A DNA stretch of 47,450 nt from positions 1-47,450 of the forward strand of contig NZ_BAAAHE010000008.1 in NCBI RefSeq assembly GCF_039525035.1, read 5' to 3'. Positions 1 through 47,450 of this stretch are shown here, piece after piece. Each line of letters starts with the position of its first letter. Position 1 is the first letter of the stretch. This DNA comes from Sporichthya brevicatena (GTDB lineage Bacteria; Actinomycetota; Actinomycetes; Sporichthyales; Sporichthyaceae). A program made the translations under genes and the position numbers. The notes under the pieces are model-generated. The model saw only the letters and a list, made by a program, of their open reading frames with translations. It was not told the DNA's origin and did not search any database.

Positions 1-15
1 AACTGATCGTCAGTT
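1..15. repeat. Short perfect inverted repeat at window edge
   Basis: AACTGA and TCAGTT flank a 3-base spacer (TCG), a perfect 6-bp inverted repeat at the left edge. It lies downstream of pilC on the minus strand and could be a small operator or part of the leader of the next pilus gene, which is outside the window. It is short enough to be chance. Bases 16-125 show nothing else I can interpret. Confidence 0.25.
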
Positions 16-125
16 CCCCGGACTGGTAAGGCTTACTGCACTCAAGCAGATATGCAGAACATGTGTTCGAATCCGGGTAGAATCGTGGTATGTCCGCAGG
101 GGTGGGGACGACGCATCCGCGCTCG

Positions 126-160
126 ACCCTGCACTGGAGATGACATCTCCAATGCAGGGT
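126..160 (-). terminator. Long hairpin just after pilC
   Basis: Two 17-base arms (126-142 and 144-160) are complementary except for one C/A mismatch and begin 8 bases after the pilC stop. No T-tract follows on either strand, so this is not a classic intrinsic terminator. It could stabilise the 3' end of the pilT-pilC message or attenuate read-through into the next gene, which in T4P clusters is often the major pilin. The structure is seen; the role is inferred. Confidence 0.5.
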
Positions 161-168
161 GAGTGCGA

Positions 169-1386
169 TTACTGGATGAGGTCGAAGATCTTGAAGATCG
201 GGAGGTAGAGGGCGACGATCATCGACCCGACGACGGTGCCGAGGAAGGCGATCATCAGCGGTTCGATGAGGGCGGTCAGAGACTCGGTGGTCGCCTCGAC
301 CTCCTGGTCGTAGAACTCGCCGATCTTGCCGAGCATGTCGTCGAGGGCGCCGGTCTCCTCACCGGAGGCCATCATGTGCACGACCATCGACGGGAAGACC
401 TCGTGCTCGGCGAGCGGGCCGGAGATGGACTCACCGGACTTCACGGAGTCCTTGACCTGCTCCAGGGCGCGACTGATGACGACGTTGCCGCTGGAGTCCC
501 CGGTGATCTCGAGGGCGGTGAGGATCGGGACGCCGGACTTGAGCAGCGTGCTCAGGGTCCGCGCGAACCGCGCCAGCGCCACCTTCTGGAAGAGCTTGCC
601 GAAGACCGGGAGGCGGAGCTTGAGCGGGTCGACGACGTTGCGCACCTGCTCGGTCTGGCCGTACTTGCGCCACGCCCACAGGCCGGCGCCGGTCAGGATC
701 GCCAGCAGCGGAGCGAGGTACTTCATCCACTCCGACAGCGTCACCAGGATCCGCGTCGGCAACGGCAGCGTGCCGCCGAGCGTGGCGAACATGTCCCGGA
801 AGATCGGGACGACGAACAGCAGCATGCCGATGACCATGAGGATGGCCAGGATCAGGACGACGACCGGGTAGGTCATCGCGGCCTTGATCTTGCCGCGGAG
901 CTTGACCTCGGCCTCGAAGTTGTCGGCGATCTGACGCATGCTCTGGTCGAGGAACCCGCCGGCCTCGCCGGCGCGGACCATGCTGACCATCAGCGGGGGG
1001 AACACCTTGGGGTGCTTCGCGAACGCCGCGGAGATCGAGGAGCCGGCCTCGACGTCGGTCTTCACCAGACGCAGGACGCGCTTGAGCTCACCGTTCTCCG
1101 ACTGCTCCGAGAGGATCGTCAGCGTGCGCAGCATCGACAGGCCCGCGTTGATCATCGTCGCGAACTGGCGCGAGAAGACCGCGAGGTCCTTGAGCTTGAC
1201 GCGCTCGCGGCCGAACAGGCGGATCTCCCGGTCCAGGCCGGTGTTCGCCTGCTTGATCTCCAGCGGGCGGTAGCCCATCGACCGGAGCTTGTCGGCAACC
1301 GCGCTCTCGCTGTCGGCCTCGACCTTGCCCTCGACCAGCTTCCCGCGGTTGTCCTTGACCTTGTACGCGTACTGCGTTGCTGCCAT
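169..1386 (-). CDS. pilC: Type IV pilus inner-membrane platform protein PilC
   Basis: This 405-aa protein belongs to the T2SS F / PilC family, the polytopic platform on which the PilB and PilT motors act to assemble or retract the pilus. The N-terminal 60 residues look like the short PilC leader domain (AYKVKDNRGKLVEGKVEA). Two T2SSF repeats follow (about 70-193 and 273-395), each with the family signature of a cytoplasmic helical bundle and a hydrophobic segment; strong membrane segments lie near residues 165-190, 218-236 and 375-398. Length is normal for the family. It lies 44 bases downstream of a pilT on the same strand, so the two are probably cotranscribed. The start at 1386 (MAATQYAYKV) gives the normal N-terminus. 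Confidence 0.95.
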   Translation of the reverse strand: MAATQYAYKVKDNRGKLVEGKVEADSESAVADKLRSMGYRPLEIKQANTGLDREIRLFGRERVKLKDLAVFSRQFATMINAGLSMLRTLTILSEQSENGELKRVLRLVKTDVEAGSSISAAFAKHPKVFPPLMVSMVRAGEAGGFLDQSMRQIADNFEAEVKLRGKIKAAMTYPVVVLILAILMVIGMLLFVVPIFRDMFATLGGTLPLPTRILVTLSEWMKYLAPLLAILTGAGLWAWRKYGQTEQVRNVVDPLKLRLPVFGKLFQKVALARFARTLSTLLKSGVPILTALEITGDSSGNVVISRALEQVKDSVKSGESISGPLAEHEVFPSMVVHMMASGEETGALDDMLGKIGEFYDQEVEATTESLTALIEPLMIAFLGTVVGSMIVALYLPIFKIFDLIQ

Positions 1387-1430
1387 TCAGTGCTCCTGCA
1401 CTCGGTGTCGTTGCGGGATGTCGGTGGCGG

Positions 1431-2720
1431 TCAGAGCGACAGCGGGGCGTTCAGACCGCTGCTCTGCGTGGGAGGACGACGCAGCAGAGACCCCGTCAGC
1501 TGCAGCAGGTCCTCCTTGTTCGTGCAGTGCTCGAGCGCGGTCTCGAGAGTGATCCGGTGGGCCTTCACCAGGTCCGCCAGGTGCGCGTTGAGGGTCTGCA
1601 TCCCGTCACGTGCGCCGGCCTGCAGGGCGCCGGGGATCTGCGGGAGCTTGTCGTCGCGGATCATCGCGCGGATGCCGGGCGTGCAGACCATGATCTCGAC
1701 GGCCGCGACGCGGCCGACGCCGTCGGCGGTGCGGCACAGCGTCTGACACACGACGCCCTGGAGCGTCGCGGCGAGCTGCGTGCGGATCTGCTGCTGCTGC
1801 TCGGCCGGGAACACGTCGACGACGCGGGTGATGGTGTCCTGCGCCGACTGGGTGTGCAGGGTCGCGAAGACGAGGTGGCCGGTCTCGGCCGCGGTGAGCG
1901 CGACGGAGATCGTGTCGAGGTCCCGGAGCTCACCGACGAGGATGACGTCGGGGTCCTGGCGCAGCACGTGCTTGAGTGCGTTGCGGAACGAGTGGGTGTC
2001 GCCACCGACCTCGCGCTGGTTCACGATCGAGCGCTTGTGCTGGTGGAGGAACTCGATCGGGTCCTCGATGGTCATGATGTGGTCGTGCCGGGTCGAGTTG
2101 ATCTGGTCGATGATCGCGGCGAGCGTCGTCGACTTGCCCGAGCCGGTGGGACCGGTGACCAGCACCAGGCCGCGCTTGAGTTCGGCGAAGGACCCGATGA
2201 CCGCCGGCATGTTCAGCTGGTCGAGGCCCTTGATCTCCCACGGGATCACACGGAGCACGGCCCCGATCGATTCGCGCTGCTGGAAGATGTTCATGCGGAA
2301 CCGGGCGTGCCCGGGCAGCGCGTACGCCAGGTCGAGTTCGAGGTTTTCCTCGAAGACCTTGCGCTGACGCTCCGTCAGGATGCCGTAGATCAGTTCGCGC
2401 AGGGTGTCACCGGTGAGCACCGGCTGGTCCTCGACCGGCATGACCTTGCCGAGGTGCCGCACGACGGGCGGGGACCCGGCCGTGAGGTGCAGGTCGGAGC
2501 CACCGAGCTCAAGCAGGTGCAGCAACAGCTCGTCGAGGTCGACGCGCTTGTTCGCGATCGCCTCCTCGCGGGCACGGGCGGCGGCCTCCGCGGCCTCGGC
2601 GGCGGCGGCGATGGCGGCGGCCTGGTGCTCCGCGGTCAGAGCGCTGACCGCGAGCTCGTGGGTCGAGGCGAGCGCGTCCGCGATCTCGTACTGGGCCAGC
2701 AGGTCGGGCGTCTGCTCCAC
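1431..2720 (-). CDS. pilT: Pilus retraction ATPase PilT (first copy)
   Basis: A hexameric ATPase of the PilT/VirB11 family that powers pilus retraction. The fold starts near residue 62 (DELLLHLLELGGSDLHL), with Walker A GPTGSGKS at 190-197, Asp box MTIEDPIEF, Walker B DVILVGELRD at 258-267 and His box TGHLVFATLHT. I choose GTG at 2718-2720 (VEQTPDLLAQ), which has GGAAGG 7 bases upstream. An in-frame ATG further upstream at 2774 lies inside a perfect hairpin and is unlikely. The protein is then 429 aa, with about 60 extra N-terminal residues, alanine/glutamate-rich and probably helical, compared with ordinary PilT. pilC follows 44 bases downstream. A second PilT is encoded at 10036-11139, so division of labour is possible. 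Confidence 0.9.
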   Translation of the reverse strand: MEQTPDLLAQYEIADALASTHELAVSALTAEHQAAAIAAAAEAAEAAARAREEAIANKRVDLDELLLHLLELGGSDLHLTAGSPPVVRHLGKVMPVEDQPVLTGDTLRELIYGILTERQRKVFEENLELDLAYALPGHARFRMNIFQQRESIGAVLRVIPWEIKGLDQLNMPAVIGSFAELKRGLVLVTGPTGSGKSTTLAAIIDQINSTRHDHIMTIEDPIEFLHQHKRSIVNQREVGGDTHSFRNALKHVLRQDPDVILVGELRDLDTISVALTAAETGHLVFATLHTQSAQDTITRVVDVFPAEQQQQIRTQLAATLQGVVCQTLCRTADGVGRVAAVEIMVCTPGIRAMIRDDKLPQIPGALQAGARDGMQTLNAHLADLVKAHRITLETALEHCTNKEDLLQLTGSLLRRPPTQSSGLNAPLSL

Positions 2721-2745
2721 GCGTGGGCCTTCCGTTTGACGCAGG

Positions 2746-2780
2746 ACTGAGGTGATGCGCGGAATGCGCATCACCTCAGT
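2746..2780. repeat. Perfect 15-bp inverted repeat upstream of pilT
   Basis: ACTGAGGTGATGCGC (2746-2760) and its exact complement (2766-2780) flank a 5-base loop. On the plus strand it is followed by CTTTTC, on the minus strand preceded by GAAAAG. It lies between the MMPL gene and pilT, both on the minus strand. It could terminate the MMPL transcript, form a 5' hairpin on the pilT message, or bind a regulator. The candidate pilT promoter at 2782-2809 would start RNA within its right arm. Confidence 0.7.
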
Positions 2781-2781
2781 C

Positions 2782-2809
2782 TTTTCGTCCTCCGGAGGGC
2801 GGGCCTTGA
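2782..2809 (-). promoter_or_regulatory. Candidate WhiG/FliA-type promoter of pilT
   Basis: On the minus strand TCAA (2806-2809) is followed after 16 bases by GACGAAAA (2782-2789). Compared with the FliA/WhiG consensus TAAA-N15/16-GCCGATAA, this matches 3 of 4 and 6 of 8 bases. A WhiG/FliA-family sigma is encoded in the same region and two more motifs of this shape precede pilM and pilT2. The alignment was made by eye and single matches of this quality occur by chance. Confidence 0.35.
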
Positions 2810-2838
2810 GTCCCGGCGCGAACCGGACCGATCCGTCC

Positions 2839-5091
2839 CTATCCGGACACGGGTGCCGGAAGCGGGGCGTTCTCGTCGTAGAGCGGGTCGAGGTCGGTCC
2901 CCAGGTACACCGGGTCGACGGCCGGCAGGACGATCGGCACGAGCTGCGGCCGCCGGATCGGCTCCTCCGCGACGAACCCCTCGCCCTCGCGGAACCCGTA
3001 GCGCTCCCACGCCCGGCGCAGTGGGCCCGGGGCCCACCAGTTCGCCGTGCCCAGCAGGCGCATCGTGGCCGGCACGAGCAGGCCGCGGACGATGGTCGCG
3101 TCGACGAGGATCGCGATCACCAGACCGACGCCGATCATCTTGATGAACGTGATGCCGGACGTCGCGAACGCGCCGATGACGACGATCAGCAGCAGCGCGG
3201 CGCTGGTGATGATGCCGCCGGTGCGGGCCAGCCCGGTCGCCACGGCTCCGGTGTTGTCGCCGGTGCGGTCCCACTCCTCGCGGATCCGCGAGAGCAGGAA
3301 CACCTCGTAGTCCATCGAGAGCCCGAACGCGATCGCGAGCATGAGGATCGGGTTCGACGCCTCGACCGCCCCGGTCGGGGTGAAGTCGAGCAGGCCGGAC
3401 AGATGGCCGTCCTGGAAGATCCACACCACCGCGCCGAACGCGGCGCCGAGCGAGAGCACGTTCATCACCAGCGCCTTGAGCGGCAGCACCACCGACCCGA
3501 ACGCCGCGAACAGCAGCAGCAGGGTGACGATCCCGACGAACAGGGCCATCCAGGGCAGCGTGCCGCGCAGACCCGCGAGCAGGTCGACCAGTTCGGCGCT
3601 CTCGCCGCCGACCAGCACCTCGGTCCCGGCCGGGGCCCGAACGTCCCGGATGTCGGCGACCAGCCCGCGGGCCTCGCGCGAGGTCGGCAGCTCGTCGTGG
3701 TGGACGGCGATCCGCACCGCGCCGTCGCCGGCGGCGACGACCTCGGCGCCGGTCACGCCGGGCAGGCTGCGCAGGCGGTCGACGTAGCTCGTCGCGGTGC
3801 CGGCGTCCGCCCCGTCGAGGACGACGTCGATCGTCGCGCTCGGGTCGGCCGGGAACTGGCTCGCCAGTTTCTCGTCGACGACCCGGCTCTCCGTGCCCGC
3901 GGGCAGGACCCGGGAGTCGACGCCGCCGAACTCCGCGCGCAGGAACGGTGTGCCGAGGACGAGCAGCAGGGCGATCACTGCGCCGGCCACCGCCAGCGGA
4001 CGGCGCATGACGCCGTGCGCGACCCGCGCCCAGACGCCACCGGTCGCGCCACCGGCCCGCCGCCACGGCCGCGGCACGCGCAGGGCGTCGATCCGGTGCC
4101 CGAGCAGGCCGAGCAGAGCCGGGAGGACGGTGAGCGCCCCGATCATCGCGACCAGGACGGCCGCCATGCCGCCGAAGCCCATCGACTGCAGGAACGGCTG
4201 CGGGAACAGCAGCAGCGAGGCGAGCGAGACCGCCACGGTCAGGCCGGAGAACGCGACGGTGCGGCCTGCGGTCGCCATCGTGCGGACGAGGGCGTCCTCG
4301 ACGGTCGCGGCGCGGGGCAGCTCCTCGCGGAACCGGCTGACGACGAACAGCGCGTAGTCGACGGCGAGGCCGAGCCCGAGCATCGTCACGATGTTGATCG
4401 CGAAGATCGAGACGTCCGTGAACAGCGTCAGGACGTGCAGCATCGTGAAGGCGCCGAGGATCGCGAGACCGCCGATCACGAGCGGCATCGCCGCCGCGGT
4501 CAGGCTGCCGAAGACGATGACCAGGAGCAGGAAGACGATCGGCAGCGACAGCGCCTCGGCGCGCGCGATGTCGGACTCGACCTGGCTGCTGACGTCGGAG
4601 TAGACCGCCGAGGGGCCGCCGAGCTCGGTCTGCAGCCCGGGCGCGCGCAGGTGGTCGCGGACGGCCGCGAACGCCTCCTCCTTCTCCTCGTCGCTGACGC
4701 CGGCGAGCGTCACGGTGGCGAAGGTGGAGTGCCGGTCGGCGGAGACGAAGGCATCGGAGCCGGTGCTCCAGTACGTGGAGAAGCCCGCGACCTCGCCCGC
4801 GGGCAGGTCCTGCAGCGTCTCGACCACGGTGTTCCGGAAGCCGGTGTCGTCCACGGTCCGGTCCGGGTCGGTGTAGATCGCGACGACGTCGGCGTCCCCG
4901 GCCCCGTCGGCGATCGCCTCGATCCGGGTCAGGGCCTTCGCGGACTCGCTGCCCGGGTCCTCGAACCCGCCCTGGGTCAGGGCCGAGAACACGCCGACGC
5001 CCCAGGTCACGGCCACGAGGACGAAGACGCCGGCGAGCCCGAGGACCCAACGACGGGAACGGTAGGTCCGGCGTCCGAGTGCCTCGAACAT
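2839..5091 (-). CDS. MMPL/RND family membrane transporter
   Basis: A 750-aa MMPL-family exporter of the type actinobacteria use to move lipids, glycolipids or antibiotics across the membrane by proton motive force. It has the two-fold RND layout: TM1 at about 16-36, an extracytoplasmic domain to about 180, a block of five or six membrane segments (about 182-330), TM7 near 365-383, a second outer domain, and a second membrane block (about 512-660). The MMPL Asp-Tyr pairs are visible in GLAVDYALF (D245/Y246) and GLSMDYEVF (D594/Y595). The ATG at 5091 has AGAAGGAG 7 bases upstream. A TetR gene is divergent across 121 bases, the usual arrangement for a regulated exporter. Substrate cannot be told from sequence. 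It interrupts the pilus genes and may be a later insertion. Confidence 0.9.
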   Translation of the reverse strand: MFEALGRRTYRSRRWVLGLAGVFVLVAVTWGVGVFSALTQGGFEDPGSESAKALTRIEAIADGAGDADVVAIYTDPDRTVDDTGFRNTVVETLQDLPAGEVAGFSTYWSTGSDAFVSADRHSTFATVTLAGVSDEEKEEAFAAVRDHLRAPGLQTELGGPSAVYSDVSSQVESDIARAEALSLPIVFLLLVIVFGSLTAAAMPLVIGGLAILGAFTMLHVLTLFTDVSIFAINIVTMLGLGLAVDYALFVVSRFREELPRAATVEDALVRTMATAGRTVAFSGLTVAVSLASLLLFPQPFLQSMGFGGMAAVLVAMIGALTVLPALLGLLGHRIDALRVPRPWRRAGGATGGVWARVAHGVMRRPLAVAGAVIALLLVLGTPFLRAEFGGVDSRVLPAGTESRVVDEKLASQFPADPSATIDVVLDGADAGTATSYVDRLRSLPGVTGAEVVAAGDGAVRIAVHHDELPTSREARGLVADIRDVRAPAGTEVLVGGESAELVDLLAGLRGTLPWMALFVGIVTLLLLFAAFGSVVLPLKALVMNVLSLGAAFGAVVWIFQDGHLSGLLDFTPTGAVEASNPILMLAIAFGLSMDYEVFLLSRIREEWDRTGDNTGAVATGLARTGGIITSAALLLIVVIGAFATSGITFIKMIGVGLVIAILVDATIVRGLLVPATMRLLGTANWWAPGPLRRAWERYGFREGEGFVAEEPIRRPQLVPIVLPAVDPVYLGTDLDPLYDENAPLPAPVSG

Positions 5092-5129
5092 CGCGGCTCC
5101 TTCTGCGGTGAGCGGGGTTCACATGAGTA

Positions 5130-5154
5130 AACGGTGTAAAGCTAACGGTGTAAA
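5130..5154. promoter_or_regulatory. Direct repeats, probable TetR operator
   Basis: AACGGTGTAAA occurs at 5130-5140 and again at 5144-5154, in the 121-base gap between the divergent MMPL and TetR genes. The 14-base phasing and position fit an operator at which the TetR represses both genes. This is inferred from layout; TetR sites are more often inverted repeats, which I do not see clearly here. Confidence 0.5.
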
Positions 5155-5212
5155 CTCTGTGTACGCTGTTCGCAGTTGTCAAGACCAATTCCGGACCGGG
5201 AGCCTGACGAGC

Positions 5213-5938
5213 GTGGACACGACGGTGGCAACGCGGCGCGAGCGGCTGCGCGGTTCGACGCTCGACGAGATCCTGGGCGCGGCTCGGCGGCAGCTGATCG
5301 CGGGCGGGCCGACGGCGATCTCACTGCGGGCGATCGCCCGTGAGATGGGCATGACCGCGCCGGCGCTGTACCGGTACTTCGCGAGCCTCGACAAGCTGGT
5401 CGAGGCGCTCGTCGCCGCCTGCTACGACGACCTGACGGCCGAGCTGGAGGCCGAGCGCGACCGGCACCTCGACCAGCCCGTCGGCGTGCGGATGATCGAG
5501 TGCAGCCGGGCGTTCCGGCGCTGGGCCCTGGCGCACACCCCGGAGTTCAGCCTCCTGTTCGGGACGCCGATCCCGGACGTCAGCACCGAGCCCGAGGGCG
5601 CCTCCGAGGAGGCCGGCCGCCAATTCGGTGCGGTGTTCGGGGCGATGTTCGTCGAGCTCTGGGCGAGCGCGCCCTTCGCCGTCCCCGGCGACGACGAGAT
5701 CGAGCCGGCGCTCGCCCAGGGTCTGCGCGAGTGCCGGACGAAGATGGGCATCGGCGACCTGCCGCTCGGCGCGGTGCTCGCGTACATGTCGAGCTGGGTG
5801 AAGCTCTACGGCGCGGTGACGATGGAGGTGTTCGGGCACCTCAAGTTCGCGACCGAGGACGGCGAGCCGCTGTTCGAGCTCACGCTCCGGGAAATCGGAA
5901 CGACCCTGGGCATTGAGCTCGCCCAGGGCCGTTCCTGA
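5213..5938 (+). CDS. TetR family transcriptional regulator (WHG-type C-terminal domain)
   Basis: A 241-aa TetR-family repressor. The N-terminal HTH lies at about residues 16-62 (LDEILGAARRQLIAGG ... RAIAREMGMTAPALYRYF), the classic TetR_N pattern. The C-terminal half has the WHG-type ligand domain signature, with SSWVKLYGAVTMEVFGHL near its end. The reading frame is open further upstream, but GTG 5213 has GGGAG about 10 bases before it and begins right before the HTH, and the earlier region overlaps the putative operator. It is divergent from the MMPL exporter gene and is probably its repressor, released by the exported compound or a related signal. Confidence 0.88.
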   Translation: MDTTVATRRERLRGSTLDEILGAARRQLIAGGPTAISLRAIAREMGMTAPALYRYFASLDKLVEALVAACYDDLTAELEAERDRHLDQPVGVRMIECSRAFRRWALAHTPEFSLLFGTPIPDVSTEPEGASEEAGRQFGAVFGAMFVELWASAPFAVPGDDEIEPALAQGLRECRTKMGIGDLPLGAVLAYMSSWVKLYGAVTMEVFGHLKFATEDGEPLFELTLREIGTTLGIELAQGRS

Positions 5939-5960
5939 CTAACCTTCAGATCGAAGGGGA

Positions 5961-7469
5961 TCAGACCTTCGGGATCCGGAGCTTCTGGCCCGGGTAGATC
6001 ATGTTCGGGTTCTTGAGGTCGTTCGCCTTCACGATCGCCGCGATGGTGCTGTGGAAGCGGGTCGCGAGGCCGCCGACGGTGTCGCCGCGCTGAACGACGT
6101 GGATCCGCACGACCGTCGGGGTCTTCGCGGGGGTCTTGGTCGACGACGCCTTGGTGCCGCTGTTGCTCTTCTTGGTGCTCGTGACCTTCACCGGCACGCG
6201 CAGCTTCTGGCCGACGTAGATGCGGTTCGGGTTCGCCAGCTTGTTGAGCTTGACGATCTTCGCGACGGTCGTCTTGTGCTTCTTCGCGAGGCCACCGACC
6301 GTCTGACCCGACTTCACCGTGATGGTCTTGTACTTGGTCGTGGTCGCCGGCTTGTCGGCCTTGGGCGCGTCGGCCTTCGGCTTGTCGTTCTTGGGCTTGT
6401 CCGGCTTCGAGGTGACCGGGTCGGGCTTCGGCTTGGGCTTCGCCTTGGGCTTCGGGCACGGCGCGAGGTTGATCTTCTTGCCGTACACCGGGACCTTCTC
6501 GCCGATGTACTTCTGGCACGGGCCGTACTCGATCGGCGACACCGTTCCGGTCCACCAGGACGTGCGCTTCATCGCGCCGTTCCAGGAGAACGAGAAGTGG
6601 ATGTGCGAGGTGTGGTTGTCCGGCCCCTTGTAGGCGCGCCAGCCGTCCTCGCGCTGGTACGTCGCCCAGATGCGCTCGTTCCAGATGATGTACATGATCC
6701 CGAGGCGGCGCGCGTTGAGCGCGTCGTCCGCGAGCAGCCAGTCGATGATGCGCTGGCCGGCGACCTGGTCCTCGTAGCTGTTGGGGTCGAGCCGGAAGTC
6801 CCAGGCGCGCCCCTCCTTGTGCTCGGACTGCCCGCCGATGTTGCAGGGCCGCGTGATGCCGTAGCTGCCGCCGCGGCCCCAGTACGAGAGCACGAGCTGG
6901 GAGAAGGCGACGACGCCAGGCTTGGCGTTGGGGTCGCAGGAGACCTGGCCGAGGTACGGCGAGAAGTCCTCGACGCCGGTCGGGAGGACCACGGCCGGAG
7001 TCGGGTTGGGCTTGGGCTCGATGGCCGCGTTCGCGGGGGACAGCCCGAACATCGGCGGCAAAGTGACCGCGCCGGTGACGACGCCGGCCACGACGGTCGC
7101 GCTGCGGCGGCGCACGTCGGCGAGCGGGTCGATCAGGTCGTCGGGGCCGACCGGGGTCGGGCTGGTCAGGCGCCCGAGCGGGTCGAGCTCCGGCGGGGCG
7201 TCGAGGGTCAGGACGTCGCCCGAGCCCTTCTTCGGCAGTGGCCGCACGAAGCCGCCGGCGGCGAGGCTGGGAACCGGGGTGGCGCCGATGGGGCGCAGGG
7301 TCGACCCGGGGGTCGGCAGCGGCGTCCAGGCGGCCTCGTCGGCCTTGGCCCGGCGCCAGGGCGCACGCGGCGGAAGGCCGCCGGGCAGCGGGGTCAGCGC
7401 CTCGTCGGAGGCCCGCTCACGCCGACGCCGTCGGTGGCGGCCCCCGCCCGTCTGCTCGCTCTCCGGCAC
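5961..7469 (-). CDS. Secreted peptidoglycan hydrolase-like protein: M15-like domain plus two LysM domains
   Basis: A 502-aa protein. Residues 1-120 are Arg/Pro-rich and probably cytoplasmic; 124-149 are hydrophobic and end in SPANAA, so a signal peptide or anchor is likely. Residues about 170-315 resemble the D-Ala-D-Ala carboxypeptidase / M15-like fold (ARB_07466 type): SEHKEGRAWDF supplies H217 and D224 and SHIHFSF supplies H289/H291, a plausible zinc site. A Lys/Pro-rich linker (335-380) leads to two LysM domains (381-427 and 455-500) that bind glycan strands. Family knowledge suggests it cuts or remodels cell wall, which would help assemble a pilus through a thick wall. It lies between tetR (convergent) and pilB (upstream, same strand) and has a long folded leader. 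Confidence 0.85.
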   Translation of the reverse strand: MPESEQTGGGRHRRRRRERASDEALTPLPGGLPPRAPWRRAKADEAAWTPLPTPGSTLRPIGATPVPSLAAGGFVRPLPKKGSGDVLTLDAPPELDPLGRLTSPTPVGPDDLIDPLADVRRRSATVVAGVVTGAVTLPPMFGLSPANAAIEPKPNPTPAVVLPTGVEDFSPYLGQVSCDPNAKPGVVAFSQLVLSYWGRGGSYGITRPCNIGGQSEHKEGRAWDFRLDPNSYEDQVAGQRIIDWLLADDALNARRLGIMYIIWNERIWATYQREDGWRAYKGPDNHTSHIHFSFSWNGAMKRTSWWTGTVSPIEYGPCQKYIGEKVPVYGKKINLAPCPKPKAKPKPKPDPVTSKPDKPKNDKPKADAPKADKPATTTKYKTITVKSGQTVGGLAKKHKTTVAKIVKLNKLANPNRIYVGQKLRVPVKVTSTKKSNSGTKASSTKTPAKTPTVVRIHVVQRGDTVGGLATRFHSTIAAIVKANDLKNPNMIYPGQKLRIPKV

Positions 7470-7582
7470 GGCGTGTCTCCTTTGGTGCTGATGTTGCTGG
7501 TGGTAATGAACGAGGCCATTGTTTTCACACCAGTCGCACCCGTGCCACCGGGTCTCCGGAACTACAGGGCTGTAACTTTGCG

Positions 7583-7645
7583 CAGGTCAGGGCGTTCTTG
7601 ATCCATTGATTCACCCGGACGGAGGCATCGCGGGGCCCTGACCTG
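7583..7645 (-). promoter_or_regulatory. Structured leader upstream of the LysM hydrolase gene
   Basis: The 309-base gap between pilB and the LysM gene holds a perfect 11-bp stem (7583-7593 with 7635-7645; CAGGTCAGGGC) closing a 41-base loop. On the minus strand the loop contains GGGTGAATC, a string also found in c-di-AMP (ydaO) riboswitches, which control wall hydrolases in actinobacteria. The other conserved ydaO blocks are not recognisable, so I call only a structured leader. GCCGATCA at 7674-7681 on the minus strand resembles a WhiG -10 but has no good -35. Confidence 0.4.
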
Positions 7646-7705
7646 GGCCGCGACCGGGCCGGCCGCGCGGCTGTGATCGGCGTCGCCCGCCGGCGGCCGG
7701 AAGGT

Positions 7706-7735
7706 AAAAAATTTCGGACTCCGCCCGAGGGCAGC
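7706..7735 (-). terminator. Possible weak terminator after pilB
   Basis: On the minus strand, about 45 bases after the pilB stop, a short GC hairpin (CTGCC-CTCG-GGCGG) is followed after 8 bases by ATTTTTTA. The stem is short and the spacing to the T-tract is long, so this is a weak call. Confidence 0.3.
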
Positions 7736-7778
7736 GCGAGAGGTCAGCGCGCGAGGTCAGCCCGAGGCGTGTCGCCGG

Positions 7779-9464
7779 TCAGGCGACGACGCGGAGGATC
7801 TCCTCGATCGACGTCAGCCCCTGGCGGACCTTGAGCCAGCCGTCGTCGCGCAGGCTCGTCATGCCCTGGGCGGTCGCCATCTTCTCGATCTCGTCCGTGG
7901 AGGCACGGGCCACGGCGAGGCGCTCGATCTCCTCGGTGACCGTCATGACCTCGTGGAGGGCCATCCGGCCGTGGTAGCCGGTGCGGGCGCACGCGGTGCA
8001 CCCCACGGCCCGGTAGAGCACCGGGAGGGGCTCGGAGGGGTCGTGGCCGAAGCGCACGTCGGCGAGCTCCTGCTCGGTCGGCGTGTACGGCTCCTTGCAC
8101 TCCTTGCACAACGTCCGGCAGAGCCGCTGGGCGAGGACGGAGTCGAGCGCGGACGCGACGAGGAACGGCTCGATGCCCATCTCGATGAGCCGGCCGATCG
8201 CGGACGGGGCGTCGTTGGTGTGCAGGGTGCTCAGCACCATGTGGCCGGTGAGGGCGGACTCGACGGCGATCTGCGCGGTCTCGTGGTCCCGGATCTCACC
8301 GATGAGGATGACGTCGGGGTCGGACCGCAGGATCGAGCGCAGCGCGCGGGCGAACGTCAGGCCGGCCTTCGGGTTCGTCTGCACCTGGTTCACGCCGGGC
8401 AGCCGGTACTCGACGGGGTCCTCGACGGTGATGATGTTGACCGCCGGGTCGTTGAGGATGTTCAGCGTCGCGTAGAGCGTCGTCGATTTGCCGGAACCGG
8501 TCGGGCCGGTCACCAGGATCATCCCGTAGGGCTTGGTGTACGCGTTCCGGTAGCGGCGGAAGTTGTGGGCGGAGAACCCGAGCTCGTCCAGGCTCAGCTG
8601 GGCGGTCGAGTTGTCCAGGATGCGGGCGACGATCTTCTCGCCCCACACCGTCGGCAGCGTCGCCACGCGCAGGTCGACCTTGCGGCCGTTGTGGTTGACC
8701 GAGAGCCGGCCGTCCTGCGGCACGCGGCGCTCCGCGATGTTGATGTCGGCCATGATCTTGATGCGCGAGATCACGCCGGCCTGGATCGACTTCGTCGACC
8801 GGTGCTGCTCGTGGAGGACGCCGTCGATGCGGTACCGCACGCGCAGGTCGTTCTCGGTGGGCTCGATGTGGATGTCCGAGGCCCGGTCGGCGATCGCCTG
8901 CGAGATCAGCAGGTTGACGAACCGCACGATCGGGGCGTCCTCCGCCACCGTCGTGAAGTTCGAGAGGTCCTCGGCCTGCTCCTCGGTCTCGATGTTCGAG
9001 GTGAGGTCGGTGAGCTCGTCCTCGGCCCGGTAGAGCTGGTCGATCTTCGCGACGATGTCCGCGTGCGGCGCGAGGGCGAACCGGACGAGGCTGCGCGTGA
9101 GCCGGACCAGGTCGTCCTTGAGCTCGATGTTGCCGGCCTGCTTCACGCCGACGGCGACGAGCAGTTCGCCGTTCTCCCAGCCGAGCGGGAGGACGCCGTA
9201 GCGGCGGGCGTAGTCGGCGGGCAGGCGCGCGGCGGCGGTGGGGTCGACGGAGTAGTTCGCGAGCTCGACGTACGGCAGGCCGACGGCGGCTGCGGCGGTG
9301 CGCACCACATCGCTGGTCGACACCACCTTGGTGTCGACCAGGACCTGGAGGGGGGCGCGTCCGTCGAGCTCGCTCTGCCTCACCGCCTCGGCGACCTGAT
9401 CCTCAGTCACCAAGCCGGCGTCCACGAGCGCCGCGACGGCGTCGCCGCCTGGCACGCCGATCAT
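7779..9464 (-). CDS. pilB: Type IV pilus extension ATPase PilB
   Basis: A 561-aa PilB/GspE-family ATPase that drives pilin polymerisation on PilC. The N-terminal MshEN/T2SSE_N-like domain spans about 1-150; MshEN domains can bind c-di-GMP in some PilB homologues. The motor domain carries Walker A GPTGSGKST at 320-328, Asp box ITVEDPVEY, Walker B DVILIGEIRD at 384-393, and His box TGHMVLSTLHT. The family's zinc-binding cysteines are present (C453/C456 and C489/C492), which separates it from PilT. I place the start at ATG 9462-9464 (MIGVPGGDAV), 5 bases after the stop of the rsiG-like gene. No good ribosome site is visible there, which fits translational coupling. Confidence 0.95.
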   Translation of the reverse strand: MIGVPGGDAVAALVDAGLVTEDQVAEAVRQSELDGRAPLQVLVDTKVVSTSDVVRTAAAAVGLPYVELANYSVDPTAAARLPADYARRYGVLPLGWENGELLVAVGVKQAGNIELKDDLVRLTRSLVRFALAPHADIVAKIDQLYRAEDELTDLTSNIETEEQAEDLSNFTTVAEDAPIVRFVNLLISQAIADRASDIHIEPTENDLRVRYRIDGVLHEQHRSTKSIQAGVISRIKIMADINIAERRVPQDGRLSVNHNGRKVDLRVATLPTVWGEKIVARILDNSTAQLSLDELGFSAHNFRRYRNAYTKPYGMILVTGPTGSGKSTTLYATLNILNDPAVNIITVEDPVEYRLPGVNQVQTNPKAGLTFARALRSILRSDPDVILIGEIRDHETAQIAVESALTGHMVLSTLHTNDAPSAIGRLIEMGIEPFLVASALDSVLAQRLCRTLCKECKEPYTPTEQELADVRFGHDPSEPLPVLYRAVGCTACARTGYHGRMALHEVMTVTEEIERLAVARASTDEIEKMATAQGMTSLRDDGWLKVRQGLTSIEEILRVVA

Positions 9465-9469
9465 GACCG

Positions 9470-10039
9470 TCAGAGTGGCAGCGCGGAGAGCGCGGCGGCC
9501 GGGTTGTCGCGGTAACGCAGGATCAGCTCGGCCGTGGCCTCGTCGATGCGCTCGAACAGCGCCTTCCGGTAGGCAGTCAGTTTGTGCTCGGCGGCGCGGA
9601 GCTTCTCCTGGGCCTCCGCGAGCGCGGCCGGGTCGTGCGGGTCGACCTCGGTGACCCACATGTCCGTGGTCTCCGGCAGGTCCGGCAGCGGCGCGGCGGG
9701 GTGGACGGCGGACAGCGCGGTGCGGCTGGCACCGCTGCCGGTGTCGCCGAGCACCCGGATCAGCTGCTCGACCGAGAGCGTGCCCTCGGTGTGCGAGCCG
9801 ACCTCGAGCATGTCGAGGCGGGCGTGCACGAGACGCCGCCAGTAGGAGACACGGTCCTCCTCGTCCTGGAGGTCGCGCCGGTACGCCCGCAGCGCCGCCA
9901 GGTCCAGGTCCGCCAGGTGCGGTGCGGCCACCAGCTCACCGGTGCCCCGCTTCGTCCGCCGGCCCTCGTCCATCCCCACCCCGTTCCGGGACGCCGACCG
10001 GGCCCTCGGAAGTCCCGACCGTTCGTTTCCGTTCCTCAT
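9470..10039 (-). CDS. rsiG: RsiG-like c-di-GMP-binding anti-sigma factor, twin-motif type
   Basis: A 189-aa protein of two long helices joined by a loop. Known RsiG proteins bind c-di-GMP through E(X)3S(X)2R(X)3Q(X)3D motifs, one on each helix of an antiparallel coiled coil, and then sequester sigma-WhiG. Here helix one has E61, S65, R68, H72, D76 and helix two has E151, T155, R158, F162, D166. The spacing is exact in both; Q is replaced by H and F, and one S by T. Its ATG overlaps the stop of pilT2 (ATGA) and pilB begins 5 bases after it, so it is embedded in a pilus operon. A WhiG/FliA sigma is encoded at 16974-17690. In Rubrobacter an RsiG-WhiG pair controls T4P expression. The assignment rests on motif and context, not alignment. 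The first 35 residues look disordered, and M23 is an alternative start. Confidence 0.82.
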   Translation of the reverse strand: MRNGNERSGLPRARSASRNGVGMDEGRRTKRGTGELVAAPHLADLDLAALRAYRRDLQDEEDRVSYWRRLVHARLDMLEVGSHTEGTLSVEQLIRVLGDTGSGASRTALSAVHPAAPLPDLPETTDMWVTEVDPHDPAALAEAQEKLRAAEHKLTAYRKALFERIDEATAELILRYRDNPAAALSALPL

Positions 10040-11139
10040 CGCGTCAGGGTCTCCGCCATCGTCGCGGTCACCCCGGCACGTCGCAGCATGACCGACAGGT
10101 CGTGCGGACGGCTCGCCACCAGCTTGGCATCTTCGAGCGAGACCGTGCCGTCCAGGACCAGTCGGAGCAGGTGCTGGTCGAAGGATTGCATCCCGGAGTA
10201 GTCCCCCGCCGCCACCAGATCCGGAATCGTGTCCGTCTTGTCCGGGTCCGCGATGGCCTCGGCCACGCGAGCGTCGTTCACGGCGATCTCCATGACGCAG
10301 GTCCTACCCGCGCCGTCGGCCTTCGGCACCAGCCGCTGGCAGACGATTCCCTTGAGCGCCGCGGCCAGCGAGAGCCGGACCTGCTTCTGCTCGTGCTCGG
10401 GGAAGAAGTCGACGATGCGGTTCACGGTTTCGCGAGCGTCCGTGGTGTGCAGCGTGGACATGACGAAGTGTCCGGTCTCCGCGGCGGCGAGGGCGGCCTT
10501 GACGGTGTCCACGTCGCGCATCTCGCCGATGAGGATGACGTCGGGGTCCTGCCGCATGGCCGCGCGCAGCGCCGTGGACCAGTTGCGGGTGTCCATGCCG
10601 ATCTCGCGCTGGTTGACCGAGGCGAGCTTGTCGCGGTGGGTGACCTCGATCGGGTCCTCGATCGTGAGGATGTGGACGGCGCGGTTGGCGTTGATCTGGT
10701 CGACCATCGCGGCGAGCGTCGTCGTCTTGCCCGACCCGGTCGGTCCGGTCACGAGCACCAGGCCGCGCGGTTCGAGCGCGAGCTTGCCGAGCACCGCCGG
10801 CATGCCGAGCTCCTCGAGCGACATCGGCTCGTCGGTGATCAGTCGCATGACCGAGCCGACCTCGCCGCGCGCCCGGAACACGTTGACGCGGAACCGTCCG
10901 ACGCCGGGGACGGCGAGGGCGTAGTCCGCCTCGTTGTTCTTGGCGAAGTACTCGGCCACGTCCGGCGACATCGTCGGGAGGATCAGGTCCTCGACGTCCG
11001 CCGGCGAGAGGACGGGGGAGTCCAGGGCGACCAGGGATCCGGAGATCCGGATCTTCGGCGGGGCGCTGGACTTGATGTGAAGGTCTGAGGCGCTGTTCTG
11101 CACGACGGCGCGCAGCAGCGGCGCGATCTCCGGCTCCAT
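10036..11139 (-). CDS. pilT2: PilT-family retraction ATPase (second copy)
   Basis: A 367-aa PilT-type ATPase, the usual PilT length. It opens with IAPLLRAVVQNSASDLHI, has Walker A GPTGSGKTT at 132-140, Asp box LTIEDPIEV, Walker B DVILIGEMRD and His box TGHFVMSTLHT, and lacks PilB's zinc cysteines. Frame is open far upstream, but ATG 11137-11139 gives the canonical N-terminus. There is no strong ribosome site, and a candidate -10 ends only about 8 bases upstream, so the message may be nearly leaderless. Its TGA overlaps the ATG of the rsiG-like gene. It could be a PilT, PilT2 or PilU-like accessory motor; sequence alone does not settle which. Confidence 0.92.
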   Translation of the reverse strand: MEPEIAPLLRAVVQNSASDLHIKSSAPPKIRISGSLVALDSPVLSPADVEDLILPTMSPDVAEYFAKNNEADYALAVPGVGRFRVNVFRARGEVGSVMRLITDEPMSLEELGMPAVLGKLALEPRGLVLVTGPTGSGKTTTLAAMVDQINANRAVHILTIEDPIEVTHRDKLASVNQREIGMDTRNWSTALRAAMRQDPDVILIGEMRDVDTVKAALAAAETGHFVMSTLHTTDARETVNRIVDFFPEHEQKQVRLSLAAALKGIVCQRLVPKADGAGRTCVMEIAVNDARVAEAIADPDKTDTIPDLVAAGDYSGMQSFDQHLLRLVLDGTVSLEDAKLVASRPHDLSVMLRRAGVTATMAETLTR

Positions 11140-11146
11140 ACCAGCT

Positions 11147-11173
11147 GTGTCGGCTTTTCCAGATCCGGACTGA
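11147..11173 (-). promoter_or_regulatory. Candidate WhiG/FliA-type promoter of pilT2-rsiG-pilB
   Basis: On the minus strand TCAG (11170-11173), 15 bases, then GCCGACAC (11147-11154). The -10 matches 6 of 8 bases of GCCGATAA. Transcription would start a few bases before the pilT2 ATG. If real, the anti-sigma gene would be under its own target sigma. Visual match only. Confidence 0.3.
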
Positions 11174-11234
11174 AGTCCCGTCGTGTCGCCCGGAGATGTC
11201 CGGATTCGTCGCCGGACGGGGCATACGTCCGCCC

Positions 11235-11262
11235 TCAAGCCGTGCCGGATGGGCTCCGATAC
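11235..11262 (+). promoter_or_regulatory. Candidate WhiG/FliA-type promoter of the pilM operon
   Basis: TCAA (11235-11238), 16 bases, then TCCGATAC (11255-11262), against the consensus TAAA-N15/16-GCCGATAA. Six of eight -10 bases and three of four -35 bases match. The start of pilM is about 50 bases downstream, leaving room for a leader with a good ribosome site. It is the best of the three motifs of this kind here because of its position in the divergent pilus intergenic region. Confidence 0.45.
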
Positions 11263-11313
11263 AGCTGTCGGCGCAGGGAGCGTGGCCGCCCCGACCTCCA
11301 GGAGACAAGCACG

Positions 11314-12432
11314 GTGAAGCGAACAGATGCCCGATGGGGCGCCCGCAAGGTGGTCTGCCTGGACGTGGGCAGCTCCGGTCTGCGAGCGGCGCAGTTCAGC
11401 GTCCGCTCGACCCCGATGAGTGGCACGTCGTGCCGGCTCGACCGCTTCGCGGCGGTCCCGCTGCCGGAGGGCGCGGTCGCCGGCGGTGTCGTGACCGACC
11501 CGGCCGCGGTGGCGAAGGCGCTGCGCGCGCTGTGGTCCGCGGGCCGCTTCTCCACGAAGAAGGTCGTGTTCGGTCTCGCCAACGACCGCGTGCTGGTCCG
11601 TCAGCTCGACCTGGACTGGATGGAGCCGGCGGACTTCCGCAAGGCGCTGCCGTACTCGGTCGCCGACCAGATCCCGATGTCGGTGAACGAGGCGAACCTC
11701 GACTACCACGTGCTCGAGGACCTGCCGGCCGGCCCGGACCCCGAGTCCGAGCACATGCTCCGGATCCTGCTCGTGGCCGCCGCCAGCGAGATGGTCGACA
11801 CCTTCCTCACCGCGCTGTCCGAGGCGGACCTGGTGCCGGTGAAGGCGGAGCTCGCGCCGTTCGCGCTGATCCGCGCCGCCGTCCCGAACCCCGAGCCCGC
11901 GGCCGACGCCGACGTGGCCGAGGCGATCGTCGACATCGGGGCCGACACCCTGACCGTCGTCGTTCACACCGCCGGGCAGCCGCGGTTCGTGCGTACCGTC
12001 AACCAGCTCGGCGGCCGGGTCATCACCGGCGAGCTGCAGCAGAAGTTCGGTTGGTCCTTCGACGAGGCCGAGGAGGCGAAGGCGCAGTACGGTCTGCCCC
12101 GCCAGCGCAGCGGCGACGAGGAGAAGGTCAACCTCGAGCACCCCGCGCAGCAGGCTATCGAGGAGCGGGTCGCCGGCGTGGTCGCCGAGGTCCGCACCAC
12201 CCTGAACTTCTTCCTGTCGGCCGGCACCGGCGTGCGCAGCCTCTCCCGCATCCTGCTCACCGGCGGCGGTTCGCGCCTGTCCGGGCTCTCCGAGCGGATC
12301 GCGGAGGCGATGGACACCGAGGTGGTCCTGCTCGCCACCCCGCGTGAGGTGAAGAGCCGTGTCTCCGCCGCGGCCGAGGACGACCTCGGCGCGGTCGCCC
12401 TGCTGTCGGGTCTCGCCCTGGGAGTGATGTGA
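11314..12432 (+). CDS. pilM: Type IV pilus assembly protein PilM
   Basis: A 372-aa actin-like ATPase-fold protein that sits on the cytoplasmic side and binds the N-terminus of PilN. The N-terminal phosphate-1 motif is CLDVGSSGLRAAQF and later actin-fold blocks are IVDIGADTLTVVV and ILLTGGGSRLSGL. I start at GTG 11314 (VKRTDARWGA), with AGGAG about 10 bases upstream; the frame is open earlier but without a site. It is the first gene of a plus-strand operon: pilN begins one base after its stop. It is divergent from pilT2 across a 174-base gap holding candidate promoters in both directions. Confidence 0.93.
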   Translation: MKRTDARWGARKVVCLDVGSSGLRAAQFSVRSTPMSGTSCRLDRFAAVPLPEGAVAGGVVTDPAAVAKALRALWSAGRFSTKKVVFGLANDRVLVRQLDLDWMEPADFRKALPYSVADQIPMSVNEANLDYHVLEDLPAGPDPESEHMLRILLVAAASEMVDTFLTALSEADLVPVKAELAPFALIRAAVPNPEPAADADVAEAIVDIGADTLTVVVHTAGQPRFVRTVNQLGGRVITGELQQKFGWSFDEAEEAKAQYGLPRQRSGDEEKVNLEHPAQQAIEERVAGVVAEVRTTLNFFLSAGTGVRSLSRILLTGGGSRLSGLSERIAEAMDTEVVLLATPREVKSRVSAAAEDDLGAVALLSGLALGVM

Positions 12433-12433
12433 C

Positions 12434-13681
12434 GTGTCGTTCCTGAGTTCGGGCAAGACGCTCGACAAGGTCAAGCTGCCCCGTCAGTTGAGCGCGGCCA
12501 ACTTCCGTGCCGGCTCCACCAAGACGCCGCCGGTCCGCACCGGCCAGCCGTCGCGGACGCTGCCGTCGGTGAACCTCCTGCCGGAGTCGACGCTGGAGGC
12601 GCTCGCCGTCCGGCGGGTCCGCCACCGTCTGGTCGCGGCCGGTCTCGCCGGCGCGGTCCTCGTGGGTGGTGGCTGGATGGTGCAGACCCAGCGCCTCCAC
12701 AGCGCCGAGGACCGGCTCGCGGCGGAGCAGGCGCTCACGCCCGCGCTGAACGCCCAGGTCGCCGCGCTCGCCCCGGTCGCGCAGTTCTTCGACCTCCTGC
12801 AGGCGCGCAAGGGCACCGCCTCGGCCGCCATGGCGCACGAGGTCCTGTTCTCCGACGCGCTCACCGACCTCGCCGGCCGCACCCCGGCGGGCATCGAGAT
12901 CAACGCGATGTCGGTCTCGCTGACCGCCGAGACGGTCAGCGCGGTCGCTCCGCCCGTCTCCCCGCTGACCGAGGCCGGCATCGACGCCGAGGGCAACGAC
13001 CTGACGAAGAATCAGACCGGGACGCAGAACCCGGCGGGTGCCCAGACCGCGACCCAGAACAGCGCGGTGCGCGGAGCCGTCGCGGCCGCGGACGGTACGT
13101 CCACGACCACCGGGAGCGGGGACGCGGCTGCGTCGACGGCTCCGAAGACGGTGGTGCCGCCGGTCAGCTGTGCGCGCCCCGACCCGTTCAACCCGGCCCC
13201 GATCATCGGCTGTGTGACGCTGAGCGGGACCGCGCAGAACCGGGCCCAGGTCGGCCAGCTCATCCAGAACCTGCGGGCCGCGGATCTCTACGCCGACCCC
13301 TTCATCACGACGACGACGATGAACGCCGGCGACGGCAGCGAGGTCGTCGCCTTCGCGGGCAGCGTCGGTCTCACCGGCAAGGCGGTCAGCGGCCGCTACG
13401 CCGACCTGAGCTGGCTCTCGGACCCGAAGGTCCTCGACGAGGCCGAGCGCATGATCAAGGCCGGCAACACCGCCAGCCACCGGCTCGCCGAGCGGGCCAA
13501 GGCCGCCGCCATCGCCGCCAAGGCGAAGGCCGACGCCGAGGCCGCCGCGAAGGAGAAGGCCGAGCGCAAGGCGCAGCTCAAGGCGGAGAAGGAACTCGCC
13601 GCCCAGCTGCAGGCCGCGGCGGCCGCCGCCGCGGCTGCGGCCGCGCAGCAGCAACAGCAGCAGCAGAACGAAGGTGAGTGA
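12434..13681 (+). CDS. pilN: Type IV pilus alignment protein PilN, with long C-terminal tail
   Basis: A 415-aa bitopic protein. The short cytoplasmic N-terminus contains VNLLPES, the conserved PilM-binding NLLP motif (about 46-51). A single membrane segment follows (about 66-84), then a coiled coil and periplasmic-type domain that pairs with PilO. PilN proteins are usually about 200 aa. Here a Ser/Thr/Ala-rich insert (about 185-240) and a C-terminal tail rich in Ala, Lys and Glu, ending in poly-Ala and a run of Gln, double the length. The GTG start is 1 base after the pilM stop. Identity rests on order, the NLLP motif and topology. Confidence 0.85.
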   Translation: MSFLSSGKTLDKVKLPRQLSAANFRAGSTKTPPVRTGQPSRTLPSVNLLPESTLEALAVRRVRHRLVAAGLAGAVLVGGGWMVQTQRLHSAEDRLAAEQALTPALNAQVAALAPVAQFFDLLQARKGTASAAMAHEVLFSDALTDLAGRTPAGIEINAMSVSLTAETVSAVAPPVSPLTEAGIDAEGNDLTKNQTGTQNPAGAQTATQNSAVRGAVAAADGTSTTTGSGDAAASTAPKTVVPPVSCARPDPFNPAPIIGCVTLSGTAQNRAQVGQLIQNLRAADLYADPFITTTTMNAGDGSEVVAFAGSVGLTGKAVSGRYADLSWLSDPKVLDEAERMIKAGNTASHRLAERAKAAAIAAKAKADAEAAAKEKAERKAQLKAEKELAAQLQAAAAAAAAAAAQQQQQQQNEGE

Positions 13682-13683
13682 GC

Positions 13684-14349
13684 ATGAAGACGTCGGCTCT
13701 CACGGCGGTCCACAAGAACGCCATCGCCGGATCGCTGATCCTGCTCATCGCCCTGGTCGCGGCCTGGATGTTCGTCCTCAGCCCGCGCAGTGACGCGATC
13801 GCCGCCACCAACGAGGAGGTCGCGGTCGCCGAGCAGCGGAACCAGTCGCTGCGCAACCAGATCCAGACGCTGAAGCTCCGTGAGGAGCAGCTGCCGGCGC
13901 TGCGGGAGACGTCCAAGGCGCTCGACCGCCGCTTCCCGCCGACCGCCGAGCAGGCGAAGCTGTTCAAGATGATCACGGCGGCCGCGGCCGAGGCCGGGAT
14001 CGCACCGCAGCACCTGACGAGCATGCAGATGGACCCGCCGGCCGCGGTCGGCACCGGGTCGTCCGCGCAGCTGCCGGGTGTCGCGGCACCGGTCGCCTCG
14101 ATCGCCGGTCAGAAGCTGACGATCAACGTCTCCGGCTCCCCGAGCCAGATCCGTGCCTTCGTGGCCAACCTGGAGAAGCTCCCGCGCGCGTTCGCGGTCT
14201 CCACGATCAGCCTGGCGCAGCAGTCCGCGAGCCAGGAGCCGAGCGAGAACGCCTCGACGGCCGCCGACGCGCAGACCGTGACGATCACCGGCGACATGTT
14301 CCTGCTGCCGAAGGTGGTCGACCCGACGAAGGCCGGCAGTGCGGGCTGA
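13684..14349 (+). CDS. pilO: Type IV pilus alignment protein PilO
   Basis: A 221-aa bitopic protein: cytoplasmic start, one membrane segment (about 14-32, AIAGSLILLIALVAAWMF), a coiled coil (about 38-85), and a small alpha/beta domain. The stretch LTINVSGSPSQIRAFVANLEKLPRAFAVSTI is typical of PilO/PilN ferredoxin-like domains. It heterodimerises with PilN to connect PilM to the outer parts of the machine. I prefer ATG 13684, with AAGG 9 bases upstream; a GTG at 13678 overlapping the pilN stop would add two residues. It lies between pilN and a small coiled-coil gene whose start is 13 bases after its stop. Confidence 0.88.
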   Translation: MKTSALTAVHKNAIAGSLILLIALVAAWMFVLSPRSDAIAATNEEVAVAEQRNQSLRNQIQTLKLREEQLPALRETSKALDRRFPPTAEQAKLFKMITAAAAEAGIAPQHLTSMQMDPPAAVGTGSSAQLPGVAAPVASIAGQKLTINVSGSPSQIRAFVANLEKLPRAFAVSTISLAQQSASQEPSENASTAADAQTVTITGDMFLLPKVVDPTKAGSAG

Positions 14350-14362
14350 GGGCCGACGGGGC

Positions 14363-14692
14363 ATGCTGCGGCTGCGCCGTCGGGAGAACGTCGAGGCCCT
14401 CGCCGTCGAGGGCTCGGACGACCCGATCGTCGACCTGTTCGCCGAGCTCGACGAGCTCAAGGCCCAGGTGTACCGGCAGAACCGGATGCTCCGTCAGCAG
14501 GACGGGCGGATCGTGCGTGAGCGCGCCGCCGCCCAGGCCGACGAGCACCGCCGGTTGCTGGTCGCGGTCCGGGCGTTGACGACCGCCATCGTCGACGACC
14601 CGGCCTCGACGCCGGAGGCGCGGTCGTGCGCCGCGCGGTTCGAGGCGGCGGTCCGTCGCCTCGAGCCCGAGCCGCCGCCGTCGCTGGCCTGA
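14363..14692 (+). CDS. Small coiled-coil protein in the pilus operon, function unknown
   Basis: A 109-aa soluble, highly charged protein. Residues 1-15 are Arg-rich, about 25-60 form a heptad-like helix (FAELDELKAQVYRQNRMLRQQ), and the rest is helical and Arg/Ala-rich. No membrane segment and no family I recognise. ATG 14363 has GAGGG about 10 bases upstream; GTG 14339, overlapping the end of pilO, is an alternative. Its place right after pilMNO suggests a small cytoplasmic pilus partner, but that is inference from context. Confidence 0.65.
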   Translation: MLRLRRRENVEALAVEGSDDPIVDLFAELDELKAQVYRQNRMLRQQDGRIVRERAAAQADEHRRLLVAVRALTTAIVDDPASTPEARSCAARFEAAVRRLEPEPPPSLA

Positions 14693-14730
14693 CCCTCCAC
14701 CCCGCCCACGTACGTCCTTCAGGAGCCCTC

Positions 14731-15639
14731 ATGACCGCGCCCGTCGCCGGAGCGGACGCGATCCCTGCGTCGGCCCCGACAACCGAGCCCGCGGCGACTG
14801 CTGACCCGGCTGCCGACCGGGCTGGCGACCGTGCTGGCGACCGTGCTGCCGAGATCGCCGACACCACCGCGAAGATCGCGCTGTACGCCCGGGTCTCCCG
14901 GATCGCCGCGGCCGAGCGGGACCCCCGCGTCGCGGTCGGTGCGGCCTGGGCGACGGACGTCCTGACGGTCCAGCAGTTGCTCGCCGAGCGCGCGCCGGCC
15001 GAGTCGGACGCCGCCCACCAGCGGTTCCTCGCGGTCGCGACGGCCGTGGGCGCCGCGGTCTCGGGCGCCCCGGCGACGGGTGAGCCCGAGCCGAGGGCCC
15101 GGGACGCCCGTGAGGTCGTCGTCGCGGCCCGCCGCCGGATGCTCGGGGTCTTCGACGCTTCCGCCGCGGCGCTGATCGCGGAGCGTCTGACCGACCTGGA
15201 GCACCTCGCCGAACTGCCGCCGGCCGTCGGCAAGGCGCTGCCGGCCCCCGGTGACGCCCTGAAGTGGCGGGCCCGGGAGATCGGGCCGTCCGGCCTGATC
15301 GATCAGCTGCGCCTCGACGCGTCCGACGGGCGCCTCATCGCCGAGGCGCTGCTGGCCGCCGGCTACCGCCGTGACGCCGCCCGGCAGATGTGCCTGGCCG
15401 ACGTCGCCGAGGTCGAGGCCTACCTGGTCGAGGCCTCCGTCGCCGTCGGCGACGACGCGCTGCTGCTCGCCGACGTGCGGCGCGGCGCCCTGGTCTTCCT
15501 GCTCTCCGAGGCTGCGGAGCGTCCGGTGGACGTCGCCGCCGCCCGGGCCGGGGTGTGGGCCGCGGTCCGAGCGGCGCTGCCGCCGGCCGAGGTGGAGCGG
15601 CTCGCACCCCGGCTCGGACGTACGAGGACTGCCGCGTGA
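14731..15639 (+). CDS. Conserved-looking pilus-operon protein of unknown function
   Basis: A 302-aa soluble, Ala-rich, mainly helical protein. The first 50 residues are low-complexity (ADRAGDRAGDRA) and probably disordered. The rest has two predicted helical parts: about 50-150, and about 165-290 (LKWRAREIGPSGLIDQLRL; QMCLADVAEVEAYLVEASV). I recognise no domain, active-site motif or signal peptide. ATG 14731 has AGGAG 5 bases upstream. Its TGA overlaps the GTG of the prepilin peptidase gene, so the two are translationally coupled. It may be a lineage-specific pilus accessory factor. Confidence 0.7.
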   Translation: MTAPVAGADAIPASAPTTEPAATADPAADRAGDRAGDRAAEIADTTAKIALYARVSRIAAAERDPRVAVGAAWATDVLTVQQLLAERAPAESDAAHQRFLAVATAVGAAVSGAPATGEPEPRARDAREVVVAARRRMLGVFDASAAALIAERLTDLEHLAELPPAVGKALPAPGDALKWRAREIGPSGLIDQLRLDASDGRLIAEALLAAGYRRDAARQMCLADVAEVEAYLVEASVAVGDDALLLADVRRGALVFLLSEAAERPVDVAAARAGVWAAVRAALPPAEVERLAPRLGRTRTAA

Positions 15640-16421
15640 GCACTGAACTGACGGCGGCCGCCGCCCTCGCCCTGCTCGGCCTGCTGGTCGGCTCGTTCCT
15701 GAACGTCGTCGTCCACCGCGTGCCGGCCGGGCAGTCGGTGGTGCGGCCGGGGTCGAGCTGCCCGGAGTGCGGGAGCCCGGTGCGCGCGCGGGACAACATT
15801 CCCGTCGTCTCGTGGCTGCTGCTGCGCGGACGCTGCCGGGACTGTGCCCACCCGATCTCCGCGCGGTACCCGCTCGTGGAGCTCGGATGTGCCGCCCTCT
15901 TCGGCGCCCTGACGCTCCGTTTCGGGCTGAGCCCGATCCTGCCGGCGCTGCTGTTCCTGGCCGCGATCGGCCTGGCGCTCGCGATGATCGACCTCGACGT
16001 CAGCCGCCTGCCGTTCGAGATCTCCGTGCCCGGCCTCGGTGTCACCGCGGTGCTGCTGGCTCTCGCCGGCTTCGCCGACGGGTGGTCGCCGGTGGCGGTG
16101 GCGCTGCTGTCCGCCCTCGCCTGGTTCGGCCTGTACTGGTCGCTGTGGTTCGGCACCGGCGGCCGGGGCATGGGCCTGGGCGACGTCGTCCTCGCCCCGA
16201 CCCTGGGTCTTGCGCTGGGCTGGCTGGGCTGGGGCCCGAGCCTGGTGGGCCTGCTCGGCGGGTTCGCGATCGGGTCGGTCGTCGGCGTGACGCTGATGCT
16301 GGTCGGCCGCGCCGGCCGCCGCAGCCAGATCCCGTTCGGGCCGTCGATGCTCGCCGGCGCCCTGCTCGGTGCCTTCGCCGGCTCCGCGATCTGGGGCGCC
16401 TACCTCGGCACGATCGGCTAG
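15636..16421 (+). CDS. pilD: Prepilin peptidase / N-methyltransferase PilD
   Basis: A 261-aa polytopic aspartyl protease that trims and N-methylates type IV prepilins. The cytoplasmic N-terminal domain has both zinc pairs, C42/C45 (CPEC) and C67/C70 (CRDC), together with the methyltransferase-type sequence (GSFLNVVVHRVP, DNIPVVSWLLLRGRC). Membrane helices follow, carrying catalytic aspartates in AMIDLDVSRLP (D119/D121) and in MGLGDVVLAP (D183). The usual LPD is LPF here and the usual K after GD is V, which are mild departures. GTG 15636 overlaps the preceding stop. Its presence implies pilin substrates, which are not in the window. Confidence 0.95.
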   Translation: MSTELTAAAALALLGLLVGSFLNVVVHRVPAGQSVVRPGSSCPECGSPVRARDNIPVVSWLLLRGRCRDCAHPISARYPLVELGCAALFGALTLRFGLSPILPALLFLAAIGLALAMIDLDVSRLPFEISVPGLGVTAVLLALAGFADGWSPVAVALLSALAWFGLYWSLWFGTGGRGMGLGDVVLAPTLGLALGWLGWGPSLVGLLGGFAIGSVVGVTLMLVGRAGRRSQIPFGPSMLAGALLGAFAGSAIWGAYLGTIG

Positions 16422-16434
16422 CCGTTCGGCGGGG

Positions 16435-16966
16435 TTGGTCGTCCCCGTCAGCTACCGCCCCGAGTACGTGGAGCAGCGCAACCGCCTGACGGTCTTCTTC
16501 CGGTTCCTGCTCGCCATCCCGCTGATGATCGTCGGGATCGTCTACGGCATCGCCGCGGTCTTCACGATTCTCGGCGCCTGGTTCGCCCTGATGTTCACCG
16601 GGCGCTACCCGGACGGCCTCTGGCGGCTGAACACGGGATTCCTGCGCTACTGGGGTCTACATCGTCGTCCAGGTCTTCAGCTACGTGGTCATGCCGGTGG
16701 CCTTCGTGATGTGGGTCGTCGCCGTGATCACCGGGAAGATGCCGCGCGGTCTGTACGACGTCATGACGTTCCTGCAGGGGTTCACCGTCCGCGTCACCGG
16801 CTACGCGTTCTTCCTGGTGACCGACCGGTACCCGGTGTTCAACGACGACGCGGCCCGGGACCCGGGCACCGCGCTGCCCCCGGGCTACGGACCGCCGCCG
16901 GGCTACGGACCTCCGCCCGGGTACGGTCAGCCGCCCCAGCCCTACGGCGAGGCGCCGCCGGTCTGA
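16435..16966 (+). pseudogene. DUF4389 membrane protein, split by a one-base frameshift
   Basis: The first frame (from TTG 16435, or GTG 16369 inside pilD) encodes PVSYRPEYVEQRNRL, a membrane segment and ALMFTGRYPDGLWRL, typical of DUF4389. At a run of four G (16652-16655) the frame is lost. One frame over, the protein resumes with VYIVVQVFSYVV, ITGKMPRGLYDVMTF and FLVTDRYPVF, the second half of a DUF4389 repeat, and ends in a Pro-Tyr-Gly-rich tail. Removing one G restores a single protein of about 176 residues. Either the gene is newly broken, or the G run is a sequencing error, or the frame slips in vivo. It ends 7 bases from the convergent sigma gene. Confidence 0.75.
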
Positions 16967-16973
16967 CCCGGGG

Positions 16974-17690
16974 TCAATGCGCGCCGGCGGCGGCCTGGAC
17001 CAGGCCGCGGAGGGCGAGCATCGCCCGGGTGTGGAGCTGGCTGACGCGGGACTCGGTGACCCCGAGCACCTGGCCGATCTCGGCGAGGGTGAAGCCCTCG
17101 TAGTAGTAGAGGGCGACGATGATCTGGTCGCGCTCGCGCAGGTCGCGGACGTGGCGCAGCAGCGCCTCCTTGACCGCGTCGTCCTCGAGGGCGGCACCCG
17201 GGGCGGGCGCGTCGTCGACGATGACGAGGTCCTCCATCGCGGCGATGGAGGTGTACGCGACCTTGGAGTAGAGGCCGTTCAGGGCCTTCGCGGTGATGCC
17301 CATCTCCGCGGCGATCTCGTCCTCGGTCGGCGTGCGGCCGAGCCGCTCGACGAGGACCGCGTGGGCGCGCTCGATCGCGCGCAGCTTCTCGCGCACGGAG
17401 CGCGGGACCCAGTCCTGGGAGCGGAGGGCGTCGATCATCGCGCCCTTGATGCGCGGGACGGCGTAGGTCTGGAACTCCAGGCCGCGGCTCGTGTCGAACT
17501 TCTCGATCGCGTCGATCAGGCCGAAGACGCCCTCGGAGACAAGGTCGTTGGTGTCCACGTTCTGGGGCAAACCGGACCGGAGGCGGCCGGCGACGTACTT
17601 GACCAGGGGCGCGTACTGCAGCACGAGACGGTTGCGCAGTTCGGGCGACCCTGTGGCCTTGAACTCTGCCCAGACGTCGCTGATGTCCAC
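16974..17690 (-). CDS. whiG: WhiG/FliA-family RNA polymerase sigma factor
   Basis: A 238-aa sigma-70-family protein with region 2 (about 14-85: LVLQYAPLVKYVAGRL, DLVSEGVFGLIDAIEKFD, FQTYAVPRIKGAMIDALR), region 3 (about 100-140) and region 4 (about 180-232, FTLAEIGQVLGVTESRVSQLHTRA). RIKGAMID and the overall layout are typical of the FliA/WhiG group that reads TAAA-N15-GCCGATAA promoters. The start is GTG 17690 (VDISDVWAEF), with GGAGGG about 9 bases upstream. In other actinobacteria this sigma is held by RsiG with c-di-GMP and directs sporulation, flagellar or T4P genes. A candidate RsiG is encoded 6.9 kb away, so I infer a role in pilus expression. No flagellar genes are seen here. Confidence 0.93.
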   Translation of the reverse strand: MDISDVWAEFKATGSPELRNRLVLQYAPLVKYVAGRLRSGLPQNVDTNDLVSEGVFGLIDAIEKFDTSRGLEFQTYAVPRIKGAMIDALRSQDWVPRSVREKLRAIERAHAVLVERLGRTPTEDEIAAEMGITAKALNGLYSKVAYTSIAAMEDLVIVDDAPAPGAALEDDAVKEALLRHVRDLRERDQIIVALYYYEGFTLAEIGQVLGVTESRVSQLHTRAMLALRGLVQAAAGAH

Positions 17691-17834
17691 GGAACCGCAC
17701 CCTCCCCGGGGTCTTTTTGGAGTCTGCCCTGACGGATCGACATGAATCACATTACGCGTTTGTCCAGCGACACTCCGTGGATCCTTCGCAGGCTCATCCG
17801 AACGGCTGAGGCGGGCATCAACCGACGGTCTCGG

Positions 17835-17924
17835 ATCCGCCGCCACGCCGGAAACCCGGGCCGGCGGATGAAACCGGGTCAGGTGTCGATGCGTCTCACC
17901 GCTACGAAACGGGCAAAAGCGGTG
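17835..17924 (+). promoter_or_regulatory. Folded leader region of a small gene
   Basis: The 300 bases between whiG and the small gene at 17991 contain two perfect inverted repeats in tandem: ATCCGCCG (17835-17842) with CGGCGGAT (17862-17869), and CACCGCT (17897-17903) with AGCGGTG (17918-17924). They could form two hairpins in the 5' leader of the downstream gene. I cannot match the sequence to a known riboswitch; c-di-GMP-I conserved blocks are absent. No convincing promoter was seen in the rest of the gap. Confidence 0.4.
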
Positions 17925-17990
17925 TCGGAGGGACTCCAGCTTCGCCCGTTCGAACGACAACTACTCGCCGTCGAAGGAACGAGGCTTACC

Positions 17991-18185
17991 GTGAACACCA
18001 TGAACGAAGACACCCCGATCTTCGACGCTCTGATCGCGACCCTGGGCGACCCGGTTCCGGTCCCGGCGATCGACCGTTCGTACCCGACTCTCGTCGCGAT
18101 GGCGCTCAACCCGACCGCCTCCGTGCCGGCTCCCGCGAGCCCGCGCAAGGCTGTCGCTGCCGCGGGTCGCAAGTCCGCCCGCTGA
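17991..18185 (+). CDS. Small 64-aa protein of unknown function
   Basis: A short ORF with GAGG 6 bases before GTG 17991, and an internal ATG at 18000. The protein begins VNTMNEDTPIFDALIATLGDP, has a Pro-rich middle and ends basic (SPRKAVAAAGRKSAR). No membrane segment, no cysteines, no family I recognise. A strong hairpin follows 65 bases after its stop, so it looks like a free-standing transcription unit. The good ribosome site and terminator are the main evidence that it is real. It could encode a small regulator, or the transcript itself could be functional. Confidence 0.6.
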   Translation: MNTMNEDTPIFDALIATLGDPVPVPAIDRSYPTLVAMALNPTASVPAPASPRKAVAAAGRKSAR

Positions 18186-18250
18186 CGGATCTCGCGCCGG
18201 TCTGACCGGCGCGGAAGGACCGACTGGGACCGGCGGGTCCCGGCCGGGTG

Positions 18251-18293
18251 CACAACGCCCCGAGACACCTCACAGGTGTCAGGGGCGTTTGTG
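18251..18293 (+). terminator. Strong two-step hairpin terminator
   Basis: Stem segments CACA/TGTG, ACGCCCC/GGGGCGT and GACACCT/AGGTGTC close on a 3-base loop, with only a bulged T and a small internal loop. It lies after the 64-aa gene and before the citrate synthase leader. The T-tract is weak (TTGTGCGTT), but stem strength makes termination likely. Confidence 0.7.
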
Positions 18294-18450
18294 CGTTAAA
18301 CCGCTGGTCGGCGGGGAAGTCGTTCCTCGGTCCGTGGGTGCGCTCAGGGTGTCCGGTACCACCCAGTACCTCTGTTGTGACGGTTCGGACCGATTTGGGA
18401 GACTGCACTTTGGCCTGCGGCACACCCCCGCCGCGCCCGGAAAGGACACC

Positions 18451-19806
18451 ATGACCGAGTCCGCGGGGACGAACACCCTGTCTGTGACCGACAACCGCAC
18501 CGGTAAGACCTACGAGATCCCGATCGAGGACGGTGCCATCCGCGCCGCTGCGCTGCGGCAGATCAAGACGGACGACGCCCACGATCCGGGGCTGCTCTCG
18601 TTCGATCCGGCGTTCACCGCCACCGCGAGTTGTCGCTCTGCCATCACCTACATCGACGGGGACGCGGGCGTCCTGCGCTACCGCGGCTACCCGATCGACA
18701 CGCTCGCCGAGAACTCCAGCTTCCTGGAGGTCGCCTACCTGCTGATGAACGGCGACCTGCCGAACGCGGATCAGCTCTCGGAGTTCGAGCACACGATCAC
18801 GCACCACACGTTCGTGCACCAGAACGTCAAGAAGTTCATGGAGGGCTTCCACCACGACGCCCACCCCATGGGCATGCTCGTCGGCACCCTCGGGGCGCTG
18901 TCGACGTTCTACCCGGAGGCCAAGAACTTCCGTGAGCCGCTGAACCGCCGGCTCCAGATGGCCCGCCTGATCGCCAAGATCCCGACGCTGGCGGCCTACG
19001 CCTCGCGTCACGCGCGCGGCCTGCCGTACGTCTACCCGGACAACGACCTGTCCTACGCCGGCAACTTCCTCTCGATGATGTGGAAGATGTCCGAGCCGAA
19101 GTACGACCCGGACCCGATCCTGGAGAAGGCGCTCGACGTCCTCCTCATCCTGCACGCGGACCACGAGCAGAACTGCTCGACGAACGCGATGCGTGCGGTC
19201 GGCTCCTCGCACGTCGACCCGTACTCGGCCGCCGCTGCGGCCACCGCCGCGCTCTACGGCCCGCTGCACGGTGGCGCCAACGAGCAGGTGCTGAAGATGC
19301 TGCGCGAGATCGGGGACGTCAAGCAGATCCCCAGCTACGTGGACCGGGTCAAGAAGGGCGAGTTCCGCCTGATGGGCTTCGGCCACCGGGTCTACAAGAA
19401 CTACGACCCGCGGGCCCGCGTCGTCCGGCAGATCGCCGAGGACGTCTTCAAGGTGACGGGTCTGAATCCGCTCCTCGAGGTCGCCGTCGAGCTCGAGCGG
19501 ATCGCGCTCGAGGACGAGTACTTCGTCAAGAAGAAGCTGTACCCGAACGTCGACTTCTACACGGGCATCATCTACGAGGCGATGGGCTTCCCCGCCGAGA
19601 TGTTCACCGTGCTGTTCGCGATCGGGCGGATGCCCGGCTGGCTCGCGCAGTGGGAGGAGGGTCTGCTCGACGCCGAGCAGAAGATCGCCCGCCCGCGTCA
19701 GCTCTACACCGGTCACGCGGAGCGGGCGTACCCGCCGCTGAACGACCGCCCCCGCGCGGCCAACGACCTGTTCGAGCCGCCGGACATGCCGATCGAGGGT
19801 GACTGA
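18451..19806 (+). CDS. gltA: Citrate synthase
   Basis: A 451-aa type II-like citrate synthase, the enzyme that condenses acetyl-CoA and oxaloacetate to citrate at the head of the TCA cycle. The catalytic triad is present: H273 in PLHGGANE, H312 in GHRVYKNYDPRA and D368 in DFYTG. The N-terminal extension with DPGLLSFDPAF and YIDGDAGVLRYRGYPI is typical of the bacterial hexameric type. ATG 18451 has AAAGGA about 5 bases upstream. It stands as a single transcription unit between two strong hairpins, with a 157-base upstream region. It has no obvious functional link to its neighbours. Confidence 0.98.
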   Translation: MTESAGTNTLSVTDNRTGKTYEIPIEDGAIRAAALRQIKTDDAHDPGLLSFDPAFTATASCRSAITYIDGDAGVLRYRGYPIDTLAENSSFLEVAYLLMNGDLPNADQLSEFEHTITHHTFVHQNVKKFMEGFHHDAHPMGMLVGTLGALSTFYPEAKNFREPLNRRLQMARLIAKIPTLAAYASRHARGLPYVYPDNDLSYAGNFLSMMWKMSEPKYDPDPILEKALDVLLILHADHEQNCSTNAMRAVGSSHVDPYSAAAAATAALYGPLHGGANEQVLKMLREIGDVKQIPSYVDRVKKGEFRLMGFGHRVYKNYDPRARVVRQIAEDVFKVTGLNPLLEVAVELERIALEDEYFVKKKLYPNVDFYTGIIYEAMGFPAEMFTVLFAIGRMPGWLAQWEEGLLDAEQKIARPRQLYTGHAERAYPPLNDRPRAANDLFEPPDMPIEGD

Positions 19807-19850
19807 CGCTCCATCAGTTGTAGTCGCGTCACCTGACCGAACGTCAGTAC

Positions 19851-19894
19851 AACGAAACGGCCGGCCCCTGGGAAGGGGGCCGGCCGTTTCGGTT
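19851..19894. terminator. Bidirectional terminator hairpin after gltA
   Basis: GAAACGGCCGGCCCC (19854-19868) pairs perfectly with GGGGCCGGCCGTTTC (19876-19890) across a 7-base loop, flanked by A-rich and T-rich bases. It lies between convergent gltA and the secreted-protein gene and can serve both. Confidence 0.85.
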
Positions 19895-19941
19895 GTCGGG
19901 ACGGAAGTCGGTCTGTCAGGGGTGCTGCGTCCGGCCAGTTG

Positions 19942-20343
19942 TCAGGACTGGGTGACCCGGACGGTCACGCCGGTCGGCGCGACCTTGACGATCTTGAGCG
20001 CGTAGCCACCGTCCTTGTTGGTGACCTTGAGGCTGGACACGATGCGGGTCGCCCCGACCGTGACTGCGGCCCCGTCGGTGTAGATCTGCTCGAGCGTGAC
20101 GGTCTGCCCGAACGCCGAGGAGTAGTCGCCCACCTTCGGGAAGGCGATCGTGCACGCCTTGCCCTTGCAGGTGGCGGGGATGTTCGCGCCGGTCGGGAGG
20201 GCCGGCTGGGCGGCCGGCGGGCTGCTGTCCTGGGACTGGGAGTTGGGAGTCGCCGAGCTGGAGAACGTGCCCACGACCAGGAGGCCGGCAGCGCCGGCCA
20301 TCACGATCGGGAGCACCGGGGATGATGCCAGGGACGTAGTCAT
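19942..20343 (-). CDS. Small secreted or membrane-anchored protein, unknown function
   Basis: A 133-aa protein with a hydrophobic N-terminal segment (about 9-29, VLPIVMAGAAGLLVVGTFSS), a Ser/Pro/Gln-rich linker (30-52) and a beta-rich domain (about 55-131). Cysteines at about 59 and 64 (CKGKAC) could form a small disulfide loop. No lipobox. AGGA lies about 6 bases before ATG 20343. I recognise no family; the size and layout suggest an exported binding or wall-associated domain. It is convergent with gltA. Confidence 0.65.
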   Translation of the reverse strand: MTTSLASSPVLPIVMAGAAGLLVVGTFSSSATPNSQSQDSSPPAAQPALPTGANIPATCKGKACTIAFPKVGDYSSAFGQTVTLEQIYTDGAAVTVGATRIVSSLKVTNKDGGYALKIVKVAPTGVTVRVTQS

Positions 20344-20387
20344 GGCCGGATCCTAGGCCGGGGTGCAGTGCCCCGTATATCCCGAAA

Positions 20388-21806
20388 TCACGTCAGGATC
20401 GAGCGTGAACGGGGCGCCTCGACCTCGTTCCACGCCTGCAGCAGGCGCTGGAGACCGGCCTCCACCATCGGTCGGGGACGGTCGACGCAGATCCGGATGT
20501 ACGGGCTCTGGCCGCTGCCGGCCATCGCGGCGGACCCGGGCGCGACGTGCACGCCGTGCCGGCCGGCGAGGGCGACGAACGGGTTCGAGTCGGCCACCGG
20601 GAGCTTCGCCCACAGGACCGAACCGCCGCGCGGGGGCGTGATCTCCCAGCTCGGGAGCTCGACCGCGAGCTGGGCCAGCGCCGCGCTCGTCGCCTCCTGG
20701 AGCGTGGTCTGCCGGTGCGCCGCGATGTCGTCGAGCGAAGGCAGGAGCGCGGCCGCCATCAGCTGCGAGGGCGCGGAGGCGCCGAGGTCTCGCGGGAGCT
20801 TGAGGTGCAGCGTCCGGTCGACGATCGGCGCGGGTGCGCGCAGCCATCCGATCCGCAGGCCGGCCCAGCCGACCTTGGAGAACGAGCCGGTCGTGACCAC
20901 GGTCGCCCGGCGGCAGAGCTCGGCGAGCTCGGGACGGACGCGGCCGCCGTACGCGAGGTCCGCGAGCGTGACGTCCTCGATGACGAACGCGCGGTGGTTG
21001 TCCGCGACCGCGGCGAGGGACTGCATCCGCTCGGGGGAGGGCAGGTGGCCGGTCGGGTTCTGCGGGCCCGTCTGCAGGTAGACGGCGACCGCGCCGGCGC
21101 GCAGCGCGCGGTCCAGCGACGCGGGGCGCACGCCGTCCTCGTCGGACTCCAACGTGATCGGGCGGGCGCCGACGCCGTCGAGGATGTCGAAGATGCCGGA
21201 GTAGTTGGGCTCCTCGACGGCCACGAGGTCGCCGGGACCGGCCGCCGCGGCGAAGGTGAGGGCGATCGCCTGGTGGGCGCCGGCGGTGACGTGGATCTGG
21301 GACGGGTCGGTGATCAGCCCGGTCTGCATGTGCCGCTCCGCGAGCGCCTCGCGCAGCACCGGGAGTCCGAGCGGGACCAGGCCGGTGCCGATGCGGGAGC
21401 AGATCAGCTCTCCGACGTCGACGGTGACCGGCGGCAGGTGGGACGGGTCCGGCGGCGAGGCCATGGCGAGGTCGATCCCGGGGGCCCCGCCGATGGTGCC
21501 GGCGATGCGCGCGGACCCGAGGTGGCGCTGACTTGGCCCGCGCACCACCGTGCCACTTCCCTGGCGGGAGGTGACCAGGCCGTCCTCGCGGAGCAGGTCG
21601 AGCGCGGTCGTGACGGTGGAGCGGCTGACCGCCAGTCCGCGGGCGAGGTCCCGCTCGGGTGGGAGCTTGACGCCGTCCGGGATCAGGCCCGAGTTGATCG
21701 CGCAGCGCAGGCCGTACGCCAAGCGCTGGGGGAGCGTCCCGTGGCCGCCGTCCGTCCAACCGGCCAGCAGCCGGGCCAGCTCGACCGGATTGGTATGCAG
21801 ATCCAT
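20388..21806 (-). CDS. MocR-type regulator: GntR DNA-binding domain fused to an aminotransferase-like domain
   Basis: A 472-aa MocR/PdxR-family protein. The N-terminal winged helix spans about 23-92 (LPQRLAYGLRCAINSGLIPDG ... LPPERDLARGLAVSRSTV). The PLP domain spans about 110-470, with the substrate loop QTGPQNPTG, the Asp in VIEDVTLADL, and the Schiff-base lysine K311 in TGSFSKVGWAGLRIG. These proteins are transcription factors that sense PLP or an amino compound; most are not true aminotransferases. ATG 21806 (MDLHTNPVEL) follows at once after a perfect palindrome that is probably its own operator. No adjacent target gene such as a pdxST pair is seen, so the regulon is unknown. Confidence 0.88.
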   Translation of the reverse strand: MDLHTNPVELARLLAGWTDGGHGTLPQRLAYGLRCAINSGLIPDGVKLPPERDLARGLAVSRSTVTTALDLLREDGLVTSRQGSGTVVRGPSQRHLGSARIAGTIGGAPGIDLAMASPPDPSHLPPVTVDVGELICSRIGTGLVPLGLPVLREALAERHMQTGLITDPSQIHVTAGAHQAIALTFAAAAGPGDLVAVEEPNYSGIFDILDGVGARPITLESDEDGVRPASLDRALRAGAVAVYLQTGPQNPTGHLPSPERMQSLAAVADNHRAFVIEDVTLADLAYGGRVRPELAELCRRATVVTTGSFSKVGWAGLRIGWLRAPAPIVDRTLHLKLPRDLGASAPSQLMAAALLPSLDDIAAHRQTTLQEATSAALAQLAVELPSWEITPPRGGSVLWAKLPVADSNPFVALAGRHGVHVAPGSAAMAGSGQSPYIRICVDRPRPMVEAGLQRLLQAWNEVEAPRSRSILT

Positions 21807-21808
21807 CG

Positions 21809-21828
21809 GCCAATGATCGCATATTGGC
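21809..21828. promoter_or_regulatory. Palindrome abutting the MocR start codon
   Basis: GCCAAT and ATTGGC are separated by 8 bases, 2 bases upstream of the MocR ATG and 37 bases before the divergent small gene. A site there could let the regulator control itself and the divergent gene. The palindrome is seen; binding is inferred. Confidence 0.45.
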
Positions 21829-21865
21829 TCGTGCATTCAAGTGCCGTTCTGAAACGATCGGAGAC

Positions 21866-22123
21866 ATGTTCGCTCCGTACTGCCCCACCTGTGAGAGCCG
21901 GGTCCTGCTGTCGACCCGGCGCATCGTCCGGTTCACGGCGGACGAGCCCGCCGGCGCCGGCCTGATCGACGTCGTGCTGCGCTGCTACTGCGGCACCGAG
22001 GTGGCCGCCGACGCGAACCCGCCGCGGCCGGCCGCGGAGCCCGCGCCGCCGCATCCGACCCCGGTCCGCTCGGTCTCCGATCCCCGGTCCCCGCTCGCGC
22101 CGACCGCCGCTGCCGCCTGCTGA
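21866..22123 (+). CDS. Small CxxC protein, unknown function
   Basis: An 85-aa protein starting MFAPYCPTCESRVLLSTRRI. A CPTC pair at about 6-9 and CYCG at about 39-42 suggest a small zinc ribbon. The C-terminal 40 residues are Pro/Ala-rich and probably disordered. GGAG lies close to ATG 21866, at rather short spacing. It is divergent from the MocR gene and may share its control region. Not recognised beyond the putative zinc ribbon, similar to short actinobacterial proteins of unknown role. Confidence 0.6.
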   Translation: MFAPYCPTCESRVLLSTRRIVRFTADEPAGAGLIDVVLRCYCGTEVAADANPPRPAAEPAPPHPTPVRSVSDPRSPLAPTAAAAC

Positions 22124-22174
22124 AACCGCGCCTCGCTACCCTCCCGTCGGGCAAGATCCGACACGGAGGCCGAC

Positions 22175-22837
22175 GTGGGGAGGTGGCGGATGGCGCGGAC
22201 ACGTGCGCTGGCACCGGTGGTGCTGGTCGCTGTGCTCGCCGGCGGGCTCGCGGCCTGCGGCGGGGACGAGGACGAGGTGGCCGCCCCGACGCCGCTCGCG
22301 ACCCTGAACGGTGAGAGCCCGGTGGTTGCCATCGGCCAGGCCGGCGTGAAGCCGTTCGTCGAACCCACCTGCCCCACGCCGCGGCGGGTGCGGACCGACA
22401 CCGACGTCACCAAGGCGGCCGAGGAGATCGCCAAGATCGGCGAGAAGCGGTACCGGAAGGTCTACGCAGGCGTCGTGCCGTGCGTCCCGGCCGGCCGCGT
22501 CGTCGTCTACAAGCTTCCCGAGGGTGGTTCCGCGCTGATGCGCGCCGTGCAGGAGATCGGGCGCAAGCGCAACGTCGAGGTGACGTTCGCCGAGGCCCTG
22601 TTCTCCTACCGGGACGCCCAGGCCACGCGGAAGGCCGTGCTGAGCGCGTTCGCGCGGCTCGACGAGGCCGGGGCGCCCTTCGCGGTGCTCCGGATCCGGG
22701 AGAACGGCACGGTCGAGGTGGCCGTGCGCGACAACGTCGCGGGGGCCGAAGCGGTCCTGACGGACCTGCTCGACCGCATCTACGTCGTGCACATCCCGGA
22801 GGACCCGGCGCTCGCCTCGGCGGCGCCGACCGGGTGA
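22175..22837 (+). CDS. Putative lipoprotein, unknown function
   Basis: A 220-aa exported lipoprotein: basic N-terminus, hydrophobic core (about 12-25) and lipobox GLAAC with the lipidated cysteine at about residue 28. The mature part has two further cysteines (in EPTCPTP and VVPCVPA) that may form a disulfide, and a C-terminal alpha/beta domain. GTG 22175 has GGAGG 5 bases upstream; ATG 22190 has its own GGAGG and would still give a complete signal peptide, so the start is open. No enzyme family recognised. Confidence 0.75.
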   Translation: MGRWRMARTRALAPVVLVAVLAGGLAACGGDEDEVAAPTPLATLNGESPVVAIGQAGVKPFVEPTCPTPRRVRTDTDVTKAAEEIAKIGEKRYRKVYAGVVPCVPAGRVVVYKLPEGGSALMRAVQEIGRKRNVEVTFAEALFSYRDAQATRKAVLSAFARLDEAGAPFAVLRIRENGTVEVAVRDNVAGAEAVLTDLLDRIYVVHIPEDPALASAAPTG

Positions 22838-22965
22838 CTCCGTCGGCCGCGTGAAAGCTTTGTCACGCCCGAAAGGCATGTGATTCAGCGCAAGGGTAGG
22901 AAGCTTCCCGAGGAAATACCGGTTGGATCAGACATTCCGGTAACCAGCAGGGAGAGAGGACACCC

Positions 22966-24360
22966 ATGGCCACACCGCACCGTGTGGTGATCATCGGGTC
23001 CGGCTTCGGCGGGCTGTTTGCGGCCAAGCACCTGCGCCGGGCGCCGGTCGAGGTCACGGTGATCGCACGCACCGCACACCACCTGTTCCAGCCGCTGCTC
23101 TACCAAGTCGCCACGGGTGTGCTCTCCGAGGGCGAGATCGCGCCGGCGACGCGGGAGATCCTGCGTCGGCAGAAGAACGCGCGCGTCCTGCTCGGTGACG
23201 TCACCGACATCGACCTCGCGCAGAAGACCGTCACGTCGACCTCGCCGCTGGGCACCACGGTCACCGACTACGACACGCTCATCGTCGCGGCGGGTGCGGG
23301 TCAGTCCTACTTCGGCAACGACAAGTTCGCCGACTACGCACCGGGCATGAAGTCGATCGACGACGCGCTCGAGCTGCGTGGCCGCATCTTCGGGGTGTTC
23401 GAGCTCGCCGAGCTCACCAAGGACCCGGAGATGGCGAAGAAGCTGCTGACCTTCGTGGTCGTCGGCGCCGGCCCGACCGGTGTCGAGATGGCGGGTCAGA
23501 TCGCCGAGCTCTCGCGGCGCACGCTGCAGCGCGACTTCCGCAACATCGACCCGAGCCAGGCGCGCATCGTGCTGCTCGACGCGGCACCGGCCGTCCTCGG
23601 GTCGTTCGGCGACAAACTCTCGAAGGCTGCGCGCCGTCGCCTGGAGAAGATGGGCGTCGAGGTCGCGATGGACCTCAAGGTCGTCGACGTCGACGCCGAG
23701 GGTGTCGTCGTCGAGGGCAAGGACGGCACGCGCCGGCGCATCGACTCGTACTGCAAGGTCTGGGCCGCCGGTGTGGCCGCGTCGCCGCTCGGCAAGCAGC
23801 TCGCCGAGCAGTCGGGCGCCGAGCTCGACCGCGCGGGCCGCGTGAAGGTCCAGCCGGATCTCACTCTGCCCGGCCACCCCGAGGTGTTCGTCCTCGGTGA
23901 CATGGCGACGCTCAACGACTACCCGGGCGTCGCGCAGGTCGCGATGCAGGGCGCCAAGCACGCGGCGAAGATGATCACCGCGCGGCTGGAGGGCAAGCCC
24001 GACGGGGCGCCGTTCCACTACCGCGACAAGGGCAGCATGGCGACGGTGTCGCGGTTCCACGCCGTGGCCGCGATCGGTCCGCTGCGCCTGACCGGCTTTC
24101 TCGCGTGGTTGATCTGGCTCGTCATCCACCTCGTGTACCTGATCGGCTTCAAGAACCGGGTGACGGCGCTGCTGCACTGGGCGGTCAGCTTCATCGGCCG
24201 CGGACGCTCCGAGCGCACGGCGACGCTGCAGCAGGTGATGGGCCGTCGGGCGATGGAGAAGATGCGCGCCGACGACCCGAACCACTGGGCCGGTCTCGGG
24301 CCGCTCGAGGGTCTGCCCTCGCCGCAGCCGAGCCGGGAGTCGAGCAGCCGCTCCGCCTGA
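22966..24360 (+). CDS. ndh: Type II NADH dehydrogenase (NDH-2)
   Basis: A 464-aa single-subunit, non-proton-pumping NADH:quinone oxidoreductase that feeds electrons into the membrane quinone pool. Two Rossmann motifs are visible, VVIIGSGFGGLFAA (about 7-20, FAD) and VVVGAGPTGVEMAG (about 165-178, NADH), with the FAD-contacting block VFVLGDMATL near residue 310. The quinone-site region near Q45 (HHLFQPLLYQVATG) matches the family. The hydrophobic stretch near 370-400 (FLAWLIWLVIHLVYLIGF) is the amphipathic/membrane anchor typical of actinobacterial NDH-2. A run of GGGAGAGAGGA precedes ATG 22966. Confidence 0.95.
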   Translation: MATPHRVVIIGSGFGGLFAAKHLRRAPVEVTVIARTAHHLFQPLLYQVATGVLSEGEIAPATREILRRQKNARVLLGDVTDIDLAQKTVTSTSPLGTTVTDYDTLIVAAGAGQSYFGNDKFADYAPGMKSIDDALELRGRIFGVFELAELTKDPEMAKKLLTFVVVGAGPTGVEMAGQIAELSRRTLQRDFRNIDPSQARIVLLDAAPAVLGSFGDKLSKAARRRLEKMGVEVAMDLKVVDVDAEGVVVEGKDGTRRRIDSYCKVWAAGVAASPLGKQLAEQSGAELDRAGRVKVQPDLTLPGHPEVFVLGDMATLNDYPGVAQVAMQGAKHAAKMITARLEGKPDGAPFHYRDKGSMATVSRFHAVAAIGPLRLTGFLAWLIWLVIHLVYLIGFKNRVTALLHWAVSFIGRGRSERTATLQQVMGRRAMEKMRADDPNHWAGLGPLEGLPSPQPSRESSSRSA

Positions 24361-24364
24361 CGTT

Positions 24365-24913
24365 CTAGAGCGTCACCTCGGCCGCCGGCGTGACGGTGGC
24401 CGTGCGGCCGGGGCCGTCCTGGTACTGCCAGTACAGGTTGGTGTGTGCGATGACCTGCTCCGGCGGGGGTGCGCCCCACTGCGTCAGATCCTCGGTGGTG
24501 TGGGCGTCGGCCACCAGCGTCACGTCGTACCCGCGCACGAAGGCGCCGTGGAGGGTGGAGCGGATGCACGCGTCGGTCTGCGCCCCGGTGACGATCAGCC
24601 GGCCGGCCTTGGCGCCGGCCAGGACGGCTTCAAGGTCGGTGTCCTCGAACGAGTCGCCGTAGCGCTTGCGCACGACGGGCTCGCCGGCGCCCACCTGCAG
24701 CTCGGGGACGAGCTCCCACGGCGGCGTGTCCGGCACGAGGTTCTCGTCGGTCTGCTGCACCCACACCACCGGCGTGCCGGCCGCCCGGGCGTTCTCGACC
24801 AGGCCGCGGATGCGGCTGATCACCCCGTCCCGGTCGACCGCGTCGGCGACCACCCCGTTCTGGACGTCGATCACGAGCAGCGCGGTGCGTGGACGGTCCG
24901 GGAGAGTCGTCAT
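24365..24913 (-). CDS. Isochorismatase-like cysteine hydrolase
   Basis: A 182-aa protein of the isochorismatase/nicotinamidase superfamily. The catalytic triad is in place: D16 in VIDVQNG, K83 in VVRKRYGDSF and C116 in TGAQTDACIRST, with the cis-peptide region just before C116. Family members hydrolyse amides, N-carbamoyl compounds or isochorismate; the substrate here is not clear. It is convergent with ndh, 4 bases away. Upstream lies a 72-bp palindrome that separates it from the LLM gene on the same strand. ATG 24913 gives a normal start. Confidence 0.9.
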   Translation of the reverse strand: MTTLPDRPRTALLVIDVQNGVVADAVDRDGVISRIRGLVENARAAGTPVVWVQQTDENLVPDTPPWELVPELQVGAGEPVVRKRYGDSFEDTDLEAVLAGAKAGRLIVTGAQTDACIRSTLHGAFVRGYDVTLVADAHTTEDLTQWGAPPPEQVIAHTNLYWQYQDGPGRTATVTPAAEVTL

Positions 24914-24946
24914 GCCCCCGTTCTACTCCGCCCCGCCGACATTTCG

Positions 24947-25018
24947 CCCCCGCTGTCAATAAAGGGTGTCACCCCTTACTGCGCAGTAAGGGGTGACACC
25001 CTTTCTTGACAGCGGGGG
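24947..25018. repeat. Near-perfect 72-bp palindrome
   Basis: Bases 24947-24982 are the reverse complement of 24983-25018 with one mismatch (T24960 opposite C25005) and no spacer at the centre (TGC/GCA). The element ends one base before the LLM stop codon and 33 bases upstream of the isochorismatase start. As RNA it would form a very long hairpin and could insulate the two genes. Its perfection exceeds an ordinary terminator and it may be a mobile or dispersed palindromic repeat. No second copy was noticed in the window. Confidence 0.9.
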
Positions 25019-25019
25019 G

Positions 25020-26030
25020 TCAGGCCGACTGGAGCTTGCGGATGATCGGTTCCCAGACCTCGGGGGCCGACGGGCCGAGGGGGTACGGCGTCAGCCGGGT
25101 GAACAGGTCGCCGTAGCGCTCGAGCAGGACGTCGGCGACGCGGTCGGGCTCGGCGACGATGGCGAACTCGTTCAGGACCTCGTCGTCGATCAGGGTGCCC
25201 ATCGTGTCCCACTCGCCCTGCTTGGACAGCGCGGTGAGTTCGACGCCGAGGTCGCCCCAGCCGTGGAGTTCGAGGACGCCGCGGTACGCGGGCGTCGACG
25301 CGTAGAACGCGAGCTGCTTGCGGCAGGCCTTCGCAGTCTGTGCCATCGCCTCCTCCGTCGCGCCGGTGACGACGAAGGGGAAGCCGCTGATCTCGAACCC
25401 GTCGAGGGTCCTTCCCGCCGCCTTGCGGCCCTCGGCGAGCCCGGCGACGGTGACCTCACGGAAGTACTGCGGGGTGGTGAAGGCGTGGGCGAGGAAGCCG
25501 TCCGCGACCTCGCCGGCGACGCGGGTCATCTGCGGGCCGACACCCGCGAGCAGGATCGGCGGGTTGCCGTAGCGGTTGGGGCCGGGGTCGAACATCGGCG
25601 TCATCAGGGTGTGGCTGTAGTAGTCGCCGCGGAAGTCCAGCGGGTCGCCGGTCTCCCAGGTGCGCCAGATGGCGCGGACCGCGGCGATGTACTCCTTCAT
25701 CCGCTTCGCGGGGTCCGACCACGGCATCGAGAACCGGCGCGTGATGTGCGCGGAGATCTGCGACCCGAGGCCGAGCAGGAAGCGCCCGCGCGTGTAGAGC
25801 TGCAGGTCGTTCGCGGCGACGGCGGTCGTCATCGGGGAGCGGGCGAACGCGACGAGGATCGACGTCCCGATCTGAATCCGTTCGGTGGTCCGGCCGGAGG
25901 CCGCGGCCATCAACAGCGGGTCGTGGTTGGTCTCGGGCAGCCAGGCGGCGTCGTACCCCGACGCCTCGGCCGCCTCGACACCGTCGACGTCCGCGTCGAA
26001 GGTGATGCCCAGTCCGGTGTCGACCTTCAC
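25020..26030 (-). CDS. LLM-class F420-dependent oxidoreductase
   Basis: A 336-aa TIM-barrel luciferase-like monooxygenase of the coenzyme-F420 group common in actinobacteria (TIGR03617-like). Typical blocks are the start VKVDTGLGITFDADVDG, AAWLPETNHDPLL, IQIGTSILVAFARSP, FLLGLGSQISAHITRRF and PPILLAGVGPQMTRVAGEVADGFLAH. These enzymes move hydride between F420 and a small substrate, which cannot be predicted. GTG 26030 has GGAG 7 bases upstream; longer versions of the frame lack a site. The DUF1697 gene ends 65 bases upstream on the same strand. Confidence 0.88.
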   Translation of the reverse strand: MKVDTGLGITFDADVDGVEAAEASGYDAAWLPETNHDPLLMAAASGRTTERIQIGTSILVAFARSPMTTAVAANDLQLYTRGRFLLGLGSQISAHITRRFSMPWSDPAKRMKEYIAAVRAIWRTWETGDPLDFRGDYYSHTLMTPMFDPGPNRYGNPPILLAGVGPQMTRVAGEVADGFLAHAFTTPQYFREVTVAGLAEGRKAAGRTLDGFEISGFPFVVTGATEEAMAQTAKACRKQLAFYASTPAYRGVLELHGWGDLGVELTALSKQGEWDTMGTLIDDEVLNEFAIVAEPDRVADVLLERYGDLFTRLTPYPLGPSAPEVWEPIIRKLQSA

Positions 26031-26095
26031 GTGCGAGCTCCGATCCGCCGAGGAAACGCTCGCGAGGCTAACTGTCCGATGTCGGCGACGGTTTC

Positions 26096-26641
26096 TCAGG
26101 CCTGCATCAGCTCGAGCAGCTTCGTCGTCGTCTTCCAGCTGCGGATCGTCATCAGCTTGTACTCCGGCGTGCCGATGATCTGACCCATCCTGCTCTTCGT
26201 CCGCTCGGCGGACAGGCGCTGGAAGTAGAGCACGCCGTTCGCAGCCCAGGCCTCGTCGACGCCCTCGCGTCCGCGGACGACCGTCATCGCCTGCGCCGGG
26301 GTCAGCGGGGAGCGCAGGAAGATCGCGTCGCTGTGGAAGAGGTCCGGCCGGGTGCCGAAACCCGGCGGTGCCTTCTCGACGACCGTGCGCAGCTGACGCA
26401 GCGAGCGGACGACGACCACGAGCGGGACGCCGAACCGCTCCTGCAGGCTCGCCTCGATCTCCTGCTCCAGCACCGGACCGGTTCGGGGGGACCGGAACAG
26501 CACGTTCCCGGACTGGATGTAGGTGCTGACCTCGGCGTGCCCGGCGGCCTCGAAGACCTCCCGCAGTGCCGCCATCGGGACCGGGTTCTTGCCGCCGACG
26601 TTGATGCCGCGCAGCAGCGCGAGGTAGCGGGTCGAGGCCAT
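26096..26641 (-). CDS. DUF1697 family protein
   Basis: A 181-aa protein matching the DUF1697 pattern along its length: YLALLRGINVGGKNPVPMAAL, STYIQSGNVLF, FGVPLVVVVRS and TKSRMGQIIGTPEYKLMTIRSWKTTTKLLEL. The family is widespread and soluble, with no established biochemical role. ATG 26641 gives the standard N-terminus. It is divergent from the ArsR operon, whose control region (26642-26748) also covers its own promoter. Confidence 0.9.
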   Translation of the reverse strand: MASTRYLALLRGINVGGKNPVPMAALREVFEAAGHAEVSTYIQSGNVLFRSPRTGPVLEQEIEASLQERFGVPLVVVVRSLRQLRTVVEKAPPGFGTRPDLFHSDAIFLRSPLTPAQAMTVVRGREGVDEAWAANGVLYFQRLSAERTKSRMGQIIGTPEYKLMTIRSWKTTTKLLELMQA

Positions 26642-26676
26642 GGTCCGACGCTATCGCGCAGGTCAGCCCCATTACT

Positions 26677-26734
26677 CAACCCGTTGGTTGACAACCTGGA
26701 GCGGCGGCTCTACGGTTATTCAACCAACTGGTTG
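26677..26734 (+). promoter_or_regulatory. ArsR operon promoter bracketed by two operators
   Basis: CAACC-N4-GGTTG occurs at 26677-26690 and again at 26721-26734, centres 44 bases apart, about four helical turns. Between and overlapping them lies a good promoter, TTGACA (26688-26693), 17 bases, TACGGT (26711-26716). The second operator lies between the -10 and the ribosome site. This is strong evidence for autorepression by the ArsR protein, possibly with looping. Confidence 0.75.
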
Positions 26735-26748
26735 AGGAGGCGAGCGGC

Positions 26749-27096
26749 ATGACGGACGAGCTCTCCCGGCTCTTCGCGGCGCTGGCCGACCCGACCCGGC
26801 GGGACATCGTGGCGCGCCTCGCGATCGGGGACGCCACGGTGAGCGACCTGGCGGCGCCGTACGACGTGAGCCTGCAGGCGATCTCCAAGCACCTGAAGGT
26901 GCTGGAGGACGCCGGCCTGGTCAGCCGGCGCCGGGAGGCGCAGCGCCGGCCGGTCCACCTCGAGGCCGAGGTCCTCGGCCGCGCGACCGAGTGGATCGAC
27001 CGCTACGCCCGCATCGCGGAGGAGCGTTACTCCCGGCTCGACGCGGTGCTCGCCGAACTCGCGACCGATGAGTCCGGCACTGCAGAACAGTCCTGA
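26749..27096 (+). CDS. ArsR-family transcriptional regulator
   Basis: A 115-aa winged-helix repressor: LFAALADPTRRDIVARLAIGDATVSDLAAPYDVSLQAISKHLKVLEDAGLVSRRREAQRRP is a full ArsR HTH at about 7-68. No cysteine is present, so metal sensing through thiols is unlikely. This subgroup is commonly paired with SRPBCC proteins, as here. GAGGAGG precedes ATG 26749. It probably represses its own operon through the two CAACC-N4-GGTTG sites. Confidence 0.93.
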   Translation: MTDELSRLFAALADPTRRDIVARLAIGDATVSDLAAPYDVSLQAISKHLKVLEDAGLVSRRREAQRRPVHLEAEVLGRATEWIDRYARIAEERYSRLDAVLAELATDESGTAEQS

Positions 27097-27128
27097 CCGA
27101 CGAACCCCACGATCAGAGGAGATCGATC

Positions 27129-27611
27129 ATGAACACCGCGACCGGGGCCCGCATCGAGGCCGACCCGACCGTTCCCGCGATCCACATCTACCGCGAGTTC
27201 TCCGCCACGCCGGCGCAGCTGATGCGCGCGCACACCGACCCGGACCTGTTCCTGCGCTGGGTGGGCCCGTACGACACGTCGATGCAGATCGACTACTGGG
27301 ACGCCCGCACCGGCGGCAGTTGGCGCTACACCGGCAGCCACGGAGGTTTCGACTACGCGTTCCGCGGGTGCTTCCACGAGGTCGGCGAGAACAAGATCGT
27401 CCAGACCTTCACCTACGAGGGTGAGCCCGACGGCGTCTGCCTCGAGACGTTGACGCTGACCGACCTCGGCAACGGGCGGACCGAGCTGCACGTGGTCTCG
27501 CTCTGCGACAGCTTCGAGGCCCGCGAGGGGTGGTTGAACTCCGGCATGGAGACCGGCGTCAACGACGGCTACGCCAAGCTCGACGCCCTGCTCGCGGACG
27601 GCGCTCTCTGA
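27129..27611 (+). CDS. SRPBCC / AHSA1-family protein
   Basis: A 160-aa START-like fold protein of the AHSA1 subgroup: IYREFSATPAQLMRAHTDPDLFLRWVGP at the start, DYWDARTGGSWRYT, GCFHEVGENKIVQTFTYEG, and WLNSGMETGVNDGYAKLDALL at the end. These proteins form a hydrophobic cavity for small ligands; an enzymatic role is not established. ArsR-SRPBCC pairs are common in actinobacteria. AGGAG lies about 9 bases before ATG 27129, and the next gene begins 1 base after its stop. Confidence 0.93.
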   Translation: MNTATGARIEADPTVPAIHIYREFSATPAQLMRAHTDPDLFLRWVGPYDTSMQIDYWDARTGGSWRYTGSHGGFDYAFRGCFHEVGENKIVQTFTYEGEPDGVCLETLTLTDLGNGRTELHVVSLCDSFEAREGWLNSGMETGVNDGYAKLDALLADGAL

Positions 27612-27612
27612 C

Positions 27613-28197
27613 ATGTCGTCAGATTCCTTGGACAACGCCGCCGCGCGGCACCGCCGGTACGCCGGCGCGTTCACCGACCGGGTGCAGGGCACTCGCGACT
27701 GGGACGCGCCGGCCCCGGTGGAGGGCTGGACCGCGCGCGACGTCGTCCGCCACCTCGTCGAGTGGTTCCCGGGTTTCCTGGCGACCGGGGCGAGCATCGA
27801 GCTGCCCGCGGGCCCGCCGGTCGACGACGACCCCGTCACCGCGTGGACGACGCAGACCGTGGCGGTGCAGGCCCTGCTCGACGACCCGGCGACCGCCGGC
27901 CGCGTTCTCACCAACCCGCACCTGGGCGAGGTGCCGCTGGACGAGGCGATCGACCGCTTCTACACCGCCGACGTCGTCATGCACACCTGGGACCTTGCCC
28001 GCGCGACCGGCCAGGACGACCGCCTGGACCCCGCGTTCTGCGCGCAGCTGCTCGCCGGCATGGAGGCGATGGAGGACGTGCTGCGCGCCTCCGGGCAGTT
28101 CGGGCCCGCGGTGCCCGTCCCCGCCGACGCCGACGTCCAGGCCCGGCTGATCGGGTTCATCGGCCGCGACCCCGGGTGGACCTCGCCCCGCGCCTGA
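27613..28197 (+). CDS. TIGR03086 family, mycothiol-dependent maleylpyruvate isomerase-like
   Basis: A 194-aa DinB-like four-helix bundle protein of the MDMPI N-terminal / TIGR03086 group. Signatures are DWDAPAPVEGWTARDVVRHLVEW, with a histidine in the metal-site position, and the block DVVMHTWDLARATGQD. Relatives use mycothiol as a thiol cofactor, consistent with an actinobacterial host. It is the third gene of the ArsR operon, starting 1 base after the SRPBCC stop. Its specific reaction is unknown. Confidence 0.88.
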   Translation: MSSDSLDNAAARHRRYAGAFTDRVQGTRDWDAPAPVEGWTARDVVRHLVEWFPGFLATGASIELPAGPPVDDDPVTAWTTQTVAVQALLDDPATAGRVLTNPHLGEVPLDEAIDRFYTADVVMHTWDLARATGQDDRLDPAFCAQLLAGMEAMEDVLRASGQFGPAVPVPADADVQARLIGFIGRDPGWTSPRA

Positions 28198-28218
28198 CCG
28201 GCGCGAGAGGCTGGGGCC

Positions 28219-28836
28219 GTGCTCCTCACCCTCGACCTGCTCGGCATCTTCGTCTTCGCCCTCGCCGGCGGGCTGGTGGCCGTGCGCAAGGAGCTCGACG
28301 TCGTCGGCGTGCTCGTGCTGGCGACCGTGACCGCCCTCGGCGGTGGTCTGACGCGCGACGTGCTCATCGGCGCGGTCCCGCCGCCGGGTCTGGCCGACTG
28401 GCGCTACCTGATGACGCCGCTCGCGGCCGGACTGTTCGTGTTCTTCTTCCACCCGGCGCTGCACCGGCTGGAGCGGCCGATCAACTACGCCGACGCCGGC
28501 GGGCTCGGCCTGTTCTGCGTCGCCGGGGCGCTGAAGGCCTCCGACTACGGGCTCAACCCGCTCCCGGCCGCGATGCTCGGCCTCGTGACCGCCGTGGGCG
28601 GCGGGGTGATGCGGGACGTGCTGGTGCGGGAGGTCCCGGGGATCCTGCGGCGCGGGGAGCTCTACGCGACGCCGGCGCTCGCGGGGGCGATCGTCGCGGT
28701 CGTCGGCACCGAGGCCGGACTCGACCATGCGGCGATCGGCCCGCCGGCGGCGGTCGTCGCGATCGTCTGGCGGATGCTCGCGATCCACCGGGGCTGGATG
28801 GCCCCGATGCCGGGCCCGCGGGACAAGTCGAGCTGA
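28219..28836 (+). CDS. TRIC / UPF0126 family membrane protein
   Basis: A 205-aa membrane protein made of two repeats of three helices plus a seventh, as in prokaryotic TRIC cation channels. The repeated signature is clear: ALGGGLTRDVLIG near residue 43 and AVGGGVMRDVLVREVPGIL near 126. Members conduct monovalent cations. GTG 28219 follows the previous gene by 21 bases with GAGAGG upstream. It is convergent with the gene at 28858. Confidence 0.92.
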   Translation: MLLTLDLLGIFVFALAGGLVAVRKELDVVGVLVLATVTALGGGLTRDVLIGAVPPPGLADWRYLMTPLAAGLFVFFFHPALHRLERPINYADAGGLGLFCVAGALKASDYGLNPLPAAMLGLVTAVGGGVMRDVLVREVPGILRRGELYATPALAGAIVAVVGTEAGLDHAAIGPPAAVVAIVWRMLAIHRGWMAPMPGPRDKSS

Positions 28837-28857
28837 CGGGTCTTCAGGTTGGTCAGG

Positions 28858-29430
28858 TCAGCCGACCAGACCCTTGCGCAGCTTCGACCACAGCAGGTTG
28901 GTGCGGCCCCAGACCGGGTCGAGGACGTCGACGAGCCAGCAGGTGGTCAGCACCTCGAGCATGGTGTCGTTCAGGGCGCCGCCGAACTCGCGGGCGATGG
29001 CCTCGGGCTCGCCGGAGGACATGCCGCCCCAGGTGAAGTTCTTGCCCTTCACGGTCGTCACCGGGACCGGGCACAGGTGGTACATCCCCGGCGGGCGCGG
29101 CAGCGCGATCAACTCGGTGCCGAACAGCGCGGCGTCGATGCGCCGAAACGTGTCCTCGGTGCAGTAGCCGCGGACGAATGCGCGCTGGGCGTTGCCGTCC
29201 CGCGTCATGCTCTGACCCGGCTGGGAGTTCGTGGTGACGTACCCGGCGCAGTTGAGGTCGACAAGGACGTCGATGAGGCCCTTGGTCTCCGGCAGTGGCG
29301 GCTCGGTCGGGTCGTTGTGGCCGGGGAAGTACTGCACCTCGCCGCGCAGCCAGCGCGCGGTGACCGCGCCGAGGTCGGCGAGGGTGCGGCAGGCCGACCA
29401 GGGGGCCAGGTCCTTCTCCGGCGTGCTCAT
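28858..29430 (-). CDS. Uncharacterised actinobacterial protein (DUF6919-like)
   Basis: A 190-aa soluble protein beginning WSACRTLADLGAVTARWLRGEVQYFPGH, followed by GLIDVLVDLNCAGYVTTNSQPG and a C-terminal CWLVDVLDPVWGRTNLLW. It resembles actinobacterial proteins annotated DUF6919; I am moderately unsure of that label. No signal peptide, membrane segment or known catalytic motif. The leader before ATG 29430 lacks an obvious ribosome site. It lies between a convergent channel gene and a QorB-like gene on the same strand. Confidence 0.65.
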   Translation of the reverse strand: MSTPEKDLAPWSACRTLADLGAVTARWLRGEVQYFPGHNDPTEPPLPETKGLIDVLVDLNCAGYVTTNSQPGQSMTRDGNAQRAFVRGYCTEDTFRRIDAALFGTELIALPRPPGMYHLCPVPVTTVKGKNFTWGGMSSGEPEAIAREFGGALNDTMLEVLTTCWLVDVLDPVWGRTNLLWSKLRKGLVG

Positions 29431-29487
29431 GGCAGGGAAGGGTAGGCGGTCCCCCGGTCGGCGCTGCCGCGCGGCGGCGCGCGTCGC

Positions 29488-30354
29488 TCAGGCCGCGGCG
29501 GCGGCGGTGGCGACCGCGGCCTCGACAGCCGCGCGCAGCGAGACCGGCTCGCGGCCGATCAGCGCCGCGAGGTCGGAGCCGGGGACGTGGAGTTCGCCGG
29601 CGGCGATGCCCCGGTCGGCGTCCGCGACGACGGCGGCCATCGGCTCCGGCAGGCCGAGTCCGATCAGCAGGTCGCGGTAGGCCTCCTCGGTCAGGTTCGT
29701 GTAGCGGACCTCCCGGCCGGTGACGGCGGAGATCGTCGCCGCGAGGTCGGTCAGGGTGTACGCCGAGCCGCCGAGCTCGTAGACCGCGCCGTCGTGGCCG
29801 GTGCCGGTGAGGACCGCGGCCGCGGCCTCGGCATAGTCGGCGCGCGCGGCGCCGCTGATGAGCCCGTCGCCGGCGGCACCGGCCACCCCGTTCGCGAGGT
29901 ACGTGGGCAGGTGGGCGAGGTAGTTCTCGTGGTACCAGCCGTTGCGCAGCAGCGCGTAGGTCAGCCCGGACTGCGCGAGCGCCTCCTCGGTGGCGCGGTG
30001 CTCCGCGGCGAGCAGCAGCGAGGTCGTGTCGGCGCGGGTGATGCTCGTGTAGGCGACGAACGGGACGTCGGCGGCCTTCGCCGCGTCGATCACGTTGCCG
30101 TGCTGGACGACGCGGCGGCCCACCTCGCTGCCGGAGATCAACAGCAGGCGGTCGACGCCGGTGAGCGCGGCGCGGAGGGCGTCGGGGTCGTCGTAGCTCG
30201 CCCCGCGGATCTCGACGCCGAGGGCGGCGAGGTCGGCGAGGGCCTCCGGTCGGCGCGCGATCGCGACGAGCTCGGAGGCGGGCACCCGGCGCAGCAGCGC
30301 GTCGAGGGTCTCACGGCCGAGGCCGCCGGTGGCGGCGGTGACGGCGAGGGTCAT
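29488..30354 (-). CDS. NmrA/QorB-type NAD(P)H-dependent oxidoreductase
   Basis: A 288-aa atypical short-chain dehydrogenase of the NmrA / quinone oxidoreductase-2 group. The dinucleotide motif is AVTAATGGLGRETL (about 4-17). Other matching blocks are LLISGSEVGRRVVQHGNVIDAAKAADVPFVAYTSI and YALLRNGWYHENY. Relatives reduce quinones or sense NADP(H). ATG 30354 has GGAGAA about 6 bases upstream. It is divergent from an HxlR regulator, the same arrangement as E. coli ytfG-ytfH. Confidence 0.9.
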   Translation of the reverse strand: MTLAVTAATGGLGRETLDALLRRVPASELVAIARRPEALADLAALGVEIRGASYDDPDALRAALTGVDRLLLISGSEVGRRVVQHGNVIDAAKAADVPFVAYTSITRADTTSLLLAAEHRATEEALAQSGLTYALLRNGWYHENYLAHLPTYLANGVAGAAGDGLISGAARADYAEAAAAVLTGTGHDGAVYELGGSAYTLTDLAATISAVTGREVRYTNLTEEAYRDLLIGLGLPEPMAAVVADADRGIAAGELHVPGSDLAALIGREPVSLRAAVEAAVATAAAAA

Positions 30355-30432
30355 GGCGGTTCTCCTTCACGAGAGGGGTGGTGTCTCGCTGGGGTGGAAC
30401 CGGAATGCGCCGGGGTCACTTCCCGTTGGAGA

Positions 30433-30455
30433 GTAGGCACCTGAAAGTGCGTAAC
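30433..30455. promoter_or_regulatory. Inverted repeat, probable HxlR operator
   Basis: TAGGCAC (30434-30440), 6 bases, then GTGCGTA (30447-30453), 6 of 7 bases complementary. It lies in the 117-base gap between the divergent qorB-like and hxlR genes, 17 bases before the HxlR start. The position suits autorepression and repression of the oxidoreductase. Confidence 0.55.
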
Positions 30456-30471
30456 CCACCCGGAGGCGACC

Positions 30472-30861
30472 GTGACTCTCGCGCCCGACCCGTACGCCGC
30501 CCTGTGCCCGAGCCGGCAGGTGCTCGACCGCGTCGGCGACCGGTGGACGATCCTGATCATGCGCTCGCTCGCCGGTGGCCCCCGCCGCTTCACCGAGCTC
30601 GCCCGCGAGATCGAGGGCATCAGTCAGAAGATGCTCACCCAGACCCTCCGCGGCCTGGAACGCGACGGCCTGATCACCCGCACGGTGACCCCGACCGTCC
30701 CGGTCCGCGTCGACTACGAGCTCACCGACCTCGGCCGCTCCCTCGGCGAACCGATCGCCGCCCTCGAACGCTGGGCCGTCGACCACATGGGTGAGGTCCT
30801 CGACGCCCGCGACCGCTACGACGGCCGGGAAACAGAAATCCCAGGCCGCCAACCGCGCTGA
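30472..30861 (+). CDS. HxlR-family transcriptional regulator (QorR-like)
   Basis: A 129-aa winged-helix protein with the HxlR signature: [51 protein letters not shown] and [12 protein letters not shown]. Cys12 stands where redox-sensing HxlR regulators such as QorR and HypR carry their reactive cysteine, so thiol sensing of quinones or electrophiles is plausible. GTG 30472 (VTLAPDPY) has GGAGG upstream. Target is probably the divergent QorB-like gene. Confidence 0.92.
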
Positions 30862-30916
30862 CCTGGGGTGTTGCCCGCGCTCCTGAGGGCGGGCCGGAGG
30901 CGAAGTCACCAAGACT

Positions 30917-30939
30917 GTTGGAAAGTCTTACTTTCCAAC
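30917..30939. promoter_or_regulatory. Perfect operator palindrome of the toxin-antitoxin operon
   Basis: GTTGGAAAGT (30917-30926) and ACTTTCCAAC (30930-30939) are perfect complements with a 3-base spacer, 24 bases before the antitoxin ATG. Such a site at this position is expected for autoregulation by an AbrB-type antitoxin or its toxin complex. Confidence 0.75.
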
Positions 30940-30962
30940 CAGCGCCGATGCACACTGCTGAC

Positions 30963-31247
30963 ATGAGTGACTTGCTGGGGAAGGCCACGCTCCGCGCCAA
31001 GGGCCAGATCACGCTGTCCGCCCGGATTCGTGAAGCGCTGCACGCGCGCGAGGGGGACGACGTCGAATTCCGCGAGGAGGACGGCGTCGTCTACGTACGC
31101 GCCGTCCGCACCATCGCCGCCGACCAGGCCTGGTTCTGGTCCCCGGAGTGGCAGGCGGGCGAGGTTGAGGCGTCGCAGGAGATCGCCCGCGGCGAGACGG
31201 AGAAGTTCGACAGTACGGACGAGTTCCTGAAGAGCCTCGGTCAGTGA
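30963..31247 (+). CDS. AbrB/SpoVT-type antitoxin
   Basis: A 94-aa protein. Residues about 4-47 form a swapped-hairpin AbrB domain (LGKATLRAKGQITLSARIREALHAREGDDVEFREEDG). The C-terminal tail (WFWSPEWQAGEVEASQEIARGE ... DEFLKSLGQ) is acidic and probably binds the toxin. ATG 30963 lacks a clear ribosome site; an in-frame ATG at 30948 is an alternative. The last codons overlap the toxin gene's start (GTGA). Regulation by the upstream palindrome is likely. Confidence 0.85.
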   Translation: MSDLLGKATLRAKGQITLSARIREALHAREGDDVEFREEDGVVYVRAVRTIAADQAWFWSPEWQAGEVEASQEIARGETEKFDSTDEFLKSLGQ

Positions 31248-31540
31248 ATGTCGCCCACGAGCGAACAACGCGCTTTCTGCGGGACTGGAACAAGCTGGCC
31301 ATTCCGGAGCAGGAGCGCTTCGCGGTAGCCGTCCGCAGGTTCGCCGAGGACCTCATGCACGGCCGGCCGCCACGCCCGGGGCTGCGCGTCAAGCCGGTTC
31401 AGGCGGCGCCGGGGATTTTCGAGATCACCTTCGCCCCGGATGGGCGGGCGACCTGGGAGTACGGGCAGCCCCAGCACCAGGGCGAAACGCGCATCATCTG
31501 GCGGCGCATCGGGGGCCACGGGATCTTCGCGAATCCCTGA
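31244..31540 (+). CDS. RelE/ParE-superfamily toxin
   Basis: A 98-aa basic protein with a RelE/ParE layout: two N-terminal helices (RTTRFLRDWNKLAIPEQERFAVAVRRFAEDL), a short linker, and a beta-sheet part (LRVKPVQAAPGIFEITFAPDGRATWEYG ... ETRIIWRRIGGHGIF). RelE toxins cut ribosome-bound mRNA and ParE toxins block gyrase; which applies is unclear. It is translationally coupled to the AbrB-type gene. Pairing of an AbrB-type antitoxin with a RelE-fold toxin is less common than MazE/MazF or VapB/VapC pairs. Confidence 0.8.
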   Translation: MNVAHERTTRFLRDWNKLAIPEQERFAVAVRRFAEDLMHGRPPRPGLRVKPVQAAPGIFEITFAPDGRATWEYGQPQHQGETRIIWRRIGGHGIFANP

Positions 31541-31561
31541 CCAGTCGATCCGGACGGCAGA

Positions 31562-31597
31562 AGAGCCCGCCTCCGGTCCAACCGGAAGCGGGTCTTT
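31562..31597. terminator. Terminator after the toxin gene
   Basis: CCCGC-CT-CCGGT, loop CCA, ACCGG-AA-GCGGG, then TCTTT: a two-segment stem with a T-rich tail 20 bases after the toxin stop. On the minus strand the same hairpin follows the tRNA-Arg gene and ends AGAGCTCTT-like, so it may serve both directions. Confidence 0.75.
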
Positions 31598-31659
31598 GCG
31601 TCGCCGGCGAGGCCGCGCGGCTCTGGAACCGAGCCCAAGCGTCGTGCTGGTGGAGCTGG

Positions 31660-31732
31660 CGCGCCCGAAGGGACTCGAACCCCTAACCTTCTGATCCGTA
31701 GTCAGATGCTCTATCCGTTGAGCTACGGGCGC
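31660..31732 (-). tRNA. tRNA-Arg, anticodon ACG
   Basis: Read on the minus strand: a 7-bp acceptor stem GCGCCCG/CGGGCGC, a D arm (AGCTCAACGGATAGAGC), an anticodon stem-loop TCTGA-CTACGGA-TCAGA with anticodon ACG, and a T arm AGGGGTTCGAGTCCCTT. The discriminator base is G. The A34 is normally converted to inosine, reading CGU, CGC and CGA. CCA is not encoded. Confidence 0.97.
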
Positions 31733-31881
31733 AGGCCCCCGAAAGCGGGCCGTCGGGAAGTGTAGCGGCCGGGCCGCGGTGGGTCGAAACGAGATCCCGG
31801 CCCGGGGTTCCGCCCGGCCGGAGTGTTCGCCACGATGTACCGGTTGACCTGGGCAGATGGTGATCGGCGAAGGCGGGCGGG

Positions 31882-32301
31882 ATGGCGTTGCGGGCGACAG
31901 ATGTGGTGGCGATCGCAGTCGGGGCGGCGAGCGGCTGGGCGGTTGAGGAGCTCGCCCGCACGCGGTTCCCGAACGTGCGGGCGCAGCTCGGGGCGGCCGG
32001 CCTGGTCACCGCGGCCGCGGTCTACCCCGCGGCCCGGCGCGGCCGCCGGGTGAGCCTGGCCGCCGCCCGGGAGATCGGCTCGGTCGCCGCGGCGACGGGC
32101 GTGGCGATGAAGGCCCGCGAGCGCGGAGGCACCCCCGCCCGGGCCCTGATCGCCGCCGGCTGGGCCGCCCATGCCCTCTTCGACGCCCGCCACGACTCCG
32201 GCCCCGGCGGCGGGCTGCCCCGCTGGTACCCGGCCCTGTGCGCCGGCTACGACCTCGCCTTCGCGGCCGCGCTGCTCCGGCCGGGAGCAGCGCGGGCCTG
32301 A
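31882..32301 (+). CDS. Small Ala-rich, possibly membrane-associated protein, unknown
   Basis: A 139-aa protein with weakly hydrophobic helices (DVVAIAVGAASGWAVEELA, ALIAAGWAAHALFDARHD, LCAGYDLAFAAALLRPG) rich in Ala and Gly. Two Trp-containing helices and HALFDARHD near residue 98 are the most distinctive features. GGGCGGG precedes ATG 31882. It may be a small membrane protein with three or four short helices. I do not recognise a family. The 149 bases between it and the tRNA-Arg gene show nothing clear. Confidence 0.6.
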   Translation: MALRATDVVAIAVGAASGWAVEELARTRFPNVRAQLGAAGLVTAAAVYPAARRGRRVSLAAAREIGSVAAATGVAMKARERGGTPARALIAAGWAAHALFDARHDSGPGGGLPRWYPALCAGYDLAFAAALLRPGAARA

Positions 32302-32322
32302 CGCGGGCCTGACGTCGCGGCG

Positions 32323-33561
32323 CTACTTCGAGCCGTAGTAGATGCCGAGTCCGATTCCGACGACGATCAGGGCGGCGATCACCGCGAGGGTGATCTTGAC
32401 CCAGCTGTAGGGCCGCTCGCCGTGGACCTCGCCGGTGACGCCGTTGACGAAGACCTGGTACGGCTTTGCGTGGAACATCACGACGAGCAGGAAGATCGGC
32501 AGCAGCAGGTGCCGGTAGGTCTGCCGGCTCCAGGTCGTGTCGGTGCGGTGGATGCGCTGGTGGTCACCGCCGATGTCTCGACGGATCGCGTACGCGATGT
32601 CGTTGTTCATCCGCTGCACGGCCTCGCTGTGGCAGAGCTCGAGCTCCTTCTCGTAGAAGCGCGACATCGACCCCGCGAGGTACTCGGGGCGGAACGCTAC
32701 GGCGGCCTGCGTCGGCCACGGCTCGAGGGCCCGCAGGCGCTCGGGGTCGAGGGAGTTCTCGGCGCCGATCGCGACGTCGTCGAACGGGACGTCGACCGCG
32801 CCGCGGACGTGCCGCCAGCGGATGCGGGTCTCGGTCCGGCGGTTCTGCCCGGTCCCGACGGTGACGGTGTAGGTGTCGCCGCGCTCGCCCTCGTACTCGG
32901 TGTAGGTCTGCGCGTCGAAGGTGAAGAACGGCAGGTAGACGCCGGTGAACGAGCCGGTCTTCGAGTATTTCTTGAAGTCGTTCGGGGCGAACCAGCGCCC
33001 GTTGATCCAGTCCTTGACCTTCTCCTCGGCGGCCTTGGTGTCGATCCCGAACGGGACGACGCCGTCCACCGGCAGCCGGTTCGGCGCCTCGTGGATGTCA
33101 CTGCGCTGAACCGGCGAGGCGCAGAACGGGCACCGGGTTGCGGTCAGAGACCCGACGAAGCCGATGTGCCCGTTGCAGTTCGGGCAGACCAGCTCCTTCT
33201 GGGGGCCGGAGGTGACAGCCTGCGCCGACGGGGGCTTGCGCTGGTCCTCGAGGGTGGCGAGCAGGTCCCGCTCGGCCGGCTTCTCCTCCGAGGCCTCGAT
33301 CGGTCGTTCGCCGCCGCAGCTCGGGCACTTCATCCCCCGGGTCGGCGGGTGGAAGACCAGCTGACCGCCGCAGTTCACGCACGCGAAGTGGACGGTGGTC
33401 AGGTCCGGCGTCGTCCCGTCCCCCAGTCGCGGGGGCGTCGGCATCGGGGGTGGGGTCGGGATTGGCGGCGGACCGGGGATCGGCGGCGGGCCGGGGACCG
33501 GTGGGGGCACAGGAGTCGGCCCCGCCCCCGGGATTGGGGGCGGGCCGTCGGACGTGCTCAC
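32323..33561 (-). CDS. Twin zinc-ribbon membrane protein
   Basis: A 412-aa protein. Residues 1-48 are an almost pure Pro/Gly/Ile/Met low-complexity stretch. Two zinc ribbons follow: C61/C64 with C79/C82, and C126/C129 with C144/C147. A soluble domain (about 160-340) contains PFFTFDAQTYTEYEGERGDTY, and two membrane segments lie near 349-364 and 389-409. Such proteins are often annotated TFIIB-zinc-finger or primosomal N'-like and occur beside SPFH proteins. Its GTG overlaps the stop of the SPFH gene (GTGA), so the two are made together and probably form a membrane complex. Function is not established. Confidence 0.75.
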   Translation of the reverse strand: MSTSDGPPPIPGAGPTPVPPPVPGPPPIPGPPPIPTPPPMPTPPRLGDGTTPDLTTVHFACVNCGGQLVFHPPTRGMKCPSCGGERPIEASEEKPAERDLLATLEDQRKPPSAQAVTSGPQKELVCPNCNGHIGFVGSLTATRCPFCASPVQRSDIHEAPNRLPVDGVVPFGIDTKAAEEKVKDWINGRWFAPNDFKKYSKTGSFTGVYLPFFTFDAQTYTEYEGERGDTYTVTVGTGQNRRTETRIRWRHVRGAVDVPFDDVAIGAENSLDPERLRALEPWPTQAAVAFRPEYLAGSMSRFYEKELELCHSEAVQRMNNDIAYAIRRDIGGDHQRIHRTDTTWSRQTYRHLLLPIFLLVVMFHAKPYQVFVNGVTGEVHGERPYSWVKITLAVIAALIVVGIGLGIYYGSK

Positions 33562-34745
33562 TGGCCGGACGGCGCCGGCGGAGCGGGCGGGGCCGGCGGG
33601 GCCGGCGGGGCCGGGGGAGCGGGCGGCGCCGGGGGCGGAGGCGGCGGCGGGGGCGTCGCGAACAGCGGCGCGAGCTGTGCCACCGAGGCCGCCGCGGCCC
33701 AGCCGGCCATGCCGGCGGACCAGACCAGCGTCTGCGCGTTGATCTGCCCCGCCTGAGCGGCCTGCTGCAGCTGCTGCAGGTTGTACGGGCCGGTGGCCTG
33801 GCCGTTCATCTCGACGTGGAACATCGGCGAGACCAGCGGCGGCGGGGTGGCACCGAGGGCCTGGTTGGCAGCGATGGTCTGCCCGAGCTGACCGCCGAGG
33901 CCGAGCCCGATGCCGGCACCGACCATCGCGCCGGCGGCGCCGCCGGGGTTCTCCGCGGCGGCGAGCGTCGCATCCGCCGCGCGGACCTGCTGGAGTCGAC
34001 CGACGTCACCGACGTTCTGCACGTAGCCGCGGGTCTCGACACCGCGGGCGACACCGGCGGTGAGAGCCGCGGTGACCTCCTCCGGCAGTGAGACGTTCAT
34101 GGCGATCGACTCGATCGCGAGGCCGTACTCGTCGTCGACGCGCTCGGCGACCAGGGCACGGAGCTGGTCGGCGATCTCCGCGTTCTTGCCCTGGAGCTCC
34201 AGGGCGCCGTAGCCGGAGCCGGTGAGCAGGTCGGCGAACGCGGTCGCGATCAGGCGGCGGAGCAGCTCGGTCAGCTCCTCGAGCTCGACGGCCGAGTCGG
34301 TACCGATGACCTCGCGGAGGAAGATCTCCGGGTCCGCGATGCGGACGACGCACAGGCCGTTCGCCCGGATCGGGATCATCGAGAAGTCGGGGTCGCGGAT
34401 CGTGATCGGCTGCGGGGTCCCCCAGCGCAGGTCCGTCACGGGCCGGGTGTTGATGAAGTAGACCTCGCTGCGGAACGGGCTCTGGAAGCCGTGCTTCCAG
34501 CCCTGCAGCGTCGCGAGGATCGGCAGCGCTTCGGTGGTCAGCTTGTAGTGGCCGGGCTCGAACTTGTCGGCGAGCTGGCCGCGGTAGACGAACACCGCCT
34601 TCTGGCCCTCGCGGACGATCAGCTCCGCGCCGTTCTTGATCTCGTTGTTGTAGCGGGGGAACCGCCAGGCCAAGGTCGTTCGTGAATCATCGATCCATTC
34701 GATGATGTCAACGAGTTCGCCCTTGAGCTTGTCGATCAGTCCCAT
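33558..34745 (-). CDS. SPFH/band-7-like protein with GYF_2 domain and Pro/Ala tail
   Basis: A 395-aa protein of the SPFH subgroup once annotated virion core protein-like (B. subtilis YdjI type). It starts MGLIDKLKGELVDIIEW and has the SPFH core at about 30-235 (LIVREGQKAVFVYRGQL, GFQSPFRSEVYFINTRPV). A Gly/Ala-rich link (about 250-300) leads to a GYF_2 domain (about 308-360, HVEMNGQATGPYNLQQLQQ ... LVWSAGMAGWA) and a tail of Pro and Ala repeats. SPFH proteins scaffold membrane domains, and YdjI works with PspA-type stress proteins. It is coupled to the zinc-ribbon gene downstream. Confidence 0.85.
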   Translation of the reverse strand: MGLIDKLKGELVDIIEWIDDSRTTLAWRFPRYNNEIKNGAELIVREGQKAVFVYRGQLADKFEPGHYKLTTEALPILATLQGWKHGFQSPFRSEVYFINTRPVTDLRWGTPQPITIRDPDFSMIPIRANGLCVVRIADPEIFLREVIGTDSAVELEELTELLRRLIATAFADLLTGSGYGALELQGKNAEIADQLRALVAERVDDEYGLAIESIAMNVSLPEEVTAALTAGVARGVETRGYVQNVGDVGRLQQVRAADATLAAAENPGGAAGAMVGAGIGLGLGGQLGQTIAANQALGATPPPLVSPMFHVEMNGQATGPYNLQQLQQAAQAGQINAQTLVWSAGMAGWAAAASVAQLAPLFATPPPPPPPPAPPAPPAPPAPPAPPAPPAPSGQ

Positions 34746-34891
34746 CTGCAGTCCCCTCGTCGAGAGCGTCGGAGGCCGGAGCCCGAGGCTGACGCTAGCG
34801 CGCGTCGCTGAGCGCCGTCAGTGGCATACGAGCACCGGGGCGTCGTGTCCGGGAGCAGGGTCGCCGGCCGTTGGTGTGCCTTCGCCCGCGT

Positions 34892-37800
34892 TCACTCGGA
34901 CGCGATCGGCACCTGGACGACGAGCGGCTCCCCGTTCCCGAGGTGGAGGATGCCCCGGCCGGGCTGGATCGGGTTGCCGACCGACGTCCGCGGCAGGCGG
35001 ATCCCGATGAGGTCGGCGTCGGTGATGTTCTGCGGCGAGAGCAGAAGGCCGCGACGGGCCTTCCGGGCCTCGACCTGCCAGCCGGAGAATCCGGCGCAGA
35101 CCGAGTCGGCGTCCCCGGCCAGCACCAGACCGACGTCCTCGCCGAGTTGCCGCCGAACGATCGCGCTGAGTTCGGCGGCTGCGGCGCAGTCACGCAGCAG
35201 TTCGGCGTCGTCGACGAGGAGAACCACCGGTCCGCCGTCGAGCAGCAGTTTCCTGAGCGCGTCGGGGTCCAGGTCCGAACCGGTGAGGACGGCAACGGGC
35301 TGCCCGGGGCCCGGGAACGGGTCGCGCAGCGGGGACGTCCGTGGGGCCACGAGCACGACCCGGGTTCCGATGCGGAGGTAGGACGCGGCGAGGGTCCGCA
35401 GCGCGGTGCTGCGGCCGGACCGAGGAGGCCCGGCGACGACGAAGGCGGGCGTGCCGTCGGCGAGGTCGGGACCGTAGGCGGCCAGTCGGTCCCCTCCCAC
35501 GGCGAGGAGGCCGGCCAACGGGGTCGGTTCCGCCGTGCGCCACGTCCACGCCTGCTCGAAGGTGATGCGGGACGGCAGCACGTCGACTCCGAACGGCTGG
35601 GCCGACGGAGGCAGTTCGCCGTCCCGCGCGCGCGCCGCGGCGCCGATGCGTTCGATCGCGGCCGCCTGCGCAGCGCCGGACGGATCGAGGTCCAGCAGCG
35701 CGACCTGCGTCTGGTGCCCCCCCTGGGCTCGGTAGGCACGGCCAGCCGGAAGGCCGTCCGCGACCTGCCGACCGGGGATCCCGATCAGGGAGTAGTCCGA
35801 CTTGTCCGCCAGGCGGAGAACGAGTTTGCTCTCCGTGAGCGCTCCGATGCGCCCGCCCAACAGGGCCTGGTCTCCGGACACGATCAGGTGGATGCCGACG
35901 CTCGCGCCCTCCCGTCCCAGCTGCATCACGGCGTCGGTGAGGAAACCGGCGTCCTGCTCGCCCAGCGAGGCCAGGAACCCCTCCCAGCGGTCGATCAGCA
36001 GGATCAGATGAGGCAGTCGCTCATCCGGACCGGCGGTCGCTCTCTGCTCGGAGATGTCGGTGACGTGCCGCTCGCCCAGGTGGGTCATGCGCGAACGCAT
36101 CTCGTTCGTGAGCCGATCGATGAGGCGCCGGGCGCGCTCGGTCTCGCCACTGCGGACCACGGCGCCGCAGTGCGGCAGCGCCCGGAGCGCGAGGAGAGCG
36201 CCGTTGCCGCAGTCGAGGCCGAACAGATGCACGTCACGGCTCGAGTTCTCCCGAGCGAGAGACGCCGCGATGGTCCGCAGAGTCTGGGACCGTCCGGTGC
36301 GCGGGGCTCCGGCGACGAAGAGGTGGCCGAAATCGGCCAGATCGACCGACCACACCTCCCGCCGTTGTTCTGACGGTACGTCAGTAACTGCGAAGGGGGC
36401 CGGGCGCAGGGTCCCGGCGCGATCGGTGGTGGTGTCGGGACGATGGAGGTCTTCGAGCAGGACACTGGCGCTCAAGGGGGGCAGCCACGGGCTGGGCTGG
36501 GGTGCGATCCCCAACGCGTCGTTGGCTTGCCGGATGGCGTCGACAAGCACCGAGAGGTCGGTCGTGGGGGCGAGGTCGGGGACGCGCGGTCCCTCGGGCC
36601 GGTTCGGCCGCGGCAGCCCGAGCGAGTCCTGACCGAGGATCGCGACGAACGGTTCGGCGGAGGACGTCGCCACGGCGCTGGGGCGTCGGCCGCCGATGCG
36701 CCCGGCCTGGAACGGGAGCAGCGAGTTGTGGCCGAGGCGTGCGTAGGCGCGTCCCGGCATGGACTTCAGGATCCGGGCCGCGTCCGGAGCGTCGATGATG
36801 TCCGTGCTCTCGGTCGTGTCGGTGACGCGCAGGGCGATCCGGAGGTTGGTGTTCGCGCGGATCTCGGGAGAGACCACCCCCGACGGTCGTTGGGTCGCGA
36901 GGATGAGGTGGATGCCCAGGGAACGGCCGCGTTGGGCAACGTTCACCAGACCGCTGACGAACTCGGGCAGCTCCCGGGCCAGTGAGGCGAACTCGTCGAT
37001 GACGATGAGGAGACGGGGCAGTGGGCCCAGGGACGGGTCGCGTTGCCGCGCGGCCTCGTACTCCGGCAGCCCGGGGACTCCCGCGGCGGCGAAGAGATGC
37101 TCGCGGCGGCGCAACTCCGCGCCGAGTGACTCCAGCGCACGGCCGACGAGGTGCGTGTCGAGGTCGGTCACCATGCCGACCGTGTGGGGGAGCTTCGCGC
37201 AGTCGGCGAACGCGCTGCCCCCCTTGTAGTCGACGAGGATGAAGGTCATGGCGTCGGGCCGGTTGGCGACCGCCAACGACGCGACCAGACTCTGCAGCAG
37301 TTCCGACTTTCCCGACCCGGTCGTGCCGGCGATGAGCCCGTGCGGCCCGTCGGCGACGAGGTCGATGCTGAACGCGCAGTCGAGAGAGGCGCCGATGGTG
37401 GCGCGACTCGACCGCCCGCTCACCCGCCAGCCGGCGACGATGCGGTCGGCGGTCGGCGGTTCGAGGCCGAGGACGTCCAGGAGGCGGCAGCTCGGAGGCA
37501 GAGCGTCGTCGTCGTCGCGAGTGACGTCCCGGATGGGCGCCATGCCGCGAGCAACGGCCTCGCTCCAGCTCACCGTCACCAGGTCCGGGCGAACCCCAGC
37601 GATGTCGTCGGCGCCGTCCTGACGCAGCGTCAGGGATCCTTGTCCGTCGAAGACGGCCACGGCGCGGCACTCCTCGGGCAACAGCCGGGGTTCGGTGTCC
37701 AGGCAGATCGATCGGATGCCGACGGCCGGCCCGTCCGCCAGGATCTGCGCCACTCCGGGGAGCGCGCGCAGCCGCCGGGAGCCGTCGAGCACGACGAGGA

Positions 37801-39262
37801 TGTCGGGAGCGTCGAGCGTTGCCCCCGAGCCGGCCGCGCGCACGGCGGACTGCCGGGCCGTCAGTTGCGCCAGCAGTTCCGAGATACGGCGGGCCGTCGT
37901 GTCGGCGTTGGTCCCGAGCAGCGCGACGGTCTGCTGGCCGTCCCGTGGGCGTGCGTGCGGCAACCAGCCCGCCCACGACCACGATTCCGCGCCGCCGGGT
38001 TCGGTGAGGACGCAGACTCCGACGTCGGCGGGACTGTGCAGCGTCGCGGCCTGGGCGACGAGCCAACGGCCGAGCGCGCGGGTCTGTTCCGTGCGCCCCG
38101 CGATCCCGATGACACCGTGCTCGGCGAGTGACGTCGTGACAGGAACCTCGTGGAGCTCCAGCGGCACGCGGCGGTGGTGCTCCTCGCGGTCCGGGTCGTT
38201 CAGGACGACCTCGCTCGGCAGCGTGCCGGTGCCCAGGCGCAACAGCAGTCGGTCCTCGTCGCGTCGCCGGCGCTCCCAGAGTCGCTGCCGGGGGCCGGTG
38301 GCGATGAGACCGATCACCGCCGGGTCGGGGCAGTGGTGGCGGCGCTGCGCCTGCTCGGCCGCCAGTGCTGCCTCGGCGTCGGCGACGATCGACGCCCGCC
38401 GCCTCGTGTACTCGGCCAGGGTCGAACGGAAGGTCCGCCTGCCGTGCCGGCGGTCGGAGAGGTGGTTGGCCAGCAAGGAGATGGGGCTGAGGAAGGCGAA
38501 CGCGAGAAAGAGGAGGTTGCCGAAGAGCTTGGCCATGACCAGGGCGGCGACGAGCGGGACGATCGCCATCACCCACGGCATCGGCCGGGGGTCGTTGGGC
38601 CGGGGACACGGGGGGAGGGTGAACTGAGTCGACCGCTCGGCCGGCGCCAGCCGCGGGGGGCGGCTGTAGTCGAGGCCGGATCCGTCCTCGGACGGATGCA
38701 GCGAGGCGTCCGGGAAGTCGGGCGTCGCGATGTCCAGGAGGTAGGGCCCGAGGCTCAGCAGGTGCCCGCTCGGCCAGGGGACGGTTGCCGAGACGGACTC
38801 GGATTCCAGGGTGGCGGGCGTGTCCGCCGACGGGGCGACGGCGCAGTGCCCGTCGGCCTGGACGTTCAGCGTCGCCGCTGCTGCCGGCAGCTCGCCGAGG
38901 TGGATCCGGTCGGATGCGGAGGCCCCGACGGTGGCCACCCCCGGACCGAGGCGCCACCGCTGTCCGGCACCCGGGCCGCTCACCACGCGGACCTCGACGA
39001 CGCCCTGGGGTTCCCGCGGGCGCCGGCCCGGCTCCCTCAGGTCGATGCGCACACCGTCGCGCAGGGGGGACAGCTGCACCGGCGTCGCGGGGTCCAGTTC
39101 GGCGCCGTCGAGGTACAGGCGCCACCGCTCCGCGCGGCCGGCCACGCCGACCCGGGCCCCGAGGTGTTCGGCCAGGTCCCCGAGGGGGGAACCCGGGTCG
39201 ACGTCGACGAGCACGTCGGTGTCCGGTGCGCCTGGCGCGCTCACGGTCAACCGAAAATCCAC
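34892..39262 (-). CDS. FHA-containing FtsK/SpoIIIE type VII secretion motor (EssC/EccC-like)
   Basis: A 1456-aa membrane ATPase, the central motor of T7SS-like systems. Residues 1-78 form a small beta-rich domain, about 88-180 an FHA-like domain (VATVGASASDRIHLG), and about 227-268 a pair of membrane helices. Three FtsK/SpoIIIE domains follow. The first has intact Walker A GTTGSGKS (646-653) and Walker B LLIVIDEFA (751-759). The second (GAPRTGRS) and third (GPPRSGRS) have Arg in place of the Walker lysine. N-terminal FHA domains and a one-piece motor are features of Firmicute EssC rather than split mycobacterial EccCa/b. GTG 39262 starts MDFRLTVSAP. It is divergent from a WXG100/effector operon, its probable cargo. 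Confidence 0.9.
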   Translation of the reverse strand: MDFRLTVSAPGAPDTDVLVDVDPGSPLGDLAEHLGARVGVAGRAERWRLYLDGAELDPATPVQLSPLRDGVRIDLREPGRRPREPQGVVEVRVVSGPGAGQRWRLGPGVATVGASASDRIHLGELPAAAATLNVQADGHCAVAPSADTPATLESESVSATVPWPSGHLLSLGPYLLDIATPDFPDASLHPSEDGSGLDYSRPPRLAPAERSTQFTLPPCPRPNDPRPMPWVMAIVPLVAALVMAKLFGNLLFLAFAFLSPISLLANHLSDRRHGRRTFRSTLAEYTRRRASIVADAEAALAAEQAQRRHHCPDPAVIGLIATGPRQRLWERRRRDEDRLLLRLGTGTLPSEVVLNDPDREEHHRRVPLELHEVPVTTSLAEHGVIGIAGRTEQTRALGRWLVAQAATLHSPADVGVCVLTEPGGAESWSWAGWLPHARPRDGQQTVALLGTNADTTARRISELLAQLTARQSAVRAAGSGATLDAPDILVVLDGSRRLRALPGVAQILADGPAVGIRSICLDTEPRLLPEECRAVAVFDGQGSLTLRQDGADDIAGVRPDLVTVSWSEAVARGMAPIRDVTRDDDDALPPSCRLLDVLGLEPPTADRIVAGWRVSGRSSRATIGASLDCAFSIDLVADGPHGLIAGTTGSGKSELLQSLVASLAVANRPDAMTFILVDYKGGSAFADCAKLPHTVGMVTDLDTHLVGRALESLGAELRRREHLFAAAGVPGLPEYEAARQRDPSLGPLPRLLIVIDEFASLARELPEFVSGLVNVAQRGRSLGIHLILATQRPSGVVSPEIRANTNLRIALRVTDTTESTDIIDAPDAARILKSMPGRAYARLGHNSLLPFQAGRIGGRRPSAVATSSAEPFVAILGQDSLGLPRPNRPEGPRVPDLAPTTDLSVLVDAIRQANDALGIAPQPSPWLPPLSASVLLEDLHRPDTTTDRAGTLRPAPFAVTDVPSEQRREVWSVDLADFGHLFVAGAPRTGRSQTLRTIAASLARENSSRDVHLFGLDCGNGALLALRALPHCGAVVRSGETERARRLIDRLTNEMRSRMTHLGERHVTDISEQRATAGPDERLPHLILLIDRWEGFLASLGEQDAGFLTDAVMQLGREGASVGIHLIVSGDQALLGGRIGALTESKLVLRLADKSDYSLIGIPGRQVADGLPAGRAYRAQGGHQTQVALLDLDPSGAAQAAAIERIGAAARARDGELPPSAQPFGVDVLPSRITFEQAWTWRTAEPTPLAGLLAVGGDRLAAYGPDLADGTPAFVVAGPPRSGRSTALRTLAASYLRIGTRVVLVAPRTSPLRDPFPGPGQPVAVLTGSDLDPDALRKLLLDGGPVVLLVDDAELLRDCAAAAELSAIVRRQLGEDVGLVLAGDADSVCAGFSGWQVEARKARRGLLLSPQNITDADLIGIRLPRTSVGNPIQPGRGILHLGNGEPLVVQVPIASE

Positions 39263-39292
39263 TGCTGGTCCATCCCCGCGAGGTTGTGGACG

Positions 39293-39315
39293 ACGACCGT
39301 CCCGGTGACGGTCGT
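39293..39315. promoter_or_regulatory. Inverted repeat in the T7SS divergent control region
   Basis: ACGACCGT (39293-39300) and ACGGTCGT (39308-39315) are perfect complements across 7 bases. They lie in the 146-base gap between the divergent essC-like and WXG100 genes. A shared operator is possible. No TetR, MarR or similar gene is adjacent, so the regulator would be elsewhere. Confidence 0.45.
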
Positions 39316-39408
39316 GCGTGCAAGAATCCCGCCCGGAGTGGACCGGGACAAACCGGGTGGGGTCAAATCGACCCCAGGTCCGGGGCGTGCGCGGGGCGGA
39401 GGTGGGTC

Positions 39409-39711
39409 ATGGCCGATCTGCAGGTCGACTACGTCTCGTTGGACCGCGTGCACACCGCTCTGAGCCGCATTGCCGCCGAGTTCGAGCAGATGGAGCGGCA
39501 CCGGGACGAGGTCGGGGAGATCTGGGGCTCGGTTCACATCCGCAAGGCCATGAGCGGGTTCGCCGGCAACTGGGACCGGCACCGCCGGGGGCTGCTCGAA
39601 TCCGTGCGCTCGGTCGGGGAGATGTGCGCCGCCACCGCGACCACCTTTCGTGACGTGGAGCGCGGCCTGGCGGGCAGCCTGACCGTCGGTCCGCAGGACG
39701 GCCCGCCGTGA
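39409..39711 (+). CDS. WXG100-like T7SS protein (first)
   Basis: A 100-aa helical-hairpin protein. Helix one is VDYVSLDRVHTALSRIAAEFEQMERHRDEVGEIWG, the turn region contains FAGNW (51-55) in place of a strict WXG, and helix two includes LLESVRSVGEMCAATATTFRDVERGL. F80xxxE84 fits the Y/FxxxD/E export motif of T7SS substrates. GGAGG lies 6 bases before ATG 39409. Its TGA overlaps the GTG of the next gene. It probably pairs with the following protein or with the second WXG100 protein. Confidence 0.82.
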   Translation: MADLQVDYVSLDRVHTALSRIAAEFEQMERHRDEVGEIWGSVHIRKAMSGFAGNWDRHRRGLLESVRSVGEMCAATATTFRDVERGLAGSLTVGPQDGPP

Positions 39712-41015
39712 CGTTCCCACCCCGGCCTCGTCCGCGGGACTGGGCCCCGCTCGCTGCGACGGATCCGCTGCCGGGCGATCCCGTCGCCGTCGCGCAGGAG
39801 GCCAAACGGTTGCGGGACCTGGGTGCCGAGATGCGCGCTCAGATCGCGACCCTCCGGCGGATCGGCGAGGACGACACGCTGGCCGGGGAGTTCGCCGAGA
39901 AGCTCCGCAGTTCGGCGGCCGACCTCGCCGGCCGACTGGAGAAGGCGGTCGGCCGGTACGAACACGTCAGCGGTCATCTCGAGAAGTGGGCGCCCGAGCT
40001 GACCGGGTATCAGGCCGAAACCTTGGCGGCGTTGGACAAGGCCAAGGCCGCCGAGGAGATCCGTGGTGCTGCCGTCACGACGGGGCCGGACGTCCCGGCG
40101 GTGCAGTGCGCGGTCGACGACGCCGAGTGCATGCTGCGCCAAGCACGTGATCAGTTGGCCACGGTCGTGGAGACCGCCCAGCGGCGCGGCCGCGAGATCG
40201 CCGACCTCATCGACGACGCCACCGACGACGACGTCAAGGACGGCCGCTGGGACAGGTTCAAGGACCTCGTCGCGCGCAACGCCGGCTGGCTCAAAGGAGT
40301 GAGTGACGCGCTGAGTCTGGTGGCGACCGCGGTCGCCGTCTCAGCGATCGTGGTCGCGGTGTTGGCCGGATCCGCGGTGCCGGGCGTCAACGTCGTCATC
40401 TGGCTGACCGCGGGAGCGGCTCTGGGGCACGGTCTGCTGGCGGTCGAGGGGTCGGGGTCGTGGACGAGCTTCGGGCTCGATGCGTTCGCCCTGGCGACGT
40501 TCGGGCTCGGGCGATGGGCTGCCGGCGGAGTTCGACTGGCTGACGCGAACACGCGATTGGCGGCCGCCGCGGCCGCCCGGACCGGCGCGAGACGGGCCGT
40601 TCTTGAGGCCACTCAGATTCGTCGCCTTCGTGCGGCCCGGGTCCTCGCGGACCCACGATCGAGCGCCGCGGGTCGGCGAGGAGCACAAGCGGTCATCGAC
40701 ACTGCCCACCGCTCCGCTGCGCGCGCAGGCGCACGAGCGGCGGCGGCGGTGCGTGCCGAGCCGCTGCCCCAGGTCCGCGGCATGGCCGCGCTGGCTGGGG
40801 GGAACGTCGACGTCGCGCGAGCGTCGCAGCGTGTACTCGCGTTCCGCTCGCAGTTCGCCACGCATGCCGGCGTACAGGCCGCGTCCAGTCAGGTCGAGGC
40901 TCTGCGGAGGGTCGGAACGATCTCGTTCAGCGCCGGCACCGTCGTCGATCTGAGTGACAAGGGGTCGACTGTGACCAGGAACTTCTTCGCACGTGAGACA
41001 GGGTCGGGCTGGTGA
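39708..41015 (+). CDS. Candidate T7SS-secreted effector, 435 aa
   Basis: Residues 1-120 look like a T7SS-signal / LXG-like helical domain (DWAPLAATDPLPGDPVAVAQEAKRLRDLG ... LEKAVGRYEHVSGHLEKWAPELTGYQAETLAALDKAK). A middle helical part carries two cysteines. Residues about 200-265 are very hydrophobic (ALSLVATAVAVSAIVVAVLAG; NVVIWLTAGAALGHGLLAV). The C-terminal 170 residues are Ala/Arg-rich with no toxin family I know. Position in the operon, directly after a WXG100 gene with a GTGA overlap, and the N-terminal signature suggest an exported polymorphic effector. The next gene overlaps its stop. Confidence 0.7.
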   Translation: MTFPPRPRPRDWAPLAATDPLPGDPVAVAQEAKRLRDLGAEMRAQIATLRRIGEDDTLAGEFAEKLRSSAADLAGRLEKAVGRYEHVSGHLEKWAPELTGYQAETLAALDKAKAAEEIRGAAVTTGPDVPAVQCAVDDAECMLRQARDQLATVVETAQRRGREIADLIDDATDDDVKDGRWDRFKDLVARNAGWLKGVSDALSLVATAVAVSAIVVAVLAGSAVPGVNVVIWLTAGAALGHGLLAVEGSGSWTSFGLDAFALATFGLGRWAAGGVRLADANTRLAAAAAARTGARRAVLEATQIRRLRAARVLADPRSSAAGRRGAQAVIDTAHRSAARAGARAAAAVRAEPLPQVRGMAALAGGNVDVARASQRVLAFRSQFATHAGVQAASSQVEALRRVGTISFSAGTVVDLSDKGSTVTRNFFARETGSGW

Positions 41016-41446
41016 GACGGATCCTGCAGTGGAGAGTGGAGGTGTCGGAGCGGATCGATCCGGTGGCGGTCAGCCGCGGGCCGTCTCGCGACGACGTACT
41101 CGTGCGGGAGACGACGGTGCTCGCGATGGGCGCAGTGCTCCTCATCTCGGTGAACGTGCCGCTGCTCGTCGCAGTCGTGGATCTGGTCGTCGACGTCCGA
41201 CCGCCGGGTGAGCTCTTCGGTCTTCCTGGTCCGGCGGCCCTGGTGGCCCTCGTTCGATGTCGGACGCCGGTCCGTCGAGACTGGACGCTGAGCCGGCTGA
41301 TCGCCATCGGTGCCGGCGTTGCGTTGTTCTTCAGCGCGACTGTCCTGCCGGTCGCCGGTGATGCCGTGAGCCGTGGCTACTGGGCCGCGTGCCTGGTCAG
41401 TTCCTTGCTGACGATCGGACTGTTCTTCCGTTGGCGGACTCGGTGA
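41012..41446 (+). CDS. Small four-helix membrane protein, possible immunity or secretion partner
   Basis: A 144-aa protein with a charged N-terminus (1-35) and four hydrophobic segments: about 36-58 (VLAMGAVLLISVNVPLLVAVV), 66-82, 94-112 (LIAIGAGVALFFSATVLPVAG) and 120-138 (YWAACLVSSLLTIGLFF). GTG 41012 overlaps the effector stop and its own TGA overlaps the next GTG. Tight coupling to a candidate effector makes an immunity role plausible; it could equally be a membrane component of the secretion machine. No family recognised. Confidence 0.6.
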   Translation: MRRILQWRVEVSERIDPVAVSRGPSRDDVLVRETTVLAMGAVLLISVNVPLLVAVVDLVVDVRPPGELFGLPGPAALVALVRCRTPVRRDWTLSRLIAIGAGVALFFSATVLPVAGDAVSRGYWAACLVSSLLTIGLFFRWRTR

Positions 41447-42087
41447 CGGGGACGGAGGAGGTCCGGTTGTACGCGAACGTGGCGTACGACCCCAGGATCT
41501 GGCTGGAGATCCCGACGTACTTCGGGCCGGAGACGTGGGCGAGCCCTCAGGAATGGGCGGCTGAAGTCGCACCGGAGTTCTGGGACGGACGGGTGCCGGA
41601 TCGACAGGGCATCCCGCGGCTCGAGGCGATCTTCACTCACTACGCGCGCGAATGCGGTGGCACCGATCCCGATCTGCCGTTCGAGGTTGTCGCCTACCTC
41701 CATGTCCCTGACCCCAGCCAGTTCCCCATGCTCGTCCAGGTCTGGATCGACACCACACCGGGTCTGACGGTCGAGCAAGCAGTCCAGGCGAAGGACCCGA
41801 CGACGGTCGAGCCGCCGCTGGTGACCCCGTTCAGCAGCGAGCATCTCGGCGCCGGACTGCGCGCGCTTCTCTACTGCACGTTCGTTCCGGACCCCGGCAT
41901 CGAGTCCGACGGCCTCACCGCCTCCGTGCGCTACGCCTTCAGCATCCCCGAGCAGGAGGCGGTCCTCACGGTCGTCACCGTCGAGCCGGACCTCGGCCGG
42001 CTCATGCAGTCGATGGACGATCTCGACGAGTTCGTCCGACAGGTGCGCTGGGGCTTCGAGCCCGAGTGCCTCGCTCGCGTCCCCTGA
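41443..42087 (+). CDS. T7SS-locus protein of unknown function (A)
   Basis: A 214-aa soluble protein with alternating beta strands and a helical C-terminus. It starts VTGTEEVRLYANVAYDPRIWLEIPTYFGPETW and ends with AVLTVVTVEPDLGRLMQSMDDLDEFVRQVRWGFE. The last 40 residues resemble the end of the protein encoded at 42113, suggesting two members of one family. Short beta-rich proteins with an N-terminal LP-type strand and a C-terminal helix recall Mog1/LpqN folds, a weak inference. GTG 41443 overlaps the previous stop. It could act as a chaperone or immunity factor. Confidence 0.6.
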   Translation: MTGTEEVRLYANVAYDPRIWLEIPTYFGPETWASPQEWAAEVAPEFWDGRVPDRQGIPRLEAIFTHYARECGGTDPDLPFEVVAYLHVPDPSQFPMLVQVWIDTTPGLTVEQAVQAKDPTTVEPPLVTPFSSEHLGAGLRALLYCTFVPDPGIESDGLTASVRYAFSIPEQEAVLTVVTVEPDLGRLMQSMDDLDEFVRQVRWGFEPECLARVP

Positions 42088-42112
42088 CCTGGCTGATGAC
42101 GGGAGTGTCGCG

Positions 42113-42742
42113 GTGAATCGGCCGATCCCGCCGGGGCTTACGGGGCGTCAGATCGCCGGATACTCACTCGTGCTGCCTCCGGGGTGGGCGCGTCTGCCCT
42201 TGCGCTCGGGAACCGACGACGCGATCCAGAGAGTCCTCGACGAATCGTTCCGTGGGCACGCTCGGGACGAGGCGGCCCCGGCTCGCCGGGAACTCCAGCA
42301 ACGCCTGCGGGAGATGGCGGACGCGGCGCGGGAACGCAGCGGCCTGGACCTGTACCTCCCCACGGGACCGGTGCACGGGGTTGTTGTCGCGGCCTCCTTC
42401 ATCGTCAGTCAGGTGGCCTTCGACACCGTGTCGGACACGCCTGACCCAGAGCACGTGGTGTCGCTGTTGGTGGCGGACGCGCGCGCGTCCGCGGCGGTGA
42501 CCGTCGACGGCGCGGCCGGTGCCCGGTCCGTGACGATCGAGCCGCCGCAGGCCGAAGCGCTCGACTTCGGCGCGCGCCGCGTGGACTATGTGCTTCCGGT
42601 CCCCGGCGACGCGAGCCAGTGGATCGTGGTCACCTTCTCCACCGTGGGGCAGGGTGATCCGGCCGATGAGCTTGCTGATCTGCTGGTCGAACTGTTCGAT
42701 GCGATCATGAGCACGTTCCGTTGGACCACGTCGTCGAGCTGA
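42113..42742 (+). CDS. T7SS-locus protein of unknown function (B)
   Basis: A 209-aa soluble protein beginning GRQIAGYSLVLPPGWARLPLRSG, then a helix-rich part and beta strands, ending DASQWIVVTFSTVGQGDPADELADLLVELFDAIMSTFRW. LPPGW plus a final helix ending FRW is reminiscent of Mog1/PsbP/LpqN-like folds, which occur near secretion genes in actinobacteria, though I cannot confirm this. It resembles the preceding gene's product at the C-terminus. GTG 42113 begins 25 bases after the previous stop; the second WXG100 gene follows after 31 bases. Confidence 0.6.
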   Translation: MNRPIPPGLTGRQIAGYSLVLPPGWARLPLRSGTDDAIQRVLDESFRGHARDEAAPARRELQQRLREMADAARERSGLDLYLPTGPVHGVVVAASFIVSQVAFDTVSDTPDPEHVVSLLVADARASAAVTVDGAAGARSVTIEPPQAEALDFGARRVDYVLPVPGDASQWIVVTFSTVGQGDPADELADLLVELFDAIMSTFRWTTSSS

Positions 42743-42773
42743 CGCGCAGCCGCATCCGGAAAGAGGCGAGCCC

Positions 42774-43073
42774 ATGCCGAACGTGAATGTCACCTACGAG
42801 GAGATGCGGTCCGCCGCGAGCCGGTTGAACGCGGGACGCGAGGAGATCACGCAGAAGCTCAACGAGCTTCAGAAGCTGGTGAACTCACTCGTCAACGGCG
42901 GCTACGTCACGGACACCTCGAGCAAGCAGTTCGAGGCGTCGTTCCACGAGTTCTCCACCGGGGCCGCGAAGACGATCAGCGGGCTCGAGGACATGGGCCG
43001 CTACCTCACCACGGCGGCGGACACGTTCCAGCGTGCGGATCAGGACCTGTCCTCGGCCCTGAACCGGCAGTAG
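42774..43073 (+). CDS. WXG100-family protein (second), with NGG in place of WXG
   Basis: A 99-aa helical hairpin of ideal WXG100 length: helix one VTYEEMRSAASRLNAGREEITQKLNELQKLVNSLV, turn, helix two SKQFEASFHEFSTGAAKTISGLEDMGRYLTTAADTFQRADQDL. The turn motif reads N41-G42-G43 rather than WXG. F85-Q-R-A-D89 fits the FxxxD export signal. GAGG lies about 9 bases before ATG 42774. It is the last gene of the operon and the best-matching ESAT-6-like protein in the locus, a probable secreted component and partner of the EssC-like motor. Confidence 0.9.
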   Translation: MPNVNVTYEEMRSAASRLNAGREEITQKLNELQKLVNSLVNGGYVTDTSSKQFEASFHEFSTGAAKTISGLEDMGRYLTTAADTFQRADQDLSSALNRQ

Positions 43074-43089
43074 ACCCACCCGGGCTCGA

Positions 43090-44625
43090 TCACGTCGAGC
43101 GAGAGGGGGTCCTGGTCGGTCTCGGGGTGGCTCCCGTGGTGCGCGTCTGGTCCAGGTACTTCACCCAGGCGTCGTCGGCGAAGACGCGCTCCTGATCGGA
43201 CAACGGCTGGACACACACGATCCGGGGGTCGGGAATTTTCCGGCCGTCCGTGAGCACCGGCACGATGCTCACGCAGCGGTCCAGCGGGACGTCCGGGCCG
43301 AAGAAGAAGGCGATGCTTCGCGGGTCCGAGCTCGGCGTGGGGCCCGTGAACTCGTCGTCCCCGATGCGGCGGTCCGATCCGTTCGGCCTGACGGAGTAGA
43401 GCCGAATCTCCTTCAGACCCGCGGAGATCCGCGCCATGTGCAGGAGAACGCCGATCCGGTTCCGGTACTCGAAGACGGAGATCCGGTAGGGGACGAAGCC
43501 CTGGTCGACGAGCGCTCCGCTCGCTTCGGCGGTGGTCCCCCGGGGCTTGGGGCGGCGCGGCTTCCTCGGCTCCGGCGTCGCGATGGGTTTCGCGGTCGCG
43601 GTGGGGGTGGCGACCGGCGAGGTGCTCGGCGTCAGGGTCGGCGTGGCGACCGGAGCGACCTGGGTGGCGGACCCGGCGAGTTGTGCGCGGTCCTCGTTGC
43701 CCGTGCCGTGGGTCGCGACGACTCCAGCGGCTCCCGCGAAGAACAGGACCGCGGCGGCCGCGGCCACCAGCAGGCCCCGCCGTTGCGCCGGGTCCGCGGT
43801 GGGCGGCTCCGTGAGCCCCCGGACGCGAGGGGTCGGCACGGGACCGGGGGGAGGCGTCGCGGTGAGGGCGGGCACGGCAGGGACTCGGTCCGGCGGGATG
43901 AGCGAACGGAGAACCTGGTCGACCTCGTTCAGTCCCGGGCGGTCCGCCGGATCAGGGGCGACCATGCGCGTGAGCAGAGCGGTCAGGATCGCCGGGGTGC
44001 TCGCCGGCAGGGCCGCGACGTCGGGGTCGGAGGCGCCGGCGGGCGGCGCCCCGGCGAGCGCGGTGTGCAGGACGACGCCGAGACCGAAGACGTCGGCGGC
44101 GGGGCCCGGTGCCTCCCAGCCCTGAAGCTCACGCGGCGCGGGCGTGTCGGGAGCCGGACCGAGCCCGAGCGCCGCCGCGACACCGGCGTCCGCGAGGCAC
44201 CACCGGCCGGCGTCGTCCAGCAGCACGGTGGCCGGGCGAACGTCGAGATGGAGGACGCCGTGGCTGTGCAGGTGGGCCAGCGCTGCCGCGACCCGGAGCG
44301 TGCCGGCCAGGGCATCGGCCTGCGGAACCGGGGCCGCCAGCACACCCCCGGCGCAGTACTGCTGCTCCAGGCACAGCCCGGCCTCGGGATCGATCCAGGC
44401 CCGGTGGAGGCGAACCGCGCACGGATGGTCGGCCGCCGCGGCCAGGGCCGTGAGCTCGGCTATGACATTCGGGTGATCCGGAGGCGGTGCCAGCAGCCGC
44501 AGCACGACCTCGCGCCCGGCACCGTCCCGGCACAGCAGGGCCCGGCCGGCCCGTCCCGACCCGAGCGGGCGCACCAACGAGTAACCGGTGGGGAGCGGAG
44601 TCTCCGCTGCGGCCGGATCGTCCAT
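43090..44625 (-). CDS. Membrane-anchored kinase-like protein lacking key catalytic residues
   Basis: A 511-aa protein. Residues about 14-245 have a Ser/Thr-kinase-like fold: G-loop PLGSGRAGRALL, HLHSHGVLHLDVRPATVLLDD for the catalytic loop, LADAG for DFG, and DVFGLGVVLHTAL in the C-lobe. The VAIK lysine is Arg (R43), HRD is HLD (126-128), the loop Lys is Arg, the metal-binding Asn is Thr, and DFG is DAG (146-148). It is probably a pseudokinase. One membrane helix (284-304) leads to a Pro/Thr-rich stalk and an outer domain (about 370-500) with two cysteines. EssB/YukC of Firmicute T7SSb has the same order of pseudokinase, single helix and outer domain. It is convergent with the WXG100 gene. 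ATG 44625 is chosen as the start; ribosome-site support is weak. Confidence 0.8.
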   Translation of the reverse strand: MDDPAAAETPLPTGYSLVRPLGSGRAGRALLCRDGAGREVVLRLLAPPPDHPNVIAELTALAAAADHPCAVRLHRAWIDPEAGLCLEQQYCAGGVLAAPVPQADALAGTLRVAAALAHLHSHGVLHLDVRPATVLLDDAGRWCLADAGVAAALGLGPAPDTPAPRELQGWEAPGPAADVFGLGVVLHTALAGAPPAGASDPDVAALPASTPAILTALLTRMVAPDPADRPGLNEVDQVLRSLIPPDRVPAVPALTATPPPGPVPTPRVRGLTEPPTADPAQRRGLLVAAAAAVLFFAGAAGVVATHGTGNEDRAQLAGSATQVAPVATPTLTPSTSPVATPTATAKPIATPEPRKPRRPKPRGTTAEASGALVDQGFVPYRISVFEYRNRIGVLLHMARISAGLKEIRLYSVRPNGSDRRIGDDEFTGPTPSSDPRSIAFFFGPDVPLDRCVSIVPVLTDGRKIPDPRIVCVQPLSDQERVFADDAWVKYLDQTRTTGATPRPTRTPSRST

Positions 44626-44726
44626 CACGCCCGTTCCATCTTCGTCGAGCTCAGCGCGCTCACAGTAAGGGAGTTGCGGACGTTCGCGGGCGGCGAGCCG
44701 GCATCCGCCGGCCCGCCGCCCGACGG

Positions 44727-44816
44727 CGGAGGCTCCGGGATTTGAACCCGGGATGGGCTTGAGACCCAAACCGCATTAGCAGTGCGGCGCCATAGACCGG
44801 ACTAGGCGAAGCCTCC
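44727..44816 (-). tRNA. tRNA-Ser, anticodon GCT
   Basis: Read on the minus strand: acceptor GGAGGCT/AGCCTCC, D arm CGCCTAGTCCGGTCTATGGCG, anticodon stem-loop CCGCA-CTGCTAA-TGCGG with anticodon GCT, a long variable arm (GGTTTGGGTCTCAAGCCCAT) and T arm CCCGGGTTCAAATCCCGG, with discriminator G. The long variable arm is class II, as expected for tRNA-Ser. CCA is not encoded. Confidence 0.97.
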
Positions 44817-45009
44817 CGACCGTTCCCCTGAGGAGAACGTCGCAAGGCTACCGGTCGCCAGAAGTAACCGGCAAAGGTCTGGCCTGTCCGCGCGGGCTGG
44901 CGTCATTGATCAAGGTCGGCGTGGAAGGATGAGGATCTTCCCCGAGGTCGTGTCCAGGGCCCCGGTGGATGTCCCGTGGGGACACGCGCGGACGCGGAGG
45001 TGGCATTTC

Positions 45010-47424
45010 GTGGCAGGCCGGCCGAGTCGGAACACCGCTCTGCTCGCAACGATTCTGGACCACCTTCCCGATGCGCTGCTCCTGATCGATCCGGCGGGCG
45101 CGGTGGTCAACGCGAACGCCCGGGCGCTGGAGGTCTTCAAGGCGCCGGGGGCGACGCGTCCGCTGATCGGGCGCCTCGTGGTGGACGTCCTCCCCAACTT
45201 CGGCCCCGCCGCGGAGCGCGCCGGGAAGAGCCGGCACGCCGCGCCGGCCGGAGCCCGCGACACGCAGCGGATGACCGCCCGCGCCCTGGACGGCACCACC
45301 TTCCCGGTGGACGTCTTCCGCGCCCTGGTTCCGTGGGCCGGCTCGCCCGACCACCTGCTCCTGGTTCTCCACGAGGCGACGAGCGCGCCGCTGGAGTCCG
45401 AGCTCGTCCGCACCAGCCAGCAGGCCCAGGCGATCCTCCGCGCGACCGAGGAGGCGATCTGCGGCGTCGACCTCAAGGGCAAGGTCGTCCTCGCCAACCC
45501 CGCCGCCGGGCGGCTGCTCGCCACCCGCCTCGGCGACGTCGCCGGCAAGGAGCTCCCCACCCTCGCCTGGCACACCAAGCTCGACGGGACGCCGTACCCG
45601 GCCGAGGAGACCCCCATCGGCCAGGTGCTCAGCACCGGCAAGCGGATCTCCCGCCGGCGCGAAGTCTTCTGGCGCTCGGACGGTGGACCCGTCCCCGTCG
45701 AGGTCTCCGCGGTCCCGATCAAGGACGGCGAGACGACCGTCGGCGCCGTCGCGGCGATCACCGACGTCACCCGCTCCGTCGAGGAGGAGCGCCGCCGCAA
45801 CCGGCTGCTCGCGATCCTCGACGACGAGATCCTCACGGCCCTGACCACCCTCGCCGAGTCCGACCTCACCGACCCCAAGGCGGTCGCGGGCGAACTCGAG
45901 CGAATCCGGCAGATCGCCGCGGACGCCGTGGACTACGAGAACCTGATGGCGAATCAGGTCACCGTGGCCACCAAGGCCGGCGACGTCGCCCGAGTGCTCG
46001 AGACTGCCGTCGCGTCGGTGTCCGCCCTCGCCGCCGAGCGCCAGGTCACCGTCAACCTCGCCACCGAGGCCGCGGCCGTCGCCAGCGACCCGCACCGCCT
46101 CAGCCTCGCCCTCGGCGAGCTGCTCCGCGCCGCCGTCGAGTCCAGCGCGCCGGGTGCCTCCGTCGCGCTCACCGTCGCCACGGTGGGGGAGAAGGTCCGC
46201 ATCGGCGTCCGCGAGAGCAAGGTCGCCGACGCCTCCCAGGAGAACCCGCTGCTGCGCTGGCTCCGCCCGCACCGCGGCCGGCAGACCGGCCCCGACCCCG
46301 ACCTCGCGTTCGTCCAGGTCGTCGTCGAACGCCACGGCGGCCGCTTCCTGCTCGAGCCGTCCACGACCGGCGCGCGCGGCTACGTCGTCGAGCTGCCCTC
46401 GGTCACGGTCCCGGCCTCCCCGGCCTCCCCGGCCCCCGCCGAGGAACCCCCGGTCGAGGTCTCCGCGGTCGAGGTCTCCGCGGTCGAGGTCCCCGTCGTC
46501 GAGGCCCTCGCGCTGGAGACGCCCGCGGACATCCCCGCCCCCAGCGCGGAGATCCTCCAGCTCCGGACCCAGGCCAACGGCCCCGCCCGCGAGGCCGGAC
46601 CGGTCGGCTCCGTCATTCCGATGCCGACGCGCTCGCTGCGCTCGGTCAGCGCGGCCGCGGAGACCCCGGCCGACGCCGAGCCCGAGCCCCCGGCCGCCCC
46701 GCTCTCCGAGGACCCGGCCGTGCTCGTCTGGCCGGACGCCGCCTCCGGTCTCTCCGGTGCCCTGTCCGAGCGCGGCGCCCCCGCCGCCGGCGTCTCCCGC
46801 GTCGCGCAGGTCGGCGAGCTGAACAACCCGGGCGCGAGCGTGCTCCTGGTCGACCCGCTCGCGGGCCCGGTCAGCCGCAAGACCCTCGGTGAGCTCCGTG
46901 CCGCCGCGGGCCGCGCCTCGTTGCCGCTCGTCGTCGTCGCCGGTCTGACCGAGGCCGCGCTCGAGGACTCCGGCGTCGTGCTCGAACCGCCGTCCCTGCT
47001 CAGCGCCCTGCGCGCCCCGGGCCGCTCCGGCGCCGCGCGCGTCCTCGTCGTCGAGCAGGACCCGGCCCTCGCCACCGCCCTCGGCGCGGGCCTGCTGAAG
47101 AAGGGCATGCAGGCCGTCTACGCGAAGAACTCCGACGAGGCCGCCATGCGCGCCGCCGTCGGCCCGCCGGAGATGGTGCTGCTCGGTCTCGACACCGAGG
47201 CCGAGGGCAACCCGGGCATCCTCGACTGGCTCGTCGGCACGAACCTGCTCGTCGGCACCCCGGTGCTCGTCTACACCCTCGACGGGATGCCCCCGGGTTA
47301 CGTCTCCCGCCTCGAGCGCGGGGCCTCCCTCGTCGGGATCGGCGCCCGCGGCGAGACCGACCGGACCGACGGTCGTCTCGCGGACCTGCTCGTCCACATC
47401 GGGAGCCTCGCGCCCCGTCGCTGA
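45010..47424 (+). CDS. PAS-domain protein with degenerate histidine-kinase and receiver-like domains
   Basis: An 804-aa cytoplasmic protein. A first PAS domain (about 12-125; ILDHLPDALLLIDPAGAVVNANARAL) and a second (about 140-260; ILRATEEAICGVDLKGKVVLANPAAG ... VGAVAAITDVTRSVEEERRR) lead to a dimerisation-like helix without an evident phospho-His. A GHKL-like domain (about 355-465) lacks clear N and G1/G2 boxes. A long Pro/Ala/Glu-rich linker follows, with tandem SAVEV-type repeats, then a receiver-like domain (about 675-785, RVLVVEQDPALATALG ... MVLLGLDTE). It looks like a sensory scaffold or unusual kinase. GTG 45010 has GGAGG 9 bases upstream; an earlier ATG at 44929 has its site directly against the codon. 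Ends 26 bases before the window edge. Confidence 0.75.
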   Translation: MAGRPSRNTALLATILDHLPDALLLIDPAGAVVNANARALEVFKAPGATRPLIGRLVVDVLPNFGPAAERAGKSRHAAPAGARDTQRMTARALDGTTFPVDVFRALVPWAGSPDHLLLVLHEATSAPLESELVRTSQQAQAILRATEEAICGVDLKGKVVLANPAAGRLLATRLGDVAGKELPTLAWHTKLDGTPYPAEETPIGQVLSTGKRISRRREVFWRSDGGPVPVEVSAVPIKDGETTVGAVAAITDVTRSVEEERRRNRLLAILDDEILTALTTLAESDLTDPKAVAGELERIRQIAADAVDYENLMANQVTVATKAGDVARVLETAVASVSALAAERQVTVNLATEAAAVASDPHRLSLALGELLRAAVESSAPGASVALTVATVGEKVRIGVRESKVADASQENPLLRWLRPHRGRQTGPDPDLAFVQVVVERHGGRFLLEPSTTGARGYVVELPSVTVPASPASPAPAEEPPVEVSAVEVSAVEVPVVEALALETPADIPAPSAEILQLRTQANGPAREAGPVGSVIPMPTRSLRSVSAAAETPADAEPEPPAAPLSEDPAVLVWPDAASGLSGALSERGAPAAGVSRVAQVGELNNPGASVLLVDPLAGPVSRKTLGELRAAAGRASLPLVVVAGLTEAALEDSGVVLEPPSLLSALRAPGRSGAARVLVVEQDPALATALGAGLLKKGMQAVYAKNSDEAAMRAAVGPPEMVLLGLDTEAEGNPGILDWLVGTNLLVGTPVLVYTLDGMPPGYVSRLERGASLVGIGARGETDRTDGRLADLLVHIGSLAPRR

Positions 47425-47450
47425 CGGCAACGTCCGACGAAGTGGCCGCT

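Follow-up and report, generated by a model that had tools for sequence, protein, structure and literature searches.

The window (47,450 nucleotides, the start of contig C8 in a 5.2-Mb assembly) carries a type IV pilus (T4P) locus in which an rsiG-like gene is embedded between two genes for motor ATPases. We consider it probable, at about 0.8, that the product of this gene, a twin-motif RsiG armed by c-di-GMP, holds the WhiG-type sigma factor encoded in the same locus, and that the pilus genes are under promoters of the TCAAG-N15-GCCGATGA type. The RsiG-WhiG switch itself is known from Streptomyces and Rubrobacter, where RsiG loaded with c-di-GMP keeps the sigma bound and sets it free once c-di-GMP is lost (PMC8325347). 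The genes on which the argument rests are as follows.

169-1386, minus strand: pilC (PF00482, 234 bits)
1431-2720, minus strand: second pilT-like ATPase (PF00437)
7779-9464, minus strand: pilB (MshEN + T2SSE)
9470-10039, minus strand: rsiG-like anti-sigma gene, 189 aa
9812-9859, minus strand: c-di-GMP motif 1 of the RsiG-like protein, residues 61-76
9542-9589, minus strand: c-di-GMP motif 2 of the RsiG-like protein, residues 151-166
10036-11139, minus strand: pilT-type ATPase (PF00437)
11314-12432, plus strand: pilM (PF11104, 137 bits)
12434-13681, plus strand: pilN (PF05137)
13678-14349, plus strand: pilO (PF04350)
15636-16421, plus strand: prepilin peptidase, pilD (PF06750 and PF01478)
16974-17690, minus strand: WhiG-type sigma factor, probable RsiG partner (TIGR02479)

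The RsiG-like protein and its probable sigma partner

By sequence and predicted fold, the protein of 9470-10039 is a twin-motif RsiG. An HMM search gave a match to the Pfam RsiG family PF22802 in two stretches with 64.7 bits (E 6e-18, against a cut-off of 27 bits), which bears out the RsiG-like character proposed in the first-pass annotation. The two exactly spaced motifs described there, E61/S65/R68/H72/D76 and E151/T155/R158/F162/D166, are likewise present, both following the pattern E-x3-S/T-x2-R-x3-[QHF]-x3-D; in 200,000 shuffles of the 189-aa protein a single motif arose in 0.19% and two motifs in none. We judge these to be two copies of the motif E-x3-S-x2-R-x3-[Q/H]-x3-D, the first with H72 and the second with T155 in the S position and F162 in the Q/H position, conservative substitutions that also occur in relatives. 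The suggestion that the Q-to-H and Q-to-F changes could alter the ligand count is a weak one, since histidine often occurs naturally at this place in motif 1 and is judged suited to equivalent stacking (PMC8325347), and phenylalanine stands at the motif-2 Q position in canonical RsiGs as well (3/19), so that both belong to the variation of the family. A codon-usage caller favours an alternative, internal start at 9973, which would give 167 aa; the ATG at the pilT/rsiG junction is kept in the Sporichthyaceae loci examined.

In the PDB, the only significant sequence matches are RsiG structures (single-sequence E 1e-6). A profile matches 6pfj_T over the full length with E 1.7e-32, a value that is partly dependent because the profile, like the alignment behind the AlphaFold model, includes canonical RsiGs, while the single-sequence match is independent of them. 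The AlphaFold model (pLDDT 82) has two long helices, 25-59 and 115-156, at pLDDT of about 90 or above, and a poorly defined linker. Its top Foldseek match is 6pfv_T from the S. venezuelae RsiG-WhiG-c-di-GMP crystal (E 6e-4 and Z 10.5 over 146 residues, Z by itself being indecisive for helical hairpins), so the model fits the antiparallel two-helix fold that was anticipated for this protein. We infer that the protein binds c-di-GMP and a WhiG sigma.

The sigma factor of the locus scores 236 bits against TIGR02479 (FliA/WhiG, cut-off 189.6), in agreement with its earlier assignment to the WhiG/FliA type. Against the WhiG equivalog NF004935 (PRK06288) it reaches 289.3 bits, below the cut-off of 343, and we therefore call it WhiG-type and not WhiG itself. 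Among the WhiG residues in contact with c-di-GMP in the complexes of S. venezuelae and Rubrobacter are K57, G61 and R62 (S. venezuelae numbering; PMC8325347). The equivalent K, G and R are kept in the segment APLVKYVAGRL of the window sigma, and this K-x3-G-R pattern is found in all WhiG-type members except one canonical protein, while the flagellar sigmas, including those of the same genomes, are without it. In a tree of 65 sigma proteins the window sigma, the pilus-linked sigmas of Nocardioidaceae and the rsiG-adjacent sigmas form one group with moderate support (85/73); canonical WhiG (98/90) is a neighbour of this group but separate from it, and the flagellar sigmas (100/100) are far off. 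Since three sigmas of the FliA/WhiG family, on C8, C44 and C7, score above or close to the TIGR02479 cut-off in this genome, we infer the partner of the window RsiG rather than read it off directly, and the linked sigma (16974-17690) is the most likely one, as the first-pass annotation had supposed.

Gene order and linkage across relatives

Whole-genome searches revealed two or three RsiG-like genes in each of many actinomycetes, and a tree of 66 RsiG proteins resolves three groups: canonical RsiGs (100/99), nth-crp paralogs (96/76), and pilus-linked together with whiG-adjacent proteins, including that of the window (99/98). The window RsiG groups with the YWRR-type set (EExRVSYWRR...), not with the Streptomyces type, and belongs to a paralogous, T4P-linked clade distinct from Streptomyces-type RsiG. 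The RsiG of the closest named record, a Sporichthya MAG, is 86% identical to that of the window.

The tight coupling of rsiG to both motor genes, reported in the first-pass annotation, is there in the DNA: the stop codon of pilT (10036-10038) lies within an ATGA overlap with the start of rsiG, and pilB begins after a gap of 5 bases past the rsiG stop. The order pilT-rsiG-pilB is found in 5/5 Sporichthyaceae loci (the window and L060-L063) and, among the 80 loci fetched, in 15 further Nocardioides/Aeromicrobium loci; the L061 contig, present twice, is counted once. RsiG and the linked sigma are co-inherited: 13/15 Nocardioidaceae genomes have both on a single contig, separated by 0.6-19 kb, and in the other two they are on different contigs of draft assemblies. 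The sigma gene of Nocardioides ungokensis stands at the distant end of the pilus cluster, behind two genes for pilins and one for an M23/VanY hydrolase. Five other loci, of which four are from Nocardioidaceae, have rsiG directly adjoining a whiG-type gene, with an overlap of 4 bp in the loci with genes called (L277, L279 and L280), and in Nocardioides iriomotensis a PAS-GGDEF-EAL gene is found directly upstream of the rsiG-whiG pair. The pair is not everywhere tied to pili, since the four Nocardioidaceae genomes with adjacent rsiG and whiG have no pilM. The notion that RsiG genes in general are found next to pilus genes can be rejected, as recognisable pil or whiG genes were found near none of the 48 canonical or single-motif RsiG genes (30 loci with flanks of ~1.5 kb, 18 with up to ~10 kb).

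Could a working RsiG nevertheless have its partner elsewhere, its position in the pilus operon reflecting mere co-expression? The genome does contain a canonical-type WhiG (G000:C44, 267 bits) and no canonical RsiG, so that this sigma would otherwise be left with no anti-sigma. However, in Nocardioidaceae with the same RsiG clade the linked sigma is the only one of WhiG type, the rsiG and whiG genes overlap in several loci, and canonical WhiG in the sister genome G396 carries R in place of K57; we regard such a distant partnership as unlikely.

It had also been suggested that c-di-GMP acts on motor activity, perhaps through the N-terminal domain of PilB. A match to the MshEN fold is present in the window PilB, but the MshEN c-di-GMP signature, two 24-residue motifs of the form RLGxx(L/V/I)(L/V/I)xxG... 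(PMC5013675), was found in neither its strict nor its relaxed form in any of 17 PilBs, that of the window and 16 related ones. We therefore reject control of PilB via MshEN and consider this side route unsupported. Direct action of a c-di-GMP-binding RsiG-like protein on PilT/PilB, and not on a sigma, might explain why pilT-rsiG-pilB is conserved in two families with such tight coupling, but it is very improbable: members of the same RsiG clade adjoin whiG where the genome has no pilM, both fold and motifs are of the anti-sigma kind, and the c-di-GMP signature of PilB is absent. We give a similarly slim chance to a two-output RsiG, which would hold the sigma and also bind the flanking motor ATPases, with one c-di-GMP sensor setting both expression and motor activity; such an arrangement would account for a pilT-rsiG-pilB order that is constant in two families although whiG changes its place.

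An RsiG-like sequence is no guarantee of c-di-GMP binding, because the motif-2 aspartate is lost in 45/75 nth-crp paralogs. It is kept in the remaining 30/75, whereas 26/26 members of the clade of T4P-linked and rsiG-whiG-adjacent proteins retain S/T, R and D in both motifs, and all of them E61; therefore the c-di-GMP residues are constrained precisely where a linked WhiG-type sigma exists. The least probable alternative is that the window protein is a degenerate RsiG which has kept the fold but lost c-di-GMP control, as may hold for the nth-crp paralogs: T for S and F for Q in motif 2 and the loss of aspartate in related paralogs would be consistent with this, but the conservation within the clade, for which T and H at the variant motif positions are typical, and the retained c-di-GMP-contact residues of the sigma argue against it.

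Promoter sites and the proposed switch

Three sites in the window bear on the control of the pilus genes.

11235-11262, plus strand: WhiG-type promoter before pilM, TCAAG-N15-TCCGATAC, kept in relatives whose spacers have diverged
2782-2809, minus strand: TCAAG-N15-GACGAAAA, a promoter-like site of WhiG type ahead of the second pilT-like ATPase, also kept in L060 and L061
11147-11174, minus strand: weak promoter-like site before pilT-rsiG-pilB, TTCAG-N15-GCCGACAC, insignificant alone but aligning with stronger sites in L062 and L063

The pattern TCAAG-N15-GCCGATGA has 47 sites in Nocardioidaceae T4P loci, against a mean of ~2.5 for permuted patterns. With a PWM trained only on these Nocardioidaceae T4P-locus sites, the pilM site of the window has a p of 0.003; its boxes are kept in L060, L061 and L062 over a diverged spacer, and a WhiG-type site precedes pilM in all resolvable loci at p of 0.014 or less. 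Genome-wide counts agree: 10/19 exact matches in six Nocardioides genomes and 2/9 in four Sporichthyaceae fall inside the locus, a count that is partly circular because the pattern was derived from such loci. The published flagellar/WhiG consensus TAAA-N15-GCCGATAA (Rubrobacter/flagellar) is not enriched in the window, with 7 matches at 3 mismatches compared to 3.4 expected, and none of its 26 genome-wide matches lies inside the window. We therefore rejected it as the local promoter, the local form being TCAAG-N15-(G/T)CCGAT. Control of pili by an RsiG/WhiG pair, as put forward in the first-pass annotation, thus gains support on the promoter side, in that pilus genes carry WhiG-type sites. Possible negative feedback of the sigma on rsiG via a pilT promoter was considered as well; the site before pilT-rsiG-pilB is significant in only 4/17 related loci.

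How would the switch operate then? At high c-di-GMP the RsiG monomer would take up a dimer of c-di-GMP between the two antiparallel helices and, so loaded, clamp the WhiG-type sigma from the end of the same locus, keeping the pilus genes off. A drop in c-di-GMP would free the sigma, and the pilus operons, above all that of pilM, would be transcribed from their TCAAG-type promoters. The direction of control proposed here is that of Streptomyces and Rubrobacter. With rsiG placed between pilT and pilB and coupled to both genes, the anti-sigma would be made in step with the motors. Three GGDEF proteins encoded in the genome are potential c-di-GMP makers.

Relation to known RsiG systems

The closest structural precedent is the S. 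venezuelae RsiG-(c-di-GMP)2-WhiG complex (6pfj, 6pfv), in which RsiG is likewise of the twin-motif form, each of its two long helices carries a c-di-GMP motif, and the WhiG-type partner has K57, G61 and R62. The window RsiG differs in belonging to another clade (the YWRR type), with 25-29% identity to the S. venezuelae protein in structural alignments, and in its setting, as rsiG is in a pilus operon with the sigma in the same locus and the predicted output is pili, not sporulation. In that output it resembles the (RsiG)2-(c-di-GMP)2-WhiG system of Rubrobacter radiotolerans (7lq4; PMC8325347), for which T4P are likewise predicted to be controlled via WhiG-type promoters. There, however, RsiG is a single-motif, dimeric protein, while that of the window is twin-motif, and the -35 element is TAAA instead of TCAAG. 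The nth-crp paralogs found here (in Frankiales, Nanopelagicales, Motilibacter and others) form a neighbouring clade and share the SYWRR motif-1 signature with the window clade; unlike the window RsiG, they have mostly lost the motif-2 aspartate, are unlinked to pili or whiG and usually occur alongside a canonical RsiG. In the Streptomyces RmdB-WhiG-RsiG circuit (PMC13232838) a GGDEF-EAL protein works with RsiG-WhiG, and N. iriomotensis has a gene of this kind upstream of its pair, whereas in the window locus no such gene was seen beside rsiG.

The Rubrobacter paper describes RsiG control of pili in that genus and reports a second RsiG in one genome only; its text makes no mention of rsiG/whiG inside a pilus cluster, of the rsiG gene order or of Nocardioides (PMC8325347). 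In the openly accessible journal literature, the pilus-embedded RsiG branch appears to be undescribed. Until now, Rubrobacter with its dimer of single-motif RsiG was the one case for which RsiG-WhiG control of T4P had been inferred. That Sporichthyaceae and Nocardioidaceae have a twin-motif RsiG in the pilus locus, and a sigma subclade to go with it, suggests that such control of pili is widespread and that it either persisted through the internal duplication of RsiG or was regained later. RsiG has three or more twin-motif clades, and in one of them a c-di-GMP site may have been lost; Nocardioides provides cultured hosts in which the switch can be tested.

The pilus locus and its sigma factor

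Linking regions 3 and 4 of the WhiG-type sigma encoded in the window (16974-17690, minus strand) is a segment about 16 residues shorter than its counterpart in S. venezuelae WhiG, and this short linker is common to the Sporichthyaceae pilus sigmas. The locus also encodes a protein of 302 residues without a Pfam match, which Nocardioides pilus loci keep at the equivalent position:

14731-15639, 302-aa protein, between pilO and pilD

RsiG and WhiG in relatives

In Nocardioides iriomotensis, whose genome has no pilM, three consecutive genes form a compact c-di-GMP module, with rsiG overlapping whiG by 4 bp:

L277:12418-16917, PAS-GGDEF-EAL gene, then rsiG, then whiG

In a sister Sporichthya genome (locus L239), the canonical WhiG carries Arg in place of the Lys that contacts c-di-GMP (K57 in S. 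venezuelae WhiG), and canonical, Streptomyces-type RsiG is absent from the family of this genome. The RsiG loci in three records titled Bifidobacterium breve and Acidobacteria (L165, L173 and L147) are typical of actinomycetes, and these records appear to be misnamed or misbinned.

An RsiG clade between nth and crp

In over 50 genomes of actinomycetes, most of them MAGs, a paralog from a clade neighbouring that of the window RsiG is flanked by nth and crp:

L155-L213, nth-crp RsiG clade (examples L155:8621-9157 and L176:4890-5354)

The Asp of the second c-di-GMP motif is missing from 45 of the 75 paralogs, and the carriers among the relatives checked usually also have one single WhiG and a canonical RsiG.
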